From: Psychrobacter sp. M13
GTDB taxonomy: Bacteria > Pseudomonadota > Gammaproteobacteria > Pseudomonadales > Moraxellaceae
Length of the DNA stretch: 64,000 nt
Assembly (NCBI RefSeq): GCF_030718935.1
Contig: NZ_CP132194.1
Coordinates: 2,046,001 to 2,110,000, forward strand
Direction of reading: 5' to 3'
Part shown: positions 1 through 64,000 of the stretch, piece after piece
Numbering within the stretch: the first letter of the stretch is position 1
How the letters are laid out: each line of letters starts with the position of its first letter
The notes under the pieces: generated by a model
Seen by the model: the letters and a program-made list of their open reading frames with translations, nothing else
What the model was told of the DNA's origin: nothing
Database searches by the model: none
Made by a program: the position numbers and the translations under genes

Positions 1-390
1 ATCTTCAATGCCAAAGCGCTTGGCAATCGCAGATACTACAAAGTCATTAGTAGCGGAGATGATAACTACCTCGTGACCCAGCTCAATGTGCTGACACAAT
101 ACTTCCATCGCCTTTGGGCGGATATGCGGCTCAATTTCAGTTTTGATATAATCTTCACGTAACTCATGCAAACGCGGCATTGGCAAGCTAGTCAAAAACT
201 GGGCGACAAACTCATTGTACTCCGTCGCATCAAGCGTGCCTGCGATATACTCTTCATAAAACTTTTGATTGGCTGTGCGGTACTCGGCCTCGTCAACAAG
301 ACCATGATTGACGATATACTCGCCCCATAAGTAGTCACTGTCAACGTCAAGTAAAGTATGGTCTAAGTCGAATAAAGCTAAAATTTTCAT
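1..390 (-). CDS. HAD-IB family hydrolase (SerB/CicA-like), C-terminus cut off by window edge
   Basis: The reading frame begins at ATG 388-390 and runs leftward without a stop to base 1, giving the first 130 residues. The N-terminus starts MKILALFDLDHTLLD, which contains the DxDxT phosphatase motif I of the HAD superfamily. Later, VVIISATNDFV matches motif II with its conserved Ser/Thr. The sequence resembles the HAD-IB subfamily that includes phosphoserine phosphatase and small-molecule or lipid phosphatases of about 220 residues. The substrate cannot be deduced. It is transcribed in the same direction as the carbonic-anhydrase-like gene to its right, about 60 bases away, so the two may be co-transcribed. 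Confidence 0.9.
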   Translation of the reverse strand, partial: MKILALFDLDHTLLDVDSDYLWGEYIVNHGLVDEAEYRTANQKFYEEYIAGTLDATEYNEFVAQFLTSLPMPRLHELREDYIKTEIEPHIRPKAMEVLCQHIELGHEVVIISATNDFVVSAIAKRFGIED

Positions 391-450
391 AAACAATGCT
401 CAAAATAATAAGGTTATCAGTTAAAAAATAAGCGTTGAAGAGTGTACGCC

Positions 451-987
451 CTAATCAGGCTGCTCAACCTCAATAAGACCCGTTTTAAACTTCTGACAGC
501 GATCCGCGTAATGCAATGCTGATAGCTTTAATAGTGCCGCTTGCTCATCCGTTAGGGTTTTGACCACTTTTGCAGGAGCACCCATAACGAGAGAGTTATC
601 GGGAATCTCTTTGCCTTCAGTCACTAAGGCTTTGGCACCAATGATGCAGTTTTTACCGATTTTGGCGTTATTCAATATCACAGCGCCGATACCGATTAAG
701 CTATTATCACCGACTTCACAGCCATGCAACATCGCTAAATGGCCAATGGTCACATAATCGCCAATCTTAACCTCAATACCTGCATCAGTATGAATCACGC
801 TATTCTCTTGTACATTACTATAATCACCGATATGGATACGCTCGTTGTCGCCGCGTATCACCGCACCAAACCAAACGCTCGCTTGATGACCTAAATACAC
901 ATCGCCAATGACTCGTGCCGTATCCGCCACCCATCCATTGAACGGGCTGGCAAATTCAGGGGCTTTATCCAAATATTGATAAATCAT
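451..987 (-). CDS. Gamma-carbonic-anhydrase-like hexapeptide-repeat protein (YrdA/PaaY family)
   Basis: This 178-residue protein is built of left-handed beta-helix hexapeptide repeats, seen as repeated I-G-x-x-[SA]-x-[IV] steps such as [19 protein letters not shown] at residues 26-44. Histidines in NSVIHTDAG and [13 protein letters not shown] occupy the positions that bind zinc in gamma-class carbonic anhydrases. The C-terminus carries the usual [12 protein letters not shown] segment followed by a helix. Length and motif order match YrdA-type cytoplasmic trimers. Family members are often annotated as carbonic anhydrase, but enzymatic activity is proven for few, so the function is only a family-level call. 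Confidence 0.93.
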
Positions 988-1281
988 AGTCTAGCCTTAT
1001 TGTTGTTAAGGTAATTGGTTAAACTTACATTATTAGTTAAAAACACTTGCCTAACAGTCGTTACTATTATTCGTTGCTATCAAGTACTGATTATCAATAG
1101 TTATTAGTAGTAGATAATCAGATATTAGCCGTACTTTATAGTACAATTGCCGCAAATGGTACCATTGCCGTAACACCAGTTCTAGCTCATTTAATATGAC
1201 TTATGAGCAGATAAGAAATTGATAATAGCATTATGCCCTTTACAATAGAATTAAAGCAAAAACATCTTTAGGAATAAGGCT

Positions 1282-1833
1282 ATGCGCTATAAAAATCACG
1301 CCTCGCTACTGTTGCTATCTTCAAGCTTAATCCTCGCCAGTCCTATTTGTGCTGCCGATAATTCTGATCTTGAGCTGGCAGGTGATATCATCGCAGTTGC
1401 CATCCCAGCGCTTGCCTACGGTAGCACCTATTATAGGAATGATAAAGTAGGTCGTCAGCAATTTTATAAATCATTCGCTACTAATCTTGCGGCAACCCAA
1501 GTGCTCAAGTCGACTATTGATAAAGAGCGACCCAATGGCAGTGATGACGATTCATTTCCCTCACGCCATGTTTCAGTAGCCTTTCAAGGGGCTAGTTTTA
1601 TCCACAAACGTTATGGTTTGGAATATAGCATTCCTGCTTATGTCGGTGCAGGGTTTGTTGCTTATACTCGCTTAGAGGTAGATGAGCACGATGCTACTGA
1701 TGTGTTAGCTGGTGCCGCTTTAGGGATTGCCAGCAGTATGTACCTAACCAAGAGCTATAATGAGCAGTTGCATATCGCGACCGATCTAGCGCCAGACTAT
1801 TATGGGGTATCTATGCATTATGAATTTCACTGA
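1282..1833 (+). CDS. PAP2 superfamily phosphatase, exported
   Basis: The 183-residue protein starts with a signal peptide (residues 1-24, ending SPICAADN). The phosphatase signature is visible in order: KSTIDKERP (KxxxxxxRP), then FPSRHV (PSGH-like, with R in place of G), then RLEVDEHDATDVLAG, which gives the R-x(n)-H-x3-D catalytic triplet. This is the PAP2/type 2 phosphatidic acid phosphatase fold, but the protein has few hydrophobic segments, suggesting a periplasmic or outer-membrane-associated form. An AGGA ribosome site precedes the ATG. The substrate may be a lipid phosphate or undecaprenyl pyrophosphate; the sequence does not tell which. Confidence 0.85.
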   Translation: MRYKNHASLLLLSSSLILASPICAADNSDLELAGDIIAVAIPALAYGSTYYRNDKVGRQQFYKSFATNLAATQVLKSTIDKERPNGSDDDSFPSRHVSVAFQGASFIHKRYGLEYSIPAYVGAGFVAYTRLEVDEHDATDVLAGAALGIASSMYLTKSYNEQLHIATDLAPDYYGVSMHYEFH

Positions 1834-2170
1834 TTGTCTTAAAAGCACCGTAAAAAAATAAAAGCGAATGCTAGCACTCCCTCACCTTTTTAAATACTGG
1901 CTCTTAAGCCAAAATTCTAGTACAATGCACAAAATCTGACCCTAAGCGAGTGGACATGATGTGAGTTACTCTTCACCTTAACGTGAACTAAGTATCTTTT
2001 CATCTATTTGTCTTCTCGCTTTTTTGCGGAAAAAATTCGTCTTAGTAGTAAGCATTGTAATAAGCATTTACAGTAAATACAGACATTGAAAAACCACATA
2101 TTTGCATCAATAAATAAAACACCTTTGCAACAAAAGACAGCAAACTCATCAACAATAGCGGAGAATACCA

Positions 2171-3403
2171 TTGAACTCATCGACCCAAACCCAAGCCATT
2201 TTGGCACTAGCAGACGGTACTATTTTTCGCGGTATAAGTATTGGCAGTAACGGTCATCGTGTCGGTGAAGTAGTATTCAATACAGCGATGACAGGCTATC
2301 AAGAGATCCTAACCGATCCTAGTTATGCCCGTCAACTAGTCACCCTAACCTACCCACATATCGGTAATACAGGCACCAATACTGAGGATAGTGAATCAGG
2401 TAATGCTCATAAAGTTTGGGCAGAAGGTCTTATCATTCGTGATGCCACTATGGTCACCTCCAACTTCCGTAATTCCGAGTCACTAACTGACTACTTACAA
2501 AATAATGATACTGTCGCTATCGCTGAGATCGATACTCGCCAGCTCACCCGTATATTACGTGATAAAGGTGCTCAGCACGGCTGTATTATGACGGCATCAG
2601 ATGGCGAAACTATCAGCGATACAGACGTACAACAAGCGATCAAGTTAGCACAAGGCTTTGCAGGTCTAGAGGGTATGGATCTCGCCAAAGAGTGCTGTCA
2701 TCCTGATGGGTTTGAGTGGACAGCAGGCACTTGGGAGTTGTCTGATACGCTCCTAAATCGTGATGCACCTGGTAGCCATGATAGCGGTACGGGTGGCTTT
2801 TTTAAGCAGCTTGGGGAGCACATCGAGCACAAATACAACGTTGTCGCTTATGACTTTGGTACAAAGACTAATATCTTACGTATGCTGGTTGACCGTGGCT
2901 GTAAAGTAACGGTTGTGCCCGCACAAACGCCTATTGCAGATGTCATCGCGATGAATCCAGACGGTATCTTTTTGTCAAACGGTCCAGGAGATCCTGCGGC
3001 CTGTAGTTACGCTATCGATAGCGTGCGTCATATCATTGAAGAGACTAATATTCCAACCTTTGGTATCTGCTTAGGCCATCAGCTCATCGGTCTAGCCAGC
3101 GGCGCTAATACTATTAAGATGAAAACGGGTCATCATGGTGCCAATCATCCTGTACAAGATTTAGAATCTGGTGTGGTAATGATTACCAGTCAAAACCATG
3201 GCTTTGCGGTCGATGAAGATACTTTTCCTGATAATGTAAAATCAACCCATCGCTCATTATTTGATGGCACTAACCAAGGCATGGAGTTGACCAATAAGCC
3301 TGTCTTTAGCTTCCAAGGTCACCCAGAAGCCAGCCCTGGCCCACATGATGCTGATGGGTTATTTGATCGCTTTGCTGAGATGATGGAAAAGGCTAAGCGA
3401 TAA
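2171..3403 (+). CDS. carA: Carbamoyl-phosphate synthase small subunit
   Basis: CarA hydrolyses glutamine and channels ammonia to CarB to make carbamoyl phosphate for arginine and pyrimidine synthesis. The 410-residue length is normal, slightly long. The class I glutamine amidotransferase site is clear: SNGPGDPA near residue 268, nucleophile Cys in FGICLGHQ near 299, and the His/Glu pair in [13 protein letters not shown] near 381. Translation apparently begins at TTG (2171), with GGAG seven bases upstream (2160-2163); no in-frame ATG gives a complete N-terminus. In most relatives carB follows directly, but here about 2 kb with two other genes separates them. Confidence 0.97.
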
Positions 3404-3405
3404 AG

Positions 3406-4365
3406 ATGAGCATTCCACATTTTGATGACTTAAGAAAACCTATATTAATGCTTTCAAGCAATGGTGAAGTATGGAAAAAATCAGAATTTACTCAACCTTT
3501 GATAAAGCATTTTAATCTTACTACTGAAGAAGCCTCAAAAGAATACGAGTCAGGTAATGGTCTTATTTTTGCTGATAGAATTTCTTGGGCATTGAGTTAT
3601 TTTGCCCTTACAGGAATACTAGACAGACCTAAAAGAGGTTATTATATTCTTAGTTCTTTAGGTAAATCTTTTTTAGATAAAACAGATGAAGAGGTTAACG
3701 TTTTTGTTAAGCAAAAAATGGCAGAAAGACAAGCGGAAAAGTTGAACGAAACTGATTTAGACAAAGATATTCAAAAGAATAATATCAATCAGAATAGTAA
3801 TACACCGCAAGAACAGCTTTATGCATCTTACGAAACCATTCGCCAAGAAACCTATGATGAAATATTAGATACCATCCTAACAAAAACACCTATAGCTTTC
3901 GAGCGTTTGGTTGTTGAGTTATTGCAAAATATGGGTTATGGCGGCGCTGTTGAAAAGGCAGGGCGAGTAACGCAGTATACAAAAGATGGCGGAATTGATG
4001 GTGAAATCTATGAAGACGTATTGGGCTTAGGACGAATACATATTCAGGCAAAACGCTATCAAAAAAGCAATACTATTGGTCGTCCTGATATTCAAAGTTT
4101 TGCTGGTGCCTTATTAGGTGATAATGCTAATAAAGGTGTTTTCATTACTACTTCAAGATTTTCTGCTGATGCCATCACTTACGCCCAAAATCTATCGAAT
4201 GCAAGAATCGCACTAATAGATGGTCAAAAACTAGCTGAATATATTTATAAGTACGGATTGGGTGTACAGATTGAACAAACAATTAGCATAAAGAAACTTG
4301 ATACCGATTATTGGGATGTTATGCCTGATGACGTTAATTTAACTATGACTGAACTTTCTATATAA
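3406..4365 (+). CDS. mrr: Mrr-family restriction endonuclease inserted between carA and carB
   Basis: The 319-residue protein has the two-domain Mrr layout. An N-terminal winged-helix domain (about residues 5-90, with the typical SNGEVWKKSE and GYYILSSLGKSFL segments) is followed by a variable linker. The catalytic domain starts near residue 155 (AFERLVVELLQNMGYGG), and the PD-(D/E)xK-type core is DGGIDGEI...IHIQAKRY near 190-218. Mrr proteins are type IV enzymes that cleave modified DNA. No methyltransferase is adjacent. The start codon lies two bases after the carA stop, so it may be translationally coupled to carA. Its codon use is visibly more AT-rich than carA and carB, suggesting recent acquisition. 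Confidence 0.9.
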   Translation: MSIPHFDDLRKPILMLSSNGEVWKKSEFTQPLIKHFNLTTEEASKEYESGNGLIFADRISWALSYFALTGILDRPKRGYYILSSLGKSFLDKTDEEVNVFVKQKMAERQAEKLNETDLDKDIQKNNINQNSNTPQEQLYASYETIRQETYDEILDTILTKTPIAFERLVVELLQNMGYGGAVEKAGRVTQYTKDGGIDGEIYEDVLGLGRIHIQAKRYQKSNTIGRPDIQSFAGALLGDNANKGVFITTSRFSADAITYAQNLSNARIALIDGQKLAEYIYKYGLGVQIEQTISIKKLDTDYWDVMPDDVNLTMTELSI

Positions 4366-4415
4366 CTTTGTATCAAATCCAAAACATGTAAATTTGAAAA
4401 AAAAAGGTCTTACAA

Positions 4416-4487
4416 ATGCCAAAACGTACCGACATAAAAGATATTTTTGACATTTATATGGCTCTAACGTTAATGGTTAAGCTTTGA
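4416..4487 (+). pseudogene. Stranded 5' copy of carB (decoy start)
   Basis: Bases 4416-4439 are identical to the first 24 bases of the real carB (5425-5448), starting with ATG and encoding MPKRTDIK. The frame then drifts (DIFDI instead of SILII) and stops at 4485-4487 after 23 codons. A CTTACA motif precedes both copies. It sits directly after the mrr gene and about 1 kb before the intact carB, so it is best read as the truncated start of a second carB brought in with mrr. Whether it is translated is unknown. Confidence 0.8.
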
Positions 4488-4586
4488 TGATAAGAATCTA
4501 ATAGTAGTCACTAACTTTTAACCATTTTAAAGATTATATTTCGCAGTTTTGACAGACTTTTAAGTCAAGAGCAGAGGATTTGTGTA

Positions 4587-5369
4587 ATGTTAAAACTTAA
4601 AATAACCCTGATACTTTTGAGTGCACTTGTTAGTGGATGTACGGCAAGTCAGCATACCGCTATCTCACCAGAAACTATCACCTCGACGCCATTACAAAAA
4701 ACTCAGATGCTTGCAAATACTGACAGCAAGCTTGATTCTGAGCTAGAGGCTGAGTTCTATAAGCAATTTGGTGCTGTACTTCCCAAATTAACGACTGAGC
4801 AAAATCAGTTGGCCCTAAATATATATAGTCGACTTTACAATCTGTATCCAGCTGCCTATTATCAGCACATGCTTGACAAAGCGAATATGCAGGTTTTGAT
4901 GATGTATCAAGTCTTAACCGCAGATCCTAATGAATCTTCAACTGACAGCGATAAAGCAGCAGTTGAGTGTGTCGTAGACATGAATCAATTGAATAGATAT
5001 AAAGAATATATTCGCCGCGCAGCTTTTAACTATGTAAATATAACGCCGTTAGCAGAAGTTCGAGATACGATAACCATGCTCAATTATCCATTTATTGATG
5101 AGCTGGCTTTAGAAACGCAAAAAGGTAATGATATAACCCTAAGTACTGATTTCTTCGCTAATTTGAAGCAAAATGATAATTATGCACACTATCAGGATTT
5201 TTATACCTCACCACAGTATGATTTTATAAAAGATATGGTGATTATGGATTCAGAAGATAAGGGACCAATGCCGACATTTTTATACGCTAATAGTATGTAC
5301 TGTGTGTATAAATTTGCTCCGCCAAAGCCCCTGTTGCCTCAACTACATTCACCTCAGCTAATGCCGTAG
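4587..5369 (+). CDS. Hypothetical lipoprotein between mrr and carB
   Basis: The 260-residue protein begins with a lipoprotein signal peptide: charged MLKLK, a hydrophobic stretch, and lipobox LVSGC with Cys at residue 18. The mature part is mostly helical and acidic, with no repeats and no motif I recognise. A GAGG site precedes the ATG. It lies between the stranded carB fragment and the intact carB and is AT-rich. It may be an older resident of the carA-carB gap. Function unknown; the envelope location is the only supported inference. Confidence 0.75.
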   Translation: MLKLKITLILLSALVSGCTASQHTAISPETITSTPLQKTQMLANTDSKLDSELEAEFYKQFGAVLPKLTTEQNQLALNIYSRLYNLYPAAYYQHMLDKANMQVLMMYQVLTADPNESSTDSDKAAVECVVDMNQLNRYKEYIRRAAFNYVNITPLAEVRDTITMLNYPFIDELALETQKGNDITLSTDFFANLKQNDNYAHYQDFYTSPQYDFIKDMVIMDSEDKGPMPTFLYANSMYCVYKFAPPKPLLPQLHSPQLMP

Positions 5370-5424
5370 ATTATTACAATAAAATTTGCCACTTTTACAT
5401 ACCGAAATAGGACTTACATACTTT

Positions 5425-8400
5425 ATGCCAAAACGTACCGACATAAAAAGCATTCTTATCATTGGCGCTGGCCCTATCGTTATCGGCCAAGCCTGTGAGT
5501 TTGACTATTCAGGCGCACAAGCGTGTAAAGCGCTTCGTGAAGAAGGCTACCGCGTCATCTTAGTCAACTCCAATCCCGCTACTATCATGACCGATCCCGA
5601 CATGGCTGATGCGACTTATATTGAGCCGATTACTTGGCAGACCGTCGAGCAAATCATCGATAAAGAGCGCCCTGATGCTATCTTGCCAACCATGGGCGGT
5701 CAGACCGCGCTGAACTGTGCCTTAGAGTTAGATAAACATGGCGTGCTAGCTAAGTACGGTTGTGAGCTGATTGGTGCGACCAAAGACTCTATCGAGATGG
5801 CAGAAGACCGCGACTTATTCGATAAGGCCATGAAGCGTATCGGCCTTGAATGTCCACGCGCTGAGATTGCTGAAACCATGGAAGAGGCGTTTTCTACTCA
5901 AGAGAAAATGGGCTTTCCGTGTATCATTCGTCCCTCCTTTACTATGGGCGGCTCAGGCGGCGGTATCGCTTATAACCGCGAAGAATTTATCGAGATTTGC
6001 GAGCGTGGTTTTGACTTATCACCGACCCATCAACTATTAATTGATGAATCACTAATCGGTTGGAAAGAGTACGAAACCGAAGTGGTCCGTGATAAAAACG
6101 ACAACTGTATCATCATCTGTACTATTGAGAACTTTGATCCCATGGGCGTACATACAGGCGACTCTATCACCGTCGCGCCAGCGCAAACCTTAACCGATAA
6201 AGAATATCAAATCATGCGTAATGCGTCGATTGCGGTATTACGTGAGATTGGCGTTGAAACAGGCGGCTCAAACGTACAGTTCGGTATTAATCCTGATAAC
6301 GGACGCATGGTGGTGATTGAGATGAACCCGCGCGTATCACGCTCCTCAGCGCTAGCGTCAAAAGCAACGGGCTTTCCTATCGCTCGTATCGCCGCTAAGT
6401 TAGCGGTTGGTTATACCTTAGATGAATTACAAAATGAAATCACCGGCGGTAAAACTCCAGCGAGCTTTGAGCCGACTCTGGATTATGTGGTTACTAAGAT
6501 TCCACGCTTTAACTTTGAAAAGTTTCCACAAGCAGACAACATTTTATCGACGCAAATGAAGTCGGTTGGTGAAGTCATGGCGATCGGTCGTAACTTCCAA
6601 GAATCCATGCAAAAAGCGCTACGTGGTCTTGAGACTGGCGCAGACGGTTTTGATGAGCAGATCGATTTTGCCGCTATCAAAGATGGCAAACTCAGCGAAG
6701 ATAAAGCCCGCTCTGAGATTACCAATCGCTTAACTATTCCGACCCCTGAGCGTATCTTCTATATTGCTGATGCCTTCCGTATCGGTATGAGCGTCGATGA
6801 AGTATTTAAATTAACCAACATCGATCGCTGGTTCTTAGTACAGATCGAAGATATTATTCAAGTGGAAGCAACGGTCAAATCGCTAGGGTTTGGTGGTCTT
6901 AATGAGACTAATTTACGTAGCTTTAAGCGCAAAGGCTTATCCGATTTGCGTTTGGCTAAATTGCTTGGCGTCTCACAAAAGCAGCTGCGTAAAAAGCGTT
7001 GGGACTTAAATGTCTATCCTGTTTATAAGCGTGTCGATACTTGCGCGGCTGAGTTTGCGACTAGCACCGCTTATATGTACTCGACCTATGACAGCGAGTG
7101 CGAGGCCAACCCGACTGACAAAAAGAAAATCATGGTCATCGGCGGCGGTCCAAACCGTATCGGTCAAGGTATCGAGTTTGATTATTGCTGCGTTCATGCT
7201 GCGCTTGCCATGCGCGAAGACGGCTACGAGACTATCATGGTCAACTGTAACCCTGAAACCGTCTCAACCGATTATGATACCTCAGACCGTCTCTACTTTG
7301 AGCCAATCACCCTTGAAGACGTGTTAGAAATCGTCCGTATTGAAAACCCAGATGGCGTAATTGTACAGTTCGGTGGGCAAACACCATTGAAGCTCGCCCG
7401 CGCTCTAGAAGCTGCTGGGGTCAAAATCATTGGTACGAGTCCTGACGCTATCGACCGTGCTGAAGACCGCGAACGCTTTCAGCATATGATTCAGCAATTA
7501 AATCTAATCCAACCAACTAATGCCTTGGCGACTAGCTTAGAAGACGGCTTATTTAAAGCCAAAGACGTCGGCTATCCATTAGTGGTACGCCCATCCTATG
7601 TGTTGGGTGGTCGCGCTATGGAGATCGTCTACAACGAGGAAGAATTAAGACATTACTTGCGTACTGCGGTACAAGCGTCTAACGAGGCACCAGTACTATT
7701 AGATCGCTTCTTAGATGACGCGATTGAGGTCGATGTGGACTGTGTTTGTGACGGTACAGACGTGGTGATCGGCGGTATCATGCAGCATATCGAACAGGCA
7801 GGCGTGCACTCTGGTGACTCGGCTTGCTCATTACCACCCTATTCGTTATCAGAAGAATTGTGTGATGTGATGCGCGCGCAAACAGTGGCGATGGCAAAAG
7901 AGCTTGGTGTCATTGGTCTGATGAACGTACAGTTTGCGGTAAAAGGTGAAACCATCTACATCTTGGAGGTCAATCCACGCGCAGCTCGTACCGTACCTTT
8001 TGTCTCTAAATGTATTGGTACGTCACTCGCGAAAATTGCCGCGCGCTGTATGGCGGGTACTTCTTTAAAAGATCAAGGCTTTACTAAAGAGATCGTGCCG
8101 TCATTTTTTGCAGTAAAAGAAGCGGTATTCCCATTCGCCAAATTCCCTGGCGTCGATCCTATCCTAAGCCCTGAAATGAAATCTACAGGTGAAGTTATGG
8201 GTGTTGGCAAGACCTTTGGCGAGGCATTCTACAAAGCGGTTATCGGTAGTAATGAGCGTCTGCCAGGCTTGCCTACTGATGGCGAAATTAAAACGGTATT
8301 CATCTCAGTACGTGACAGCGATAAAGAGCAAGTCGTACCTATTGCCCGTCAGTTAGCCGACTTTGGCTTTACTATTGTCTCAACAACGGGTACCAAAAAG

Positions 8401-8703
8401 GTTTTGGATGCTCACAATATTAAGTGTACACAAATAAATAAAGTCACCGAAGGTCGTCCTCATATCGTTGATGCCGTCAAAAACGGTAAGATCGATTTGA
8501 TTATTAATACGACTGAGGGCAAGCAAGCGCAAGAGGATTCGTTCTCTATTCGCCGCAGTGCCTTACAAGGTAAAGTGTTCTACGTGACGACTTTGGGCGC
8601 AGCCGATGCGGTCTGTAAATCTTATGACATTGAGTTACCGTTTGATGTTTATAAATTGCAAGATTTACATCAGCAAGCAAAGTCTATTGACGTGGCTCAA
8701 TAA
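5425..8703 (+). CDS. carB: Carbamoyl-phosphate synthase large subunit
   Basis: This 1092-residue protein has the duplicated synthetase architecture of CarB. The first half starts with MPKRTDIK then [17 protein letters not shown]. The second half starts near residue 572 with [15 protein letters not shown]. Each half carries an ATP-grasp domain (FTMGGSGGG in the first, [10 protein letters not shown] in the second), and the C-terminal allosteric MGS-like domain begins near residue 950 with [11 protein letters not shown]. The start at 5425 is chosen over an upstream ATG at 5386 because MPKRTDIK is the conserved family N-terminus. It partners with CarA at 2171-3403. Its own promoter is probably needed, given the intervening genes. 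Confidence 0.97.
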
Positions 8704-8766
8704 ATTGCGTAGATTAAGCATAACGATTTCGCTTATTTATTAAAAGCAACTTATAGCAGCAACCTT

Positions 8767-8802
8767 AAAAAGCATAGTGGCCCAACTGCGACTATGCTTT
8801 TT
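8767..8802 (+). terminator. Rho-independent terminator after carB
   Basis: AAAAAGCATAGT pairs perfectly with ACTATGCTTTTT around a 12-base loop. The 3' arm ends in a T run. It lies 64 bases after the carB stop. Confidence 0.85.
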
Positions 8803-8897
8803 ATTACGTAAGTTGATTACGAGTTGCTGTTTTTAGCGGTTCAACCAAATACATCCATTTTATATTTTATATTCATTTTAATAGCCTATTAATCTTT

Positions 8898-8928
8898 ATC
8901 ACACCATCTCAGTAAGAGGTGGTGTGAT
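8898..8928 (+). promoter_or_regulatory. Hairpin in the greA leader
   Basis: ATCACACCATCT and AGGTGGTGTGAT form a 12-bp stem (one G-T pair) with a 7-base loop, ending 22 bases before the greA ATG. No T run follows, so it is not an obvious terminator. It could be a leader structure affecting greA expression or an operator; this is inference only. Confidence 0.4.
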
Positions 8929-8950
8929 GTTATTGGCTTAAGGAAAAAAC

Positions 8951-9427
8951 ATGCAACGTTACCCTATGACTCCACAAGGACACGCCGCTCTTGAGAGTGA
9001 GCTTAAGCAACTAAAAAGTATTGACCGTCCGCGTATTACCGCCTCTATCGCCGAAGCACGCGAACATGGCGATCTAAAAGAAAACGCTGAATACCATGCT
9101 GCTCGTGAGCAACAAGGATTTTGTGAAGCACGTATTCGTGATATCGAAGCCAAGCTTGGCGGCGCGCAAGTAATTGATCCCTCAACGCTCAAAAACGAAG
9201 GCCGCGTAGTATTTGGCGTCACTGTCGTCATTGAAAATATGGACACCGAAGAAGAAAAACGCTATCAAATCGTCGGTGATGATGAAGCCGACTTCAAAGC
9301 GGGTAAAATCTCGGTCAACTCGCCTATCGCTCGCGGTCTAATTGGTAAGTTTGAAGGCGATGAAGCCCGTATCGAAACCCCAAAAGGCGTGGTTGAGTAC
9401 GAAGTGATGAAAGTAATTTATAGCTAA
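8951..9427 (+). CDS. greA: Transcription elongation factor GreA
   Basis: GreA rescues backtracked RNA polymerase by stimulating transcript cleavage. The 158-residue length is exact for the family. The N-terminal coiled coil (about residues 1-75) carries the acidic tip [10 protein letters not shown], whose Asp and Glu residues position the catalytic metal in the polymerase secondary channel. The C-terminal domain ends with [24 protein letters not shown] lies shortly upstream of the ATG. It follows carB with its own leader and has its own strong terminator. The carAB-greA order is common in gammaproteobacteria. Confidence 0.98.
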
Positions 9428-9476
9428 TTAGTTATAGTTATAGACAGAAAGTTTAAAGTGTTAGCAATGCTTTGTA

Positions 9477-9521
9477 TGCCTGCGTTGGATTAATTCATAC
9501 TTAATCCAACGCAGGCATTTT
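9477..9521 (+). terminator. Terminator after greA
   Basis: A perfect 17-bp inverted repeat (TGCCTGCGTTGGATTAA with its complement) closes a 7-base loop and is followed by TTTTATT. It lies 50 bases after the greA stop. Confidence 0.92.
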
Positions 9522-9657
9522 ATTGTCTGCCAGTTACACAATGTGGCTGTTCTTACACGATGCTGCTGTTCTATAGTCGTTGCTTTATAGAATAATCATC
9601 TGCATTCAAAAGTTAATTTATTTGCTAATTATTAAACCCCTTTTTAAGGAAAATATT

Positions 9658-10554
9658 ATGACTATAAACACACCTATCAAAAAAACAGCCCTAGCTACTG
9701 CGCTGATTGCAGGCTTATTGGCTAGCGCTAGCAATGCTGCCCCGATGGTAGTCGTTAATCAGGGCAGTACTGCCAGCTCCACGCTAGTTGAGCAGTATGC
9801 AGATGGCAAAACTACGACGATTACCGCAACACCTAACGGCATCAGTATGCGTGATGGTGCGCCCTTTTATGCAACCCAAATCACCACTGTACCTCGCTAT
9901 ACTATCAGTCAAGGGGCCTCTACAGTCGTCACTACCAGCCCAGTAGTATCAGCACCGATAACGGGTCAAGTCACCCAGCAGATCGGCAATACAGTGGTCA
10001 CGACTCCTATTACGGCGCCCGTTATAGCGCCTACTCAAGTGTTGACCCCTATCACTACCACTGTTCCTATAGTCAATCATCAAGTTATCAGTACCCCAGC
10101 TGTCAATAGCTCTATAGCTAACAATCAGGTTATCTCAACGACCTCTATAGATACGCTACAGCTGACGCCAACTTTCAGTACACCCAATGTTGCCAGTGCC
10201 AATACTAAAATCATGAAAATATTAAAGAATAGCGCTGGACGCGACATTGCCGTTCCTGCTAATAATGTTGCTCCTGGTGACGTTATTGAATACCATACTA
10301 CGTATATTAATAACAGCGCTCAGCCTATAGGTGACTTGAGTGCGACAGTGACTTTGCCCAATGGTGTCAAGCTGGTATCGTTAAACAGTCCGCTATCGAC
10401 TATGGGTACTATCGGTGGCGATAATTATCAAACCATTGGGCAAATGGGTAATGATGTAGTGATTCAACAAAACTACTCTGGTCTAAGATGGAATCTTGTT
10501 AATCTTGCTGCTAATACTCCGCAGACAGTAGTTATTCGCGCTAAAGTACAGTAG
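9658..10554 (+). CDS. Secreted Thr/Val/Pro-rich protein with a C-terminal DUF11-like domain
   Basis: The preferred start is ATG 9658, with AAGGA seven bases upstream, giving 298 residues. It opens with a clear signal peptide (LATALIAGLLASASNAAP, cleavage near residue 27). Residues about 90-185 are a low-complexity region of repeated T/V/I-T-x-P units. The C-terminal part (about 190-298) includes DIAVPANNVAPGDVIEYHT and ends with NLAANTPQTVVIRAKVQ, which matches the beta-sandwich DUF11 style found in surface proteins. There is no cell-wall anchor. It is probably periplasmic or extracellular; function unknown. The longer frame from 9580 is unlikely because it would bury the signal peptide. Confidence 0.78.
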   Translation: MTINTPIKKTALATALIAGLLASASNAAPMVVVNQGSTASSTLVEQYADGKTTTITATPNGISMRDGAPFYATQITTVPRYTISQGASTVVTTSPVVSAPITGQVTQQIGNTVVTTPITAPVIAPTQVLTPITTTVPIVNHQVISTPAVNSSIANNQVISTTSIDTLQLTPTFSTPNVASANTKIMKILKNSAGRDIAVPANNVAPGDVIEYHTTYINNSAQPIGDLSATVTLPNGVKLVSLNSPLSTMGTIGGDNYQTIGQMGNDVVIQQNYSGLRWNLVNLAANTPQTVVIRAKVQ

Positions 10555-10611
10555 CTTAGATTTGAGGATGATAGTGCGATAAAGCATTAAAATTTGACTA
10601 AGAAAAAATGT

Positions 10612-10643
10612 AAAAAGGTCTTGAATATTCAGGGCCTTTTTTT
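10612..10643 (+). terminator. Probable terminator after the DUF11-like gene
   Basis: AAAAAGGTC and GGCCTTTTTTT form a short A/T-flanked stem with a loop of about 12 bases, ending in seven T residues. It lies about 60 bases after the preceding stop codon. Confidence 0.65.
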
Positions 10644-10771
10644 GATGTTGTAAAAATCATATATACGACAACCGTTGTCGTATAGCGTCTATACTTTGTC
10701 AATAATTACAGTGACTTACACTGTATTTTGTTAAAATAGCCCTCTATTAATGGCTTGGTAACTATTTACTT

Positions 10772-12040
10772 ATGGCAACGATTAATTATGATAGATTACA
10801 AGGTAAGCTCAATATTTTAGCCGATGCGGCAAAGTATGATGTCTCTTGCTCCTCCTCCGCTGGTACCCGCAAAAATCAGGGCGGTGGCCTTGGTGATGCC
10901 TCAGCTACTGGTATTTGCCATAGCTATACCGAAGACGGTCGCTGTGTCAGCTTACTCAAAATCCTACTGACCAATCACTGTATCTACGACTGTGCATATT
11001 GCACTTCGCGTAAAAGTAACGACACCCCGCGTGCCGCTTTTAGCGTCGAAGAAGTGGTTGATTTAACTATGCAGTTTTATCGTCGTAACTATATCGAAGG
11101 CTTATTCTTAAGCTCAGGTATCTTTAAAAGTGGCGATTATACGATGGAGCGTTTGGTTGAGGTGGCAAAGATACTACGCACCCGCGAGCGCTTTAACGGC
11201 TATATTCATCTAAAAACTATTCCAGGCGCGTCAAAAGAGCTGCTATTAGAAGCGGGTCTTTATGCTGATCGTTTAAGTGTCAATATTGAAATCCCTACTA
11301 TATCTGGTCTAGCGCTGCTCGCACCAGAGAAGTCACATGACGAGTTAAAAGCGCCCATGGAAACGGTCAAGACGGAAATCATTACTATCCGTGAGAGCCG
11401 TAAAACCCATAAAAAAGCGCCCAAATTCGTGCCAGCAGGTCAGACCAGTCAGATGATCGTCGGCGCGAGTAACGAGACGGATTTGCAAGTGATTCAGCTC
11501 TCGAGTCACTTTTATAAAGAGTATGATCTCAAGCGTGTCTATTACTCAGGTTACGTGCCGATGTTATCGGATAGTCGCCTGCCAGCAATTGGTACGCCTG
11601 TGCCGATGATTCGCGAAAACCGTCTCTATCAAGCGGATTGGCTCATGCGCTTTTATGGCTTTGGCGCGCATGAGATCGTTGAGCCAGACTCGCCATTTTT
11701 GGATTTAGATTGCGATCCTAAGCTAGCTTGGGCGATACGTCATCGCGAGCACTTCCCTGTTAATATTCAGACCGCCTCCTATGAGATGATTGTACGTATT
11801 CCTGGTATTGGTACTAAGACGGCAAGAAAGATTGTCAAGGCGCGTAAGTTCAATCAGTTAACGCTATATCATCTAAAGAAAATGGGTGCTGCGGTTAATC
11901 GTGCGAAGTACTTTATTGCGACCACAGGCAAGAATGAGCATCTCTCACATTTGACTCGTGATAACTTTCGTCAATATGTGCTCGCGCAAACTCAAACGAA
12001 GTTTAAAGATCAACGTAGTGGGCAGTTAGCGTTATTCTAG
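10772..12040 (+). CDS. Putative DNA modification/repair radical SAM protein
   Basis: This 422-residue protein belongs to the radical-SAM family usually described as 'putative DNA modification/repair' (TIGR03916 type). The iron-sulfur cluster motif is CIYDCAYC (CxxxCxxC), preceded by a conserved stretch with extra cysteines (CSSSAGT, ICHSYTEDGRC). Near the C-terminus IPGIGTKTARKIV is a helix-hairpin-helix DNA-binding motif. The next gene is the partner consistently found beside it. The pair is often linked to uracil-DNA glycosylase-like domains, which suggests action on DNA bases, but the reaction has not been established to my knowledge. Confidence 0.9.
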   Translation: MATINYDRLQGKLNILADAAKYDVSCSSSAGTRKNQGGGLGDASATGICHSYTEDGRCVSLLKILLTNHCIYDCAYCTSRKSNDTPRAAFSVEEVVDLTMQFYRRNYIEGLFLSSGIFKSGDYTMERLVEVAKILRTRERFNGYIHLKTIPGASKELLLEAGLYADRLSVNIEIPTISGLALLAPEKSHDELKAPMETVKTEIITIRESRKTHKKAPKFVPAGQTSQMIVGASNETDLQVIQLSSHFYKEYDLKRVYYSGYVPMLSDSRLPAIGTPVPMIRENRLYQADWLMRFYGFGAHEIVEPDSPFLDLDCDPKLAWAIRHREHFPVNIQTASYEMIVRIPGIGTKTARKIVKARKFNQLTLYHLKKMGAAVNRAKYFIATTGKNEHLSHLTRDNFRQYVLAQTQTKFKDQRSGQLALF

Positions 12041-12100
12041 ACGATAGTTTGTATTTATATTCTTATTAAGAAAAGCCTTTAAATTATTTTAGGATAACCT

Positions 12101-12973
12101 ATGACTCAGCTCGCTTTAAAAGACGATTTTGCAGTCGGTCATCTAACACCAAGTATCTTATTATACGAGCCAAGCTTTGAAGGGTGGCTCAGTGCGGTTT
12201 ATCAAGTATATGAGCGTAAAATGCAGCATGATGAGTCGTTGCAATTAATTGCCGAGAATCGCTATATACCATCTTTGATTAGTGGCGCAACTAGTGTGAT
12301 TACCGATGATGAGCAAGCGCAGCGGGTACTAAAAAAGCTGAATAAGCTATTAGGGCGCTCAGGCATGCGCCAAATACTTTGGGGCTTTTTGTCGGAGAAA
12401 CCTAACATTGGCACGACATTATTTCATATCGTCAAATACGCCATTTACTATCCTAAGCGAAATATTCTAGAAGATTTAGGTCATTTGGATGTGTTAGAAC
12501 TGGCGCAAACGGTCAAATCTGTACATCGTGAAAAGCATCGCATGGAGGCCTTTGTACGCTTTGAGCATACCACTGACGATATTTACTTTGCGCGTGTAGA
12601 GCCTGACTTTAATGTGCTGCCTATTATCGGTGAGCATTTTCGTCAGCGCTATCAGGATCAGCATTGGGCGATATATGACTTAGTTCGTGGCTATGGTATC
12701 TACTATGATAAATCTGGCAGTACGCCATCGCGACCTGCTGAGCTACAAACTATTACTGATCTTGATGATGCGGTACTACGTAATCCTACCAGCATTCATA
12801 GTCCTGATGAGCAGCGTTATCAAAGGTTTTGGCAGGGGTACTTTACTAATGTCAATATTAAAGAGCGCAAAAATACACGCCTGCATAAGCAGCATATGCC
12901 GCAGCGCTATTGGAAGTACCTTAGCGAAAAGCAAATCCTACCTAATGCTGAGTACCTACAAAAGAAACGTTAA
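12101..12973 (+). CDS. DUF4130 / TIGR03915-type putative DNA repair protein
   Basis: The 290-residue protein follows the radical-SAM gene by 60 bases on the same strand, with an AGGA ribosome site. It matches the partner family (DUF4130): MxxLYEPSFEGW-type opening (LLYEPSFEGWLSAVYQVYE near residue 20) and the conserved EAFVRFEHTTDDIYFARVEPDFNVLP segment near 155-180. Some homologues carry a fused C-terminal uracil-DNA glycosylase domain. This one ends after a basic tail and lacks it. A role with the radical-SAM enzyme in DNA base metabolism is inferred from the conserved pairing. Confidence 0.88.
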   Translation: MTQLALKDDFAVGHLTPSILLYEPSFEGWLSAVYQVYERKMQHDESLQLIAENRYIPSLISGATSVITDDEQAQRVLKKLNKLLGRSGMRQILWGFLSEKPNIGTTLFHIVKYAIYYPKRNILEDLGHLDVLELAQTVKSVHREKHRMEAFVRFEHTTDDIYFARVEPDFNVLPIIGEHFRQRYQDQHWAIYDLVRGYGIYYDKSGSTPSRPAELQTITDLDDAVLRNPTSIHSPDEQRYQRFWQGYFTNVNIKERKNTRLHKQHMPQRYWKYLSEKQILPNAEYLQKKR

Positions 12974-13087
12974 CATTTATGAGCTATTATCTTATTAAAT
13001 TTTTAGCTAATTCATCTCTAAGGTTGAGTTTTTTACGTTTCTGACTGACAATAGCACCTTAACCTCGTTGATGTGTATATCTTCTTT

Positions 13088-14419
13088 ATGATAGTGATGC
13101 GCCTGTTATCCTCCCTAAAACATGATGAGTCCGAACGGGGCATCTTTCATCTTGGCCGTGCTTTGGTCAAAAAAGATCATACGTCAATTATCATCTCCAG
13201 CGCGGATAATGATAATGAGCTGGTTAAGCGCTTGGAGCGTGAGGGTAACCTGTATCATCAGCTGTATATGAATAAAAAGTCATGGGCCGCGTTATTACAG
13301 ATTATTCCTTTACGTCATCTTATTGAAAAATACAATCCTGATGTGATTCATGTGCATTCGCGTACACCCGCTTGGATCTTGCATTTAGCACTACGCCGCG
13401 CACGCGTCAAACGTCTGCCCAAGATAGTCTCGACGATGTATGGGTTTTATCCGATTAATAAATACTCACAAGCCCTACTCGATGTCGACACAATTATTAC
13501 TGTCTCTGATAGTGTGACTAATTACCTAACCAAGGGCTTGCGCCGTGAAGAGATGGGTCGCAAAGTCATCAAGCGTATTTATCGCGGTGTCGACACCCGC
13601 CGTTACCCTTATCGACATAATCCATCAGTGTATTGGCTAAGGCGTACCTTTGCAGAATTCCCTGAGCTTGAGCATAAAAAGTGGCTCGTATTTCCAACCG
13701 TTATCGGCAATGAATACGGTCAAGAGTGGCTGATCGACATCTTGGGCAATTTGCAAGAGCAGTTCCCCCTGATTCATGCAATTATTATGGATGAGGATTA
13801 TAGAGAAGGCGATGTAGCACATGAGGACTTTCGCCAACGTATGAATGCGCTTGGATTAGGTGAGCGGGTGACGTATGTCGGCAGCAAGCGTAATGATATG
13901 CGCGAATGGCTATCAGCGGCCAATATCGTTATGGCACTAGCCAATCAGCCTGAGTCCATCGGTATTAATGCTCTGCAAGCTATTCACTTAGGCACGCCCG
14001 TTGTCGGCTGGGATCAAGCCGCTTTTAGTGAAATTTTGCAGCCACTATATCCGCAAGGGTTAGTCAAAAAATACAATGCACAAGCACTATGTAAAGCGGT
14101 TAGAAACCAATTAGAAGGCGTGACCCGTCCTGAGATGACAAATCAATTTACCATGCGTGAGATGATTGATGAGACCATAAAAGTTTATCAAAAATTGTAT
14201 GAAGAAGCGCTAAGTGAAGAGCAGGCCCGTCTGGACGCTTATACGACAAGCAAAATTAAAAAGCATCTTAAAGCCGCTGCTAAACCCTTTAGTAAAGTGT
14301 CAGATCATTTTATTAGTAATGAAGATATCAGACCCAATGACAAGCTCAAAGGCGATGCTAAGGTATCACTTGTAAAACAAAAAGCTGTCAAAAAAGCATT
14401 AAATCGAGACCTGAAATAA
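13088..14419 (+). CDS. Glycosyltransferase family 4 protein
   Basis: The protein of about 443 residues has the GT-B fold order of family 4. The N-terminal domain includes ERGIFHLGRAL and VIHVHSRTPAWI, and the C-terminal domain carries PESIGINALQAIHLGTPVVG, the donor-binding E-x7-E-like region. The last 60 residues are Lys-rich and unrelated to the catalytic fold. Start choice is uncertain: GTG 13073, ATG 13088 and ATG 13097 are all possible without a clear ribosome site. ATG 13088 aligns best with family N-termini. It stands alone, not in a polysaccharide cluster; a lipopolysaccharide-core role is possible but not shown. Confidence 0.82.
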   Translation: MIVMRLLSSLKHDESERGIFHLGRALVKKDHTSIIISSADNDNELVKRLEREGNLYHQLYMNKKSWAALLQIIPLRHLIEKYNPDVIHVHSRTPAWILHLALRRARVKRLPKIVSTMYGFYPINKYSQALLDVDTIITVSDSVTNYLTKGLRREEMGRKVIKRIYRGVDTRRYPYRHNPSVYWLRRTFAEFPELEHKKWLVFPTVIGNEYGQEWLIDILGNLQEQFPLIHAIIMDEDYREGDVAHEDFRQRMNALGLGERVTYVGSKRNDMREWLSAANIVMALANQPESIGINALQAIHLGTPVVGWDQAAFSEILQPLYPQGLVKKYNAQALCKAVRNQLEGVTRPEMTNQFTMREMIDETIKVYQKLYEEALSEEQARLDAYTTSKIKKHLKAAAKPFSKVSDHFISNEDIRPNDKLKGDAKVSLVKQKAVKKALNRDLK

Positions 14420-14468
14420 GTTCTATTTATATCTCTTTTGGCATCGATTTATTAAAGTAAGTTTATCC

Positions 14469-14533
14469 AGAAGTATGTACTATTAAAAAAGCCTAACGTT
14501 TAACGCTAGGCTTTTTTAATAGTACATACTTCT
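14469..14533. terminator. Bidirectional terminator between glycosyltransferase and puuR-like gene
   Basis: A nearly perfect inverted repeat of about 29 bp (arms 14469-14498 and 14504-14533, one mismatch) contains a core AAAAAAGCCTAACG / GCTAGGCTTTTTT. It has T runs in both orientations between convergent genes. Confidence 0.92.
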
Positions 14534-14539
14534 GAGAAG

Positions 14540-15217
14540 TTAGAATGTTGCTGGTGAATGGGCGCTAACGATACGGGTAATGCCGTTGCTAGGGTTTAAA
14601 AAGGTATGCGGATGACTGGTGTTAATAACATAGCTGTCGCCCTCGTTTAATAAGTAAGTCACCTCATTAATACGAATCAAAATCTTACCTTCGATCACCG
14701 TGCCAATCTCCTCGCCTTCATGAGATATTCGATCCTCAGTTGAACTATTGGGCTGATACTCTTCAATCAAAAATCCTAAATTCTTGGTAGGACTGCCATT
14801 AAAAACCTGCTTGATTGAAACCTGACTATTAGGCTCACTGATCTCAATCAAATCTTTAGGGGTCACGACCACTCTTGCCTTGCGCTCCTGCCACTCATCA
14901 CTAAAAAAGGTGCTAAGATCAGAGTCCAATACCGTCAAGATCGCCTTTAGGGTGTTGATCGCTGGGCTCACTTTATTGCGTTCTATAGCACTTATCGAGG
15001 TATTAGTGACGCCAGCTAGCCGTGCTAATTTCCTTTGCGAAAATCCTTTCGTCAGCCGTAGCTGATTTATCTTTTGGCCAATGTCTTCTTCTATTTGCTC
15101 ATCTAGCTGTTGCTCGTTTAGCTGATTTTGATACGAATCAGCTAACATCTGCTCTTTAACCGACGCTGACTTAGGCTCATCGGCTTGAGAAACATTAGGA
15201 GTGTTTTTGACTGGCAT
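14540..15217 (-). CDS. puuR: XRE-cupin transcriptional regulator (PuuR-like)
   Basis: The protein of about 225 residues has an N-terminal helix-turn-helix (INQLRLTKGFSQRKLARLAGVTNTSISAIERNKVSP region) and a C-terminal cupin (EGEEIGTVIEGKILI, NEGDSYVINTSHPHTF). This matches PuuR, the repressor of putrescine utilisation, and related sensors. The start at 15217 avoids most of the overlap with the puuD end (23 bases shared) and has GGA upstream; a longer frame from 15265 exists. An extra acidic N-terminal stretch precedes the HTH. Its likely target is the region between puuD and puuA, where related operator-like repeats occur. The ligand is unknown; polyamine sensing is inferred. Confidence 0.85.
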   Translation of the reverse strand: MPVKNTPNVSQADEPKSASVKEQMLADSYQNQLNEQQLDEQIEEDIGQKINQLRLTKGFSQRKLARLAGVTNTSISAIERNKVSPAINTLKAILTVLDSDLSTFFSDEWQERKARVVVTPKDLIEISEPNSQVSIKQVFNGSPTKNLGFLIEEYQPNSSTEDRISHEGEEIGTVIEGKILIRINEVTYLLNEGDSYVINTSHPHTFLNPSNGITRIVSAHSPATF

Positions 15218-15932
15218 AGTGAATAAATTCCGTAAACAAAAATTTGGATAAGTCATCTTTCGCATAATTTAGCTCAGGATGCCATTGTACACCAATCATA
15301 AACGGATGTTTCATTAAGCTGATAGCCTCAACCAATCCATCACGTGCCAGCGCTTCTACGAACAATCCTTTGCCGACCTCATTAATGGCCTGTTTGTGCA
15401 AAGAATTTACATGCCACTCGTCGCCAAAAGTAGCCAATCTACCATCAGGTTGAATAAGCACGTCATGAACAGGCTGATATTGCACCTCTAATGGCGCAGT
15501 ACTGTCCTCTAGATGCGGCTCATAAAATCCTTCAACCTCACGCCAATCAGGATGTAGAGTTCCGTCAAAATAGACATTCATCTCTTGTAGTCCTCGGCAC
15601 ACTGCTAATAGAGGCATACCTGATCGCTCAGCAGAAGCCAATAACTTAAAGCTAAGCGCATCACGATTCACGTCCTGCTTTTCTTCACTATGCGACGCAC
15701 CATAACGCATGGGCGCGACATTGCTATAGCTGCCTGTCAATAAAATACCATCTACTACTGTCATCAGCGCCTCAAGGTTCACGCTCTCAGCAGCAGTATA
15801 GGGTAGTAATATCGGGTTGCCACCATAGTGCTGTACGGCATCGATATACTTTTGATACACCGCTTGTGCTGGCTGACCATCGACCATTTTATGACAAGAT
15901 ACGATGGCGATTATAGGTCTGATAATAAGCAT
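15195..15932 (-). CDS. puuD: Gamma-glutamyl-gamma-aminobutyrate hydrolase
   Basis: PuuD hydrolyses gamma-glutamyl-GABA to glutamate and GABA, the last gamma-glutamylated step of putrescine breakdown. The 245 residues form a class I glutamine-amidotransferase fold (peptidase C26). Visible features are DGILLTGSYSNVAP, the nucleophile Cys in LLAVCRGLQEMNV, the DGTLH motif after it, and the catalytic His in GVQWHPEL. It is divergent from puuA and overlaps the start of the puuR-like gene, with which it is probably co-transcribed. Confidence 0.92.
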   Translation of the reverse strand: MLIIRPIIAIVSCHKMVDGQPAQAVYQKYIDAVQHYGGNPILLPYTAAESVNLEALMTVVDGILLTGSYSNVAPMRYGASHSEEKQDVNRDALSFKLLASAERSGMPLLAVCRGLQEMNVYFDGTLHPDWREVEGFYEPHLEDSTAPLEVQYQPVHDVLIQPDGRLATFGDEWHVNSLHKQAINEVGKGLFVEALARDGLVEAISLMKHPFMIGVQWHPELNYAKDDLSKFLFTEFIHYASQKHS

Positions 15933-16012
15933 ATTTTATTTTCCTAAATAAGGTTGGCTAAAGTCTAATTTCTATTTAAGTAAAATTTAGCACAGTATTC
16001 TTACAAATGTAA

Positions 16013-16032
16013 ACTATAAGTTTCATTATAGT
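16013..16032. promoter_or_regulatory. Operator-like inverted repeat, puuD-puuA intergenic region
   Basis: ACTATAA and TTATAGT form a 7-bp inverted repeat with a 6-base spacer. The sequence AACTATAAGTTTCAT recurs with one change at 16094-16108, inside the puuA promoter. The TTCATTATA core resembles, from memory, the recognition sequence reported for E. coli PuuR. The repetition in a divergent promoter region beside a PuuR-like gene supports an operator; direct binding is inferred. Confidence 0.5.
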
Positions 16033-16088
16033 TAATAATCCTAATCAATGAATAATATAAATTACTTTTTCATGATTTAAAATAAACA

Positions 16089-16117
16089 TTGACAACTATA
16101 AATTTCATATCTATATT
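16089..16117 (+). promoter_or_regulatory. Sigma-70-type promoter of the puuA operon
   Basis: TTGACA (16089-16094), a 17-base spacer and TATATT (16112-16117) make a near-consensus promoter. The spacer contains the second copy of the operator-like AACTATAARTTTCAT element, so a bound repressor would block polymerase. The transcript would have a leader of about 140 bases before puuA. Confidence 0.65.
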
Positions 16118-16262
16118 AAAGGACATCACTAACAGTAAGTAAGATATTGACAGTAGAAGCCCACGATTAGGTCGTTATATCCAAGCACTCTAAGTCGTTA
16201 ATACCATAGATAAAAAATGCTAAACAACCCTGAGAAGCTCTAAAATAATAGGAATAGTAGAC

Positions 16263-17606
16263 ATGACAGCAGCCAATGGAATGGTCGAATCTGCAAACAA
16301 TACTGAGTACGTATATATTGCAGCAGGTGATATCAACGGTTTACTACGCGGCAAACGCATCCCGTTTGATCAGATGGACAAGGCTCAAAATGGCGGCGTA
16401 CGCTTGCCTTTATCTATTTTAGGCGTTGATATTTGGGGCGCGGATGTCATTGAATCCTCACAATGCAATGGTGACATTGATGCTCTTGTCCGTCCTACTG
16501 GACGCGCCGCTTTTAAGTTGTTAAATACCAGTGCCCCATCATCGCTTCTACCAGTCTGGTTATATACCGAAGACGATGAACCTTACTATGGTGACGCCAG
16601 ACACGTATTGGACTTTATCAGTAAAAAATTCAAAGCACTTGGTTTGACACCAGTTATGGCAACTGAGCTTGAGTTTTATTTGGTGGATTATGTGGAGGGA
16701 GAAACTCCTAAACCGCCTATTCGTCCAAAAAGTGGCCTTAGATTAAACAAAACCTCTATTTTAAGTATCACCGATTTGCTACAGTTCGATGAGTTTTTAG
16801 ATGGCGTTTACACAGAATGTAAAAAACTAGATATCCCTGCTGATGCCGCTTTGGCAGAAAACGGCTGTGGTCAGTTTGAGATTAATCTGTTGCATGTCGA
16901 TGATCCGCTTAAAGCGGCAGATGACGCTATTTTATTTAAGCAAGTGGTCAAGTCTGTAGCGACGCGTCACGGATTGACGGCAACCTTTATGGCAAAGCCG
17001 TTTGGCTTACAGTCCGGCAACGGCTTTCATGTGCACTGTAGTTTGCTCGATAAAGATGGCAATAACATCTTTGATGATGGTAGCGATGCAGGTTCTGATA
17101 CCTTACGTCACGCAGTCGCCGGATTGCTCAAGACTATGGCAGATTGCACGCTATTATTTGCACCTCATGTCAACTCTTATCGCCGCTTCACTCCAGGCAC
17201 GCTTGCTCCTAATAACATCTCATGGGGCTATGAGAACCGTACGGCAGCGGTACGTATCCCTGGTGGCGATACCAAAGCACGCCGTATCGAGCACCGTGTA
17301 TCTGGGGCAGACGCCAACCCTTATCTGGTCTGTAGCGCGGTATTAGCCGGTATGCTCTACGGTATAGAAAACAAACTCGAAGCACCTGAGCCGATCAATA
17401 GCATCACTTATGATGATACCGATCTAAAAACTTTACCTTTAGACTGGCTGTCGGCAATTCGAGAGTTTGAAAATAGCGATGTGATTAATGAGTTATTCCC
17501 AAATGAGATGATCGAGCTGTTAATTGCCGTCAAAAAGCAAGAAGCCAAACGTTTTGCTCAGCAAGTTACTAATCTTGAATATCGTACTTATTTACAGGAT
17601 GTCTAA
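16263..17606 (+). CDS. puuA: Gamma-glutamylputrescine synthetase (glutamine-synthetase family)
   Basis: The 447-residue protein is a type I glutamine-synthetase relative. The metal and ATP motifs are present: ELEFYLVDY near residue 140, NGFHVHCSL near 255, and FTPGTLAPNNISWGYENRT near 310 with the following VRIPGGDTKARRIEHR. In PuuA-type enzymes the amine substrate is putrescine or another diamine rather than ammonia. Neighbours puuB (overlapping region) and divergent puuD support the assignment. It opens an operon controlled by the promoter at 16089. Confidence 0.92.
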   Translation: MTAANGMVESANNTEYVYIAAGDINGLLRGKRIPFDQMDKAQNGGVRLPLSILGVDIWGADVIESSQCNGDIDALVRPTGRAAFKLLNTSAPSSLLPVWLYTEDDEPYYGDARHVLDFISKKFKALGLTPVMATELEFYLVDYVEGETPKPPIRPKSGLRLNKTSILSITDLLQFDEFLDGVYTECKKLDIPADAALAENGCGQFEINLLHVDDPLKAADDAILFKQVVKSVATRHGLTATFMAKPFGLQSGNGFHVHCSLLDKDGNNIFDDGSDAGSDTLRHAVAGLLKTMADCTLLFAPHVNSYRRFTPGTLAPNNISWGYENRTAAVRIPGGDTKARRIEHRVSGADANPYLVCSAVLAGMLYGIENKLEAPEPINSITYDDTDLKTLPLDWLSAIREFENSDVINELFPNEMIELLIAVKKQEAKRFAQQVTNLEYRTYLQDV

Positions 17607-17607
17607 T

Positions 17608-18957
17608 ATGTCAAATACCACTTTACCTAACGACGCGTCGGCCAATAACAACCGCCGCAATATTCCTCATTATTCAGATAAGGGACAGTATCCTGACAGT
17701 TACTATGCGGCTAGTCGCAATCCTAAGCCTGATAGACCAACATTAAAAAACGATATTCAGGCTGAAATCTGTGTAGTTGGTGGTGGCTATAGCGGGTTAT
17801 CAGCTGGGCTACACCTTATAGAGACCGGTCACGAAGTCGTCATTTTAGAAGGTGCACAGATTGGTTGGGGCGCCTCAGGGCGCAATGGCGGGCAGATCGT
17901 CAATGGCCTAAATGCCAGCTTGCAAAAAATCAAAAAGTCTTATGGTCAACAAAACGCTGATTTTGTCAGTCAACTGGTCACGCGCGGCGGCAAGATTATG
18001 CGCCGATTTATCCGTGATTACGATATTAAGTGTGACCTAAAAGAGAAAAATATATTTGCCGCTTTTAATACCAGCCAGCTAAAGGATCTGCAAGACACCC
18101 ACAACTTGTGGGAGAGCTATGGTATGCATGAGCGCGAAATGTTAGATAAAGACAGCATCCAGCAGTACATCAATACCGATGCCTATATTGGCGGCATCAT
18201 TGATCACTCAGGTGGGCACATTCATCCATTAAACCTAGCGCTTGGCGAGGCGACTGCTATTGAGCAAGGTGGCGGCACTATTTATGAAAACACGCTTGTC
18301 GTTGATATCGAATACGCGGATGACTCTATCAAAGTTATTACCGAATTTGGCACGGTCACCTGTAAGCAAGCGGTACTATGTGGCAATGCATATTTGAACA
18401 AAGTGATCCCTAAGCTTACCGATCGGGTCATGCCCGTCTCTACCCAAATTATCGCCACTGAACCATTGGGTGATCTAGCGGATGAGCTAATTCCATCGGA
18501 TGTTTGTGTTGAGGATGTACGCTATATCCTAGATTACTATCGTCTGTCAGCGGACAAGCGTATGCTGTTTGGTGGTGGCTCTGTGTACGGTGGCCAAGAT
18601 CCTGCCGATATCGCTAATAAAATCAAACCCAACATGTATAAAATATTCCCGCAGCTGCGCGACTTCAAAGTCGACTATGCTTGGAGCGGCAACTTTGCCT
18701 TATCTTTTTCGCGCGTGCCGCAGTTAGGTAAGTTACATGAGCGAGTTTATTTTGCGCATGGCTATAGCGGGCATGGTGTGACAGGCTCTCATCTGTTTGG
18801 ACAGATATTGGCTGACGCTATCAATGGTAAAAAGGATGAGTTTGACGCTTTTGCGCTGATTCCATGGATACCTTTTCCTGGTGGGCGCGCCTTGAGAGTA
18901 CCGTATTCGGTAATGGGCTCATGGTGGTATTCGCTGAAGGACAGTACTGGTATGTAA
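17608..18957 (+). CDS. puuB: Gamma-glutamylputrescine oxidase (FAD-dependent)
   Basis: The enzyme oxidises gamma-glutamylputrescine to the aldehyde. The start at 17608 is chosen because AGGA lies eight bases upstream, inside the end of puuA; the frame extends further upstream through puuA but without support. It encodes 449 residues. The FAD-binding Rossmann motif is CVVGGGYSGLSAGLHL near residue 58, followed by GWGASGRNGGQIVNG, typical of the DAO family. Near the C-terminus, YFAHGYSGHGVTGSHLFG closes the FAD site. The order puuA-puuB matches known putrescine clusters. Confidence 0.93.
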   Translation: MSNTTLPNDASANNNRRNIPHYSDKGQYPDSYYAASRNPKPDRPTLKNDIQAEICVVGGGYSGLSAGLHLIETGHEVVILEGAQIGWGASGRNGGQIVNGLNASLQKIKKSYGQQNADFVSQLVTRGGKIMRRFIRDYDIKCDLKEKNIFAAFNTSQLKDLQDTHNLWESYGMHEREMLDKDSIQQYINTDAYIGGIIDHSGGHIHPLNLALGEATAIEQGGGTIYENTLVVDIEYADDSIKVITEFGTVTCKQAVLCGNAYLNKVIPKLTDRVMPVSTQIIATEPLGDLADELIPSDVCVEDVRYILDYYRLSADKRMLFGGGSVYGGQDPADIANKIKPNMYKIFPQLRDFKVDYAWSGNFALSFSRVPQLGKLHERVYFAHGYSGHGVTGSHLFGQILADAINGKKDEFDAFALIPWIPFPGGRALRVPYSVMGSWWYSLKDSTGM

Positions 18958-19100
18958 CTATAGTCTGATATCGAGAGCTATACTAAATAAGTCGTTTATT
19001 TTTATGCCATGGTTGTTGATAGGGCTGCCATGATCGCATTTTAAGATTAAGAACAGGACTGTTCTATTAAAAATAACGAAGTCTTACAGGGAATGTATCT

Positions 19101-20594
19101 ATGAATATGAAACTCAATGATGCGGTCGAACACCAGTATCAAAACAAGCGTATGTTTATGACCTTGGCAGCGGGGATTATCATATATCTCGTTTTTGCTT
19201 GGATGTCATTTAATCATGACGAGGCAGAATCTTGGGGTGCATTGTCTTTGCTGCCAACACTATTGGTGTTGGTCACTGCTATCGTCTCTAGGCGTCCCTT
19301 TGAATCGATGATAGCAGGTTGTATCGCTGGCCTCGTCATGCTTAATCCTTTCGATTTAGTTTCCCCCTTTGCAGATAATATATCGATAGTATTAGGTAAT
19401 GAGACGATCATTTGGATCGTCTTGGTTTGCGGACTAATGGGTGGTCTTATTCAGCTGCTTGAGATCAGTGGCTGTTTGGATGGCTTTAGTGAATGGCTAC
19501 AGAAAATTATCAAATCACGCAGGCAGTCGTTATTAGCGACTTTTGCATTAGGAGTCGTGGTTTTTATCGATGACTATCTAAATTGCTTAGCAGTATCAAC
19601 CTCAGTCAAAAAACTCACGGACGTCTATCAGGTATCACGCGAGAAGCTGGCTTATATTGTTGATTCAACCGCAGCACCGATGTGTATTATTGTACCTATC
19701 TCTACGTGGGCGGTATATTTTTCTGGTTTATTAGAAGAAAATGGTGTAGCAGGAGACGGTGAGGGATTGGGTCTTTATATCAGTGCTATTCCTTATATGG
19801 CCTACGCTTGGTTTGCTCTACTGATCGTATTTTTGGTCGCTTACGGTATCTTAGGTGATTGGGGTCCGATGAAAAAAGCAGAGGCACGCGCTAAAGCAGG
19901 TAATCCTGTACCGGAAGAATTCGTTGAGGAGCAGCTTGTCTCTAACGTGCAGGCCAAACGTAAATTATCCTTTAAAGCCAACATCGCCAATTTCGCTTTT
20001 CCTATGATTCTGCTTATCGCTTCAACAGTTTATTTTGAGGTTGATCTATTACGTGGTGCATTATTCACCTGTTTTGTCACGGTTATTATCTACTGGATAC
20101 AGGGTATCTTAAGTTTTAATACTCAAGTTGAAGCCATTTTTAAAGGCTTTAAGGTTATGCTTTATCCTCTCTCAACCGTTATTGGTGGCTTTTTCTTAAA
20201 AGAAGTCAATGATAGTCTTGGTATGACGACTTATGTTATCGATGCTATTACGCCTTATATGACTATCATTATCTTTCCTGCCGTTATCTTTGTCGTTATG
20301 GCGTTTTTGACTTTTGCCACCTCATCGAGCTGGGGTCTGTATGTTCTTGCGATGCCAATTGTATTCCCAATCTCATTAGCACTTGGTGTCAGTACGCCCT
20401 TGATGATCGGTGCACTTCTATCTGCATCATCGTTTGGTAGTCATGCTTGCTTCTTTAGTGATTCGTCGTTATTAGCAGCACAAGGTGCGGGTTGTTCACC
20501 GATGCAACATGCCTTTACCCAGTTCCCTTATGCAATGCTTGGCGCAGGACTAGCGGCTGTTAGCTTCTTAGGTATGGGTTTTGCAATGGCTTGA
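19101..20594 (+). CDS. NhaC-family Na+/H+ antiporter-like transporter
   Basis: The 497-residue integral membrane protein has about 11-12 hydrophobic segments. The family core includes GLMGGLIQLLEISG, FIDDYLNCLAVS with its conserved Asp pair, and STAAPMCIIVPISTWAVYF. These place it in the NhaC/YuiF antiporter superfamily, whose members exchange Na+ or substrates such as amino acids and malate/lactate. It lies between puuB and aguB on the same strand, so uptake or exchange of agmatine, putrescine or a product is a reasonable inference. The substrate cannot be read from the sequence. Confidence 0.85.
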   Translation: MNMKLNDAVEHQYQNKRMFMTLAAGIIIYLVFAWMSFNHDEAESWGALSLLPTLLVLVTAIVSRRPFESMIAGCIAGLVMLNPFDLVSPFADNISIVLGNETIIWIVLVCGLMGGLIQLLEISGCLDGFSEWLQKIIKSRRQSLLATFALGVVVFIDDYLNCLAVSTSVKKLTDVYQVSREKLAYIVDSTAAPMCIIVPISTWAVYFSGLLEENGVAGDGEGLGLYISAIPYMAYAWFALLIVFLVAYGILGDWGPMKKAEARAKAGNPVPEEFVEEQLVSNVQAKRKLSFKANIANFAFPMILLIASTVYFEVDLLRGALFTCFVTVIIYWIQGILSFNTQVEAIFKGFKVMLYPLSTVIGGFFLKEVNDSLGMTTYVIDAITPYMTIIIFPAVIFVVMAFLTFATSSSWGLYVLAMPIVFPISLALGVSTPLMIGALLSASSFGSHACFFSDSSLLAAQGAGCSPMQHAFTQFPYAMLGAGLAAVSFLGMGFAMA

Positions 20595-20701
20595 TATTAC
20601 TATCAATCTCTGATTTTGGGTAGTTGCTAGCTAGTAGCTACCCATGTTTATCTGATTCATTGACGCCTTTTGTCAAAATTGTTTATAAAAGGATTTATAT
20701 T

Positions 20702-21571
20702 ATGCGTAACGTTACCGTCGCTACGACCCAAATGACTTGTGGTTGGGATATTCAGCAAAACATCGATACTGCAACTGAGCTGGTCACCCAAGCGGCCAAA
20801 GCTGGTGCCAATATTATTTTACTGCAAGAGCTGTTTGAGACGCCTTATTTTTGCCAAGTACATGACTTTGACTACTTCAAGCTGGCCACTTCAGTTGAAG
20901 ATAATGCCGCTATCACTCACTTTAAAAAACTAGCGAAAGAGTTAGAAGTGGTACTACCCATTAGTTTTTATGAAAAGTCAGGTAATGCTTTTTTTAATAG
21001 CGTCACTATCATTGACGCAGATGGCAAAATATTAGGCACTTATCGTAAAACGCATATACCAGATGGTATTCCTTATGCTGAAAAGTTTTACTTCACTCCA
21101 GGCGATACAGGCTTTAAAGTTTGGAATACTAAGTACGCCAAGATCGGTGTCGGTGTCTGCTGGGATCAATGGTTCCCTGAATGCGCGCGTAGCATGGCGC
21201 TCATGGGTGCTGAGCTATTGTTTTATCCAACCGCTATTGGTGATGAACCAACATTGAATGTCGAATCAAAAGATCATTGGCAGCGCTGTATGCAAGGACA
21301 CGCAGCGGCAAATCTGATGCCCGTTATTGCCTCTAATCGGATTGGTACTGAGACGATTACGCAAAATGGGACTGATAGCGTTATGACATTTTACGGCAGC
21401 TCTTTCATTACTGATGGTCGCGGCAAGATGATCAAAGAGGCCTCAAAGGATAAGCAAGAAATTATTAGTGCTACTTTTGATTTGAATAAGCTAGCAAGTG
21501 ATCGTCAGCATTGGGGTGTCTTTCGTGATCGCCGTCCATCGATGTATGGCACTTTGTTGACTCATGGCTAA
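20702..21571 (+). CDS. aguB: N-carbamoylputrescine amidase
   Basis: AguB hydrolyses N-carbamoylputrescine to putrescine, CO2 and ammonia. The start at 20702 has AAAGGA upstream and gives 289 residues, normal for the family; the longer frame from 20624 would add an unrelated hydrophobic tail. The nitrilase-fold catalytic triad is visible: Glu in LLQELFETPYF, Lys in YRKTHIPDG and Cys in GVGVCWDQWFPE. The next gene is the preceding enzyme of the pathway, aguA. Confidence 0.95.
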   Translation: MRNVTVATTQMTCGWDIQQNIDTATELVTQAAKAGANIILLQELFETPYFCQVHDFDYFKLATSVEDNAAITHFKKLAKELEVVLPISFYEKSGNAFFNSVTIIDADGKILGTYRKTHIPDGIPYAEKFYFTPGDTGFKVWNTKYAKIGVGVCWDQWFPECARSMALMGAELLFYPTAIGDEPTLNVESKDHWQRCMQGHAAANLMPVIASNRIGTETITQNGTDSVMTFYGSSFITDGRGKMIKEASKDKQEIISATFDLNKLASDRQHWGVFRDRRPSMYGTLLTHG

Positions 21572-21628
21572 ACTGTCATTAATTTACTAAATCACTATCT
21601 AATGTAATACTGATAAAAGGACAAGCCT

Positions 21629-22735
21629 ATGTCTAACCTCATTCAAAACTCAACACCTAAACATGATGGCTTTTATATGCCAGCAGAATATGCGCCTATA
21701 GATAAGGTGTGGATGGTATGGCCTTATCGAACGGATAACTGGCGCCAGCAGGCTACTCCAGCGCAAGCCGCTTATGCAGCCGTTGCCACAGCCATCAAGC
21801 AGTTCTGTAACGTTAGCATTCTGGTGGATGCTGATAATCTACAGAGTTGCCAAGATCAACTGCCAAATGATATTGAAGTCATGGCAATGCCAAGCAACGA
21901 TGCGTGGGCGCGTGATACTGTGCCTACCTTTTTAATAAATGATTATGGCGAGCTGCGCGCTTGTGATTGGACGTTTAATGCTTGGGGCGGCGATTATGAT
22001 GGCCTGTACTCCCCTTGGGATGATGATGACAAGCTTGCTGAGCGCTTATGTGAGCAGTTGGCTATCAAGCGCTACCGTACTGAGGGCTTTGTGATGGAGG
22101 GCGGCGCGTTTCATGTCGATGGTGAGGGTACGGTACTCACTACACGTATGTGCCTACTTAGCCCTGGACGTAATCCACACTTAAATGAGCACCAAATCGA
22201 AGATAAGCTCAAAGATTATCTCAATGTCGAAAAGGTACTATGGATTGACGATGGTATCGATCCTGATGAAACTACCGGTCATATCGATGATTTAGCCTGT
22301 TTTGTCCGTCCAGGCGAGGTAGTCTGCTTATTTACTGAAGACTCTAGTCATCCGTTCTATGCGGCTACTCAACAAGCCTACGCACAGCTGTGTGCCATGA
22401 CCGATGCCAAAGGTAGACGTCTAAAAGTTCATAAACTTTGCTGTACTAAAAACCCAGTAACTTTGCCTGATGACCACGATATTGTATCCTCTGATGATGC
22501 CAAACCACGGCTTAGCGATGATGTCTGTATCGCCTCTTACGCCAATTTTTTGATTTGTAACGAGGGTGTTATCGTACCGCAATACGATGATATCAATGAC
22601 AGTTTAGCTATTGAACAACTTGAAAAGATCTTTCCTCATCATCAAGTAGTAGGTGTACGCACAAAAGAGATTGTATTTGGCGGTGGTAATATTCACTGCA
22701 TTACACAGCAGCAGCCAACGACAGGTGCAAAATAG
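21629..22735 (+). CDS. aguA: Agmatine deiminase
   Basis: AguA converts agmatine to N-carbamoylputrescine and ammonia. The 368-residue length and motifs fit the peptidylarginine-deiminase-like family: WMVWPYRTDNWR near residue 28, NDAWARDT near 90, EGGAFHVDGEG near 155, TTGHIDDLACF near 215, and the catalytic Cys in FGGGNIHCIT near the C-terminus. An AAAGGA site lies upstream. It follows aguB by 57 bases in the same operon. Confidence 0.96.
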   Translation: MSNLIQNSTPKHDGFYMPAEYAPIDKVWMVWPYRTDNWRQQATPAQAAYAAVATAIKQFCNVSILVDADNLQSCQDQLPNDIEVMAMPSNDAWARDTVPTFLINDYGELRACDWTFNAWGGDYDGLYSPWDDDDKLAERLCEQLAIKRYRTEGFVMEGGAFHVDGEGTVLTTRMCLLSPGRNPHLNEHQIEDKLKDYLNVEKVLWIDDGIDPDETTGHIDDLACFVRPGEVVCLFTEDSSHPFYAATQQAYAQLCAMTDAKGRRLKVHKLCCTKNPVTLPDDHDIVSSDDAKPRLSDDVCIASYANFLICNEGVIVPQYDDINDSLAIEQLEKIFPHHQVVGVRTKEIVFGGGNIHCITQQQPTTGAK

Positions 22736-22823
22736 ACGCAAAATAAACACATAGTGATAACGTGTTATTTTATGCTCTATCTTTAAATAAAAACCAAAAA
22801 CGGACTTTAACCCAAGGAATTTT

Positions 22824-24197
22824 ATGAGCGATTATCAAGTTAACAACCCAGCTACTGGCGAGCTTGAAGCTACCTATCCAGCTGCCAATGACAGTGACAT
22901 CCAACATGCGATCAAAAGTGCGGATGATGCCTATCAAGACTGGCGTCATGTCTCGCTAAATGAACGCAGTGCATTGATGCATAAAGTCGCTGATATTTAT
23001 ATTGAGCGTCAAGATGAGCTAGCACAAATTGTAGCAACAGAGATGGGCAAACCTGTCGCGCAAGCTAAAGGTGAAATCGGCCTAGTCGCTGACATTTACC
23101 GCTACTATGCCGATAACGCAGAGCAGCTATTAGCGACTAGTAAAATTGAGGTTGATACAGGCTCAGCGTCGGTAGAAAAACATCCCGTCGGTGCACTACT
23201 CGGTATCATGCCGTGGAACTATCCGCATTATCAGGTTGCACGTTTTGTCGCACCAAACGTTATGGCGGGTAATACTATTATCCTCAAGCACGCGCCGCAA
23301 TGCCCTAAGACTGCTGAAGTTATCGTCGATATCCTCAAGGATGCCGGCCTACCTAAAGGCGTTTATAACAATATCTTTGCCACTAACGAGCAAGCTGCAA
23401 CTATTATCCAAGATAAGCGGGTTCAAGGTATTTCATTAACAGGCTCTGAACGTGCTGGTGCAGCGGTTGCCAAAGAAGCTGGCGGCGCCCTCAAAAAAGT
23501 CGTGTTAGAGCTTGGTGGTTCTGATGCCTTTATCGTGGCAGCAGATGCTGATATCGCGCAAGCGGTTCAAAACGCTATTGTCGGTCGCTTTGGCAATACA
23601 GGACAAGCTTGTAATGCAGCTAAACGTCTTATAGTAGTAGAAGAGGTGTACGAGCCGTTTGTAAAAGGCTTCACCGATGCGGTACGCGGTATTTCAGCGG
23701 CTGACCCTATGCAAGAAGATACTTTTATCGGTCCTATGTCTTCAATGAGTGCTGCTAAGAACTTACAAAAGCAGCTAGATAGCGCTATTCAAGACGGTGC
23801 AACGGTACTGGTTGAAGGCGGTATGACTAAAGACAAAGCTGGTGCTTGGTTTGCACCTGCCGTCCTCGCTGACGTCGATAGCTCTATGAATGTCTATAGC
23901 GAAGAGCTATTTGGTCCGGTTGCTGTCATCTATAAAGCGCGCGATATCGCTCATGCAATTGAGATTGCTAATGACGTGCCTTTTGGTCTAGGCGCTTCTA
24001 TTCAAACTCAAGATGCCGATCTTGCTGCTGATATCGCTGATAAGCTTGAGGTAGGTATGGTCACTATCAATGCCCCTTCTGGTTCTGAAGCTAATACACC
24101 ATTTGGCGGTGTTAAGCGTTCAGGATTTGGTCGCGAGTTAGGTACCCTCGGTATCACTGAGTTCTTAAACTATAAACTCATTCGTGATAAGTCTTAA
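22824..24197 (+). CDS. NAD(P)-dependent aldehyde dehydrogenase (Sad/YneI-like), possible PuuC equivalent
   Basis: The 457-residue protein belongs to the short succinate-semialdehyde dehydrogenase group (Sad/YneI type), with the general base in VVLELGGSDAF and catalytic Cys in GQACNAAKR. It ends with TPFGGVKRSGFGRELG. No classic puuC of about 495 residues is present in the window. Its position at the end of the puuAB-transporter-aguBA operon makes it the best candidate for oxidising gamma-glutamyl-gamma-aminobutyraldehyde. That role is inferred; succinate semialdehyde is the family substrate. CAAGGAA precedes the ATG. Confidence 0.88.
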   Translation: MSDYQVNNPATGELEATYPAANDSDIQHAIKSADDAYQDWRHVSLNERSALMHKVADIYIERQDELAQIVATEMGKPVAQAKGEIGLVADIYRYYADNAEQLLATSKIEVDTGSASVEKHPVGALLGIMPWNYPHYQVARFVAPNVMAGNTIILKHAPQCPKTAEVIVDILKDAGLPKGVYNNIFATNEQAATIIQDKRVQGISLTGSERAGAAVAKEAGGALKKVVLELGGSDAFIVAADADIAQAVQNAIVGRFGNTGQACNAAKRLIVVEEVYEPFVKGFTDAVRGISAADPMQEDTFIGPMSSMSAAKNLQKQLDSAIQDGATVLVEGGMTKDKAGAWFAPAVLADVDSSMNVYSEELFGPVAVIYKARDIAHAIEIANDVPFGLGASIQTQDADLAADIADKLEVGMVTINAPSGSEANTPFGGVKRSGFGRELGTLGITEFLNYKLIRDKS

Positions 24198-24208
24198 TCG
24201 ATAGACTT

Positions 24209-24257
24209 AGCTCAAGAAAAGGGCCTAACTATAAAAGTTAGGCCTTTTTCTTGAGCT
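24209..24257. terminator. Bidirectional terminator at the end of the aguBA/ALDH operon
   Basis: A 22-bp inverted repeat (AGCTCAAGAAAAGGGCCTAACT and its near-perfect complement) with a 5-base loop lies between convergent genes. TTTTT occurs in the stem on either strand. Confidence 0.9.
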
Positions 24258-24285
24258 ATTTTAGAACAAAACAGTGACTTATAAG

Positions 24286-25728
24286 TTATCTTTTAGGAGG
24301 ATTATCTTTTAGCCAAAGCTGGTTAACGATTTTCAGCTCACGTAATTCTTCAGCCATGATAGATTCACTGATGCCAGGGTATTTGATTCTTGCATAGCTA
24401 TACAAAGCAATACCAAGTAATGTCCACCCTATAAAGATCCACCACTCAACACCAATAAGTGCTGAAGGCATGCCTGGCATATACAAGGTCAATAAGCCAA
24501 AGCTGAGAATAATAGTGACTACACCGACAAGCTTACCTGCTGGTATTTTAAAGGGACGTACCATATCAGGCTCGCGATAACGCAACACCAGAAACGAGAT
24601 CGCCACGCATGTATAGGCAATCACAATACCAAAACCGCCGGCATCAACAATCCAAACCAACATCTTACGACCAAATAACGGCGCAAGTGTAGCAAGGCCA
24701 CCTATCAATAAAATAGCATTCACAGGGGTGTTGTACTTTGGATGCAGCTTACCTAAAAATGCTGGTAACATCCGTGCCTTAGACATCGCGTAAAGCAGAC
24801 GACTACCACCAATTAAGAACGCATTCCAGCTCGATAAAATACCGAGTACACCACCAATGACCAGTAAAATTCCTGCCCATTTACCACTCCAGGCGTTGGT
24901 CATCGCATCAGCCGTTGCCAATGTCGAGTTCTCTGCTTGTATTAATGGTAGCGTAGTGCCAACACTCCAAGCCACAGCAACATACCATAATACCGCGATG
25001 ACGATTGAGATAATCAAAAACTTACCGATATTAGGACGAGTAAGATCGATCTCTTCTGCGGCTTGTGGAATAACGTCAAACCCTACAAACATAAAGGGCA
25101 CCATCACGATAACCGCCATTACGCCAGCTGCACCACCAATAAACGCAGGTGCTTGTACTGCCGTTGAATTGGCAGGGTTATACAATATAGCACCAACAAA
25201 TAGCAGTATACCAACGAACAAAATACCAACGACTGCGGTTTTTTGGAACCAAGCGCTGACCTCCATGCCACGAATATTTAGCCAAGTGACAACCACTGAG
25301 CCAAGCATCCCTACACCGACCCAAGTGGCGTAAACATCCCAACCAGCGATAGTCCATAAATAGCCTTGGTTATAGTTGGGAATAAAGTATTCAACCACCG
25401 TCGGTAATGCAACAGCTTCAAAAGCTACTACAGAGAAGTAACCAAATAGAATACTCCATGAGCAAATAAAGGAGACGTTGACCCCTAACGCTCGATGCGT
25501 ATAAGTATGTTCACCCCCAGTAATAGGCATTGACGCTGCCAACTCAGCATAAGTCACCCCAATTAGGATCACTGCCATGCCCCCTAATAAAAATGCTAAC
25601 ATCGCACCCCAAGTTCCAGCAGCAATAATCCAACCCCCTGCCAAAACGACCCAACCCCAACCAACCATCGCTCCAAATGCTAAGGCGATAATATCAAACA
25701 CCCCTAGCGATTTTTTTAATCCAGACAT
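24286..25728 (-). CDS. APC-family amino acid/polyamine permease
   Basis: The 480-residue protein has about 12 transmembrane segments. The APC superfamily N-terminus is DIIALAFGAMVGWGWVVL, with further marks AELAASMPITGGEHTYTHRALG and FMFVGFDVIPQAAEEI. These resemble PuuP-like and YbaT-like APC transporters. AAGGAG lies seven bases before the ATG. Its location between the agmatine/putrescine operon and gabT suggests uptake of a diamine, GABA or a related amino acid. It appears to be its own transcription unit because a hairpin separates it from gabT. Confidence 0.88.
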   Translation of the reverse strand: MSGLKKSLGVFDIIALAFGAMVGWGWVVLAGGWIIAAGTWGAMLAFLLGGMAVILIGVTYAELAASMPITGGEHTYTHRALGVNVSFICSWSILFGYFSVVAFEAVALPTVVEYFIPNYNQGYLWTIAGWDVYATWVGVGMLGSVVVTWLNIRGMEVSAWFQKTAVVGILFVGILLFVGAILYNPANSTAVQAPAFIGGAAGVMAVIVMVPFMFVGFDVIPQAAEEIDLTRPNIGKFLIISIVIAVLWYVAVAWSVGTTLPLIQAENSTLATADAMTNAWSGKWAGILLVIGGVLGILSSWNAFLIGGSRLLYAMSKARMLPAFLGKLHPKYNTPVNAILLIGGLATLAPLFGRKMLVWIVDAGGFGIVIAYTCVAISFLVLRYREPDMVRPFKIPAGKLVGVVTIILSFGLLTLYMPGMPSALIGVEWWIFIGWTLLGIALYSYARIKYPGISESIMAEELRELKIVNQLWLKDNPPKR

Positions 25729-25913
25729 AACCTACTCCTTGTCTTAGTGTCATCCTTGATAGATCAAACATTTGACCGCCTTAGCTGCTCAACTAACAGC
25801 TACTAAGTAAGCTATTCGTTAATCAATCAAACCTGTGTTACTAATCCTAATCTTTATTATTTATCAGTGTTTTTAATTTATCTAAACGCTACCGATGAAG
25901 TAATGCTACAAAC

Positions 25914-25949
25914 AACAACGGCGTCTTGTCGTGCAAGGCGCCGTTGTGT
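25914..25949 (-). terminator. Hairpin downstream of gabT
   Basis: ACAACGGCG and CGCCGTTGT, extended by TCTTG/CAAGG-type pairs, form a stem around a short loop. It is about 150 bases past the gabT stop in the reading direction. It lacks a long T run, so termination is only likely. Confidence 0.5.
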
Positions 25950-26038
25950 TACTCAGACCGATATTAAACGTAAGGTCATAAGCGCTAAGCAGTGCCTTGC
26001 TTAAGATTTGAATTATCAAATCTTATTACTTATACATC

Positions 26039-26092
26039 AGGGCTTATAAATTAGGGCTTATAAATTAGGGCTTATAAACAGCCGCTTATAAA
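26039..26092. repeat. Short tandem repeat of a 14-base unit
   Basis: The unit AGGGCTTATAAATT occurs about three times in a row, and CGCTTATAAACG follows as a degenerate copy. It lies just beyond the gabT stop. It explains part of the 370-base gap between gabT and the permease gene; the rest shows only the hairpin at 25914-25949. Confidence 0.7.
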
Positions 26093-26099
26093 CGACTAC

Positions 26100-27371
26100 T
26101 TATGCAGCGGTTAATATAGTCTTGATGATATCAAGACCTTCTTGTAGTACCTTGTCTTCGACAGTGAGCGGTACCATGACGCGGATGGCATTGCCATGCA
26201 TACCACACGACGCTAGTAATAGCCCATGCTCAAAAGCTTTGGCTTTTAAATGAGCAGTCGCGGCGGCATCTGGGTTGCCTTCGCTATCGATTATCTCAAA
26301 CGCTAGCATCGCGCCTTTGTGACGGATATGACCAATACTGCTCAAGCTCATATCTTTTAGGAATTTTTCAATTTTGTCGCCAATCTCGATACTACGCGCA
26401 AGCAGGTTCTCTTCCTCAATCACTTCCATCACGGCTAAAGCGGCGACACAAGCTAGTGGATTACCCGAATAAGTACCGCCAAGACCACCTGTTTTCGGCG
26501 CATCCATAATATCGGCGCGACCGATAACAGCTGAGATCGGATAACCACCCGCTAGGCTTTTGGCGCACGTCATCAAATCAGGCTCAACGCCTAATTGCTC
26601 AGTGGCAAATAATGTACCGGTTCTAGCAAAGCCACACTGCACTTCATCAAATATCAATACGATGCCATGCTCGTCACAAATAGCACGTAGCGCTTTGGCA
26701 AATGAAGGCGTCACTTGATGAAAACCGCCTTCACCTTGTACAGGCTCAATGATCATCGCCGCCACTTCACTAGGATCGATAGACGCTTGAAAAATCATCT
26801 CAAGGCTATGCAATGCTTGTGCTTCAGTGACGTTTTGCTCTTCACAAGGAAATAGCGCATGAAAAATAGAGCCTGGCATAGGGCCAAAGTCTTTTTTGTA
26901 CGGTATGACTTTACCAGTCAAGCCCATGCACATCAGCGTACGACCATGCCAGCCGCCAACAAAAGAGATAATACCAGGACGACCTGTTTTAGCACGGGCA
27001 ATCTTGATGCAGTTTTCGACCGCTTCTGCGCCAGTGGTCAAAAATAATGCCTTTTTATCACCGTTAATCGGCGCTTTTTCGCACAGCTTTTCAGCCAGCT
27101 CAACATAGCATTCATAGTTGATCATTTGCGCTGCGGTGTGAGTAAACTTATCGAGCTGCTCATGGACGCGCTGAGTAATCTTAGGATGGCTATGGCCCGT
27201 ATTCAGTACCGAGATACCACCAACAAAGTCGATATAGCGATTGCCTTCAACATCCCAAACTTCTGAGTTTTTGGCTTTTTCTGCAAAGATAGGAAACGCG
27301 ATGCCAAGTCCAGTGGGTAGTACTGCTTTGCGGCGCTCAAGTAACGATTTATTGGTGGCTGTAGTCGTCAT
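26100..27371 (-). CDS. gabT: 4-aminobutyrate (or 5-aminovalerate) aminotransferase
   Basis: The 423-residue protein is a class III PLP aminotransferase. Marks are FVGGISVLNTGHSHPK near residue 48, FVGGWHGRTLMCMG near 137, FDEVQCGFARTG near 240 with the PLP-contacting Asp, and the Schiff-base Lys in MTCAKSLAGGYP near 268. It transfers the amino group of GABA to 2-oxoglutarate. Homologues in Pseudomonas also act on 5-aminovalerate (DavT). The gcdH/gcdG genes nearby make that second activity plausible. AAAGGA precedes the ATG. gabD lies just upstream on the same strand, 67 bases away. Confidence 0.94.
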   Translation of the reverse strand: MTTTATNKSLLERRKAVLPTGLGIAFPIFAEKAKNSEVWDVEGNRYIDFVGGISVLNTGHSHPKITQRVHEQLDKFTHTAAQMINYECYVELAEKLCEKAPINGDKKALFLTTGAEAVENCIKIARAKTGRPGIISFVGGWHGRTLMCMGLTGKVIPYKKDFGPMPGSIFHALFPCEEQNVTEAQALHSLEMIFQASIDPSEVAAMIIEPVQGEGGFHQVTPSFAKALRAICDEHGIVLIFDEVQCGFARTGTLFATEQLGVEPDLMTCAKSLAGGYPISAVIGRADIMDAPKTGGLGGTYSGNPLACVAALAVMEVIEEENLLARSIEIGDKIEKFLKDMSLSSIGHIRHKGAMLAFEIIDSEGNPDAAATAHLKAKAFEHGLLLASCGMHGNAIRVMVPLTVEDKVLQEGLDIIKTILTAA

Positions 27372-27438
27372 AAGAATGTCCTTTTCTGTATTTTAGATAT
27401 AAAAGTTATGTGATTAGTGATTTATTTAACGAATAAAG

Positions 27439-28917
27439 CTAACTGATGTCTGAACACCAGTACTTAGTCACGACATATTCTTCTATGCCGTATTTTGAGC
27501 CTTCGCGGCCAAACCCTGACTGCTTAACGCCACCAAACGGAGCGACTTCAGTAGAAATCATACCCGTATTATGACCGACCATACCGTACTCTAAACCTTC
27601 AGTGACGCGCCATGCCCGCGCATAATCACTAGTATAAAAATAAGCGGCTAGGCCATAAATAGTATCGTTAGCGGCATGAATAACTTCTTCTTCGCTTGAG
27701 AAGGTAAATATCGGTGCGATAGGGCCAAATATCTCTTCACTTGCGATATCCATGTCGCTGCTAATATCGCTGATTACCGTCGGGTTATAACTGAGCGCTG
27801 AGGCATTATTAGTGCTGCCACCAGTGATTAAAGTGGCCCCTTTATCCAAAGCGTCTTTTAGTAATGCTTGTACTTTCTCTAGTGCTTTTTCATTAATTAA
27901 AGGACCGACGTTAACCCCTTCATCTAGCCCATTACCGACTTTTAGCTCAGCGACTTTTTTGATGAAGATGTCTAAGAATTTTTCTTTGATGCTGTCCTGT
28001 ACATAGACACGGTTGGCACAAACACACGTCTGACCTGCATTGCGATACTTAGAAGCAATCAAGCCATCAGCAGCTTTGTCTAAATCGGCATCTTCAAAGA
28101 CGATAAAAGGCGCGTTACCGCCCAGCTCTAGCGATAGCTTTTTGATCGTTGGCGCACACTGCGCCATTAAGGTACGACCGACTTCGGTAGACCCTGTAAA
28201 GGAGAGTTTATGGATACGCGCATCACCGGTTAGGATGTCGCCGATGACTGAAGACTTACCGGTAACCACTTGAATCACGCCAGCTGGAATACCCGCTTGC
28301 TCAGCTAAAGCGACTATAGCTAGTGCCGAAAACGGAGTTTCGGTAGCAGGCTTGATAATCATCGTACAACCTGCTGCCAGTGCCGGTGCCGCTTTACGAG
28401 TAATCATCGCTGCAGGAAAGTTCCAAGGAGTAATCGCCGCACAAACCCCAGCAGGCTGCTTTAGAATGACATAGCGCAGCTCTGCTTTGCTAGAAGGAAT
28501 GACATCACCATAGACTCGTTTGCCTTCTTCAGCGAACCAACGAATAAAACTATTGGCATAACCAATCTCGCCGCGAGATTCGCTCAGAGGCTTACCTTGC
28601 TCAACGGTCATGATAATCGCTAGATCTTCGAGGTTAGCATCAATAAGATCAGCCCACTTCTGTAATAGTGTGCTACGCTCTTGCGCGGTTTTGGCCGTCC
28701 AGGCAACTTGAACCTCGTGAGAATAGCTCACCGCATCATTGACATCTTGGGTCGTCAGGCTTGGAACAGTACCAATGACATCGCCACTAAACGGATTGGT
28801 GACGTCAATAGTGGCAGCATCACTGGCCGCATACCAGCCATCTTTGATAAGGCACTGCTGCTTAAATAAGCTTGGATCAGATAAATTGAATGCTGTTGTT
28901 GCTGAGGTGTTTGACAT
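27439..28917 (-). CDS. gabD: Succinate-semialdehyde (or glutarate-semialdehyde) dehydrogenase
   Basis: The enzyme oxidises the semialdehyde made by GabT. ATG at 28917 is chosen because AAGGAG lies upstream at suitable spacing; it gives 492 residues, the normal GabD length. The general base sits in LSLELGGNAPF and the nucleophile in GQTCVCANR, with the second Cys two residues on as in GabD enzymes. NAD(P) contacts include ITPWNFPAAM. Operon with gabT. The divergent IclR regulator at 29173 and the compound palindrome between them suggest shared control. Confidence 0.95.
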   Translation of the reverse strand: MSNTSATTAFNLSDPSLFKQQCLIKDGWYAASDAATIDVTNPFSGDVIGTVPSLTTQDVNDAVSYSHEVQVAWTAKTAQERSTLLQKWADLIDANLEDLAIIMTVEQGKPLSESRGEIGYANSFIRWFAEEGKRVYGDVIPSSKAELRYVILKQPAGVCAAITPWNFPAAMITRKAAPALAAGCTMIIKPATETPFSALAIVALAEQAGIPAGVIQVVTGKSSVIGDILTGDARIHKLSFTGSTEVGRTLMAQCAPTIKKLSLELGGNAPFIVFEDADLDKAADGLIASKYRNAGQTCVCANRVYVQDSIKEKFLDIFIKKVAELKVGNGLDEGVNVGPLINEKALEKVQALLKDALDKGATLITGGSTNNASALSYNPTVISDISSDMDIASEEIFGPIAPIFTFSSEEEVIHAANDTIYGLAAYFYTSDYARAWRVTEGLEYGMVGHNTGMISTEVAPFGGVKQSGFGREGSKYGIEEYVVTKYWCSDIS

Positions 28918-29044
28918 CAAAACGCTCCTTGTCGTTAAGCTTTACTACAAGCTTATTGATTTTATTATTCGTTCGTTTATACAGAATATAAGCTATGATT
29001 CAATAAATGATTGATAACCAGTACTTTGTTCTATACTATACATT

Positions 29045-29068
29045 GTTCAATATGTTGAACACGTGTTC
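29045..29068. promoter_or_regulatory. Compound palindrome (candidate IclR operator) between gabD and iclR gene
   Basis: GTTCAA-TATG-TTGAAC (29045-29060) is a perfect 16-base palindrome. It overlaps GAACACGTGTTC (29057-29068), a perfect 12-base palindrome sharing the GAAC half-site. Three half-sites therefore alternate with starts 12 and 8 bases apart. IclR regulators bind palindromes in divergent promoter regions, so this is the best operator candidate. Confidence 0.6.
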
Positions 29069-29172
29069 TATATATGAGACTCATTATAGGAACGATAGGC
29101 TGTACTTTGCAACCTTTATTATTAATAATATTATGATGACTTTGGTCGCCATTTTTAGGGCATAGGAAATAT

Positions 29173-29943
29173 ATGAGCACTACCGCCGTTCCCGCTTTGG
29201 ACAAGACTTTTCAAATATTAGATTTGATTACTGATAGTGGTCAGCCGCTAACAGCTGCGCATATCGCTCGGCAATTAGACTTGCCTCGTAGCTCTACTCA
29301 TAATATTTTACAAAGTTTGCTCGCCAAACATGTGATCTACAAAGACGCTGATAGTCGCTTTCATTTGGGCTCCTATCTATTATATTGGGCCGGTAAATAT
29401 GAGCAGCAGCAAGGTGTTATACAGTTATTCAAAGACTTAATTATCCAGTATCCTGTATTACTACAGCATACGGTGACTTTATCCAAGCTTGACTTGGGTG
29501 AGGTGGTGTTTTTGGCCTGTCATGAAGCTCCTGCCTCTTTAGGATTTACTTTCCGTGCTGGCGTACGAGTGCCTGCGGTGTTTTCGGCTACGGGTAAAGC
29601 TATGCTCTCTACCCTATCTATGCAGACTATTGAGTCTATATATGAAAGCAAGTTTCCTTCGCCCATCACCCAAAATGGTGTAGATAGCTTTGTCAAATTA
29701 TCTGCTGAGCTTAGCACTATTAACGGTAGTCGTATCTCGCTCGACGATGGACAGCTACGCGATGGCATGTATTGCTTAGGCACTTATATCCGCAATGCTT
29801 CAGGCAATGCTACTATAGGGATGGCAGTCAGCTTTTTGCAAGCAGAGTACGAGTCCAAACGAGCTGAGGTCAGTGCCGCTCTCATTGAGCTGGCTGAACA
29901 GATAGAGCAGCGTCTGGGCTTTCATGCCGCGCACTCAGCATAA
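29173..29943 (+). CDS. IclR-family transcriptional regulator (divergent from gabD)
   Basis: The 256-residue protein has the IclR layout. The N-terminal winged HTH includes ALDKTFQILDLITDSGQPLTAAHIARQLDLPRSSTHN, and the C-terminal effector domain contains FRAGVRVPAVFSATGKAMLS and RDGMYCLGTYI. The divergent position makes gabD-gabT the likely target. The effector is unknown; a GABA or 5-aminovalerate derivative is a reasonable guess. An AGGA site lies upstream of the ATG. Confidence 0.9.
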   Translation: MSTTAVPALDKTFQILDLITDSGQPLTAAHIARQLDLPRSSTHNILQSLLAKHVIYKDADSRFHLGSYLLYWAGKYEQQQGVIQLFKDLIIQYPVLLQHTVTLSKLDLGEVVFLACHEAPASLGFTFRAGVRVPAVFSATGKAMLSTLSMQTIESIYESKFPSPITQNGVDSFVKLSAELSTINGSRISLDDGQLRDGMYCLGTYIRNASGNATIGMAVSFLQAEYESKRAEVSAALIELAEQIEQRLGFHAAHSA

Positions 29944-30001
29944 CTGGATAATGTTACGCCTAAACACTCCCTTAATTAGCAAGACTGTAAAGGAGTAACT
30001 A

Positions 30002-31246
30002 CTAAACAATACCATCCGCTATAAGCTTAGCAATCATCTCGCTGTCATAGCCAAGTGATGCCAGCGTACTATCGGTATGCTCACTCAATCGTGGTGGCGG
30101 CGTACGATAACTGACGGGCGATGCTGATAGCTTAATCGGATTTCCTAATGCTCGCACTGGACTACCTTGTGCAGCAAAATCTACAACCATCTCACGCGCC
30201 TGCGCTTGTGGCATAGCCAAGGCTTCAGCGACATTATGAATAGCACCCGCAGGGACACCTGCTTGTGATAATGTCCGTAACCAATACGCCCGAGGCTGCT
30301 GAGCAAACTTTTTACTTAACCATTCACACAGTAGTTTGCGATGCTTTACTCGTGCTGGATTAGTAGCAAAACGCTCATCCCGCTGCCAACTAACCTCTAA
30401 TATTGCGCATAGCTTAGCGAACTGGCTGTCGTTGCCACAAGCTAGGATAAAGTGCTGATCGCCCTCGCCTGCGAACACTTGATAAGGGACAATATTAGGA
30501 TGCTGATTGCCAAGTCTGGGCGGTACTTCACCAGATGCTAAATGATTCATACCGACATTAGCTAGCATCGCCAGCGCACTATCGAGCAGTGCCACATCGA
30601 CATGCTGTCCACGCCCGCTATGTTGCCGTGCTATCAAGGCAGCTTGAATACCTATCGTCAGCTGCAAACCTGCAAATAAGTCAACGACGGCGACCCCAAC
30701 TTTGTGCGGTTCACCAGCGCTCGGTCCAGTAATACTCATCAATCCTGATAGCCCTTGGATAATATAATCATAACCGGGCAGCTTAGCATCAGGGCCAGTT
30801 TGCCCAAAACCAGTCAAAGATGCATATATCAAGCGTGGATGGTCTTGCTTAAGACTGGCGTAATCCAAACCATATTTCTTTAGACCTCCAACCTTAAAGT
30901 TCTCTACCAAAATATCGCTATCGGCTATCAGCTGTTTAATAATATTTTGCCCAGCTGGCGTAGTGATATCCACAGTGAGTGATTTTTTATTGCGATTAAT
31001 CGTCGCATAATACGCTGAAGTCTCATCACTAAAAGCAGGCGGTGCCCAATGTCGCGTCTCATCACCAATATGTGGACGCTCGACTTTTATGACTTCTGCG
31101 CCTAAATCCGCCAATACTTGAGTGCACGATGGCCCTGCTAATACTCTAGATAAATCTAAAACTTTGATACCGTGCAAAGCACCATTATCAATGTTGTTAT
31201 TACTGGCACTATTATCACTATTGGCATTAACCGTATTTGTGGTCAT
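30002..31246 (-). CDS. gcdG: CaiB/BaiF-type CoA-transferase, probable glutarate CoA-transferase
   Basis: The 414-residue protein has class III CoA-transferase marks: GIKVLDLSRVLAGPSCTQ, VIKVERPHIGDETRHW and the catalytic Asp region in LPGYDYIIQGLSGLMS. Adjacent gcdH encodes glutaryl-CoA dehydrogenase on the same strand. In Pseudomonas a similar pair (gcdG-gcdH) activates glutarate with succinyl-CoA. By that context the acceptor here is probably glutarate. A perfect AGGAGG site precedes the ATG. A strong terminator lies between the genes, so gcdG may have its own promoter. Confidence 0.85.
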   Translation of the reverse strand: MTTNTVNANSDNSASNNNIDNGALHGIKVLDLSRVLAGPSCTQVLADLGAEVIKVERPHIGDETRHWAPPAFSDETSAYYATINRNKKSLTVDITTPAGQNIIKQLIADSDILVENFKVGGLKKYGLDYASLKQDHPRLIYASLTGFGQTGPDAKLPGYDYIIQGLSGLMSITGPSAGEPHKVGVAVVDLFAGLQLTIGIQAALIARQHSGRGQHVDVALLDSALAMLANVGMNHLASGEVPPRLGNQHPNIVPYQVFAGEGDQHFILACGNDSQFAKLCAILEVSWQRDERFATNPARVKHRKLLCEWLSKKFAQQPRAYWLRTLSQAGVPAGAIHNVAEALAMPQAQAREMVVDFAAQGSPVRALGNPIKLSASPVSYRTPPPRLSEHTDSTLASLGYDSEMIAKLIADGIV

Positions 31247-31370
31247 AAAACCTCCTATATCTTAATAAGTCTTTGCGCACTTTTCTTCAGCGATTCATTA
31301 TTTTTTACTTAAAAGCTGCTATTAATAATTGATAAGCGCTTTTGATAGATTTTTTGGTAATCAATAGCCA

Positions 31371-31431
31371 ATAAAAAGCGTACGTTACTGGACGCTATAC
31401 TAAGAGCTGAACAGTAGCGCACGCTTTTTAT
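31371..31431 (-). terminator. Terminator downstream of gcdH
   Basis: Arms 31371-31390 and 31412-31431 pair in 18 of 20 positions, and the stem ends in AAAAAG/CTTTTT. It lies directly after the gcdH stop and before gcdG on the minus strand. Confidence 0.85.
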
Positions 31432-31447
31432 GATTAGCTAAGACGTC

Positions 31448-32650
31448 TTAATAAAACGCTTGGATACCCGTCTGAGCACGACCTAAGATAAGCGCATGAA
31501 TATCATGAGTGCCCTCATAAGTGTTGACCGCTTCTAAGTTCATGACGTGACGGATGATATGAAACTCATCAGAGATACCATTACCACCATGCATGTCACG
31601 GGCGACACGGGCGATATCGAGCGCTTTGCCGCAGTTATTACGCTTAATCAGCGATATCATCTCAGGCGCTGCATTATGCTCATCCATCAGGCGGCCGACC
31701 CGTAGCGCCGCTTGCAAACCAAGAGTAATCTCCGTTTGCATATTGGCAAGCTTGAGCTGTATTAGCTGAGTCGCTGCTAGCGGACGACCAAATTGCTTAC
31801 GATCTAAGGTATATTGACGTGCTGCTTTCCAGCAGAATTCTGCAGCCCCCATTGAGCCCCATGCAATGCCGTAGCGAGCTTTGTTTAAACAACCAAAAGG
31901 GCCTTTGAGTCCACGAATATCTGGAAAGGCATTAGCTTCAGGGACGAACACTTTGTCCATGACAATCTCGCCAGTCACCGAGGCACGTAGTGAAAACTTA
32001 CCGCTAATTTTGGGTGCTGATAAGCCTTTCATGCCTTTTTCTAATATAAAGCCACGGATAATACCCTCATCATCCTTAGCCCAAACGACGAATACATCAG
32101 CGATAGGACTGTTGGTAATCCACATCTTTGTGCCAGTCATCTCATAACCGCCAGTGACTTTGCGTGCACGCGTTGACATAGAGGCAGGATCTGAGCCTGA
32201 GTCCGGCTCAGTCAAGCCAAAGCAGCCTACGTATTCGCCAGACGCTAATTTTGGCAAGAATTTTTCTCGTTGCTCCTCAGTGCCGTACTCATAGATAGGA
32301 TGCATAACCAAGCTTGACTGCACACTCATCGCTGAGCGGTAGCCTGAGTCAACCGCTTCCACTTCTTTAGCCAGTAAACCATAAGCAACACTGGACATAC
32401 CCGCGCAATCATAGCCCTCAATAGTCACACCAAGCAGACCCATCTCACCCATTTGACGCATGATATTACGATCGAAAACCTCATTGCGATTGGCCTCAAC
32501 GATATTAGGCATCAGCTCTTTTTGAAAAAACTGGTGCGCGGTATCGGTGACCATACGCTCTTCATCCGTTAACTGATCGCGTAATAAAAACGGATCTTCC
32601 CAATCGAAACTTGGGCTGGTAGTAGTACGTAGGCTAGTAGGTTCTGTCAT
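31448..32650 (-). CDS. gcdH: Glutaryl-CoA dehydrogenase
   Basis: GcdH oxidatively decarboxylates glutaryl-CoA to crotonyl-CoA. ATG at 32650 is chosen because AAGGAG lies seven bases upstream; it gives 400 residues, the normal length. Acyl-CoA dehydrogenase marks are [13 protein letters not shown] for FAD/substrate binding, MWITNSP, and [16 protein letters not shown]. The catalytic Glu is in [18 protein letters not shown], characteristic of glutaryl-CoA dehydrogenase. A divergent IclR gene and palindromic region lie upstream. Confidence 0.95.
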
Positions 32651-32792
32651 ATCGTGCTCCTTGACGGGTTTGCGTAACATAGGTGTTGATAGGGGGTAAA
32701 ACGCTATATTTATAATAGAACTGTGAATATGAGTATTAAGCGTTAGTTTACTTATCTTAAATTTGCTGCTTGCTTTATCAGTTCCACTATGC

Positions 32793-32817
32793 GAAACTTA
32801 GTTTCATATTATGAAAC
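32793..32817. promoter_or_regulatory. Compound palindrome (candidate IclR operator) between gcdH and iclR gene
   Basis: GAAAC-TTA-GTTTC (32793-32805) overlaps GTTTCAT-ATT-ATGAAAC (32801-32817), sharing the GTTTC half-site. The three alternating half-sites start 8 and 12 bases apart. This is the mirror image of the 12/8 spacing between gabD and its IclR gene. Confidence 0.6.
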
Positions 32818-32873
32818 CATTTAAGCAGAATTATAGACTGCTGTAAACCCCTATCGCTAACTATGGCTATAAA

Positions 32874-33689
32874 ATGATAAAAAACACGCTTTTATTAGAG
32901 AACATTAATAACCAGCTCATACACAGTAAAGAAGCTGAAGATCGGCGATTTATCACCGCGCTTGGCCGTGGTTTACTGTTGCTCTCTGCATTTGAGCATC
33001 AACCGCAAATAAGCCATCAACAGTTGTGTCAGATGACTGGGCTACCCAAAGCCACCGTTACGCGACTGATTTATACGTTGACTACCCTTGGATTCTTGCG
33101 TACCACTGCGCAGGGTCAATATCAGCTAGGCAGCAGTGCGGTTCGTTTAAGCGCTAGCGCTTGGAGTCAGCATGATTTGGTGGCATTTGCAGAGCCTCTA
33201 TTGCGTCAGTTTGCGTTAGACAATGAAGTGTCAGTGAATTTAGCCACCGAGATTGAAGGAGAGATGCGTTATTTAGCCTGCTATCGTAGCCCTGCACGGC
33301 TATCGGTAAATCTGCAAGTGGGCTCCGCTGTCCCTATTGCTGATACCGCTATTGGTCGGGCATTTTATGCCGTAAGCTCATTGACTAGACAGAGTGTTAT
33401 TGATGCTAATTTGCGAAATCGACTCAGTGAAGCGAATGCTCTTCAGGCAAGAGCGACTCTAGTAAAATCAGCGCAGTATCACCAAACTCACGGCTATACA
33501 CTATCTGATGGCGAGTATTCAGCAGATATCTTAGCAGTAGCCGTTGGGGTATTTGATGTGACGACAGGACAGTATGGCTACTCGTTGAACGCTAGTGTGC
33601 CAAGAGCGAACTGGGATGCAAAGGAATATGCAGCAATGATAGTGCCTAAGTTGCAGACATTGGCTGAACAGATTGGGAATGGGATTTAA
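32874..33689 (+). CDS. IclR-family transcriptional regulator (divergent from gcdH)
   Basis: The 271-residue protein shows an N-terminal winged helix (ALGRGLLLLSAFEHQPQ, then LCQMTGLPKATVTRLIYTL) and a C-terminal IclR effector domain (GSAVPIADTAIGRAFYA, DGEYSADILAVAVGVF). It resembles the PcaR/PobR-type subgroup. The divergent position and palindromes at 32793-32817 point to gcdH as target. The first 20 residues are not conserved in the family, so the true start may be slightly downstream. Confidence 0.88.
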   Translation: MIKNTLLLENINNQLIHSKEAEDRRFITALGRGLLLLSAFEHQPQISHQQLCQMTGLPKATVTRLIYTLTTLGFLRTTAQGQYQLGSSAVRLSASAWSQHDLVAFAEPLLRQFALDNEVSVNLATEIEGEMRYLACYRSPARLSVNLQVGSAVPIADTAIGRAFYAVSSLTRQSVIDANLRNRLSEANALQARATLVKSAQYHQTHGYTLSDGEYSADILAVAVGVFDVTTGQYGYSLNASVPRANWDAKEYAAMIVPKLQTLAEQIGNGI

Positions 33690-33802
33690 ATAAAAGTAGC
33701 ATAGCGATATCTATTCCATCAACTTTCCATGTAACTTTATTGAAATAATAAAGTATATGCGTATGATTAAATATAACTTCATTGATATTGGATAGCATAA
33801 TC

Positions 33803-34711
33803 ATGATTAGTTATAATAAACATCTAGCAGAATCGTCCTTATTCCTGAGCATAGGTTTAGCACTTGCGTTATCACTTAGCGGTTGTCAGCCCAGTAATAA
33901 CCGTGACGCTACAGACAGCATTCAAACTGATAGTCCAACTCAGACTGATAATTCAGATGCCAGTACTGCTACTACTCCAGCGCCCATCGCCACGCAAATA
34001 GAGTTCCCGCACTATATTAAAGGCTGGCCTACTCTGCTTCATCCGATCTCGCCACTTAGCTTGACTGCTGAGCAGGATGAAAGTTTAAGTAGCACAAAAT
34101 CTAGGGATAAATGGCAACCTACCATTTTTGCAGAAACGGAGCCTTATACCTATCAAACCTACATCAGTAATATCGTCTTTGAAGACCTCGCAACTGGCGT
34201 AGAAAAAAAGTTATTGGTTGACGATAGCTTTATTATCCGTAGTATCTTTATTCCTCATGTCACCAGAAAACGTATTTTAAAAATAAATTCAAATGATGAT
34301 GCTATTGTGGACGCTAATATCGTGAAAGATATAGAGTCTGATAATGCTACAGACGAAGTTTATAGAACGCCGCGTTTTGAGACCGTAAACACTTTATTTA
34401 AGCATGCTATCTATCATATTAATGAGACGCCAAATCAAAAAGATGCCAAAGATAAAAATTTATTTAAACAGCAAGCGCTATATATGAGTGACGATAAAGG
34501 GGATAAGTTGCTCAAACTGCATCCTGATAATGAATTTATCCAAACCACCAAATGGCTACCTCAACTATCGCGTTATTATTTTATCACTCACTCAGACAGT
34601 GACGGTAATGGACTTATCGATGATAAAGATCAGACTCATAACTATCAAATTGATTTCTCTAAAAGCACGCCAGCGGTCAAAGGCTATGACTTTGAAAATA
34701 GCAGCGATTGA
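33803..34711 (+). CDS. Hypothetical lipoprotein with an EF-hand-like loop
   Basis: The start at ATG 33803 gives 302 residues; a TTG at 33782 would extend it by seven. The signal peptide ends in lipobox LSLSGCQPS. A Thr/Ser/Asp-rich linker (about residues 34-65) follows. Near residue 275 the motif DSDGNGLIDDKD matches the calcium-binding DxDxDGxxxxxD loop of dockerin and EF-hand proteins. The remainder has no motif I recognise. It is probably an outer-membrane-anchored protein of unknown function. Confidence 0.75.
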   Translation: MISYNKHLAESSLFLSIGLALALSLSGCQPSNNRDATDSIQTDSPTQTDNSDASTATTPAPIATQIEFPHYIKGWPTLLHPISPLSLTAEQDESLSSTKSRDKWQPTIFAETEPYTYQTYISNIVFEDLATGVEKKLLVDDSFIIRSIFIPHVTRKRILKINSNDDAIVDANIVKDIESDNATDEVYRTPRFETVNTLFKHAIYHINETPNQKDAKDKNLFKQQALYMSDDKGDKLLKLHPDNEFIQTTKWLPQLSRYYFITHSDSDGNGLIDDKDQTHNYQIDFSKSTPAVKGYDFENSSD

Positions 34712-34741
34712 GCGTGTGTGCATATCATAGCAGTAGCTTGA

Positions 34742-35470
34742 CTATAGTTTACGTGCCATATGAATAGCGACAATGCCAAAGCTTAAGCGCTCAAAATTGA
34801 CCTCACCAAAGCCAATATCTTTCATCTCTTGCGCTAAGACTTCGGCACTAGGGAAGTCTTTTACGCCCTTAAGCAAGTACTGATAAGCTGAGCTGTCACC
34901 ACCCGTTGCCAGCCAACCAATCAGTGGCATTACCACTGACATATATCCTAAATATAATTTATGAATCCAGTTAATAGGAATGTTAGAAGCTTCTAAAACG
35001 ACTAGCCTACCCTCTGCTTTTAATACTCGATAAGCTTCTTGCAATGCCTTATGTCTATCACATATTTTCAATCCTAAAGAGATAGATACCACATCTTGGC
35101 TGGCGCTCTCAATCTGTATCATATTTTCAGCGTCTAAAGGCATAAATGAAGTGTTCGCACTGTAGTTAGTCATTTTCTCTTTAGCCTTATCCAGCATTTG
35201 CACACTTATATCTGAGACGATAATATGATGCAAGTTATCCGTAGCACTACTAAATTGCCGCTGTTGCAAAATTCGATAGACGATATCACCTGTACCTGAA
35301 GCCACATCTAATAGGTTTTGCCAAGGCGCGTTGCCAATGATATAGGCAACCCTACGCTTCCAAAACCTATGAATACCAAAACTAAATAAATCACAAAGGA
35401 TATCGTAGCGATTGGCAATACGACCGAATACATCATCATCTTTTGGCGTGAAATCAGCAGAATTATTCAT
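34742..35470 (-). CDS. UbiE/COQ5-like class I SAM-dependent methyltransferase
   Basis: The 242-residue protein has the UbiE signature: VFGRIANRYDILCDLFSFGIHRFWKR near the start, the SAM-binding LLDVASGTGD motif I near residue 59, and a conserved SISLGLKICD segment corresponding to the GLRN motif of UbiE. The real UbiE normally sits in a ubiEJB operon. This copy stands alone beside rtcR, so it could be a paralogue with a different quinone or small-molecule substrate. Its last base lies about 30 bases from the lipoprotein gene on the opposite strand. Confidence 0.8.
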   Translation of the reverse strand: MNNSADFTPKDDDVFGRIANRYDILCDLFSFGIHRFWKRRVAYIIGNAPWQNLLDVASGTGDIVYRILQQRQFSSATDNLHHIIVSDISVQMLDKAKEKMTNYSANTSFMPLDAENMIQIESASQDVVSISLGLKICDRHKALQEAYRVLKAEGRLVVLEASNIPINWIHKLYLGYMSVVMPLIGWLATGGDSSAYQYLLKGVKDFPSAEVLAQEMKDIGFGEVNFERLSFGIVAIHMARKL

Positions 35471-35508
35471 AATAAGTGGGTGTACCTAGAATAGAGAATA
35501 GTGTAAAT

Positions 35509-35549
35509 AATAAAGGTAACAAGTGCGTCAAATACTTGTTACCTTTATT
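35509..35549 (-). terminator. Terminator at the end of rtcR
   Basis: AATAAAGGTAACAAGT and ACTTGTTACCTTTATT are perfect 16-base complements with a 9-base loop. The hairpin overlaps the rtcR stop codon and separates rtcR from the UbiE-like gene. Confidence 0.88.
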
Positions 35550-37230
35550 AAAACGATAACTCATCAAACTTTAATCCAAACTTCATCAGATACTTACGTA
35601 AACGATCGCTGTCATTAGGGTTTTTGAGTTTATTGCGGGAGTTGGCATAGAGGTAGCGCCCTGCTGCTGCTTGATTTTTATGATCAATACAAACATTAAT
35701 AACATAAGCCAATTGTATAGCGTCAAAAGGATCGATAGACTCAAGCATTTCTTCGTCAAGATATTGGCTTAAAAGCTCATGGCTACCCTGCTCTAATAGT
35801 TCACTATCTAACCCTGTTTCAGGTTTATTTTTACTTAGGCTATTTTTAGATTGTATGTCTATCGATGATGACCATAGCTCAGTCAAACGTTCAATCTCTG
35901 CCTGCACATCCACTGCTCTAATGACTTTACTATCGGCAAGTGTGGTTAAGCGAATCATACTAGCAGTCAAATCTCGAAAGTTACCTTGCCATGTTGCCTG
36001 CGGACTAATTGCAAAGTCCTCATACGACTGTCGCGCACTCAGTTCAAAACGATATTGCTGCTGCTGCTCACTGCCTAGGCGTGCCAACTCATAATCGATA
36101 TTAGCGGGCAAATCCTCTAACCGATCCTTAAGCGATGGCAAAAAGAACGTCCACGTATTCAACCGCGCAAACAAATCCGCACGAAACTCGCCATTGGCGA
36201 CTGCTTGGCGCAAGTCCTTATTGGTGCCTGCCATTAACTGAAACGAGACGTTAATCGGCGTATCACTACCTAATGGATAAAAGCGCTGTTCCTCTAGTGC
36301 GGTCAATAGCATGGCTTGCTCATCAAGACCCAGCTCGCCTATTTCATCTAAGAATAACAGACCACCATCGGCAGATTTTAGCAGCCCTTCCCGACTAGCA
36401 GCAGCGCCTGTAAACGCACCCTTCACATGACCGAATAATACACTCATTGCGGTATCACCACGTAGCGTTGCGCAATTAACCTCAACGAATTTATCGAGCG
36501 CATATTTAGCTTGGGTAGCGCTATCGGCTTTCGCCTTTTTAATGGCATAGATTTGGCTGGCCAGCTGCGACTTACCTGCCCCTGTCGCACCCATTAATAG
36601 TATTGGCGCTGTTGAACGAGTGGCGACCTTTTCAATATCAGATATCAATTGCTTATAAGCAGCATTTTGGGTAACTAGATTGGCTTGCAATGTTTGCCAA
36701 TGCTGTGCCTTTTCCGCCTCAAAACGCGCCCGTAAGCTGTCATAACGCGAAACGTCTAAATCGATAACTTGATAACGGCCTTGCGGGTCCGCTTGGTCAG
36801 GCCTAGGACAAGGCGAGGTTTGAATAAAGTTCGCAGGAATAAATCCCGCTTCAACTAATAAAAACCAGCAAATCTGCGCTACGTGAGTGCCCGTGGTGAG
36901 ATGCAGTAGATAATCGGTCTGCGCATTGAAGTTAAAGCTTGCGACAAAGTCATAAAGTTCGGCATAGACATCAGCGAAATCCCACGGGCTTGATAGCGCC
37001 ACATGATGACCAATTACTTGCGTTTGCGGACTAACTCTCGCTACGTCATCAACCACTATCTTAAACAGTCGCTTATCACGCCTGCTATAGAGAATGTGCA
37101 ACTCATCAACGAGTAGTTCATCATGCAAGCCTAAGCTAACTGTCGGACGCCAGCGCTGCCAACGCTTATCATTAAATCCGTTATCTAAGGTGGTGCCGAG
37201 AAAGCCTATAACGGCGGTTTTATTAGTCAT
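35548..37230 (-). CDS. rtcR: RtcR, sigma-54-dependent activator of RNA repair genes
   Basis: The 560-residue protein has an N-terminal RtcR sensory domain, CARF-like (about residues 1-185, with TAVIGFLGTTLDNGFND at the start). The AAA+ sigma-54 interaction domain follows: Walker A GATGAGKSQLASQ near 215, the GAFTGA loop as KGAFTGAAASREG near 270, and Walker B LLFLDEIGEL near 290. The C-terminal region provides DNA binding. RtcR activates rtcBA when RNA is damaged. It is divergent from rtcB, which has a sigma-54 promoter. Confidence 0.96.
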   Translation of the reverse strand: MTNKTAVIGFLGTTLDNGFNDKRWQRWRPTVSLGLHDELLVDELHILYSRRDKRLFKIVVDDVARVSPQTQVIGHHVALSSPWDFADVYAELYDFVASFNFNAQTDYLLHLTTGTHVAQICWFLLVEAGFIPANFIQTSPCPRPDQADPQGRYQVIDLDVSRYDSLRARFEAEKAQHWQTLQANLVTQNAAYKQLISDIEKVATRSTAPILLMGATGAGKSQLASQIYAIKKAKADSATQAKYALDKFVEVNCATLRGDTAMSVLFGHVKGAFTGAAASREGLLKSADGGLLFLDEIGELGLDEQAMLLTALEEQRFYPLGSDTPINVSFQLMAGTNKDLRQAVANGEFRADLFARLNTWTFFLPSLKDRLEDLPANIDYELARLGSEQQQQYRFELSARQSYEDFAISPQATWQGNFRDLTASMIRLTTLADSKVIRAVDVQAEIERLTELWSSSIDIQSKNSLSKNKPETGLDSELLEQGSHELLSQYLDEEMLESIDPFDAIQLAYVINVCIDHKNQAAAGRYLYANSRNKLKNPNDSDRLRKYLMKFGLKFDELSF

Positions 37231-37410
37231 TTAATTAAGTAGCCTAATATCAGATAAGCTAATATCTTATATTAAATTCTATTATTATAGAAATATATCT
37301 AACATTTTAATTTTATATAAATTTAGCGCAACTTATTTCAATCTAACTAACAAATATTTATTTAAAACAAATCAATAACTTATAAATTTAAATCAAAACT
37401 ATTTAAAACT

Positions 37411-37426
37411 TGGCACACCCTTAGCA
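37411..37426 (+). promoter_or_regulatory. Sigma-54 (-24/-12) promoter of rtcB
   Basis: TGGCACACCCTTAGCA matches the -24 TGGCAC and -12 GC elements with correct 12-base spacing of GG to GC. It lies 48 bases before the rtcB ATG, opposite the activator rtcR. The AT-rich 37231-37410 stretch is where RtcR enhancer sites should be; I see no unambiguous palindrome there. Confidence 0.9.
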
Positions 37427-37473
37427 GTATATAAAGTACAGATAAATCATTTTATAAGCTAAGGAGCAAACAC

Positions 37474-38694
37474 ATGCAACCCTCTAACCATAATGTAATC
37501 CAAGAAGGTGGTACGCCGATTCGTCTATGGACGCAAGGTGTCCCTGTCGAAGACCAAGCTCGCGAGCAGCTGATTAATACCTCAAAAATGCCGTTTATCT
37601 ATAAATGGATGGCAGTGATGCCCGATGTACATTTGGGTATGGGTGCGACTATCGGTAGCGTGATTCCGACCAAAGAAGCGATTATCCCAGCAGCGGTCGG
37701 TGTCGATATCGGTTGTGGCATGATGGCAGTGCAAACCACGCTGAATGCCAATGATTTGCCTGATAACTTGCTGGGTCTACGTACCGAGCTTGAAAAAGCC
37801 ATTCCGCACGGACGTACGCCACGTGGACGTCGCGATAAAGGTTCATGGACAAATCCTGATGATACGGTAATGAATGGCTGGGGAACGCTAGCGGATGACT
37901 TTAACTATCTATGCCAAAAGCATCCGCGTCTAAAAAATACCAATAACCTAAAGCATTTGGGAACGCTAGGTACTGGTAACCACTTTGTCGAAGTATGCTT
38001 GGATGAGACCAATCAAGTATGGATTATGCTGCATTCAGGCTCACGCGGTGTCGGTAACGCCATCGGTCGCTATTTTATTGAGCTAGCCCGTGAGGATATG
38101 CGTAAGTGGTTTATCAACTTGCCTGATAAAGATTTGGCTTATTTTGCAGAAGGTACGGAACACTTTGATGACTATTGGTTTGCCGTGGGTTGGGCGCAGC
38201 GTTTTGCCTTTAAAAACCGTGAAATCATGATGGAAAACGCGATTAAAGCGCTCCGCCAAATCATCACTAAGCCTTTTGATGCCAAGGTTAAAGCAGTGAA
38301 CTGTCACCATAACTATGTGGAAAAAGAAGAGCATTACGGCGAATCCGTGTTTGTCACTCGTAAAGGCGCAGTGCGTGCCCGCATTGGTGAATACGGTATC
38401 ATCCCAGGCTCAATGGGCGCAAAATCCTTTATCGTACGTGGTAAAGGCAACGAAGAATCGTTCTGCTCCTGCTCACATGGCGCAGGTCGGGTGATGTCAA
38501 GGACGCAAGCGAAAAAGCAATTTACCGTAGCGGATCAAATTGCCCAAACCGAAGGCGTAGAATGCCGTAAAGATGCCTCAGTCATTGATGAAATTCCGGC
38601 AGCATATAAGAACATCGATGACGTAATGCACGCTCAACGTGACTTGGTGGAAATAGTACATACCTTGCGGCAGGTGGTTTGTGTTAAAGGTTAA
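37474..38694 (+). CDS. rtcB: RNA-splicing ligase RtcB
   Basis: RtcB joins 2',3'-cyclic phosphate RNA ends to 5'-OH ends using GTP and Mn2+. The 406 residues contain all key motifs: HLGMGATIGSVIPT, GVDIGCGM with the metal-binding Cys, LGTGNHFVEV, HSGSRGVGN, and the catalytic His in SCSHGAGRVMSR. Length fits the bacterial RtcB1 group. AAGGAG lies nine bases before the ATG. Transcription by sigma-54 from 37411 is strongly supported. Its usual partner rtcA is 4.3 kb away, beyond several inserted genes. Confidence 0.97.
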   Translation: MQPSNHNVIQEGGTPIRLWTQGVPVEDQAREQLINTSKMPFIYKWMAVMPDVHLGMGATIGSVIPTKEAIIPAAVGVDIGCGMMAVQTTLNANDLPDNLLGLRTELEKAIPHGRTPRGRRDKGSWTNPDDTVMNGWGTLADDFNYLCQKHPRLKNTNNLKHLGTLGTGNHFVEVCLDETNQVWIMLHSGSRGVGNAIGRYFIELAREDMRKWFINLPDKDLAYFAEGTEHFDDYWFAVGWAQRFAFKNREIMMENAIKALRQIITKPFDAKVKAVNCHHNYVEKEEHYGESVFVTRKGAVRARIGEYGIIPGSMGAKSFIVRGKGNEESFCSCSHGAGRVMSRTQAKKQFTVADQIAQTEGVECRKDASVIDEIPAAYKNIDDVMHAQRDLVEIVHTLRQVVCVKG

Positions 38695-38733
38695 ATGAGA
38701 GATGAGAGATGATTAGAGGTTATGCGCTTAGCT

Positions 38734-38820
38734 AAAAAAGCAAAAGCTTAAAAAGCATGGCCTCAACATTTGAGTTCTTTAAACGCTGGTAAATATGCTT
38801 TTCATAATTTTGCTTTTTTT
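38734..38820 (+). terminator. Large AT-rich hairpin after rtcB
   Basis: AAAAAAGCAAAA (38734-38745) pairs with TTTTGCTTTTTT (from 38808), and inside it AAAAGCAT pairs with ATGCTTTT at 38795-38802. The structure ends in a long T run, so rtcB transcripts may largely end here. An ATG at 38795 inside the stem makes a longer reading frame that should not be taken as a start. Confidence 0.7.
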
Positions 38821-38876
38821 TAAGAGCTTAGCTCGGTGCTCGTCCCTCGCACATAAGCACAGCTTTCGTGTCTTAC

Positions 38877-38955
38877 GTAGGTTGGTGTCGAGGAACGAGA
38901 CCCAACAAATTGCTAAATTAAATCGTTGGGTGTCGCAAGCTCCACACCAACCTAC
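38877..38955. mobile_element. 79-base palindromic repeat, MITE/REP-like
   Basis: Terminal 12-base inverted repeats GTAGGTTGGTGT and ACACCAACCTAC enclose a second inverted pair ACCCAAC (38900-38906) and GTTGGGT (38925-38931). The core GAGGAACGAGACCCAACAA closely resembles a short palindromic repeat found dispersed in many bacterial genomes (GTAGGTTGGGTT...AACCCAACCTAC type). It carries no gene and lies between the rtcB terminator and the next gene. Confidence 0.7.
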
Positions 38956-38992
38956 AATGTTTCATACCAAGTTGAGAATGGGGTGTCAAGCG

Positions 38993-39439
38993 ATGCAATT
39001 AGATAAAATAGTTTTCGAAATTGGCTATTTACAGGGCTTTTATTACATTGAATTTAATGTTAATCAAAAAGCTATATTAAAGTGTGAATTTTTAGATCTT
39101 TTCAAAAATATTCTAAACTTAGTTGAGATTGGTTTTGTATTACAACAAGAGCCTTTGAGGAACGTGCATTACTTCGTAATCGATGACTACAGCCGTGAGG
39201 TTAAATTCAAGGTTTCACCAAACCCACCAATGGACTGGTTAGTTTTGGGGTTACCTACTGCAAATAGCGCAGACAAATTTCACTTCGATAGACTGAAGTT
39301 TTGCGAAGCATTGAAATCGAGCATTGTAGAATTTATGCGTTCACAAAATATTGACTATCTAGGTAATCCTAACATGCCTAAAAATCTCAATGGTTATGGC
39401 GATGAAATCTGGAAAGTTATTGGTCATGAATGGTTTTAG
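38993..39439 (+). CDS. Hypothetical protein in the rtc locus
   Basis: The start at ATG 38993 (148 residues, beginning MQLDKIVFEIGYLQG) is preferred. The frame upstream of it runs through the palindromic repeat and the rtcB terminator hairpin and lacks protein-like features. The protein is a small soluble alpha/beta protein without signal peptide or membrane segment, with several aromatic residues near the C-terminus (DEIWKVIGHEWF). I do not recognise a family. It precedes a SUKH-family gene by 22 bases, so the two are probably co-transcribed. An immunity-type role is a guess from that neighbour. Confidence 0.65.
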   Translation: MQLDKIVFEIGYLQGFYYIEFNVNQKAILKCEFLDLFKNILNLVEIGFVLQQEPLRNVHYFVIDDYSREVKFKVSPNPPMDWLVLGLPTANSADKFHFDRLKFCEALKSSIVEFMRSQNIDYLGNPNMPKNLNGYGDEIWKVIGHEWF

Positions 39440-39461
39440 CAATGATTAAAAGGAAAACACT

Positions 39462-40031
39462 ATGAAACATGCTCAAACTATAGAAATCATAAGAAAACTT
39501 AAAGCCAAAAAAGTTAAATTCGAACATGGACTATCTGATGAAGAAGTGCAACAAATTGAAAATAAATTCAATTTAAAGTTTCCTCCTGATCTACTGTATT
39601 TTTTGCAAAAAGAGCTGCCTGTATCTAATGATTTTGTCAACTGGCGATCAGGTCTAAAGTCAAAAAGTGAGGCCATTGCTATCCGCAAAAAACTGGACTG
39701 GCCTTTTGATGGAATGGTATTTGATATAGAGAAAAATGGATTTTGGATAGAGGAATGGGGCACAAAGTCTGATAATGTTAGCGAAAATATAGCTACTGCT
39801 AAACGTCATTATAAAACTTATCCTAAAATGATACCGATTCGCTCGCATCGCTATATTCCTAGTAAACCTTATAAAGCTGCTAACCCTGTCTTTTCTATTT
39901 ATCAGACAGACATCATTTACTATGGATATGATTTAGCACACTATCTTGCTAATGAGTTTCATTTTGAGTTATCGAATGATTTTATAAAACTAGACAAACC
40001 AAGACATATTAAGTTTTGGGGTGATTTTTAA
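39462..40031 (+). CDS. SMI1/KNR4 (SUKH) family protein
   Basis: The 189-residue protein shows the SUKH N-terminal signature GLSDEEVQQIENKFNLKFP-PDLLYFL near residues 23-49, and later hydrophobic strands including PVFSIYQTDIIYYGYDLAHYLANEF. SUKH proteins are common immunity factors against polymorphic toxins, many of which are nucleases, though some have other roles. AAAGGA precedes the ATG. It is followed after 26 bases by the truncated copy of the DIP1984 gene. No matching toxin is in the window. Confidence 0.85.
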   Translation: MKHAQTIEIIRKLKAKKVKFEHGLSDEEVQQIENKFNLKFPPDLLYFLQKELPVSNDFVNWRSGLKSKSEAIAIRKKLDWPFDGMVFDIEKNGFWIEEWGTKSDNVSENIATAKRHYKTYPKMIPIRSHRYIPSKPYKAANPVFSIYQTDIIYYGYDLAHYLANEFHFELSNDFIKLDKPRHIKFWGDF

Positions 40032-40057
40032 TTATTAAGAAATAAGAGAGAACCAAA

Positions 40058-40126
40058 ATGAAACTATCAGAAGCCCTATTTATTCGTAGCGATATGCAAA
40101 AAAAGCTCGCTCAGCTTAAAGACTAA
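40058..40126 (+). pseudogene. Truncated 5' copy of the DIP1984-family gene
   Basis: This 22-codon frame encodes MKLSEALFIRSDMQKKLAQL then two more residues and a stop. It matches the intact gene at 41613 (MKLAEALLIRSDMQKKLAQL). The match includes the AATAAGAGAGAAC ribosome-site region upstream and ends abruptly after codon 21. About eight of 63 coding bases differ, nearly all at synonymous sites. That pattern suggests the fragment came from a functional homologue in another lineage rather than from a recent local duplication. Confidence 0.88.
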
Positions 40127-40160
40127 TTGAAAAATGTAACTTTGTCGCCTATTGGCTAAT

Positions 40161-40919
40161 TTAGTTTAAATCAACCACTTCGTAAATATTATAAGTGGTT
40201 TGCGCGATAGGCTGTAATTCTGAATTAAACTGATAAAAACGTACGTCATAACTACCTGCTTGCCAGCCCTCAGTAGGAATAAAGCTTACCCAATTATGAT
40301 CACTGTTGGCTGAAATATTTTTTTTCTCAAACAATAGGACTTGGCCTGTCTGATTATTTATCCATTTGACGAAGACATATTTGTCGGTAGGGATTTCGCC
40401 ACGAGTATCAAGATGTGCGTAAATTTTAGCGAATTTAGTAACTTGATTAGTATTAGCACTTACTTCTGGCATAAAGTAATCAAAACTTACTTTGGCATTA
40501 CCAACTAGCTTTTGATTATCGTTTTCATTATAAAGCTCTTCAACAGCACGTTCTGCAAAGCGTCTTTTATTTTGAATAACGTCGCTGGCGTCTGCTGCCA
40601 TAAACTTATTTACGTACTGCTCTAGTGCATAATCAGGCATATTATCTATGAGTTGTTTGGCTTGCTGCTTAGAGTAGTCGTTAGTAGTAAGTTTACCACT
40701 GTCGCCTCGTTTGATTATCTGCTGAGATTGTATGACCGCCTCTTTATTAATCTGACCACTTGAATCGTTTATAGTTTGAACAGGTTGTGTTTCTTGAGAG
40801 GTTGTTTGACCAACAAGTACAGCATCCATTTGTTGCTTACTCATCGCAATATATACAACAAAAGCGCCAAGCAAAAAAGATACTAAAATAGTAAAAAGTG
40901 TTGAGACTGTATTCTTCAT
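40161..40919 (-). CDS. Hypothetical membrane-anchored protein
   Basis: The 252-residue protein has one N-terminal transmembrane helix (about residues 7-27, LFTILVSFLLGAFVVYIAM). A Gln/Ser-rich linker, a helical region and a C-terminal beta-rich domain follow (FDYFMPEVSANTNQV, then EGWQAGSYDVRFYQF). The topology suggests a periplasmic domain anchored in the inner membrane. I do not recognise the family. It points against the rtc genes and lies between the truncated and intact DIP1984 copies. Confidence 0.7.
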   Translation of the reverse strand: MKNTVSTLFTILVSFLLGAFVVYIAMSKQQMDAVLVGQTTSQETQPVQTINDSSGQINKEAVIQSQQIIKRGDSGKLTTNDYSKQQAKQLIDNMPDYALEQYVNKFMAADASDVIQNKRRFAERAVEELYNENDNQKLVGNAKVSFDYFMPEVSANTNQVTKFAKIYAHLDTRGEIPTDKYVFVKWINNQTGQVLLFEKKNISANSDHNWVSFIPTEGWQAGSYDVRFYQFNSELQPIAQTTYNIYEVVDLN

Positions 40920-41012
40920 AAAACTGTATTTTTCATAAGAGGTTACTTAAGCTTAAATAAAAAAGGCACAACTTAATAAATTGCACCCTTTTATTAACGA
41001 TAAATTAATAGC

Positions 41013-41465
41013 TTAACGACAGCTAAAATTGTAGCCGTTCAAATTAATACTACCGCCTGCTTTGATGCTATTCCCAATACTAGCTCCACCAGTAGAGGAA
41101 CAAACTAAATTGTATCTCTTGCCCTCGCTATTGTTAAAGCTAGAGATAGGTATTAGACAAGCGCTACCTTTTTTACCATAGACATTGACACCTTCAGTCT
41201 CGCAAGGATTGGTTACAGAAGGATCAATAGGATTAGCTGGATTAGCATCAGTGGCGATTAGCTTGCAGTTAGCAGCGCAGGTTTTATCGTCTTCACATAG
41301 ACTATTTGCTTCTCTAGTAGAACACATATATCTATTACCGCTTACTAATGTCTTGTATCCAACGAAGCCGTTGTTGCTGGCATCTGATGAACTATCACTA
41401 TCACCACCACAGGCCGACAACACCAATGCAGAGCAAATGACAAATGAGCTGAGAAATTTTTTCAA
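41013..41465 (-). CDS. Hypothetical cysteine-rich lipoprotein
   Basis: The 150-residue protein begins with a lipoprotein signal peptide ending in lipobox LVLSACGGD. After a Ser/Asp linker it has several cysteines (CSTREANSLCEDDKTCAANC) and a final Cys near the C-terminus, suggesting disulfides in a secreted domain. Family unknown. It is upstream of the membrane protein on the same strand and may share its promoter. Confidence 0.7.
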   Translation of the reverse strand: MKKFLSSFVICSALVLSACGGDSDSSSDASNNGFVGYKTLVSGNRYMCSTREANSLCEDDKTCAANCKLIATDANPANPIDPSVTNPCETEGVNVYGKKGSACLIPISSFNNSEGKRYNLVCSSTGGASIGNSIKAGGSINLNGYNFSCR

Positions 41466-41612
41466 TTTACAATCCTTATAAAAAGTAAAACAACCAAAAT
41501 TATGTTGATTATACTTCTAAAATTTTTTAAATTAAACGTTATTCTTAATTTAATTTTTATATCAAAAATTATTATCAAGTAAAAGAATTTTTAATAATAA
41601 GAGAGAACTAAA

Positions 41613-42071
41613 ATGAAACTCGCAGAAGCCCTACTAATCCGTAGCGATATGCAAAAAAAGCTTGCCCAACTTAAAGGTCGTATCAAAGCCAATGTCAAAG
41701 TTCAAGAAGGCGATACGCCATCTGAGGACCCAAATGAGCTTATGATTGATGCTAGCCAAATTATTAGTGAATTGAGTCATTTAATAGAGCGGATTCATCG
41801 GACTAATGCTATTGCCAAAACTGATAACGGTCAGTCGATGCTGACGCTACTCGTTGAGCGCGATACCTTAGAGATGCGCCATAAGCTATTGATCGATTCA
41901 ATTGAAGCCACGCAGACTGAGGCGGATCGTTATAGCCATCGTGAGATCAAATGGAACATCATAGTCTCAGTCGCAGGATTGCAAAAGCAAGCCGATGATA
42001 TCGCCATGAAGCTGCGTAAAATTAACATTGTCATTCAGTCCAATAACTGGCAGATTGACCTTGTTGAATAG
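41613..42071 (+). CDS. DIP1984-family protein of unknown function
   Basis: The 152-residue protein is predicted to be almost entirely helical, with MKLAEALLIRSDMQKKLAQLK at the N-terminus followed by an acidic segment EGDTPSEDPNEL. It fits the DIP1984-like family, whose biochemical role is unknown to me. There is no signal peptide. AGAGAG lies before the ATG. It follows the reverse-strand inserts and precedes the structured RNA candidate. Its repeated association with rtcB (a truncated copy also follows the SUKH gene) suggests a link to RNA repair; this is inference. Confidence 0.85.
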   Translation: MKLAEALLIRSDMQKKLAQLKGRIKANVKVQEGDTPSEDPNELMIDASQIISELSHLIERIHRTNAIAKTDNGQSMLTLLVERDTLEMRHKLLIDSIEATQTEADRYSHREIKWNIIVSVAGLQKQADDIAMKLRKINIVIQSNNWQIDLVE

Positions 42072-42101
42072 ATAGCTTATTCGATTTATTTTAGCTGTTA
42101 T

Positions 42102-42118
42102 GGTGCTTAAAAAGCACC
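42102..42118 (+). promoter_or_regulatory. Short perfect hairpin after the DIP1984 gene
   Basis: GGTGCTT-AAA-AAGCACC forms a 7-bp stem without a T run. It is nested inside a wider inverted repeat, TTATTCGA (42077-42084) and TCGAATAA (42133-42140). It may be an RNA-processing or partial-termination site just upstream of the structured RNA candidate. Confidence 0.5.
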
Positions 42119-42203
42119 CTACAACAACCTTATCGAATAACTATTTTAAACCTTATATTTTAGAACTTTCTATGTACTTATTTTAAGGGCATAGAATATC
42201 CCT

Positions 42204-42382
42204 TTGGAATCGATTGGGCGAATGTCAGACCCCGTATCCCCACAGCAGGGGGTTGAAAACATACTGTAGTGGCTACTGTGCGTTGCGGGCAGACGTTTTA
42301 TTTACCATTAATGTCCCGTACCCGTCACAGCTAACAAGGTACTATTTAGACCTTACCACCAGACACTGACAGTCGATTTCAA
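42204..42382 (+). ncRNA. Structured RNA candidate in the RNA-repair locus (Y-RNA-like architecture)
   Basis: Bases 42204-42214 pair with 42372-42382 (11 bp including two G-U). Directly above, TGTCAG 42223-42228 pairs with CTGACA 42366-42371. Between them is an 8-base bulge TGGGCGAA on the 5' strand only. The enclosed region holds four hairpins: CCCC/GGGG around 42238-42252, GTAG/CTAC around 42267-42276, ACGTT/AATGT with GGG/CCC around 42287-42318, and AAGGT/ACCTT at 42336-42354. Bacterial Y RNAs have paired ends with a bulged stem and occur in rtcBA operons, usually beside the Ro homologue rsr. No rsr is in this window, so the Y-RNA identity is inference. Confidence 0.55.
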
Positions 42383-42404
42383 TTTTATTTATCAGGCGCT
42401 TACT

Positions 42405-42935
42405 ATGAAAAATTTAGACTACTTATCTGGAGTGTTAGATAGCATAGCTATTCAATCTGAGATAAGTGATGAAGATTGCTCATGGACAGAATTGACAGTG
42501 CTCAGCGTTAACGATACTAATTTAACTGACGAAGAATCACTAAAGTCTGCTTATTTAGACTTTTACTCCGATTGTTATGACGTCAACGAAAGAGAAAGTC
42601 TCATCTCAGAGGATTGGCAGATCGTACAATCCTCTATAAGCAAAGGCACTCCTATAGACTCACTAGAGCAACTCATTGATAAGATGATAGCTTATGATAC
42701 ACGATTCACTGTTAGTGCATTTGATAAGAAAAGTCAGTTATTTATTTTCGATAATGACCGCGTAGAAGTTTTCAGAGATTTTTTAGTTAAAACGTTCGTT
42801 GAAACTTTAGGTGAAATTACAAGAATAACTGAATATGCGATGTATCCTCCTTTTGAGGTAGGTCTCAGTTGGCATTATTATTTGGTAGTAAGTAAACAGA
42901 GAACAGTATTTATTGAGTGGCTAGGCTTTCATTAA
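42405..42935 (+). CDS. Hypothetical protein upstream of rtcA
   Basis: The 176-residue acidic protein starts MKNLDYLSGVLDSIAIQSE and has no signal peptide or membrane helix. Near residue 112 it has SQLFIFDNDRVEVF and ends FIEWLGFH. I do not recognise the family; size, acidity and cytoplasmic nature are like immunity proteins, but that is weak evidence. It ends about 40 bases before rtcA and begins about 20 bases after the structured RNA candidate. Confidence 0.65.
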   Translation: MKNLDYLSGVLDSIAIQSEISDEDCSWTELTVLSVNDTNLTDEESLKSAYLDFYSDCYDVNERESLISEDWQIVQSSISKGTPIDSLEQLIDKMIAYDTRFTVSAFDKKSQLFIFDNDRVEVFRDFLVKTFVETLGEITRITEYAMYPPFEVGLSWHYYLVVSKQRTVFIEWLGFH

Positions 42936-42974
42936 CAATTGGCCTTTATAACATTTTTCAGAAGAATCATTTTT

Positions 42975-44069
42975 ATGTCAGTACCTAAAATCAAAACTCT
43001 AAAAATCGACGGCAGCACAGGCGAAGGCGGCGGACAGATTATTCGTACTGCCTTATCATTATCTATGCTTACGGGTATTCCTATTGAAATCACTAATATT
43101 CGAGCAGGTCGCGCCAAATCTGGTCTGATGCGTCAACACTTAGTATGTGTGCAAGCCGCGCAACAGATCTCAAATGCCAGCGTTACAGGTGCGCATTTAG
43201 GTAGTACAGCATTGAGCTTTACGCCAAATAGCATCAAGTCAGGCGACTATAGCTTTGATATTGGCTCGGCAGGTAGTACGACGCTAGTGCTACAAACCCT
43301 GCTCCCTGCCCTCCTATTTACTAATACAGATAGCTCTGCCCAATCAACAGTAACCATTAGAGGCGGTACGCATAATCCACTAGCACCAACGTCGGACTTT
43401 TTACAGCTAGCCTTCGTGCCAGCACTGGCGAAACTCGGTATGCAAGTCGATGTCCAATTGATCAAAGCAGGGTTTGCACCTATTGGTGGTGGTGAAATTA
43501 CAGCAACCATCATGCCGTTTATGCGCCGTGCTGATACCGCACCGTTTGAGCTTACCGAGCGTGGTAAATTGACGAATATTGAGCTAGTTGCCAGCATCGT
43601 TAATCTCGACTATGACATCTGTACCCGCGAGCTTGCCAGCGCAAAATCAGTACTTATTGAAGCAGGTATTAATGAGGCAATAATAACGACTCAGTCTAAT
43701 AAATTACAAGGTATTGGAGAAGGTAACAGTTGCTATGCGGTAGTGACTTATCAAATGGTCGATAGCCAGTCATCTCATAGCGAGGTTTTTACTTTACTCG
43801 GCGCTAAGCGCACTTCAGCGGAGAAGATGGGCAATCGCTTGGCAGGCTTAGTTAAGCGTTATGTGTTCAAAACGGATGCGCTAGTCGATGAATATCTAAC
43901 CGATCAGCTGTTATTACCCTTGGCGCTAGCAGGTGGTGGCGAGTTTACTGCGCGAGTGATTAGTCAGCATGCCGAAACCCAGGCTTGGCTGATTGAGCAG
44001 TTCTTATCTGTTGATATTAAATTTGAGCAGATTGCTGAGAATAAAACTTTGGTGAGGGTGATTGATTAG
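42975..44069 (+). CDS. rtcA: RNA 3'-terminal phosphate cyclase
   Basis: RtcA converts RNA 3'-phosphate ends to 2',3'-cyclic phosphates using ATP. Start ATG 42975 (364 residues) is chosen because KTLKIDGSTGEGGGQIIRT is the conserved N-terminus; an upstream frame from 42939 lacks support. Other marks are GAHLGSTALSF, FDIGSAGSTTLVLQTLLPA, GGGE and the C-terminal LAGGGEFTARVISQHAETQ with the catalytic His. It normally follows rtcB directly; here the rtcB-rtcA distance is 4.3 kb. Confidence 0.96.
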   Translation: MSVPKIKTLKIDGSTGEGGGQIIRTALSLSMLTGIPIEITNIRAGRAKSGLMRQHLVCVQAAQQISNASVTGAHLGSTALSFTPNSIKSGDYSFDIGSAGSTTLVLQTLLPALLFTNTDSSAQSTVTIRGGTHNPLAPTSDFLQLAFVPALAKLGMQVDVQLIKAGFAPIGGGEITATIMPFMRRADTAPFELTERGKLTNIELVASIVNLDYDICTRELASAKSVLIEAGINEAIITTQSNKLQGIGEGNSCYAVVTYQMVDSQSSHSEVFTLLGAKRTSAEKMGNRLAGLVKRYVFKTDALVDEYLTDQLLLPLALAGGGEFTARVISQHAETQAWLIEQFLSVDIKFEQIAENKTLVRVID

Positions 44070-44272
44070 CTGCACTAATCCTCTATTTTACGTTAGCACG
44101 TCGTTACCTAAGTTTAGAGTTAACCATGTTATAATAGCTCGATAATATACGCGCCAATAAGACATTAAAACCAGAATATCGTAGTCATTTCATTTGCGGT
44201 TTGGTATTAATTTTATTTATTGCCGCGTTTTTTCGTTTTATATTCTTGCTTCACTGACAGCCGAGCTTCGCT

Positions 44273-46066
44273 ATGCCCCAATCCCGTACCAACCTAGACC
44301 CTGAACCCAAAGAGAGCCATCCTTATATAGTCGGTCTGCTGCTACGCTACAGCGTATTCGGTGTTGCCATCGTGCTGTTTATGGTTGGTATAGTGCTGAT
44401 GAATTGGTGGCTGATCGTCATCGGTGGCTTAGGTATGGTGCTAGGCATTTATGACATGGTGCAGTCTAAACATGCCATTTTGAGGAACTACCCAGTAGCG
44501 GGTCATATACGTTACGTGCTGGAGGACTTTCGTCCTGAGATTCGGCAGTATCTGTTAGAAGATGATAAAGAGCAAGTGCCTTTCTCTCGCCAGCAGCGCG
44601 CGCTGGTGTATCAACGGGCTAAAAATGTTAGTGATACCAATGCTTTTGGTACGCTTGATGACTTATATGCGCATGGTAAAGAGTGGTTTTTGCAGTCAGC
44701 CGTTAGTCAGCCGCTAAAGAATAAAGACTTTCGTATTATAGTTGGTGGCGAGCGCTGCAAGCAGCCACATGATATGTCGGTCTTTAATATCTCAGCGATG
44801 AGCTTTGGTAGTCTCTCTGCCAATGCCATTATGGCGCTCAATCAAGGTGCTAAACTCGGCGGCTTTACCCATGATACTGGAGAGGGCGCGATTAGTCCCT
44901 ATCATCGCAAATTTGGTGGCGATTTGATTTGGGAGCTAGGTACGGGTTACTTTGGCTGCCGCAACGCGCAGGGTAATTTTGATCCACAATCTTTTGCCGA
45001 AAAGGCGGTAGATGATCAAGTAAAAATGATTGAGATTAAACTCTCACAAGGGGCCAAGCCTGGTAAAGGTGGCGTACTACCGAGCTCCAAAATCACTGAG
45101 GAAATTGCCGATACTCGTCAAGTACCGATGGGTCAAGATTGCGTCTCTCCTGCGACGCATACCGCTTTTAGTACGCCGCATGAGCTGGTCGGTTTTTGGC
45201 AGCAATTACGTGAGCTATCAGGCGGCAAACCTATTGGCTTCAAATTATGCATAGGTCAGCCATGGCAGTTTATGGCGATTGTAAAAGCTATGATAGAAGC
45301 GGATAATTACCCTGACTTTATCGTCATTGATGGCGCTGAGGGCGGTACAGGAGCGGCGCCTGTTGAGTTTATGGATAGTGTCGGTATGCCGATGGTAGAT
45401 GGGTTTTTATTAGTCCATAACACTTTAGTGGGTGCCGGCATCCGTGACAAAATCAAACTTGGGGTGAGTGGCAAGATCGTCTCAGGTTTTGATATAGCAC
45501 GGATGATTGCATTAGGTGCTGACTGGTGTAATTCAGCTCGCGGCTTTATGTTTGCGGTTGGCTGTATTCAATCACGCTCATGCCATACTAATACTTGCCC
45601 AACTGGGGTCGCCACTCAAGATCCGCATCGTCAAAAAGCGCTTGATGTGCCAAGTAAAGCAGAGCGCGTTGCCAGCTTCCATAAGAATACGGTTAAGTCA
45701 CTTGCTAGTATCGTTGGGGCGGTAGGACTTGAGCATCCTAGCCAGCTACAACCTTATCATATCGCGCGCCGTTTAGATGATGGTCAAATCAAGCTGTTAT
45801 CGAAGTTCTTTTATTTTACCGATGAAGGCGCATTACTTAATAATAGTGCGCGTGCCGATGTGTTTAATCAGATGTGGGTCATGGCCAATTCTGATAGCTT
45901 TTTGGCGGATAACGACGCGCTGATTGCTTATAATAAAGATTCGCGTGACAAAGGCAAACAGACTAGCGCCCCAACTGAGCGCCAGAATGATAGCACAATC
46001 AATATTTATGATAGTGGTATGGTGGGTAACGTCAATCATAACCTTGGCGAGTTACCAGAAACTTAA
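44273..46066 (+). CDS. FMN-binding glutamate-synthase-like protein, membrane-anchored
   Basis: The 597-residue protein begins with two hydrophobic helices (about residues 24-60). The glutamate-synthase central/FMN domain follows: NISAMSFGSLSANAI, HDTGEGAISPYH and EIKLSQGAKPGKGG. The iron-sulfur-type Cys region CIQSRSCHTNTCPTGVATQ is present. It lacks the glutamine amidotransferase domain of GltB, so it cannot by itself be a classic glutamate synthase. Such stand-alone proteins are widespread and poorly characterised. It is a single-gene unit with a terminator at 46102. Confidence 0.88.
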   Translation: MPQSRTNLDPEPKESHPYIVGLLLRYSVFGVAIVLFMVGIVLMNWWLIVIGGLGMVLGIYDMVQSKHAILRNYPVAGHIRYVLEDFRPEIRQYLLEDDKEQVPFSRQQRALVYQRAKNVSDTNAFGTLDDLYAHGKEWFLQSAVSQPLKNKDFRIIVGGERCKQPHDMSVFNISAMSFGSLSANAIMALNQGAKLGGFTHDTGEGAISPYHRKFGGDLIWELGTGYFGCRNAQGNFDPQSFAEKAVDDQVKMIEIKLSQGAKPGKGGVLPSSKITEEIADTRQVPMGQDCVSPATHTAFSTPHELVGFWQQLRELSGGKPIGFKLCIGQPWQFMAIVKAMIEADNYPDFIVIDGAEGGTGAAPVEFMDSVGMPMVDGFLLVHNTLVGAGIRDKIKLGVSGKIVSGFDIARMIALGADWCNSARGFMFAVGCIQSRSCHTNTCPTGVATQDPHRQKALDVPSKAERVASFHKNTVKSLASIVGAVGLEHPSQLQPYHIARRLDDGQIKLLSKFFYFTDEGALLNNSARADVFNQMWVMANSDSFLADNDALIAYNKDSRDKGKQTSAPTERQNDSTINIYDSGMVGNVNHNLGELPET

Positions 46067-46101
46067 GACTCAAAAATTAGTAGTGAATTTTACCAAACAG
46101 T

Positions 46102-46144
46102 AATAATTGAGGCGTACTATTGGATTAGTATGCCTCAATTATTT
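46102..46144 (+). terminator. Terminator after the glutamate-synthase-like gene
   Basis: AATAATTGAGGCGTACTA pairs with TAGTATGCCTCAATTATT (one G-T pair) around a 6-base loop, followed by TTTG. It lies 36 bases after the stop. Confidence 0.88.
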
Positions 46145-46200
46145 TGAGATTTCTGGCTTTTGATGTATTAAAACCTTTTGAAAATAAGGTGTATTGAAAA

Positions 46201-47025
46201 ATGTTTATGCGACGCTTGGTCTTTGTAGCTCCTGTTATCCCTCTGCTAGCTCTAATCATTAGTGCTTGCCAGCCTAATTCAGCTAACAAGACGGATACTA
46301 CTACCGCTTGGTCGTGCCAATCTAAAGACTCGCCTTTTAGTTATAGCGCCTGCCAAATCAATGCGGATGCTCTGCAAAATTCTAATTATTCACTGCAGCT
46401 ATTTTGGCAGCCGTCCAATAACGCAGAGCCGCTTCTTACTTTTGATAATTTGTTGACAGCGTTACCCGAAAACCAAACGCTCAGTTTTGCCATGAATGCA
46501 GGCATGTATAACGATAGTTATGCACCGATTGGCTATACCGTTGTAGAAGGCGAAGAGATAAAATCACTGAATCTAAAAGAAGGCGGTGGTAATTTTCACC
46601 TATTACCGAACGGCGTGGTCTGGTGGGATCAAGCGGGCAAAGTGCAAATTACTGAAAGTAAGTCTTTGAGTGAACAGCTTAACAATGGTACAGCTGCGCC
46701 TTGGTATGCCAGTCAATCAGGGCCGATGCTAGTGATAGACAATGAGATACATCCGCAGTTTAATCCTGACAGCACCTCCGCCAAGTTTCGTAATGGTATC
46801 GGCGTCTGTAGCGATGGCGATGGTAGCACTGTACAGTTTGTGAATAGCAATCAGCCTGTGACTTTCTATCAATTTGCCACTCTTTTTAAAGATGATTTAG
46901 GCTGTCCCAACGCGCTGTTTTTGGATGGTGGTATCGCCTCAAGCTTTTATGCGCCGAGCATTGAAAGCCACGATAAAAAAGATATGGGCGTCATTATTGG
47001 TGTGGTTGAAACTCGGAATAAATAG
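46201..47025 (+). CDS. Phosphodiester glycosidase family lipoprotein
   Basis: The 274-residue protein has a lipoprotein signal peptide ending LIISACQPN. The body shows the NAGPA-like phosphodiester glycosidase (PF09992) pattern: LSFAMNAGMYNDSYAPIG, SQSGPMLVID near 180, RNGIGVCSDG and NALFLDGGIASSFYAP near 240. Family members remove sugar phosphodiesters; bacterial substrates are mostly unknown. It is likely anchored to the outer membrane, facing the periplasm. Confidence 0.88.
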   Translation: MFMRRLVFVAPVIPLLALIISACQPNSANKTDTTTAWSCQSKDSPFSYSACQINADALQNSNYSLQLFWQPSNNAEPLLTFDNLLTALPENQTLSFAMNAGMYNDSYAPIGYTVVEGEEIKSLNLKEGGGNFHLLPNGVVWWDQAGKVQITESKSLSEQLNNGTAAPWYASQSGPMLVIDNEIHPQFNPDSTSAKFRNGIGVCSDGDGSTVQFVNSNQPVTFYQFATLFKDDLGCPNALFLDGGIASSFYAPSIESHDKKDMGVIIGVVETRNK

Positions 47026-47070
47026 TATTCAATAAGTTTATGCAGCATGATGATGTAGTAGACAAAGCTT

Positions 47071-47475
47071 TTAAGTTTCAGCTTGGATTTGGCGTATGAT
47101 ATCCATAACTTTTAGCCAATCTTGCTTCAAAACCACTTTATAAAACTTAGATTTTATACGTACCTTGTTTCGGTACAACCGATCGGTCTTCATCTTTTGC
47201 AGATGCTGCTCTACTTTGGGAAATATATAACCCTCAGTAAAGCCTTTGGAGTTTGCGGGAGTGAGCACCAATAAATTGCTCATACACACAGGTGCAACCT
47301 CATAGAATAAAATATGCTGTATCTCAGGGATGCTAAGATGAGCAACCCGCTCAGCTATGGACTCATAGCCGATTTCGTTATCGATAAACAAGTCTGATAG
47401 CGCCATCCAAACCGCTTGACGTTGATTGGACTGCCCACTTACCTGATCGCTTGCTTTATCGTTTATGCTACTCAT
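47071..47475 (-). CDS. DUF7079-like protein
   Basis: The 134-residue protein includes RQAVWMALSDLFIDNEI near residue 18 and IPEIQHILFYEVAPVCMSNL near 50, features of a small-protein family labelled DUF7079. It is soluble with a basic C-terminus. Members are often found near toxin-immunity genes, but nothing here fixes a function. It converges with the phosphodiester glycosidase gene, 45 bases apart. Confidence 0.7.
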   Translation of the reverse strand: MSSINDKASDQVSGQSNQRQAVWMALSDLFIDNEIGYESIAERVAHLSIPEIQHILFYEVAPVCMSNLLVLTPANSKGFTEGYIFPKVEQHLQKMKTDRLYRNKVRIKSKFYKVVLKQDWLKVMDIIRQIQAET

Positions 47476-47631
47476 ATCCCGACCTTTATATCGTATTTTT
47501 TATAAATACCTTGATAAGAAATTAGCACATCTATGCGCCCCTTAGTAGTTAAACTTTGCTACAATAGCGCCAATTTTTTTTATATTACATTACTGTACAT
47601 CACTGATACATCACTAGATTGAGAGACTATT

Positions 47632-48723
47632 ATGGGTTTTAATTGCGGTATCGTCGGCCTACCAAATGTGGGCAAATCCACTTTGTTTAATGCCTTGACC
47701 AAAGCGGGAATCGCCGCTGAGAACTTCCCTTTTTGCACCAAGGATCCCAATACAGGCATCGTACCTGTACCAGATCCACGCCTAAAGCTACTCGCTGACA
47801 TCGTCAAGCCTGAGCGCGTATTGCCAACCACGATGGAGTTTGTTGACATTGCAGGTCTAGTCGCTGGCGCATCCAAAGGTGAAGGCATGGGCAATCAGTT
47901 CCTCGCCAATATTCGTGAGACTGACGCTATCGCCCATGTGGTACGCTGCTTTGATGATGATAACGTAGTACACGTTGATGGCCGTATCAGCCCTATTGAT
48001 GATATCGAAACCATCAATACTGAGCTGGCATTAGCTGATTTAGATGCCGTTGAGCGTGCTATTCATAACCAAACCAAAAAAGCCAAAGGCGGCGATAAAG
48101 ACGCGCAAGCCTTACTTGATGTGTTTAAGAAGGTTGAGCCTTTGTTAGCTGAGGGGCAACCTGCACGCGCTGCTAATCTAGATAGCGATGAGAAAAAACT
48201 GATCAGAAGCTATGGTTTGATTACGCTTAAGCCAACGATGTATATCGCTAATGTCGCTGAGGATGGTTTTGAAAACAACCCTTATTTGGATGCGGTACGC
48301 AACTACGCGACTGGCGATGAGTCGATTGTCATTGCATTATGTAATCAGATTGAGTCTGAAATAGCCCAGCTTGATGAAGATGATAAAAAAGATTTCTTGG
48401 CTGAAATGAACATGGAAGAGGCGGGTCTCGATCAAGTGATTCGTGGCGGCTATGATCTACTCGATATGCAGACTTACTTTACTGCTGGGGTAAAAGAAGT
48501 ACGTGCTTGGACCGTTGCTATTGGCGCTACCGCTCCGCAAGCCGCTGGCGTTATTCATACCGATTTTGAGCGTGGCTTTATTCGTGCTGAGGTTATCGCC
48601 TATAACGACTTTATCGAACATAACGGCGAAAAAGGTGCTGCTGCTGCGGGTAAATCACGTTTAGAGGGCAAAACCTATATCGTGCAAGATGGCGATGTGA
48701 TGCACTTCCGCTTCAATGTTTAA
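47632..48723 (+). CDS. ychF: Redox-regulated ATPase YchF
   Basis: YchF is an Obg-related P-loop NTPase that prefers ATP and interacts with ribosomes in the oxidative-stress response. The 363-residue length is exact. G1 is [17 protein letters not shown] near residue 7; G3 is [20 protein letters not shown] near 68. The TGS domain is at the C-terminus, with [20 protein letters not shown] and HFRFNV as the last residues. It is followed by a strong terminator. Confidence 0.97.
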
Positions 48724-48736
48724 GTAATCGCTCACT

Positions 48737-48769
48737 AATAAAGCCGATGACACGTTCATCGGCTTTATT
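48737..48769 (+). terminator. Terminator after ychF
   Basis: AATAAAGCCGATGA and TCATCGGCTTTATT are perfect complements around a 5-base loop, followed by T residues. Confidence 0.92.
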
Positions 48770-48838
48770 TTGCTTCCTAATTGTTATACTATAACATATC
48801 ACTAATAGCATTCTTTTACTTACCTTAGGATTTATTGT

Positions 48839-49411
48839 ATGACTGATCGCACTCAGCTATTTCGCTCTACACGTTTGACATTAATAAGCAGTGCTATCAT
48901 GGCTGCCCTTTTAGGATGCCAACCTGCTACTACTGAAGATAGCAGTGCTACCAAAGACTTCGCTGCTGATCGCGCAAGCAAACATGACATGCATGATAAT
49001 CATGGAGATGAGCACGCAGACCATGATATGACGGATGAGCATTCAGGACACGACCACTCTGAGCACGATGGCCATGAAGGACACGATCATTCGGGCCACG
49101 ATCATGCTAGTAAGAGCGAACCATTTGCATGTGAACCTGAGGCCACAATCAGCGTTTTTTATAATAACGACAGCATGCCACAAACAGCACACCTGCTGAT
49201 CGACGGTATAGAGTATGATTTAGAAGCTACTTCTGATAATAAAAATGACGGCACACAAGTTTATACCAGTGATATCGGACTAGACAATACACACGGCATA
49301 ATATGGCAAGCTATTGGCGATAATGCCACCTTAAGCAATAAAACACTAGATGGCAGCATTACTATTGCCAATGAAACCGTGATTTTTAATTGCCAGAAAG
49401 TGACGGATTAG
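48839..49411 (+). CDS. His/Asp-rich lipoprotein with a C-terminal MliC-like domain
   Basis: The 190-residue protein has a signal peptide ending in lipobox AALLGCQPA. Residues about 45-95 are a dense His/Asp/Glu region made of HDH, HGH and DHSGHD units, a typical Zn/Cu/Ni-binding composition. The last 95 residues begin FACEPEATISVFYNN and include a final Cys in FNCQK. The pattern (F-x-C...A-x-L-x-x-D-G-x-x-Y-x-L... G-x-x-W) resembles the MliC/C-type lysozyme inhibitor fold, with the two cysteines forming the disulfide. Metal binding and lysozyme inhibition are both inferred. Confidence 0.75.
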   Translation: MTDRTQLFRSTRLTLISSAIMAALLGCQPATTEDSSATKDFAADRASKHDMHDNHGDEHADHDMTDEHSGHDHSEHDGHEGHDHSGHDHASKSEPFACEPEATISVFYNNDSMPQTAHLLIDGIEYDLEATSDNKNDGTQVYTSDIGLDNTHGIIWQAIGDNATLSNKTLDGSITIANETVIFNCQKVTD

Positions 49412-49533
49412 CCATCGGTGTTTATCATCGCCAATTTCTTTTTTATAGAATAAAAAACACAATATTCTACAAACATAACGTTCTATAGAGGTTAATAGAG
49501 TACTATTTTGCTATGCTGTAAGCTCATTTAGTC

Positions 49534-50949
49534 GTGGATATTTACGATATGCCAGACCATTTAGCTTCATCATCATCGGTCACAGCTCAGTGGATTCGTT
49601 TATTCAACGCTCAGCGCTTGGGTAGTGACAAACAAGCGCCGGTGCAAGATAGCGCTCGAACCTCTTTTCATAAAGATTATGACAGACTAGTATTTTCGCA
49701 TTCCTTTCGTCAGCTCAACCAAAAGACGCAAGTGCATCCTTTGACCAATCAGCTAGGCATCCATACGCGCTTGACGCATTCGCTAGAAGTCTCTTGCATT
49801 GGACGCTCTCTTGGCATGATGGCTGCTGAAAAACTCGACAACAAGCTGACTAACGGCCTACCTATTGGGGTCTCACCAGCGGATGTTGGTGTGATCGTCC
49901 AAGCGGCTTGTATCGCACACGATATCGGTAACCCTCCGTTCGGTCATGCAGGAGAGTATGCGATTCGCGATTGGTTTATGCATCCTGAGCGTCAGCCGAT
50001 ATTACAACAACTAAGTGCCGAAGAGCGTTTGGATTTACTGGCTTATGAAGGTAATGCGCAAGGTTTTAGACTATTAGTACGTAATGAGCATCATCCGGAT
50101 AAAGGCGGGATGCGCTTAACTTGTGCCACACTTGGTGCTTTTATGAAGTACCCTTGGCTAGCCACGCATAGTAACGATGCTAGGTCTGATATTCAGACTC
50201 AAAAATTTGGCTGTTTTGCTAGTGAAGCTGAGCAATTAGAGCAGCTGGCTGCTTGCCTTCATTTACCGCGCTCACCGATCCATGATGGCTTTGCGCGTCA
50301 TCCGCTCGCTTATCTGTTGGAGGCTGCCGATGATATTTGCTATGCATTAATAGATTTAGAGGACGGTATTCATCTTAATATGCTCAGCTATCCTGAGGTT
50401 GCCGCTATATTTTATGAGCTGATTGGTGAGCGCCCCGATACGATAGCGATACCGACGCAAGTGTCTATTAGACAGAGTTTGGCCTCACTACGCGCGCGAG
50501 CTATGATGCGACTGGTGAATACCATAACCGATGCTTTTGTAGATAATAGCGAGGCGCTACTAAATGGTACGCTTGAAGGTAGCTTATTTGCCCATTGCGA
50601 CAGCAGCGTGCAAAACGGTATCATGCAGGCCAAACAATTGGCTCGGATTAAAATATTTAATCATCCTAATAAAGTACGGATGGAGCTGATGGCCAATCAG
50701 TGTCTGCATCGATTACTTGATGCTTTTATGCCATTAGCTTGGACAGCGATGAGTTCAGCATCTAAGCCTTTTGAACAGCAGCGGCTGCTGAGCTTATTGC
50801 AGCCTCATCTTGACGAGCAACGACGCCATCTCTCTGATAATATCTATCATAATATCCTGAGCATCTTAGACTTTATCACGGGTATGAATGATCACGAAGC
50901 TTATCGACTGGCACAAGAGTTGCAGGGACATTGGGGCACAATGGTCTAA
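49534..50949 (+). CDS. dgt: Deoxyguanosinetriphosphate triphosphohydrolase (dGTPase)
   Basis: The 471-residue protein is an HD-domain dNTP triphosphohydrolase. The HD metal ligands are visible as HTRLTHSLEV near residue 75 and CIAHDIGNPPFGHAGE near 130. The GTG at 49534 is the track start; ATG at 49549 would also work and removes five residues. It hydrolyses dGTP to deoxyguanosine and triphosphate, affecting nucleotide pools and phage resistance. The next gene, a TetR regulator, follows on the same strand. Confidence 0.93.
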   Translation: MDIYDMPDHLASSSSVTAQWIRLFNAQRLGSDKQAPVQDSARTSFHKDYDRLVFSHSFRQLNQKTQVHPLTNQLGIHTRLTHSLEVSCIGRSLGMMAAEKLDNKLTNGLPIGVSPADVGVIVQAACIAHDIGNPPFGHAGEYAIRDWFMHPERQPILQQLSAEERLDLLAYEGNAQGFRLLVRNEHHPDKGGMRLTCATLGAFMKYPWLATHSNDARSDIQTQKFGCFASEAEQLEQLAACLHLPRSPIHDGFARHPLAYLLEAADDICYALIDLEDGIHLNMLSYPEVAAIFYELIGERPDTIAIPTQVSIRQSLASLRARAMMRLVNTITDAFVDNSEALLNGTLEGSLFAHCDSSVQNGIMQAKQLARIKIFNHPNKVRMELMANQCLHRLLDAFMPLAWTAMSSASKPFEQQRLLSLLQPHLDEQRRHLSDNIYHNILSILDFITGMNDHEAYRLAQELQGHWGTMV

Positions 50950-51037
50950 AAGTCATCGATATCTACTATAATGGTCAGTTTTATTCGTATTATTATAATG
51001 AAGCAAGTATGCTACCCCTTAACTAGGTAATTTTTAA

Positions 51038-51724
51038 ATGATTATGAGTAGTCGTGAAGCAAAAAAACTCCAAACTCGGCGTGCATTTTTTAATGCCGTA
51101 TTAGATCTGTGTATTACGGGTCAATCTTTTAGCTCAATCAGCTTACGCCAAGTCACTCGTGAGGTCGGCGTCGTACCTACTGCCTTTTATAGACACTTTG
51201 ATGATATGGAGTCTTTGGGAAAAGCTTTGGTACTTGAGGAGCTAGGTGGCACTTTATCGACGTTACGTGATGGTCTACAAATAGGCCGCACACGCAGCTA
51301 TGATCGCCAGATTGCCAAAAGTATTCAGATGTTCCTACAAACGGTTAGCGCCCAGCCCCGCTACTGGCAGTTTTTGGTTAGTGAGCGTTTTGGTGGCTCG
51401 GAGTCGGTACGTCGCGCAGTCAGCGAGCTGATGAAGATGCATGTGCAGATTTTGGCAGAGGACTTGGCATTGCAGCCCGCTTTTGCTCATATCAATGATT
51501 ATGATTTACGTCTGCTCTCTGAGGCGGGGATTAATATGTTTTTCTCTTGGATCATAGATTGGCTGGAGCTGAGCTACTCTGAGGATCATGATGATGAAGC
51601 TGACTTAGCCGAAATAGAAGAGAAAAAGCAGCTCATGTTGCATAACTGTACGCGCCAAGCACAAATGCTATTTTATGGCGCTTATAACTGGAAATCTACT
51701 GAAGAGACTCGGTTGAGTGACTGA
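51038..51724 (+). CDS. TetR-family regulator, FabR/DesT-like
   Basis: The 228-residue protein begins SSREAKKLQTRRAFFNAVLDL, then HTH LRQVTREVGVVPTAFYRHFDDMESLG. That N-terminus is typical of the FabR group controlling unsaturated fatty acid synthesis. ATG 51038 and ATG 51044 are both possible starts. There is no fatty-acid gene next to it in the window, so the target is inferred only from similarity. Confidence 0.82.
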   Translation: MIMSSREAKKLQTRRAFFNAVLDLCITGQSFSSISLRQVTREVGVVPTAFYRHFDDMESLGKALVLEELGGTLSTLRDGLQIGRTRSYDRQIAKSIQMFLQTVSAQPRYWQFLVSERFGGSESVRRAVSELMKMHVQILAEDLALQPAFAHINDYDLRLLSEAGINMFFSWIIDWLELSYSEDHDDEADLAEIEEKKQLMLHNCTRQAQMLFYGAYNWKSTEETRLSD

Positions 51725-51798
51725 CCAAAGACTTGGTTAGAAAGACTATCTACAGATCAATATCGAAATCTTAAAAGCTATCATTTAGAAACTGTTAT

Positions 51799-52884
51799 TC
51801 AGAAACTAGGCCGAAAAGCCCATAGTCTTTGACTGACGATTTTGACTTCTTTAGCACTTTTTGTGTCGTTAGCGCTATTACTGCCAGTAGAATTACTGTT
51901 ATTGCCAGCAACAGTGTTAGCATTATTATTGGCACTGTTATTAGCAGTATTGCCAGCCTCTCTATTACTCATTAATACAGTAGCAAATCGTTGTTTAGCT
52001 CCATTATCCGTTGCAGTGACTAGTGCCGTGAAAGCAGTGCTATCGACTGCCAATAGTGGCGCAATAGCTTGCTGTTGCTCCGCACTTAAAGCATTCAATG
52101 GCGGTAGCTGCCACAAGCCATCAATACTGGCTACTACTCGCTTATCACGCTGATCTACCAACGTCTGCATCTGCTCGCTTGTCGCACCATCAAACAGTGC
52201 CGCCAGTACTACAGGACTAGCAGTATTGACATTAATAGGTAAATAGTAAGGCACAGCGGTAACAAAGGGACGCAAGCTTGCCAAAACCTCGTTATCTATG
52301 CCGCGTACCTCAGCCAACTGCTCAATCGTTATAAACGGCTGATTAGGTAGAGCGTCACTTGATGAAGAACGGTTAGCCAAACTGCCCTGTCGCCCATAAA
52401 CTGTCTGCTCATCGCCACCATCTTTATACACTTCACTATCATTATCTTGCCAATCTAGTACAGCAATTGCAATCTCAGGCTCTAGATTTAATTGGGTTAG
52501 GAGACGCTGAAATACACTAAGCGCTTCACTATCGACAGCACCATTGTAATAAAGATTATTAATATTAAAGCGGGCCGCCTCATCGCGTAGCTCAGCGCTA
52601 ACACTATAGTCACCTAGACTATATGGTGGTAATGGCTGCGCCCAAATATCTTGTAAGCTATCAGTATCATTGAGCTTATTATCTGCGCGAATAATGGTCA
52701 TCGCAAGCCTCTCACCTGCTTCAATCGCTTGCAGTAGCTTATCTTGATCGAACAATAAGCCACTACGACGAATGGCTATCTTTTGGCTGGCGAGCATTGA
52801 GCCTGCTACCACAGTAATGCTGACGACTAGTAGCAAAACCGTCAACAGCGCAACTCCTTGCTGGGAGCGTTGTAGCATTACCAT
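51799..52884 (-). CDS. gspK: Type II secretion minor pseudopilin GspK
   Basis: The 361-residue protein starts with a prepilin-like leader and hydrophobic helix (QQGVALLTVLLLVVSITVVAG). It continues with the GspK pattern including RFNINNLY, DWQDNDSEVY and helix-hairpin-helix-like VNVNTASPVVLAAL (here INVNTASPVVLAA). GspK caps the pseudopilus tip with GspI and GspJ. The C-terminus has an Asn/Ser-rich stretch of repeats (NTANNSANNNAN). It is last in the gspHIJK order on the minus strand. Confidence 0.93.
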   Translation of the reverse strand: MVMLQRSQQGVALLTVLLLVVSITVVAGSMLASQKIAIRRSGLLFDQDKLLQAIEAGERLAMTIIRADNKLNDTDSLQDIWAQPLPPYSLGDYSVSAELRDEAARFNINNLYYNGAVDSEALSVFQRLLTQLNLEPEIAIAVLDWQDNDSEVYKDGGDEQTVYGRQGSLANRSSSSDALPNQPFITIEQLAEVRGIDNEVLASLRPFVTAVPYYLPINVNTASPVVLAALFDGATSEQMQTLVDQRDKRVVASIDGLWQLPPLNALSAEQQQAIAPLLAVDSTAFTALVTATDNGAKQRFATVLMSNREAGNTANNSANNNANTVAGNNSNSTGSNSANDTKSAKEVKIVSQRLWAFRPSF

Positions 52885-52893
52885 AAGAGCTCC

Positions 52894-53805
52894 CTATTGA
52901 ACAGTGGGTTGATTTTGCGATGAGCTGTTACCGCTGGGATTACTGCTACTGCTACTGCTACTGCTACTGCTACTGCTACTGTTATTGTTATTGTTACTAT
53001 TGCTATTGCTATTGCTGTTATTAGTTTTATTACTGTTAGCCACCGCTTGTGGTGCTAGTGCAAACTGCCACGTAATTGGTATCTCTTTATAACTAAAGCT
53101 CACGCTCACGCCATTAGGTAATAAAATAATCTTAGAGGTATCGACAGCTACGCCATTCGATTGAGCAAAAGCACTAGAGTCAGCAAAAGAACGACTATTG
53201 CTAGTATCGTTTTGCGCGTCCTTATTCGGGAATTTATCCGACAGCTGTGGCAAATAAGCTTGCCAACGTCCTTCGATTACGCCTTCGAGTATAACGCTAT
53301 CTAAGCCTATACTAGCTTCATCCATACTAGTATATTGCCGACGAATCAAGCGCTGATCGCTAAACACGTATTCAAAACGCTGCAAGCTAGGACTGGTCTG
53401 ATAGCGTGGATCTGGATCCGCAAAACGCACAAAGCTGACCTGCTCACTATCTAAAGTCATAAAGGGTTCAGGCGTTGTGATGTTTTGCTCATTGGCTTGC
53501 GGATTTGTAGAGCCTGAAGCAGTGTTAGCACTATTATTACTAGTCTCTGAATTACTAACATTCAAAGCGCTAGGCGCTTGGTAAGCTACGATCTGTCCTA
53601 TATCTTGTTGCAGCTGCAGATAAGCATACTGTAATACCGCCAAATCATCAGCGTGCCGTTGTGCGCTTTCGCGAGCACGATTGACACTATCGAAGACTTG
53701 CCAGCCTAACACTGCTAAAGCGGCAAATATCGCCATCGCTATCATCAGCTCAAGTAAAGTAAAACCGCGTTGTGGTTTTACAGCTTTTGTCATCATCTTC
53801 ATCAC
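52894..53805 (-). CDS. gspJ: Type II secretion minor pseudopilin GspJ
   Basis: The 303-residue protein has a short leader ending QRGFTLLELMIAM, the prepilin peptidase site (G before F) and hydrophobic helix. GspJ marks include FDSVNRARESAQRHADDLAVLQYAYLQ and a C-terminal domain. The final 40 residues are almost pure Asn and Ser, encoded by hexanucleotide repeats; this tail is absent from typical GspJ of about 200 residues. It overlaps gspI by four bases (ATGA-type junction), showing tight coupling. Confidence 0.92.
   Translation of the reverse strand: MMKMMTKAVKPQRGFTLLELMIAMAIFAALAVLGWQVFDSVNRARESAQRHADDLAVLQYAYLQLQQDIGQIVAYQAPSALNVSNSETSNNSANTASGSTNPQANEQNITTPEPFMTLDSEQVSFVRFADPDPRYQTSPSLQRFEYVFSDQRLIRRQYTSMDEASIGLDSVILEGVIEGRWQAYLPQLSDKFPNKDAQNDTSNSRSFADSSAFAQSNGVAVDTSKIILLPNGVSVSFSYKEIPITWQFALAPQAVANSNKTNNSNSNSNSNNNNNSSSSSSSSSSSSSNPSGNSSSQNQPTVQ
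52941..52981 (-). repeat. Hexanucleotide repeat encoding the GspJ poly-Ser tail
   Basis: On the plus strand TACTGC is repeated about seven times without interruption, then units of GTTATT and TGCTAT. On the coding strand this is (AGTAGC)n for Ser-Ser, then Asn and Ser codons. Length changes would alter the tail by two residues without shifting the frame. Confidence 0.9.
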
Positions 53806-54251
53806 AACCGCGCACCACTATTGCTAACGCCAGCTAAATCTAAACTGCCCGTATCTTGTGTGGCATCGGCTACTAAGATATCGATGTTAGTCACCGCTTT
53901 ACGGACTTGAGTATCTATAATAGGCGCAACACTGATATTAACCTGTTTGAGCGCGGGGCTCGCAGGAATAGCAGTATCGCTGACAGTCATAACCACTTGC
54001 CACTCGCGGCCTTGCGAGTTGAGCGTTTGTGTACTATTGGTAGTTACAATGGTCTGCTGAATACGTATATCAGCCGCTATATTTTGCGCCACAAAATGCG
54101 CCAGCGTACTGGTACGCAGTACATCGACTGAGTTGAGATACGCACTGCTAGCACGGCTCGCTGCTACCGCCACTACGGCTAAGATAGCTAAGGCAACCAT
54201 CACCTCTATCAAAGTAAAACCCGTCTGACGCTTCGCTAATAACTGCTTCAT
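53802..54251 (-). CDS. gspI: Type II secretion minor pseudopilin GspI
   Basis: The 149-residue protein begins MKQLLAKRQTGFTLIEVMV, with the prepilin peptidase site after Gly and the essential Glu at +5. The GspI domain follows, with the DVLRTSTLAHFVAQNIAADI helix. AGAGG lies before the ATG. It overlaps gspJ and follows gspH by three bases, forming one operon. Confidence 0.94.
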   Translation of the reverse strand: MKQLLAKRQTGFTLIEVMVALAILAVVAVAASRASSAYLNSVDVLRTSTLAHFVAQNIAADIRIQQTIVTTNSTQTLNSQGREWQVVMTVSDTAIPASPALKQVNISVAPIIDTQVRKAVTNIDILVADATQDTGSLDLAGVSNSGARL

Positions 54252-54254
54252 TCG

Positions 54255-54962
54255 CTATGACCTCTGCCCAATTTTAATGCTGCCATCAGGCATAATCGTA
54301 ATCACCTCGCCAACTAAGTTTGCATTGGCGCGCACCTCTATCGTCACTGGCGTGGCCTGTCCAGTGCCAAACCATAGTACTTGTGGTACGGTTTGGCCAG
54401 TAAACCAAGGTTGTAATACTTGGCTGTCAGCCAAGCCCGTCATACCGCGTGGGCTACTGATACTGGTTGAGCTGCTGGCATCTAATCTTTGAATACTTAA
54501 ACTCACACCATCAGGCAAGCTTGGCAAACTAACTTCAGGCTCGAGTACCCAGCTTGGAGTGGGCGTCTTATCGCCATTATTGGTCAGACCTGAGATATCT
54601 GCTGATAGCTCCATTGAGTTTTTGGTGCGACTGCCTGTATTATTCGGGTTAATAGGCGTTTGATAACGTACATAAGGGTTAGATAAGGTAACGATAACGG
54701 GGCTAATTTGACCTTGCTGATCAGGCTGTAAACTCAGTCCCATCGGCTGCATACGCTCAGCCGATAACAGGCGCACATAATCAAGCGAGTCGGTCAAATG
54801 CTCATAGAACGCACGGTTTTTTCTAGAGTCACTACTGCTAACGGATAAGCTCATCATGCCAGCAAATATCGACAAAATAACCACCACGACTAAGATTTCA
54901 ACTAAAGTAAAACCTGCTTGTTTTTGGGGTAAATATAATGAGGAGTTACGCTTAACTGGCAT
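54255..54962 (-). CDS. gspH: Type II secretion minor pseudopilin GspH
   Basis: The start at ATG 54962 gives 235 residues, with leader ending QKQAGFTLVEILVVVVILSI. A frame from 55148 would place 62 extra residues before the leader, which is unlikely for a prepilin though its ATG has AGG upstream. GspH features include SVSSSDSRKNRAFYEHLTDSLDY. First gene of the gspHIJK cluster; the cluster core (gspC, D, F, G, L, M) is not in the window. Confidence 0.88.
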   Translation of the reverse strand: MPVKRNSSLYLPQKQAGFTLVEILVVVVILSIFAGMMSLSVSSSDSRKNRAFYEHLTDSLDYVRLLSAERMQPMGLSLQPDQQGQISPVIVTLSNPYVRYQTPINPNNTGSRTKNSMELSADISGLTNNGDKTPTPSWVLEPEVSLPSLPDGVSLSIQRLDASSSTSISSPRGMTGLADSQVLQPWFTGQTVPQVLWFGTGQATPVTIEVRANANLVGEVITIMPDGSIKIGQRS

Positions 54963-55185
54963 TGATAAATCTGTTTTTGCGATGTATTTTTTATAGGGAG
55001 GATCGGCTGGTAACAGGTGAGCTGACGAGAGCTTGACAGACTGTGATGATAACTTAGCTTTTAGCTGACTAATGAGCAGACGTAAAAATCTGAAAAATAA
55101 AGAATAGGCGACCACGAAACGAGGTATGATTTTGTACGTGACCGCCATAGTACACCTACTTTAAAAAGCGTTATAAAAATAGACT

Positions 55186-55875
55186 CTAATAAGTCGTATT
55201 ACGGTGCTCTTCTGACTCCGTATCGATCTGCTCAACCAACTCTTGTATATCCTCATCAAGCACGACCTCATCGACATCGTCATTAAGATAGTGGCTAGGC
55301 AAATCAAGCATCTGCTTGACTAAAGCATAACGCAGTGTATCGCGACGACCCAAGTAGCGCTGATAAAAGCTAGAATTCAATAAGCCCGCGCCGCCTTGCC
55401 CCATAGCCCAAATAGAAGATAAATAATCACGAGTGCTCATATTACTATGACTATCTTGTAGATGCATACTGATAATATCGATCAGTCGCTTCATACGCTG
55501 ACGGCGGATATCATACAGCTCACCAAATAGTCGATTAAGACCCGTGGCTGAGGCAGCCAGGCGCTCCTCTATTTGATTGAGTAGCATCGCTTTTTGTGGG
55601 TTGAGCAGCTGTTGCAAAATCATTCTAGCGACCCCTGCTGAGGCGCAGTCGTCAATACGATTGATCTCAAACAAGTGCTCTTCGTAGCGGATAATGATGC
55701 GCAGGTACAACTCATCTTTACTAGAGAAATGCTTATACAAAGTTCCTTTAGCCAAGTCCAACTGATCGGCTAGACTATCAAGCGTAATATCGCCATTGCC
55801 AGACTCAAGTAACAACTGTTCAGCCATAGCCAAGATGCTCTCTTCGCGGACTTTGAACTGGTGCTGACGACTCAT
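55186..55875 (-). CDS. TetR-family transcriptional regulator
   Basis: ATG at 55875 is chosen because AGGAG lies six bases upstream; it gives 229 residues. The frame from 55971 would add a hydrophobic stretch without support. The HTH is DITLDSLADQLDLAKGTLYKHFSSKDELY near residues 25-53. The ligand domain is not recognisable. It lies between gspH and tatD on the same strand and has its own long leader region (55876-56158). Target unknown. Confidence 0.88.
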   Translation of the reverse strand: MSRQHQFKVREESILAMAEQLLLESGNGDITLDSLADQLDLAKGTLYKHFSSKDELYLRIIIRYEEHLFEINRIDDCASAGVARMILQQLLNPQKAMLLNQIEERLAASATGLNRLFGELYDIRRQRMKRLIDIISMHLQDSHSNMSTRDYLSSIWAMGQGGAGLLNSSFYQRYLGRRDTLRYALVKQMLDLPSHYLNDDVDEVVLDEDIQELVEQIDTESEEHRNTTY

Positions 55876-56158
55876 AACTGCTCCTATGATGCTAATTTTT
55901 ATGGTAATACTTGTATTGGTAACTGTATTAATACTAATAACGCTGTACTTCACAGACATAAATGATGACAACTTGTCCTTGTTGACTTCACAAGTGCTCT
56001 AATTATCCAGACGATTTTTATCAAAATAAATGTGAGATATCGTTGTAATCTCTATATTACTCTTTAATTATTGTCCAAGATCTTGCTTGTGCTTATAGAT
56101 CAATTACTTACATCTCAGTATATATAGTAAATGACTGACTAGTCATAGCATAACGATT

Positions 56159-56947
56159 TTAATGATACTGTGCTAGTAACTTTACAAAGTTTTTTGCAGT
56201 TAACTCGCCAACCTCTTCACTACTACAGTCATATATGTCAGCTAAGTAGGCGGCAACATACGGCACGTAGGCTGGCTCATTAGGTCGTCCACGCTTAGGT
56301 ACTGGCGCAAGATAAGGGCTGTCGGTCTCAATCAGTATTCTATCTTTTGGCATGTTTCGCGCGGCATCTTGAATATTGGTAGCACTTTTAAAGCTAACAA
56401 TACCTGAGAATGAGATATAAAAGCCCAAATCCAGAGCTCGCTTTGCCGTCTCCCAATCCTCAGTAAAACAGTGAATAATGCCATGCTCAGCGCCTTCTGC
56501 TTTTAGGATATCGATGGTGTCTTCTTTGGCATCACGCATATGCACAATAAGGGGCTTTTTAAGCGCTTGACTGGCGTGTATGTGACGCACTAAGCTATCT
56601 TGCTGCGCCCGCTTGTTCTCAGTTGACCAGTAATAATCCAGCCCTGTCTCGCCTATCGCCCACACCTTATCACTACTCGCGGTTTTAACGAGACGCTCAA
56701 CTGTAGCAGATTGCAACAGTGCTATATCCTCACAAGGATGAATACCAACGCTCATGCCAAGATCTAAGCTCTCATCGCTATAAGTGCTAATAATACCAGC
56801 AATCTCATCGTACTCTGCAAAGTCGCACATGATCGCCATCGCGCGTGTGACATTAGCCTCTTTCATAGCGGCAATAGCGCCTGCTAGCTGTCCGTCGTAT
56901 TTTTCTAAATTTAGGCGATTAAGATGGCAGTGACTATCAGTAAACAT
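56159..56947 (-). CDS. tatD: TatD-family metal-dependent DNase
   Basis: The 262-residue protein is a TIM-barrel hydrolase with metal ligands in FTDSHCHLN near the start, IGETGLDYYW near 100, VHMRDAKEDT near 135, HCFTED near 160 and IETDSPYLAPVPKRGRPN near 210. The set matches TatD/YcfH-type enzymes, which remove 3' ends of DNA and are linked to oxidative DNA damage. The exact paralogue (tatD, ycfH or yjjV) cannot be decided from sequence alone. Confidence 0.92.
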   Translation of the reverse strand: MFTDSHCHLNRLNLEKYDGQLAGAIAAMKEANVTRAMAIMCDFAEYDEIAGIISTYSDESLDLGMSVGIHPCEDIALLQSATVERLVKTASSDKVWAIGETGLDYYWSTENKRAQQDSLVRHIHASQALKKPLIVHMRDAKEDTIDILKAEGAEHGIIHCFTEDWETAKRALDLGFYISFSGIVSFKSATNIQDAARNMPKDRILIETDSPYLAPVPKRGRPNEPAYVPYVAAYLADIYDCSSEEVGELTAKNFVKLLAQYH

Positions 56948-57134
56948 AAATATTCTCGTATTGGTATTTTATCAAAACTTTCAGTATTAAACTTATTCAT
57001 TAATAATATTGCTTTGATAACGTTGTTTTTCAAGGGCAGCTACATAATCGTGTCTAGTAGTATATAAGCACATTTAATATATGGTTTAATAGCTGTTTTT
57101 GTTCCCATTTAATCATCGCAACGTTATAAAAACT

Positions 57135-58973
57135 TTAATGCAAAGGCACCACGCGCATGACCTCCTCCATCGTCGTCAGCCCCTCGCTAATGCGCTTAGC
57201 GCCTGACAAGCGTAACGGCTGTACGCCATCACGATACGCTTGCTGCTGTAAGCTGTCCAAATTAGCATCGGCTGCCACTAGCTTTTTGAGCTCATTAGTC
57301 AATGGCATAATCTCGTACAAGCCGATACGCCCTTGATAACCAGTATGACGGCAATGCTCACAGCCTTTAGCACTGAATATCTGCGTAGGCAGTGGCGCGC
57401 GCCAAGGTTGTACTAGCTCCGCCCATTGAATCGCAATCTCGCTATCGGCTTTGATCTGAGTTGCTTGCTTACAGTACGGACACAGTGTACGGATTAAGCG
57501 CTGCGCCATCACCCCAAGTATCGTCGCTGAGGTCAAAAAAGGCTGTACCCCTAGATCATGCAAGCGCGTGAGCGAGCTTGGCGCATCATTCGTATGCAAG
57601 GTTGATAGCACCAAATGCCCAGTCAGTGAGGCTTGCACTGCCATATTGGCGGTCTCATTATCTCGTATCTCACCGACCATGATAATGTCGGGATCTTGAC
57701 GCATAAGCGAGCGAATAGCATCCGCGAAGTGTAGATCAATCGCAGGATTGACTTGCATCTGATTAAAGGTCGGCTCGATCATCTCAATCGGATCTTCGAT
57801 GGTACAAACATTGACCTGTTCCGTCGCCAGTTGCTTGAGCGTACTATAAAGCGTCGTGGTCTTCCCTGAGCCCGTTGGTCCCGTCACTAAGATAATACCG
57901 TTAGGATGCGCGGTCAGCTCATGCCAGCTCTCAAGCTGCTTGCCTGATAGTCCTAATTGAGCAAACGTACGTACTAAGACTTCAGGGTCAAATACTCGCA
58001 TGACCAGCTTTTCGCCGAAAGCAGTCGGCATAGTAGACAGACGCAGCTCGGTCTCAAGACCCTTATGCGTGCGCGTCTTGAGGCGACCATCTTGCGGTTT
58101 GCGCTTTTCTGCGACATTAAGACGACCTAAGATTTTGATACGCGAGGTCACCGCGACCATAATCGCGAGCGGCATCTCATACACCGTATGCAAGACACCA
58201 TCGATCCGAAAGCGCACTTTGCCCGTCTCGCGGCGCGGCTCTAAATGTATGTCGCTGGCACGCTGCTCAAAGGCATATTGCAATAACCAGTCAACGACTC
58301 TGACGATATGCTGATCATTAGCATCAGGATTATTATTATCGCCCAACTGCAATAGTGCTTCGACATTAGTGACGTCAGCGGCTGCCCTTTTATGCACACT
58401 GTTCGCGCCAGCAATCGCTTGGGTGACTTGATAAAACTCTTGACGATAGCGCCCGATCTGATCAGGACTGATATAGACGGTACGAGTAGTCTTTGACTTG
58501 ATGACTTTGCTCATATTGAGATGCCAGTCATTATAAAAAGGCTGATCCGTACCGATGACTACTTCTGTATCAGTCACCTCTATGGGCAAGATATGTTGGG
58601 TACGCGCGTACTCAAATGACATCAGCTTAGTGACCGCTGGCACATCTGTCTTTAATGGATCGATTCGCACGAATGGCATATTGGCCTTTGCCGCCAGCCA
58701 TTGGTTCAGCCATAGCAAAGTCAGTCTATTTTTCTTGTTTTCTGTATTACCGCCACCCTGAGCGCTTGGTTCGGTATTAGCAATCTGAGCACTGCCTGCA
58801 TTATGCGCATTGGGCAAATTAAACTCGCTAATGGTAATGAGCGGGTGCTGCGCTTTGTCACGGCGGCTGGTCATCACCAGGTTGTAGGCGCGCTGATCGA
58901 TTACTCTATCGGCTAGGAGCTCATCGAGGCACCAACGTAGATCTATCACTATTGAGTACTGTGGGGTTGACAT
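57135..58973 (-). CDS. gspE: Type II secretion ATPase GspE
   Basis: The 612-residue protein drives pseudopilus assembly. Visible marks are the N1/N2 domain, Walker A GPTGSGKTTTLYST near residue 366, the Asp box, Walker B IRSLMRQDPDIIMVGEIRD near 425, His box LSTLHTNDAPSS near 455, and the tetracysteine zinc motif CPYCKQA...GCEHCRHTGYQGR near 500-545. Nearly 100 residues of N-terminal sequence contain an unusual Ala/Asn-rich insertion (SAQIANTEPSAQGGGNTENK). It is 2 kb from gspHIJK, interrupted by tatD and a TetR gene. A pilB identity is less likely because of this context. Confidence 0.9.
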   Translation of the reverse strand: MSTPQYSIVIDLRWCLDELLADRVIDQRAYNLVMTSRRDKAQHPLITISEFNLPNAHNAGSAQIANTEPSAQGGGNTENKKNRLTLLWLNQWLAAKANMPFVRIDPLKTDVPAVTKLMSFEYARTQHILPIEVTDTEVVIGTDQPFYNDWHLNMSKVIKSKTTRTVYISPDQIGRYRQEFYQVTQAIAGANSVHKRAAADVTNVEALLQLGDNNNPDANDQHIVRVVDWLLQYAFEQRASDIHLEPRRETGKVRFRIDGVLHTVYEMPLAIMVAVTSRIKILGRLNVAEKRKPQDGRLKTRTHKGLETELRLSTMPTAFGEKLVMRVFDPEVLVRTFAQLGLSGKQLESWHELTAHPNGIILVTGPTGSGKTTTLYSTLKQLATEQVNVCTIEDPIEMIEPTFNQMQVNPAIDLHFADAIRSLMRQDPDIIMVGEIRDNETANMAVQASLTGHLVLSTLHTNDAPSSLTRLHDLGVQPFLTSATILGVMAQRLIRTLCPYCKQATQIKADSEIAIQWAELVQPWRAPLPTQIFSAKGCEHCRHTGYQGRIGLYEIMPLTNELKKLVAADANLDSLQQQAYRDGVQPLRLSGAKRISEGLTTMEEVMRVVPLH

Positions 58974-59068
58974 ATTTTTCTTCTTTTTAGACGAATATTA
59001 GATAAGTAGCGTGAGTGCTAAGCCACGGAATAAAAAAATTATAATGGTGCGTAAAAACCACTCTATCA

Positions 59069-59899
59069 TCAGACTTTTGTAATCAAAGTAATTTGCAGCT
59101 CACCAAGTGTGATCTGCGAAAAGCTCACATCGACTGACTTATAACGCATAACAAAGCAGCTATTTAATTCATCACGTCGATAGGCAGGCCTAGGATCTTG
59201 GGCAATTAAAGCTTTTATATAATTCATATCTGCTGCAATCAATTGCTGCTGTACTTCATTTACAGTAGCAGTGAGCGTAGGTGTCGCTTTTTCATCCAGC
59301 GAGTCGCTATTCATCATTTTCTCAAATTGATCTTGTGCTATATCAGTCACTTTTACTACTAATAGTTTTGGCTCAGTAGGCGCAAATCCGCTAATGGCTT
59401 CATTATAAGCATCGCTATAAGCGACATAAGGCTTGATATCAATAATCGGCGTGCCATCGATCATATCAGCACCACTAATCATTAATAGCACTCGATTCTC
59501 TACAACTTCGATACGCTCAAGCTTAACGACCGACAATCCTAAATTTGAGGGACGGTACATACTACGACTGGCAAACACCCCTATTTTTTGATTACCACCC
59601 AGCCTTGGCGGTCGCACCTGCGCGCGAAAGGTAGATGCAGCGCTTGACTGAGCTTGAGCATTTGAGGCATGTTTAGGCTTAAAATTATGGTGAAACTGCC
59701 AACTGAGCCAGATATGGCTAAAAGCTTCTAAACCGTCAAAAGCCGCTGGATTATCATAAGGCGCTATCATCTCAATCACGCTCGACAGCGCTACTAAATT
59801 AGGCTGACGCGGCGCTCCGAATTTTTGTGATAGCGGCGCACGGTGATAGCCTATAATCGGCGTGGTATGCTCAAGCGCATGGCTTTTTATAGTGCTCAT
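59069..59899 (-). CDS. trmO: tRNA (N6-threonylcarbamoyladenosine37-N6)-methyltransferase TrmO
   Basis: The TsaA-like fold is seen in PIIGYHRAPLSQKFGAPRQP at the N-terminus, then FSHIWLSWQFH and RPPRLGGNQKIGVFASRSMYRPSNLGLS near residue 120. This set is the TrmO/TsaA beta-barrel. It methylates t6A37 of some tRNAs (mainly tRNA-Thr(GGU)) to m6t6A. The start 59899 gives 276 residues; TTG 59938 is an alternative. Ends close to the convergent region with gspE. Confidence 0.92.
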   Translation of the reverse strand: MSTIKSHALEHTTPIIGYHRAPLSQKFGAPRQPNLVALSSVIEMIAPYDNPAAFDGLEAFSHIWLSWQFHHNFKPKHASNAQAQSSAASTFRAQVRPPRLGGNQKIGVFASRSMYRPSNLGLSVVKLERIEVVENRVLLMISGADMIDGTPIIDIKPYVAYSDAYNEAISGFAPTEPKLLVVKVTDIAQDQFEKMMNSDSLDEKATPTLTATVNEVQQQLIAADMNYIKALIAQDPRPAYRRDELNSCFVMRYKSVDVSFSQITLGELQITLITKV

Positions 59900-60296
59900 C
59901 TTCTCATACTCAATGCTTGATACATAAGACCTTTCCAATGTTGAAAATATAAATCCAAAACAACTTCTAGACTATAGCTAATAATTTACTAACGATATTC
60001 TATTTTATCATGGCAATAGCCATTGCTTAGGCGGATTTTTACTTTAAAGTTTGTTATTATACTCAGCAATAATTATTGAGGATAACGGGCGTCTACTATC
60101 AGCGTCTACCATTTTAGATGCATAAAAATAATGACTTTAAAGCAATAAATTTTTAATACGTAGCATTGCATTTATTATAAAAGTAGCTGGCAGTGTACCT
60201 ACTAGTCAACTTACCAAACCCTATAATAGTGGTAAAATATCCCTTTATAATTATTCATATATATTTATCTATCAAAACAATATCAACGAGGACTTT

Positions 60297-61070
60297 ATGT
60301 CAAAACTGCGCACCGAAACGGTTACCGAAGTTCATCACTGGAACGACGCTCTATTCACTATTAAGACCACTCGTGACGATGGTCTGCGCTTTCGTAATGG
60401 CGAGTTTGCGATGATCGGTATTGTCGTTGATGGTAAGCCGTTATTGCGTGCTTATTCGATTGCCAGTCCTAACTATGAAGACCATTTGGAATTCTTTTCG
60501 ATTAAAGTACCTGATGGCCCACTCACCTCACGCCTGCAACATATCAAGGTCGGTGATGAGCTACTGGTCAGCAAAAAACCGACGGGAACCTTAGTACTCG
60601 ATGATCTATTACCGGGCAAAAATCTCTATATGCTAGCGACAGGGACAGGACTTGCGCCATTTTTAGCCTTGGCTCGTGATCCTGAAGTGTATGAGCGTTT
60701 TGAAAAGATTATTTTGGTACATGGTGTCCGTAATGTTGCTGATTTGGCCTATCGTGAGATGTTCGAAAAAGAGCTCGCTGATGACGAAATATTTGGCGAA
60801 TGGTATCGTGAAAAATTCATCTATTATCCAACGACCACGCGCGACGACTCCAAGTACACAGGTCGCATTACTGATCTTATGGAATCAGGTAAGCTGTTCG
60901 AAGATGTTGGTTTGCCGCAGATGAATAAGGACGATGATCGCGTGCTAATCTGTGGCAGTATGCCGTTTAACGCTGATGTCGCCAAAATCTTAGATGGCTT
61001 TGGTTTGACCGTCTCACCGCGTATGGGCGTACAAGCGGATTACGTGATTGAGCGTGCCTTTGTTGGTTAG
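60297..61070 (+). CDS. fpr: Ferredoxin-NADP+ reductase
   Basis: The 257-residue flavoprotein matches bacterial Fpr. FAD-binding RAYSIASPNYEDHLEFFSIKV near 55 and NADPH-binding GTGLAPFLALARD near 113 are visible, plus the C-terminal GVQADYVIERAFVG. CGAGGA precedes the ATG. It supplies reduced ferredoxin or flavodoxin for Fe-S and oxidative-stress reactions. It is monocistronic, about 150 bases upstream of the tRNA gene. Confidence 0.95.
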   Translation: MSKLRTETVTEVHHWNDALFTIKTTRDDGLRFRNGEFAMIGIVVDGKPLLRAYSIASPNYEDHLEFFSIKVPDGPLTSRLQHIKVGDELLVSKKPTGTLVLDDLLPGKNLYMLATGTGLAPFLALARDPEVYERFEKIILVHGVRNVADLAYREMFEKELADDEIFGEWYREKFIYYPTTTRDDSKYTGRITDLMESGKLFEDVGLPQMNKDDDRVLICGSMPFNADVAKILDGFGLTVSPRMGVQADYVIERAFVG

Positions 61071-61218
61071 GAATTGGTTGAGGGCTGGCTAAGTCAGCAG
61101 TTGGTTTGATTAGCCTTTGATTTATTAAAGCTGGTTTTGATAAAAACAACTTGACGGCTAAAAATAGGCTGCTATAATACGCACCCTACACAGCAGGATA
61201 TTACTGCTAACCCTACAT

Positions 61219-61303
61219 GCCGGTGTGGTGGAATGGTAGACACGACGGATTCAAAATCCGTTGCCTATAAAGCGTGTCGGTTCAAGTCCGACCACCGGTA
61301 CCA
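61219..61303 (+). tRNA. tRNA-Leu (anticodon CAA)
   Basis: The 85-base tRNA has acceptor arm GCCGGTG/CACCGGT, with a G-T pair at the first position. The anticodon stem is ACGGA/TCCGT with loop TTCAAAA (anticodon CAA), followed by a long variable arm typical of class II leucine tRNAs. The T-arm is GTCGG-TTCAAGT-CCGAC, and CCA is encoded. A terminator follows. Confidence 0.97.
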
Positions 61304-61311
61304 TATAAAAG

Positions 61312-61346
61312 AAAATACCGCTAGCATCTAAGCTTAGCGGTATTTT
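61312..61346 (+). terminator. Terminator after tRNA-Leu
   Basis: AAAATACCGCTA pairs with TAGCGGTATTTT around an 11-base loop, ending in T residues, nine bases after the tRNA. Confidence 0.92.
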
Positions 61347-61387
61347 TTTGTCTGGCAGTTTTAGTTATCTACATAAAATTGCTAAAT

Positions 61388-62065
61388 CTACTCTACGTCA
61401 TCTAATAGCTTGTTCAACACCTCAATGATGTCGTCACCTATTATGCTGTCTTCTATATAGCTGACCAGCTCACGTACCGTGGTCATATCCACCGCGCGAA
61501 TACCAAAGCCTGCTAGCTGTTTATTGATAGTCGCTAAGCTCATGGCATCTAGCGTGTCCTCTTGCACCAGCCAATACATCTGCTCAAGCAAGGTATCTGT
61601 TTGCGCTAAAGTAGAATAACCATCGCCTTGGATAAATAAATTAAAATGATAATCTAGGGCAACATCACTGATATAAAAAGTACGCACACAATCTAAAGTA
61701 TAAGCTGGTGGCGCTGCACCCTCTTCGTCTTTGTAGTCCTCTGCCAGCGTCTCTGCTACTAACTCGCCTAGTATCTGGTAGTCGCCTACTTTTACTTTAT
61801 GGTTATAAATAATGCAATAATCGGCTATGGCTTCAAAGATAATCGCGCTAACATCCAAGGTATTATTATCGATATCATAAAAGGCTTTTAGGGCAGGTAA
61901 AAACTCTGCGAGCTTGTCATCAGGGACTGGAATCAAAAACTGCTGTTCATATATTTTGACCATGTCATCAGGAGTATAGGTATTGGCGCTATTGGTTTCG
62001 TTTCTGCCCGTGGGCTTTAGAGGAATAAAATTAAAAGGGTTATTAGCGGTATTATCAGTGGTCAT
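61388..62065 (-). CDS. Hypothetical acidic protein
   Basis: The 225-residue protein is acidic with an Asn/Thr-rich N-terminal region and no signal peptide or membrane helix. Predicted helices dominate after residue 45. I do not recognise a family. It stands alone between the tRNA terminator and the next small gene, read from the minus strand. Confidence 0.7.
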   Translation of the reverse strand: MTTDNTANNPFNFIPLKPTGRNETNSANTYTPDDMVKIYEQQFLIPVPDDKLAEFLPALKAFYDIDNNTLDVSAIIFEAIADYCIIYNHKVKVGDYQILGELVAETLAEDYKDEEGAAPPAYTLDCVRTFYISDVALDYHFNLFIQGDGYSTLAQTDTLLEQMYWLVQEDTLDAMSLATINKQLAGFGIRAVDMTTVRELVSYIEDSIIGDDIIEVLNKLLDDVE

Positions 62066-62159
62066 GCAGGACAGCCTTTTCGATTCAGAGTAGAGATATT
62101 TAACCGCTATTATCGCTTATTCAGTGGCTTTTTGATATGGTCTGACTGATGTTTCACTG

Positions 62160-62327
62160 ATGTTTTACCGGCCTATTATACTAAAAGCGCTTGCCTCAAA
62201 AGACAGTATCAATAAAGTGCCGCTTCGCAAATTCAAAGATGCAATGAAGCTGACAACTTTAGCGCATCTACAACGAGCAGACGAGTTTGATGACATTACA
62301 CAGGTGTATGAAAGCGCTTTAGCGTAA
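62160..62327 (+). CDS. Small open frame, possibly a remnant
   Basis: ATG 62160 to TAA 62325-62327 encodes 55 residues, beginning MFYRPIILKALASKDSI and ending TQVYESALA. It has no obvious ribosome site. The composition is protein-like (regular alternation of hydrophobic and charged residues). It may be a short gene, a gene fragment, or chance. It fills most of the otherwise empty 62066-62361 gap. Confidence 0.3.
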   Translation: MFYRPIILKALASKDSINKVPLRKFKDAMKLTTLAHLQRADEFDDITQVYESALA

Positions 62328-62361
62328 GTGTGACAAGACAATAGTGACCTAATGTTCGATA

Positions 62362-62628
62362 TTAACAGGGCTCATAAGTGCACAGATTTTTCTCACTCTT
62401 TGTGAGAGCGACTATCTTAATAGGAACAGCAAATGACCATGCCATACCCGCTGTGCAGTAAAAAACCCCATCATGAAAAGACTCAATCCTCGCTGTAAAA
62501 TCATTATCATCATGACCCATCATAGCCTCTTCATCACTATTATCAGATACCGCGCACCATATCTTATTGGCACCTTTAGCGAGCATATCACGTGCCAAAT
62601 CACTACCTTCAAAAATAGTATCATTCAT
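62362..62628 (-). CDS. Hypothetical small protein
   Basis: The 88-residue protein has ATG preceded by a good ribosome site (AGAGGAGATAGTC on the minus strand). It is acidic, with GHDDNDFTARIESFHDGVFYCTAGM and two later cysteines near the C-terminus. No family recognised. The strong ribosome site supports that it is real. Confidence 0.6.
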   Translation of the reverse strand: MNDTIFEGSDLARDMLAKGANKIWCAVSDNSDEEAMMGHDDNDFTARIESFHDGVFYCTAGMAWSFAVPIKIVALTKSEKNLCTYEPC

Positions 62629-62875
62629 GACTATCTCCTCTAATTATACGACTTCTGTTGATCGTTAATCTTTAAATCAAACAACCTATAATTAGTGTAG
62701 TCTTTTATTAAACTTTTGTAATAGGGATCACTCATTATTCATGACAGACGGTACGATAAACACGACAGATGACACAGATACTTAACTAACTCACGCTTCT
62801 CAATTTACTAAAATTACAAGACATTAATATAAGTAGTTTTTAGATAAATTTGTGATGAGATATAAAAACTAGTTG

Positions 62876-63622
62876 TCATACTTTATTCTGAGCAATCCAA
62901 CTTTGCATCTGCTCAATCTCTGGCTGCTGGGCATCGATAACCGCTTGTGCTAACTTACGCATCTCTTTATCTTTACCATATTTTAGCTGCACCTCTGCCA
63001 TATCGACTGCGCCAATGTGATGAGGTAGCATGCCACGAGCAAAGGCCATATCAGGATTAGGATCGGCAATACCGAGCATCATCTCCCCATGCATCGCATC
63101 CATGCCTTGCGCGTAGGCTTGCTGCATCATTTCAGTATCAGTAGTAGGTTCGCTAGTATCAGGATGACTCGCTATCCACGTTTGCATCTGCTCAATCTCA
63201 GCCTGTTGCGCATCAACAATGTCTTGTGCCAGCTTAAGCATTTCTGCATCTGCACCATATTTTAGCTGTACTTTTGCCATATCGACTGCGCCGATATGAT
63301 GACCGAGCATCCCTTGGGCAAAGGCGGTATCAGGATCGTTATAGCTCATGCCTTTCATCATCTCTTCATGCATCATGGTCATCGAGGCGGTATAGTCTTT
63401 GAGCATAGTGCTCATATTAGCTTCATCTGCTGGCATCATATTCATATTGTCGCCACTCATATCGTGACCGGCATGCGGATCTGCAGCGCTAGTTTCGGTT
63501 ATGGCATCTCCCTCTTCTATTGGTGCGACCGTGTCGTTAGTAGGCTGGCAAGCACTAATCAACAAAGCGGTGCCGATACTGGCTGTGATAAAACTTAAAC
63601 GTGATTTTTTAATAATTGTCAT
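62876..63622 (-). CDS. Lipoprotein with two tandem DUF305 domains
   Basis: The start at 63622 (MTIIKKSRLS) gives 248 residues; a second ATG at 63637 would add five. The lipobox is LLISACQPT. A Met/His/Asp-rich linker follows (HAGHDMSGDNMNMMPADEAN). Two copies of the DUF305 domain are nearly identical: GMLGHHIGAVDMAKVQLKYG and GMLPHHIGAVDMAEVQLKYG, each with the paired-His and Met metal-binding pattern. DUF305 proteins are usually linked to copper and other metals. The neighbouring DUF411 gene supports copper handling. Confidence 0.9.
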   Translation of the reverse strand: MTIIKKSRLSFITASIGTALLISACQPTNDTVAPIEEGDAITETSAADPHAGHDMSGDNMNMMPADEANMSTMLKDYTASMTMMHEEMMKGMSYNDPDTAFAQGMLGHHIGAVDMAKVQLKYGADAEMLKLAQDIVDAQQAEIEQMQTWIASHPDTSEPTTDTEMMQQAYAQGMDAMHGEMMLGIADPNPDMAFARGMLPHHIGAVDMAEVQLKYGKDKEMRKLAQAVIDAQQPEIEQMQSWIAQNKV

Positions 63623-63754
63623 GTTATTAACGCTCATAGGTTACTTTTAATGTAGATAGGTTAAATAAAAACTGATAAATCCGCAAAGATTTATCAGTTT
63701 GATAATCATTATTTTAATAAGCATTGCTTTAATAATTATTGCTATTGGATAGCG

Positions 63755-64000
63755 CTATAATTGCTGCTCAGTTGTCTCGATATTCGCGTAGACTTCGCTG
63801 CTACCATCTTTATTGATTTGCATGATTTGATACGGATCAAACTTATCTTGATATTCCATACCTGGACTACCCATAGGCATACCAGGAACGGCTAGACCGA
63901 GCGCTTGAGCAGGAGGATTGGCCAAGAACTGCGCCATATATTTGGCAGGGACATGACCTTCAAATACATAGCCATCGGTGGTGATCGCAGTATGACAAGA
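63755..64000 (-). CDS. DUF411 family protein, N-terminus cut off by window edge
   Basis: The reading frame continues past the right edge; the visible 81 codons include SCHTAITTDGYVFEGHVPA and GLAVPGMPMGSPGME, the conserved SCHT and PGMPxGSPGME motifs of DUF411. Family members are small copper- or arsenic-linked exported proteins that lie near copper-resistance genes. The ATG at 63937 is internal. Adjacent to the DUF305 gene on the same strand, 130 bases away. Confidence 0.9.
   Translation of the reverse strand, partial: SCHTAITTDGYVFEGHVPAKYMAQFLANPPAQALGLAVPGMPMGSPGMEYQDKFDPYQIMQINKDGSSEVYANIETTEQQL

Follow-up and report, generated by a model that had tools for sequence, protein, structure and literature searches.

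A conserved structured RNA directly behind DIP1984-family genes, found within an rtcB-rtcA locus of Psychrobacter

The RNA described here lies in a 64,000-nt stretch of the Psychrobacter sp. M13 genome (the window), in a locus with the layout of RtcR-regulated rtcBA operons. The gene for RtcR, the sigma-54 activator of RNA repair operons (35548-37230, minus strand; NF038308 over cut-off), is divergent from and beside rtcB, the RNA ligase gene (37474-38694, plus strand; Pfam search), and rtcA, the RNA 3'-phosphate cyclase gene, is present at 42975-44069 on the plus strand with an in-frame ATG at 42975 (ORF list and Pfam search). A sigma-54-like -24/-12 site with one mismatch was found at 37411-37426, 48 bp before rtcB; since the window holds 17 such sites where 11.8 are expected, it is not significant by count, though its position would suit control by RtcR. 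At 39462-40031, the second ORF downstream of rtcB gives a weak, sub-threshold SMI1/KNR4 (SUKH) match. A truncated second DIP1984 start (40059-40127, about 80% identical over 25 codons) lies upstream of the intact gene, from which two minus-strand genes separate it; the same layout, with the main copy broken, occurs in the same-species genome G027 (L089). The intact DIP1984-family gene (PF20935 DUF6847/NF038048) occupies 41613-42071 on the plus strand and encodes a protein of 152 aa, the putative partner of the RNA, which scores 169.1 bits with NF038048 (cut-off 70) and 162.4 bits with PF20935 (cut-off 27). The RNA (42204-42382, plus strand) is located between this gene and the ORF at 42405-42935, which encodes 176 aa without a Pfam match and precedes rtcA. 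The RtcA of the window is 98% identical to that of G027 and only 33-49% identical to the other Psychrobacter RtcA proteins compared (loci L038-L084); because RtcB is 84-97% identical across the same loci, rtcA may have been exchanged here.

The original prediction of a structured RNA in this non-coding segment was borne out, and the conserved element has exactly the limits 42204 and 42382 on the plus strand. The segment is intergenic, and a coding function was ruled out, as no frame is open in more than two sequences of any of the three alignments used below. The plus strand folds with a minimum free energy of -51.5 kcal/mol (z -1.93), and 9 of 200 shuffles fold as well or better; for the minus strand, z is -0.31 and 68 of 200 shuffles are as good or better. 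Folding energy by itself is modest evidence for a structured RNA, and it is conservation that decides. The RNA is present in a single copy in its own genome, where the nine other blastn matches span only 14-22 nt with E above 2. Between the DIP1984 stop codon and the RNA, a hairpin TCTATG/CATAGA (42169-42195) can be read from the alignment, and many Psychrobacter copies (uncounted) have other, also pairing sequences at this place. A terminator-like site was not found in 41400-43000 of the window, and the only promoter-like sequence on the plus strand ahead of the RNA is within the DIP1984 gene.

The conserved structure was derived from three alignments. For Psychrobacter, 25 of 51 copies were kept after removal of those at least 93% identical to a kept one, and seven loci with partial or split matches (L086-L091, L093) had been omitted beforehand. 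The Acinetobacter set consists of 18 sequences (17 from Acinetobacter and one viral contig), and the Bacillota alignment holds 20 of 42 Bacillota loci, picked by eye as alignable. The ends of the RNA pair, as predicted, in a closing stem (P1) with arms of 13 nt at 42204-42216 and 42370-42382; its 13 pairs are paired in 96.6% of the cells in Psychrobacter, and three of them are changed on both sides. A second stem of five pairs, P2, has the sequence [A/G]TGTC/GACAC and is formed by 42222-42226 (ATGTC here and GTGTC in most aligned copies) with 42362-42366 (GACAC). Pairing in P2 amounts to 98.4% among Psychrobacter copies and to 97.8% for the Acinetobacter set; in the window copy, its first pair is an A.C mismatch. 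P1 and P2 enclose a 5x3 internal loop, GGCGA (42217-42221) opposite TGA (42367-42369), for which the consensus in most groups is [A/G]G[C/T]GA x T[G/A][A/G]. The third base of the 5' side and the middle base of the 3' side change jointly in L189, L190 and L196 (C with G, T with A), the exceptions being L191, L166 and L168, which are altered on the 5' side only. A kink-turn reading of this loop by eye is not claimed, as the required register is off by one base. Thus the bulged closing stem proposed originally stands in so far as the paired ends carry a conserved internal loop, and its version with an 8-base bulge and an inner 6-bp stem (TGTCAG/CTGACA) does not. Compensatory changes, which had been proposed as a check on both closing stems, are present in P1; the 6-bp stem is 97.3% paired in Psychrobacter without covariation and 49.1% paired in the Acinetobacter set, and was dropped as a conserved element because it is unsupported outside Psychrobacter.

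Four hairpins had been predicted inside P2. A better description from the alignments is one pseudoknot followed by a hairpin that takes part in a second one, after which comes an AC-rich 3' stretch for which no conserved pairs are predicted. Pseudoknot 1 is formed by CCCC (42230-42233) with GGGG (42249-42252), which is helix 3 (99.0% paired), and by the stem CCAC-A-GCAG (42240-42248) with CTGT-A-GTGG (42264-42272), which is helix 4 and has three pairs with double changes. An H-type pseudoknot after P2 was recognised by eye in Psychrobacter, Acinetobacter, Bacillota, Picosynechococcus, Mycolicibacterium and Enterococcus. Next in Psychrobacter is a hairpin, GCGTT (42280-42284) with GACGT (42292-42296), in which helix 5 changes from GC to AU and from UA to CG, and whose loop GGGCA (42287-42291) pairs downstream with TGTCC (42312-42316) as pseudoknot 2 (helix 6, 97.6% paired). 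Neither the CCCC/GGGG helix nor pseudoknot 2 has a double change in Psychrobacter; within this genus both predicted pairings rest on one-sided changes, and pseudoknot 1 also on its equivalents in the Acinetobacter and Bacillota sets. At the position of the Psychrobacter hairpin, many Bacillota copies have a D-arm-like hairpin together with a T-arm whose loop sequence resembles a T-loop, and the three arms (D, T and acceptor) are paired at 73.8-90.0% in the 20 Bacillota sequences. The T-arm motif occurs in 22 of 42 Bacillota, 2 of 8 other, 0 of 17 Acinetobacter and 0 of 45 Psychrobacter sequences (window included). A tRNA or tmRNA gene was rejected, since ARAGORN found none in 13 Bacillota loci.

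Taken over all helices, the Psychrobacter alignment has 40 pairs, 97.5% paired and 10 with double changes (a number attained in none of 500 shuffles); the Bacillota alignment has 33 pairs, 81.9% paired and 18 with double changes (reached by 6 of 500), its helix 5 being just 50% paired, perhaps through misalignment of the pseudoknot. For the Acinetobacter set, the values are 28 pairs, 85.9% paired and 13 with double changes (reached by 21 of 500), and its number of pair types was reached by 186 of 500 shuffles. The covariation score is above all 500 shuffles in each of the three alignments, an excess that kinship among the sequences can also cause. The closing stem, the second stem and the two pseudoknots covary or stay paired. 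In the 3' part, the window copy has an AC-rich stretch (42319-42342) with AC at 7-nt spacing (TAC-CCGT-CAC-AGCT-AAC-AAGG-TAC), and ACCACC (42355-42360) stands just 5' of the 3' arm of P2. The latter appears as AC-N-ACC in most copies (22/25 Psychrobacter, 16/18 Acinetobacter-set and 18/20 Bacillota sequences). Over the 75 nt leading up to the last such motif, AC dinucleotides 7 nt apart number 58 against 8.6 in shuffles for Psychrobacter, 48 against 6.7 for the Acinetobacter set and 44 against 9.0 for Bacillota, where the shuffles preserve single-base composition only, the sequences are related and other lags (3, 13, 14) are also raised. The 7-nt spacing hints at a repeated protein contact.

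Within Psychrobacter, the RNA is linked to the DIP1984 gene. The RNA is present in 49 of 105 Psychrobacter genomes by blastn. When the same 105 genomes were searched with the DIP1984 profile and with a covariance model trained on Psychrobacter alone (R1), and the coordinates were matched up, every one of the 52 above-cut-off DIP1984 genes was directly followed, on the same strand, by the RNA, at a distance of 25-237 nt from the profile match. Counted per genome, 45 have both, none has an above-cut-off DIP1984 gene only, 4 have the RNA only and 56 have neither. RNA and above-cut-off gene are therefore present or absent together save in the four RNA-only genomes, which are remnants: G008, G013 and G027 have sub-threshold DIP1984 pieces, and G085 has no match. 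The flanks of the Psychrobacter matches gave the same picture, with copies just 3' of DIP1984 on the same strand, with or without nearby rtcB or rtcA, and a few partial matches (L086-L090) as the exceptions. In G076, two tandem RNA copies (L042:6082-6302 and L042:6379-6590, matching the window copy at 71% and 85%) lie behind one DIP1984 gene. The adjoining DIP1984-family gene, already pointed out in the original prediction, is thus confirmed as the relevant neighbour.

The association with the rtc genes is looser. We examined 52 Psychrobacter context loci whose DIP1984 match spans the greater part of the gene (51 with intact DIP1984 and the remnant L088; window excluded), and rtcB or rtcA is found in the fetched flank at 28 of them, both at 22. 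At the other 24 neither is found in the fetched flank; five of these retain no more than a gltS-like gene, which elsewhere is a neighbour of the rtc locus, and 19 have none of these genes, among them near-identical copies in eight genomes, mostly on short contigs (L054-L058, L061-L063). Two Acinetobacter loci, L152 and L153, have the order rtcB, another gene, DIP1984, RNA and rtcA (with an extra small ORF in L152), and L154 has rtcB. The gene between rtcB and DIP1984 in L152 (L152:2444-3004) has a weak, sub-threshold HEPN_RiboL-PSP match. At 70 further loci, three of them from Psychrobacter, tblastn matched RtcB, RtcA or RtcR at only 3; the flanks of many of these loci are just 1.5-3 kb, and tblastn missed the rtcA of L152 and L153, which was found by Pfam. 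The proposal of a new RNA partner of the RtcBA system is therefore retained only in part. An rtcBA locus can contain the RNA, but the RNA is no dedicated partner of RtcBA, because it tracks DIP1984 into plasmids and contigs whose fetched flanks hold no rtcB or rtcA, and a link to rtcBA as such was rejected on this ground. The RNA belongs to the upstream DIP1984 (DUF6847) gene, not to rtcBA.

To follow the spread beyond the genus, we collected DIP1984 loci from Acinetobacter and other Pseudomonadota as well as from Bacillota, Cyanobacteriota and Actinomycetota. The profile is uncommon: among 398 Pseudomonadota genomes it exceeds its cut-off in 5 (two of these Psychrobacter), and among 398 genomes of the phylum to which Rossellomorea belongs, in 23. 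When the downstream DNA of the gathered loci was read, the same RNA architecture was seen. R1 was run on 63 loci, of which two Psychrobacter loci (L166, L168) were excluded, and it matches an RNA behind DIP1984 at 53 of the 61 loci outside Psychrobacter with E<=0.005, in Pseudomonadota, Bacillota, Cyanobacteriota and Actinomycetota, the places being checked by reading coordinates. The only remaining matches in the 63-locus search were two, with E 0.15 and 0.25. The eight loci missed by R1 were L181, L200, L202, L203, L205, L206, L218 and L237; a second model built from the 20 Bacillota sequences alone (R2) recovers L181, L200, L202, L206, L218 and L237, gives L205 at E 0.1-0.12 only and misses L203. 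In the reverse direction, searching the 64-kb window with R2 gives one match only, 42205-42381 (E 1.2e-4), in agreement with the R1 genome match at G000:C1:2088204-2088382, a copy that is in the R1 training set. R2 also matches all 7 Psychrobacter sources, one of which is the window, at E<0.001 and, among 8 Acinetobacter loci, 5 at E<=0.001, with L153 at 0.024, L155 at 0.039 and L152 at 0.41. It gives nothing at E<=1 for L201, L203, L204 or 12 divergent paralogue loci (L238-L249).

With a descriptor of the closing motif alone, a score of at least 20 was reached by 85 of 115 regions taken from the downstream side, by 0 of 114 from the upstream side and by 2 of 2300 shuffles, and the same picture was obtained at five other cut-offs from 16 to 26. 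It fails on 30 of the 115 at score 20, including the window copy because of its one A.C pair; the loci in the descriptor and R1 counts are not all independent (e.g. L173/L176 and L174/L220). The cross-phylum model matches outweigh the covariation score, because related sequences can also exceed shuffles. A homologous RNA with covarying stems thus lies just 3' of DIP1984, on the same strand, in at least four phyla. Terminator-like hairpins are found 150-400 nt past the stop codon in 20 of 67 non-Psychrobacter loci, compared with 3-6 in single-base shuffles. The loci L238-L249 (around positions 1501-1980 of each locus) are divergent DUF6847 paralogues from genomes of the order of Rossellomorea, which score 33-47 bits down to L249 and lower in the rows without loci; by eye, they have an RNA-like 3' stretch with AC repeats, to which L247 adds a closing stem and a terminator-like hairpin.

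Both gene and RNA are also carried by plasmids, in Psychrobacter (L219), Acinetobacter (L176), Enterococcus (L218), Picosynechococcus (L174, L220) and Mycolicibacterium (L217), and a Psychrobacter copy additional to the 52 context loci is on plasmid pYP14c. There are 373 plasmid records that match DIP1984, 344 of them from Acinetobacter; the one Acinetobacter plasmid whose RNA was checked is pAB0057 (L176), where it was found by R1 and by reading the downstream DNA. The DIP1984 protein itself was modelled with a pLDDT of 90.4 as four long helices. The structure search gave a single outstanding match, 3kdq, an uncharacterised family member with which the fold is shared, and no recognised RNA-binding fold. 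Pfam and NCBIfam profiles gave no toxin or nuclease family, and a catalytic HEPN-like R-x6-H motif noticed by eye was dropped because the H is T in 3kdq. The portions of the open-access literature searched, including the names DUF6847, PF20935, NF038048 and septicolysin, yielded no function or RNA association for the family.

Several explanations of the RNA can be weighed against these data. A diverged Y RNA bound by a Ro/Rsr protein, as originally suggested, has the paired ends with an internal loop, the rtcBA locus and the T-arm motif of the Bacillota copies in its favour. In addition, two Psychrobacter genomes (G077 and G078; L094, L095) have TROVE-family matches upstream of rtcB on the contig carrying the RNA, each of 28 bits over 82 of 442 positions. 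These are the sole TROVE-family matches in the 105 Psychrobacter genomes; the other 103 have none, whereas the RNA is present in 49 of the 105. The original observation that no rsr lies in the window extends to the whole of its own genome, where TROVE PF05731 has 0 matches (a Deinobacterium control was positive). YrlA RF02553 likewise has 0 matches in that genome at E<=0.001, with the control genomes giving below-cut-off matches in 7 of 14 and above-cut-off matches in none, so that no positive was among these controls. The Y RNA is thus rejected both by model and by partner; the absence of TROVE largely refutes this reading in Psychrobacter, and we regard it as very improbable. Other known families fared no better: the window locus had no Rfam match at gathering score or even at E<=10, and the loci of relatives, in gathering scans (8 + 10 loci) and permissive scans (two RNAs), gave only weak matches far below the cut-offs of the families, on which ground a known Rfam family was rejected; the same scans found a c-di-AMP riboswitch beyond the RNA in L206.

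The RNA could instead be a 3' UTR control element of the DIP1984 mRNA, which protects or times the mRNA or serves DIP1984 autoregulation, with no separate function. It is always behind the gene on the same strand in Psychrobacter, within the short distances given above, and no clear promoter stands between gene and RNA in the window. However, its size, two pseudoknots and four-phylum conservation seem, in our judgement, beyond the needs of an mRNA stabiliser, and the tandem copies after a single gene in G076 also speak against such an element, which we consider fairly unlikely. It is less probable still that DIP1984 is a toxin or defence effector with the RNA as antidote or sensor, the pair being kept by plasmids. 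An above-cut-off DIP1984 gene without the RNA was never seen (0/45 genomes), RNA remnants without such a gene exist (4/105), and the family is found in the plasmid records counted above, near toxin-antitoxin genes in two that were read. The protein, on the other hand, has neither a toxin or nuclease family nor an informative fold match, many Bacillota copies are on megabase contigs, and the RNA, which lies downstream and is almost without exception a single long copy, differs from the tandem repeats upstream of known type III toxins. A DNA element, i.e. a recombination site, an insertion remnant or a repeat, would suit the occurrence on plasmids, and the legend of a published figure describes the Acinetobacter DIP1984 gene ('sep') as drawn on plasmids made of dif modules. 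The element is a single copy in its own genome and strand-fixed behind one gene; because of the covariation and the fixed orientation, we find this explanation hardly credible.

We consider it reasonably probable that the DIP1984 gene and the structured RNA directly behind it are a two-part module working as a ribonucleoprotein. The RNA would be transcribed with or behind the DIP1984 gene, and its paired ends would hold it as a compact particle. The small helical DIP1984 protein may recognise the end structure, namely the [A/G]G[C/T]GA x TGA loop between P1 and P2, and as an oligomer perhaps also the 7-nt-spaced AC repeats. We infer both binding and function of the pair from these comparisons. 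More speculatively, the particle might handle damaged or structured RNA, with the pseudoknot/tRNA-like part as a docking site for an RNA-processing enzyme, and at rtcB-DIP1984-RNA-rtcA loci it might take the place that Rsr and YrlA RNA have in other RNA-repair operons; such a Ro/Y-like role in RNA repair is speculative and drawn by analogy. In its boldest form, which is tentative and on balance doubtful, DIP1984 would found a second Ro-like system, in which an oligomeric helical protein wraps the 7-nt AC array and clamps the [A/G]GCGA x TGA loop, the pseudoknot/tRNA-like body docks an RNA-processing enzyme, and the whole replaces Rsr-YrlA for broken tRNAs in rtcB-DIP1984-RNA-rtcA operons. Several points count against the ribonucleoprotein: a 3' UTR element would also account for the constant placement behind the gene, DIP1984 has no recognised RNA-binding fold, the T-arm is absent from the scanned Psychrobacter and Acinetobacter copies, and the window locus offers neither a terminator-like site in 41400-43000 nor, ahead of the RNA, a plus-strand promoter-like site outside the gene. 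The link to RNA repair is weakened because neither rtcB nor rtcA was found in the fetched flank at 24 of the 52 Psychrobacter loci, and because Rtc matches were obtained at only 3 of 70 further loci.

In conclusion, a structured RNA class that is matched by no Rfam scan is tied to DIP1984. A pseudoknotted RNA of about 180 nt that is conserved in four phyla and tied to a protein family without an assigned function is a rare find, and the DIP1984 family, which is named septicolysin or DIP1984 in hundreds of Acinetobacter plasmid records, gains a testable biochemical role. The arrangement further suggests that Rsr and Y RNA, the partners in some RNA-repair operons, have an alternative protein-RNA counterpart in others.

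Compared with known systems, the module shares some features with each and differs in others. The window gene is a full member of the DIP1984 family (DUF6847, PF20935, NF038048), often called 'septicolysin'. In the window, rtcR, rtcB and rtcA are all around the module, as in RtcR-rtcBA RNA repair operons, although almost half of the 52 Psychrobacter module loci (24) have no rtcB or rtcA in the fetched flank. In type III toxin-antitoxin systems, the antitoxin RNA consists of tandem repeats upstream of a ToxN-like nuclease. As in these ToxIN-like systems, a small protein gene stands beside a pseudoknotted RNA, also on plasmids; here, however, the RNA is downstream in 52 of 52 Psychrobacter cases, as one long copy with a tandem pair in one, and neither Pfam nor NCBIfam places DIP1984 in a known toxin family. 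YrlA, the bacterial Y RNA that tethers Rsr (Ro) to PNPase, is also alike in form. In the accounts of YrlA consulted (PMC8394870, PMC7790460), paired ends, a tRNA-like inner domain and an rtcBA neighbourhood are described; the DIP1984 RNA also has 5' and 3' ends that form a long stem, can sit in an rtcBA locus and, in many Bacillota copies, carries an inner D-arm-like hairpin and T-arm. The Ro-binding helix, as outlined for vertebrates (PMC4726728), is a 7-bp helix with a bulged C and a 3-nt bulge on the other strand, and its counterpart here would be the 5x3 loop GGCGA x TGA, a comparison with a vertebrate and not a bacterial description. Those YrlA accounts include neither a pseudoknot nor AC repeats, both of which are present in the DIP1984 RNA; its own genome has no TROVE protein and no YrlA covariance match, and in place of a TROVE/vWA protein such as Rsr, its partner gene codes for a small helical protein.
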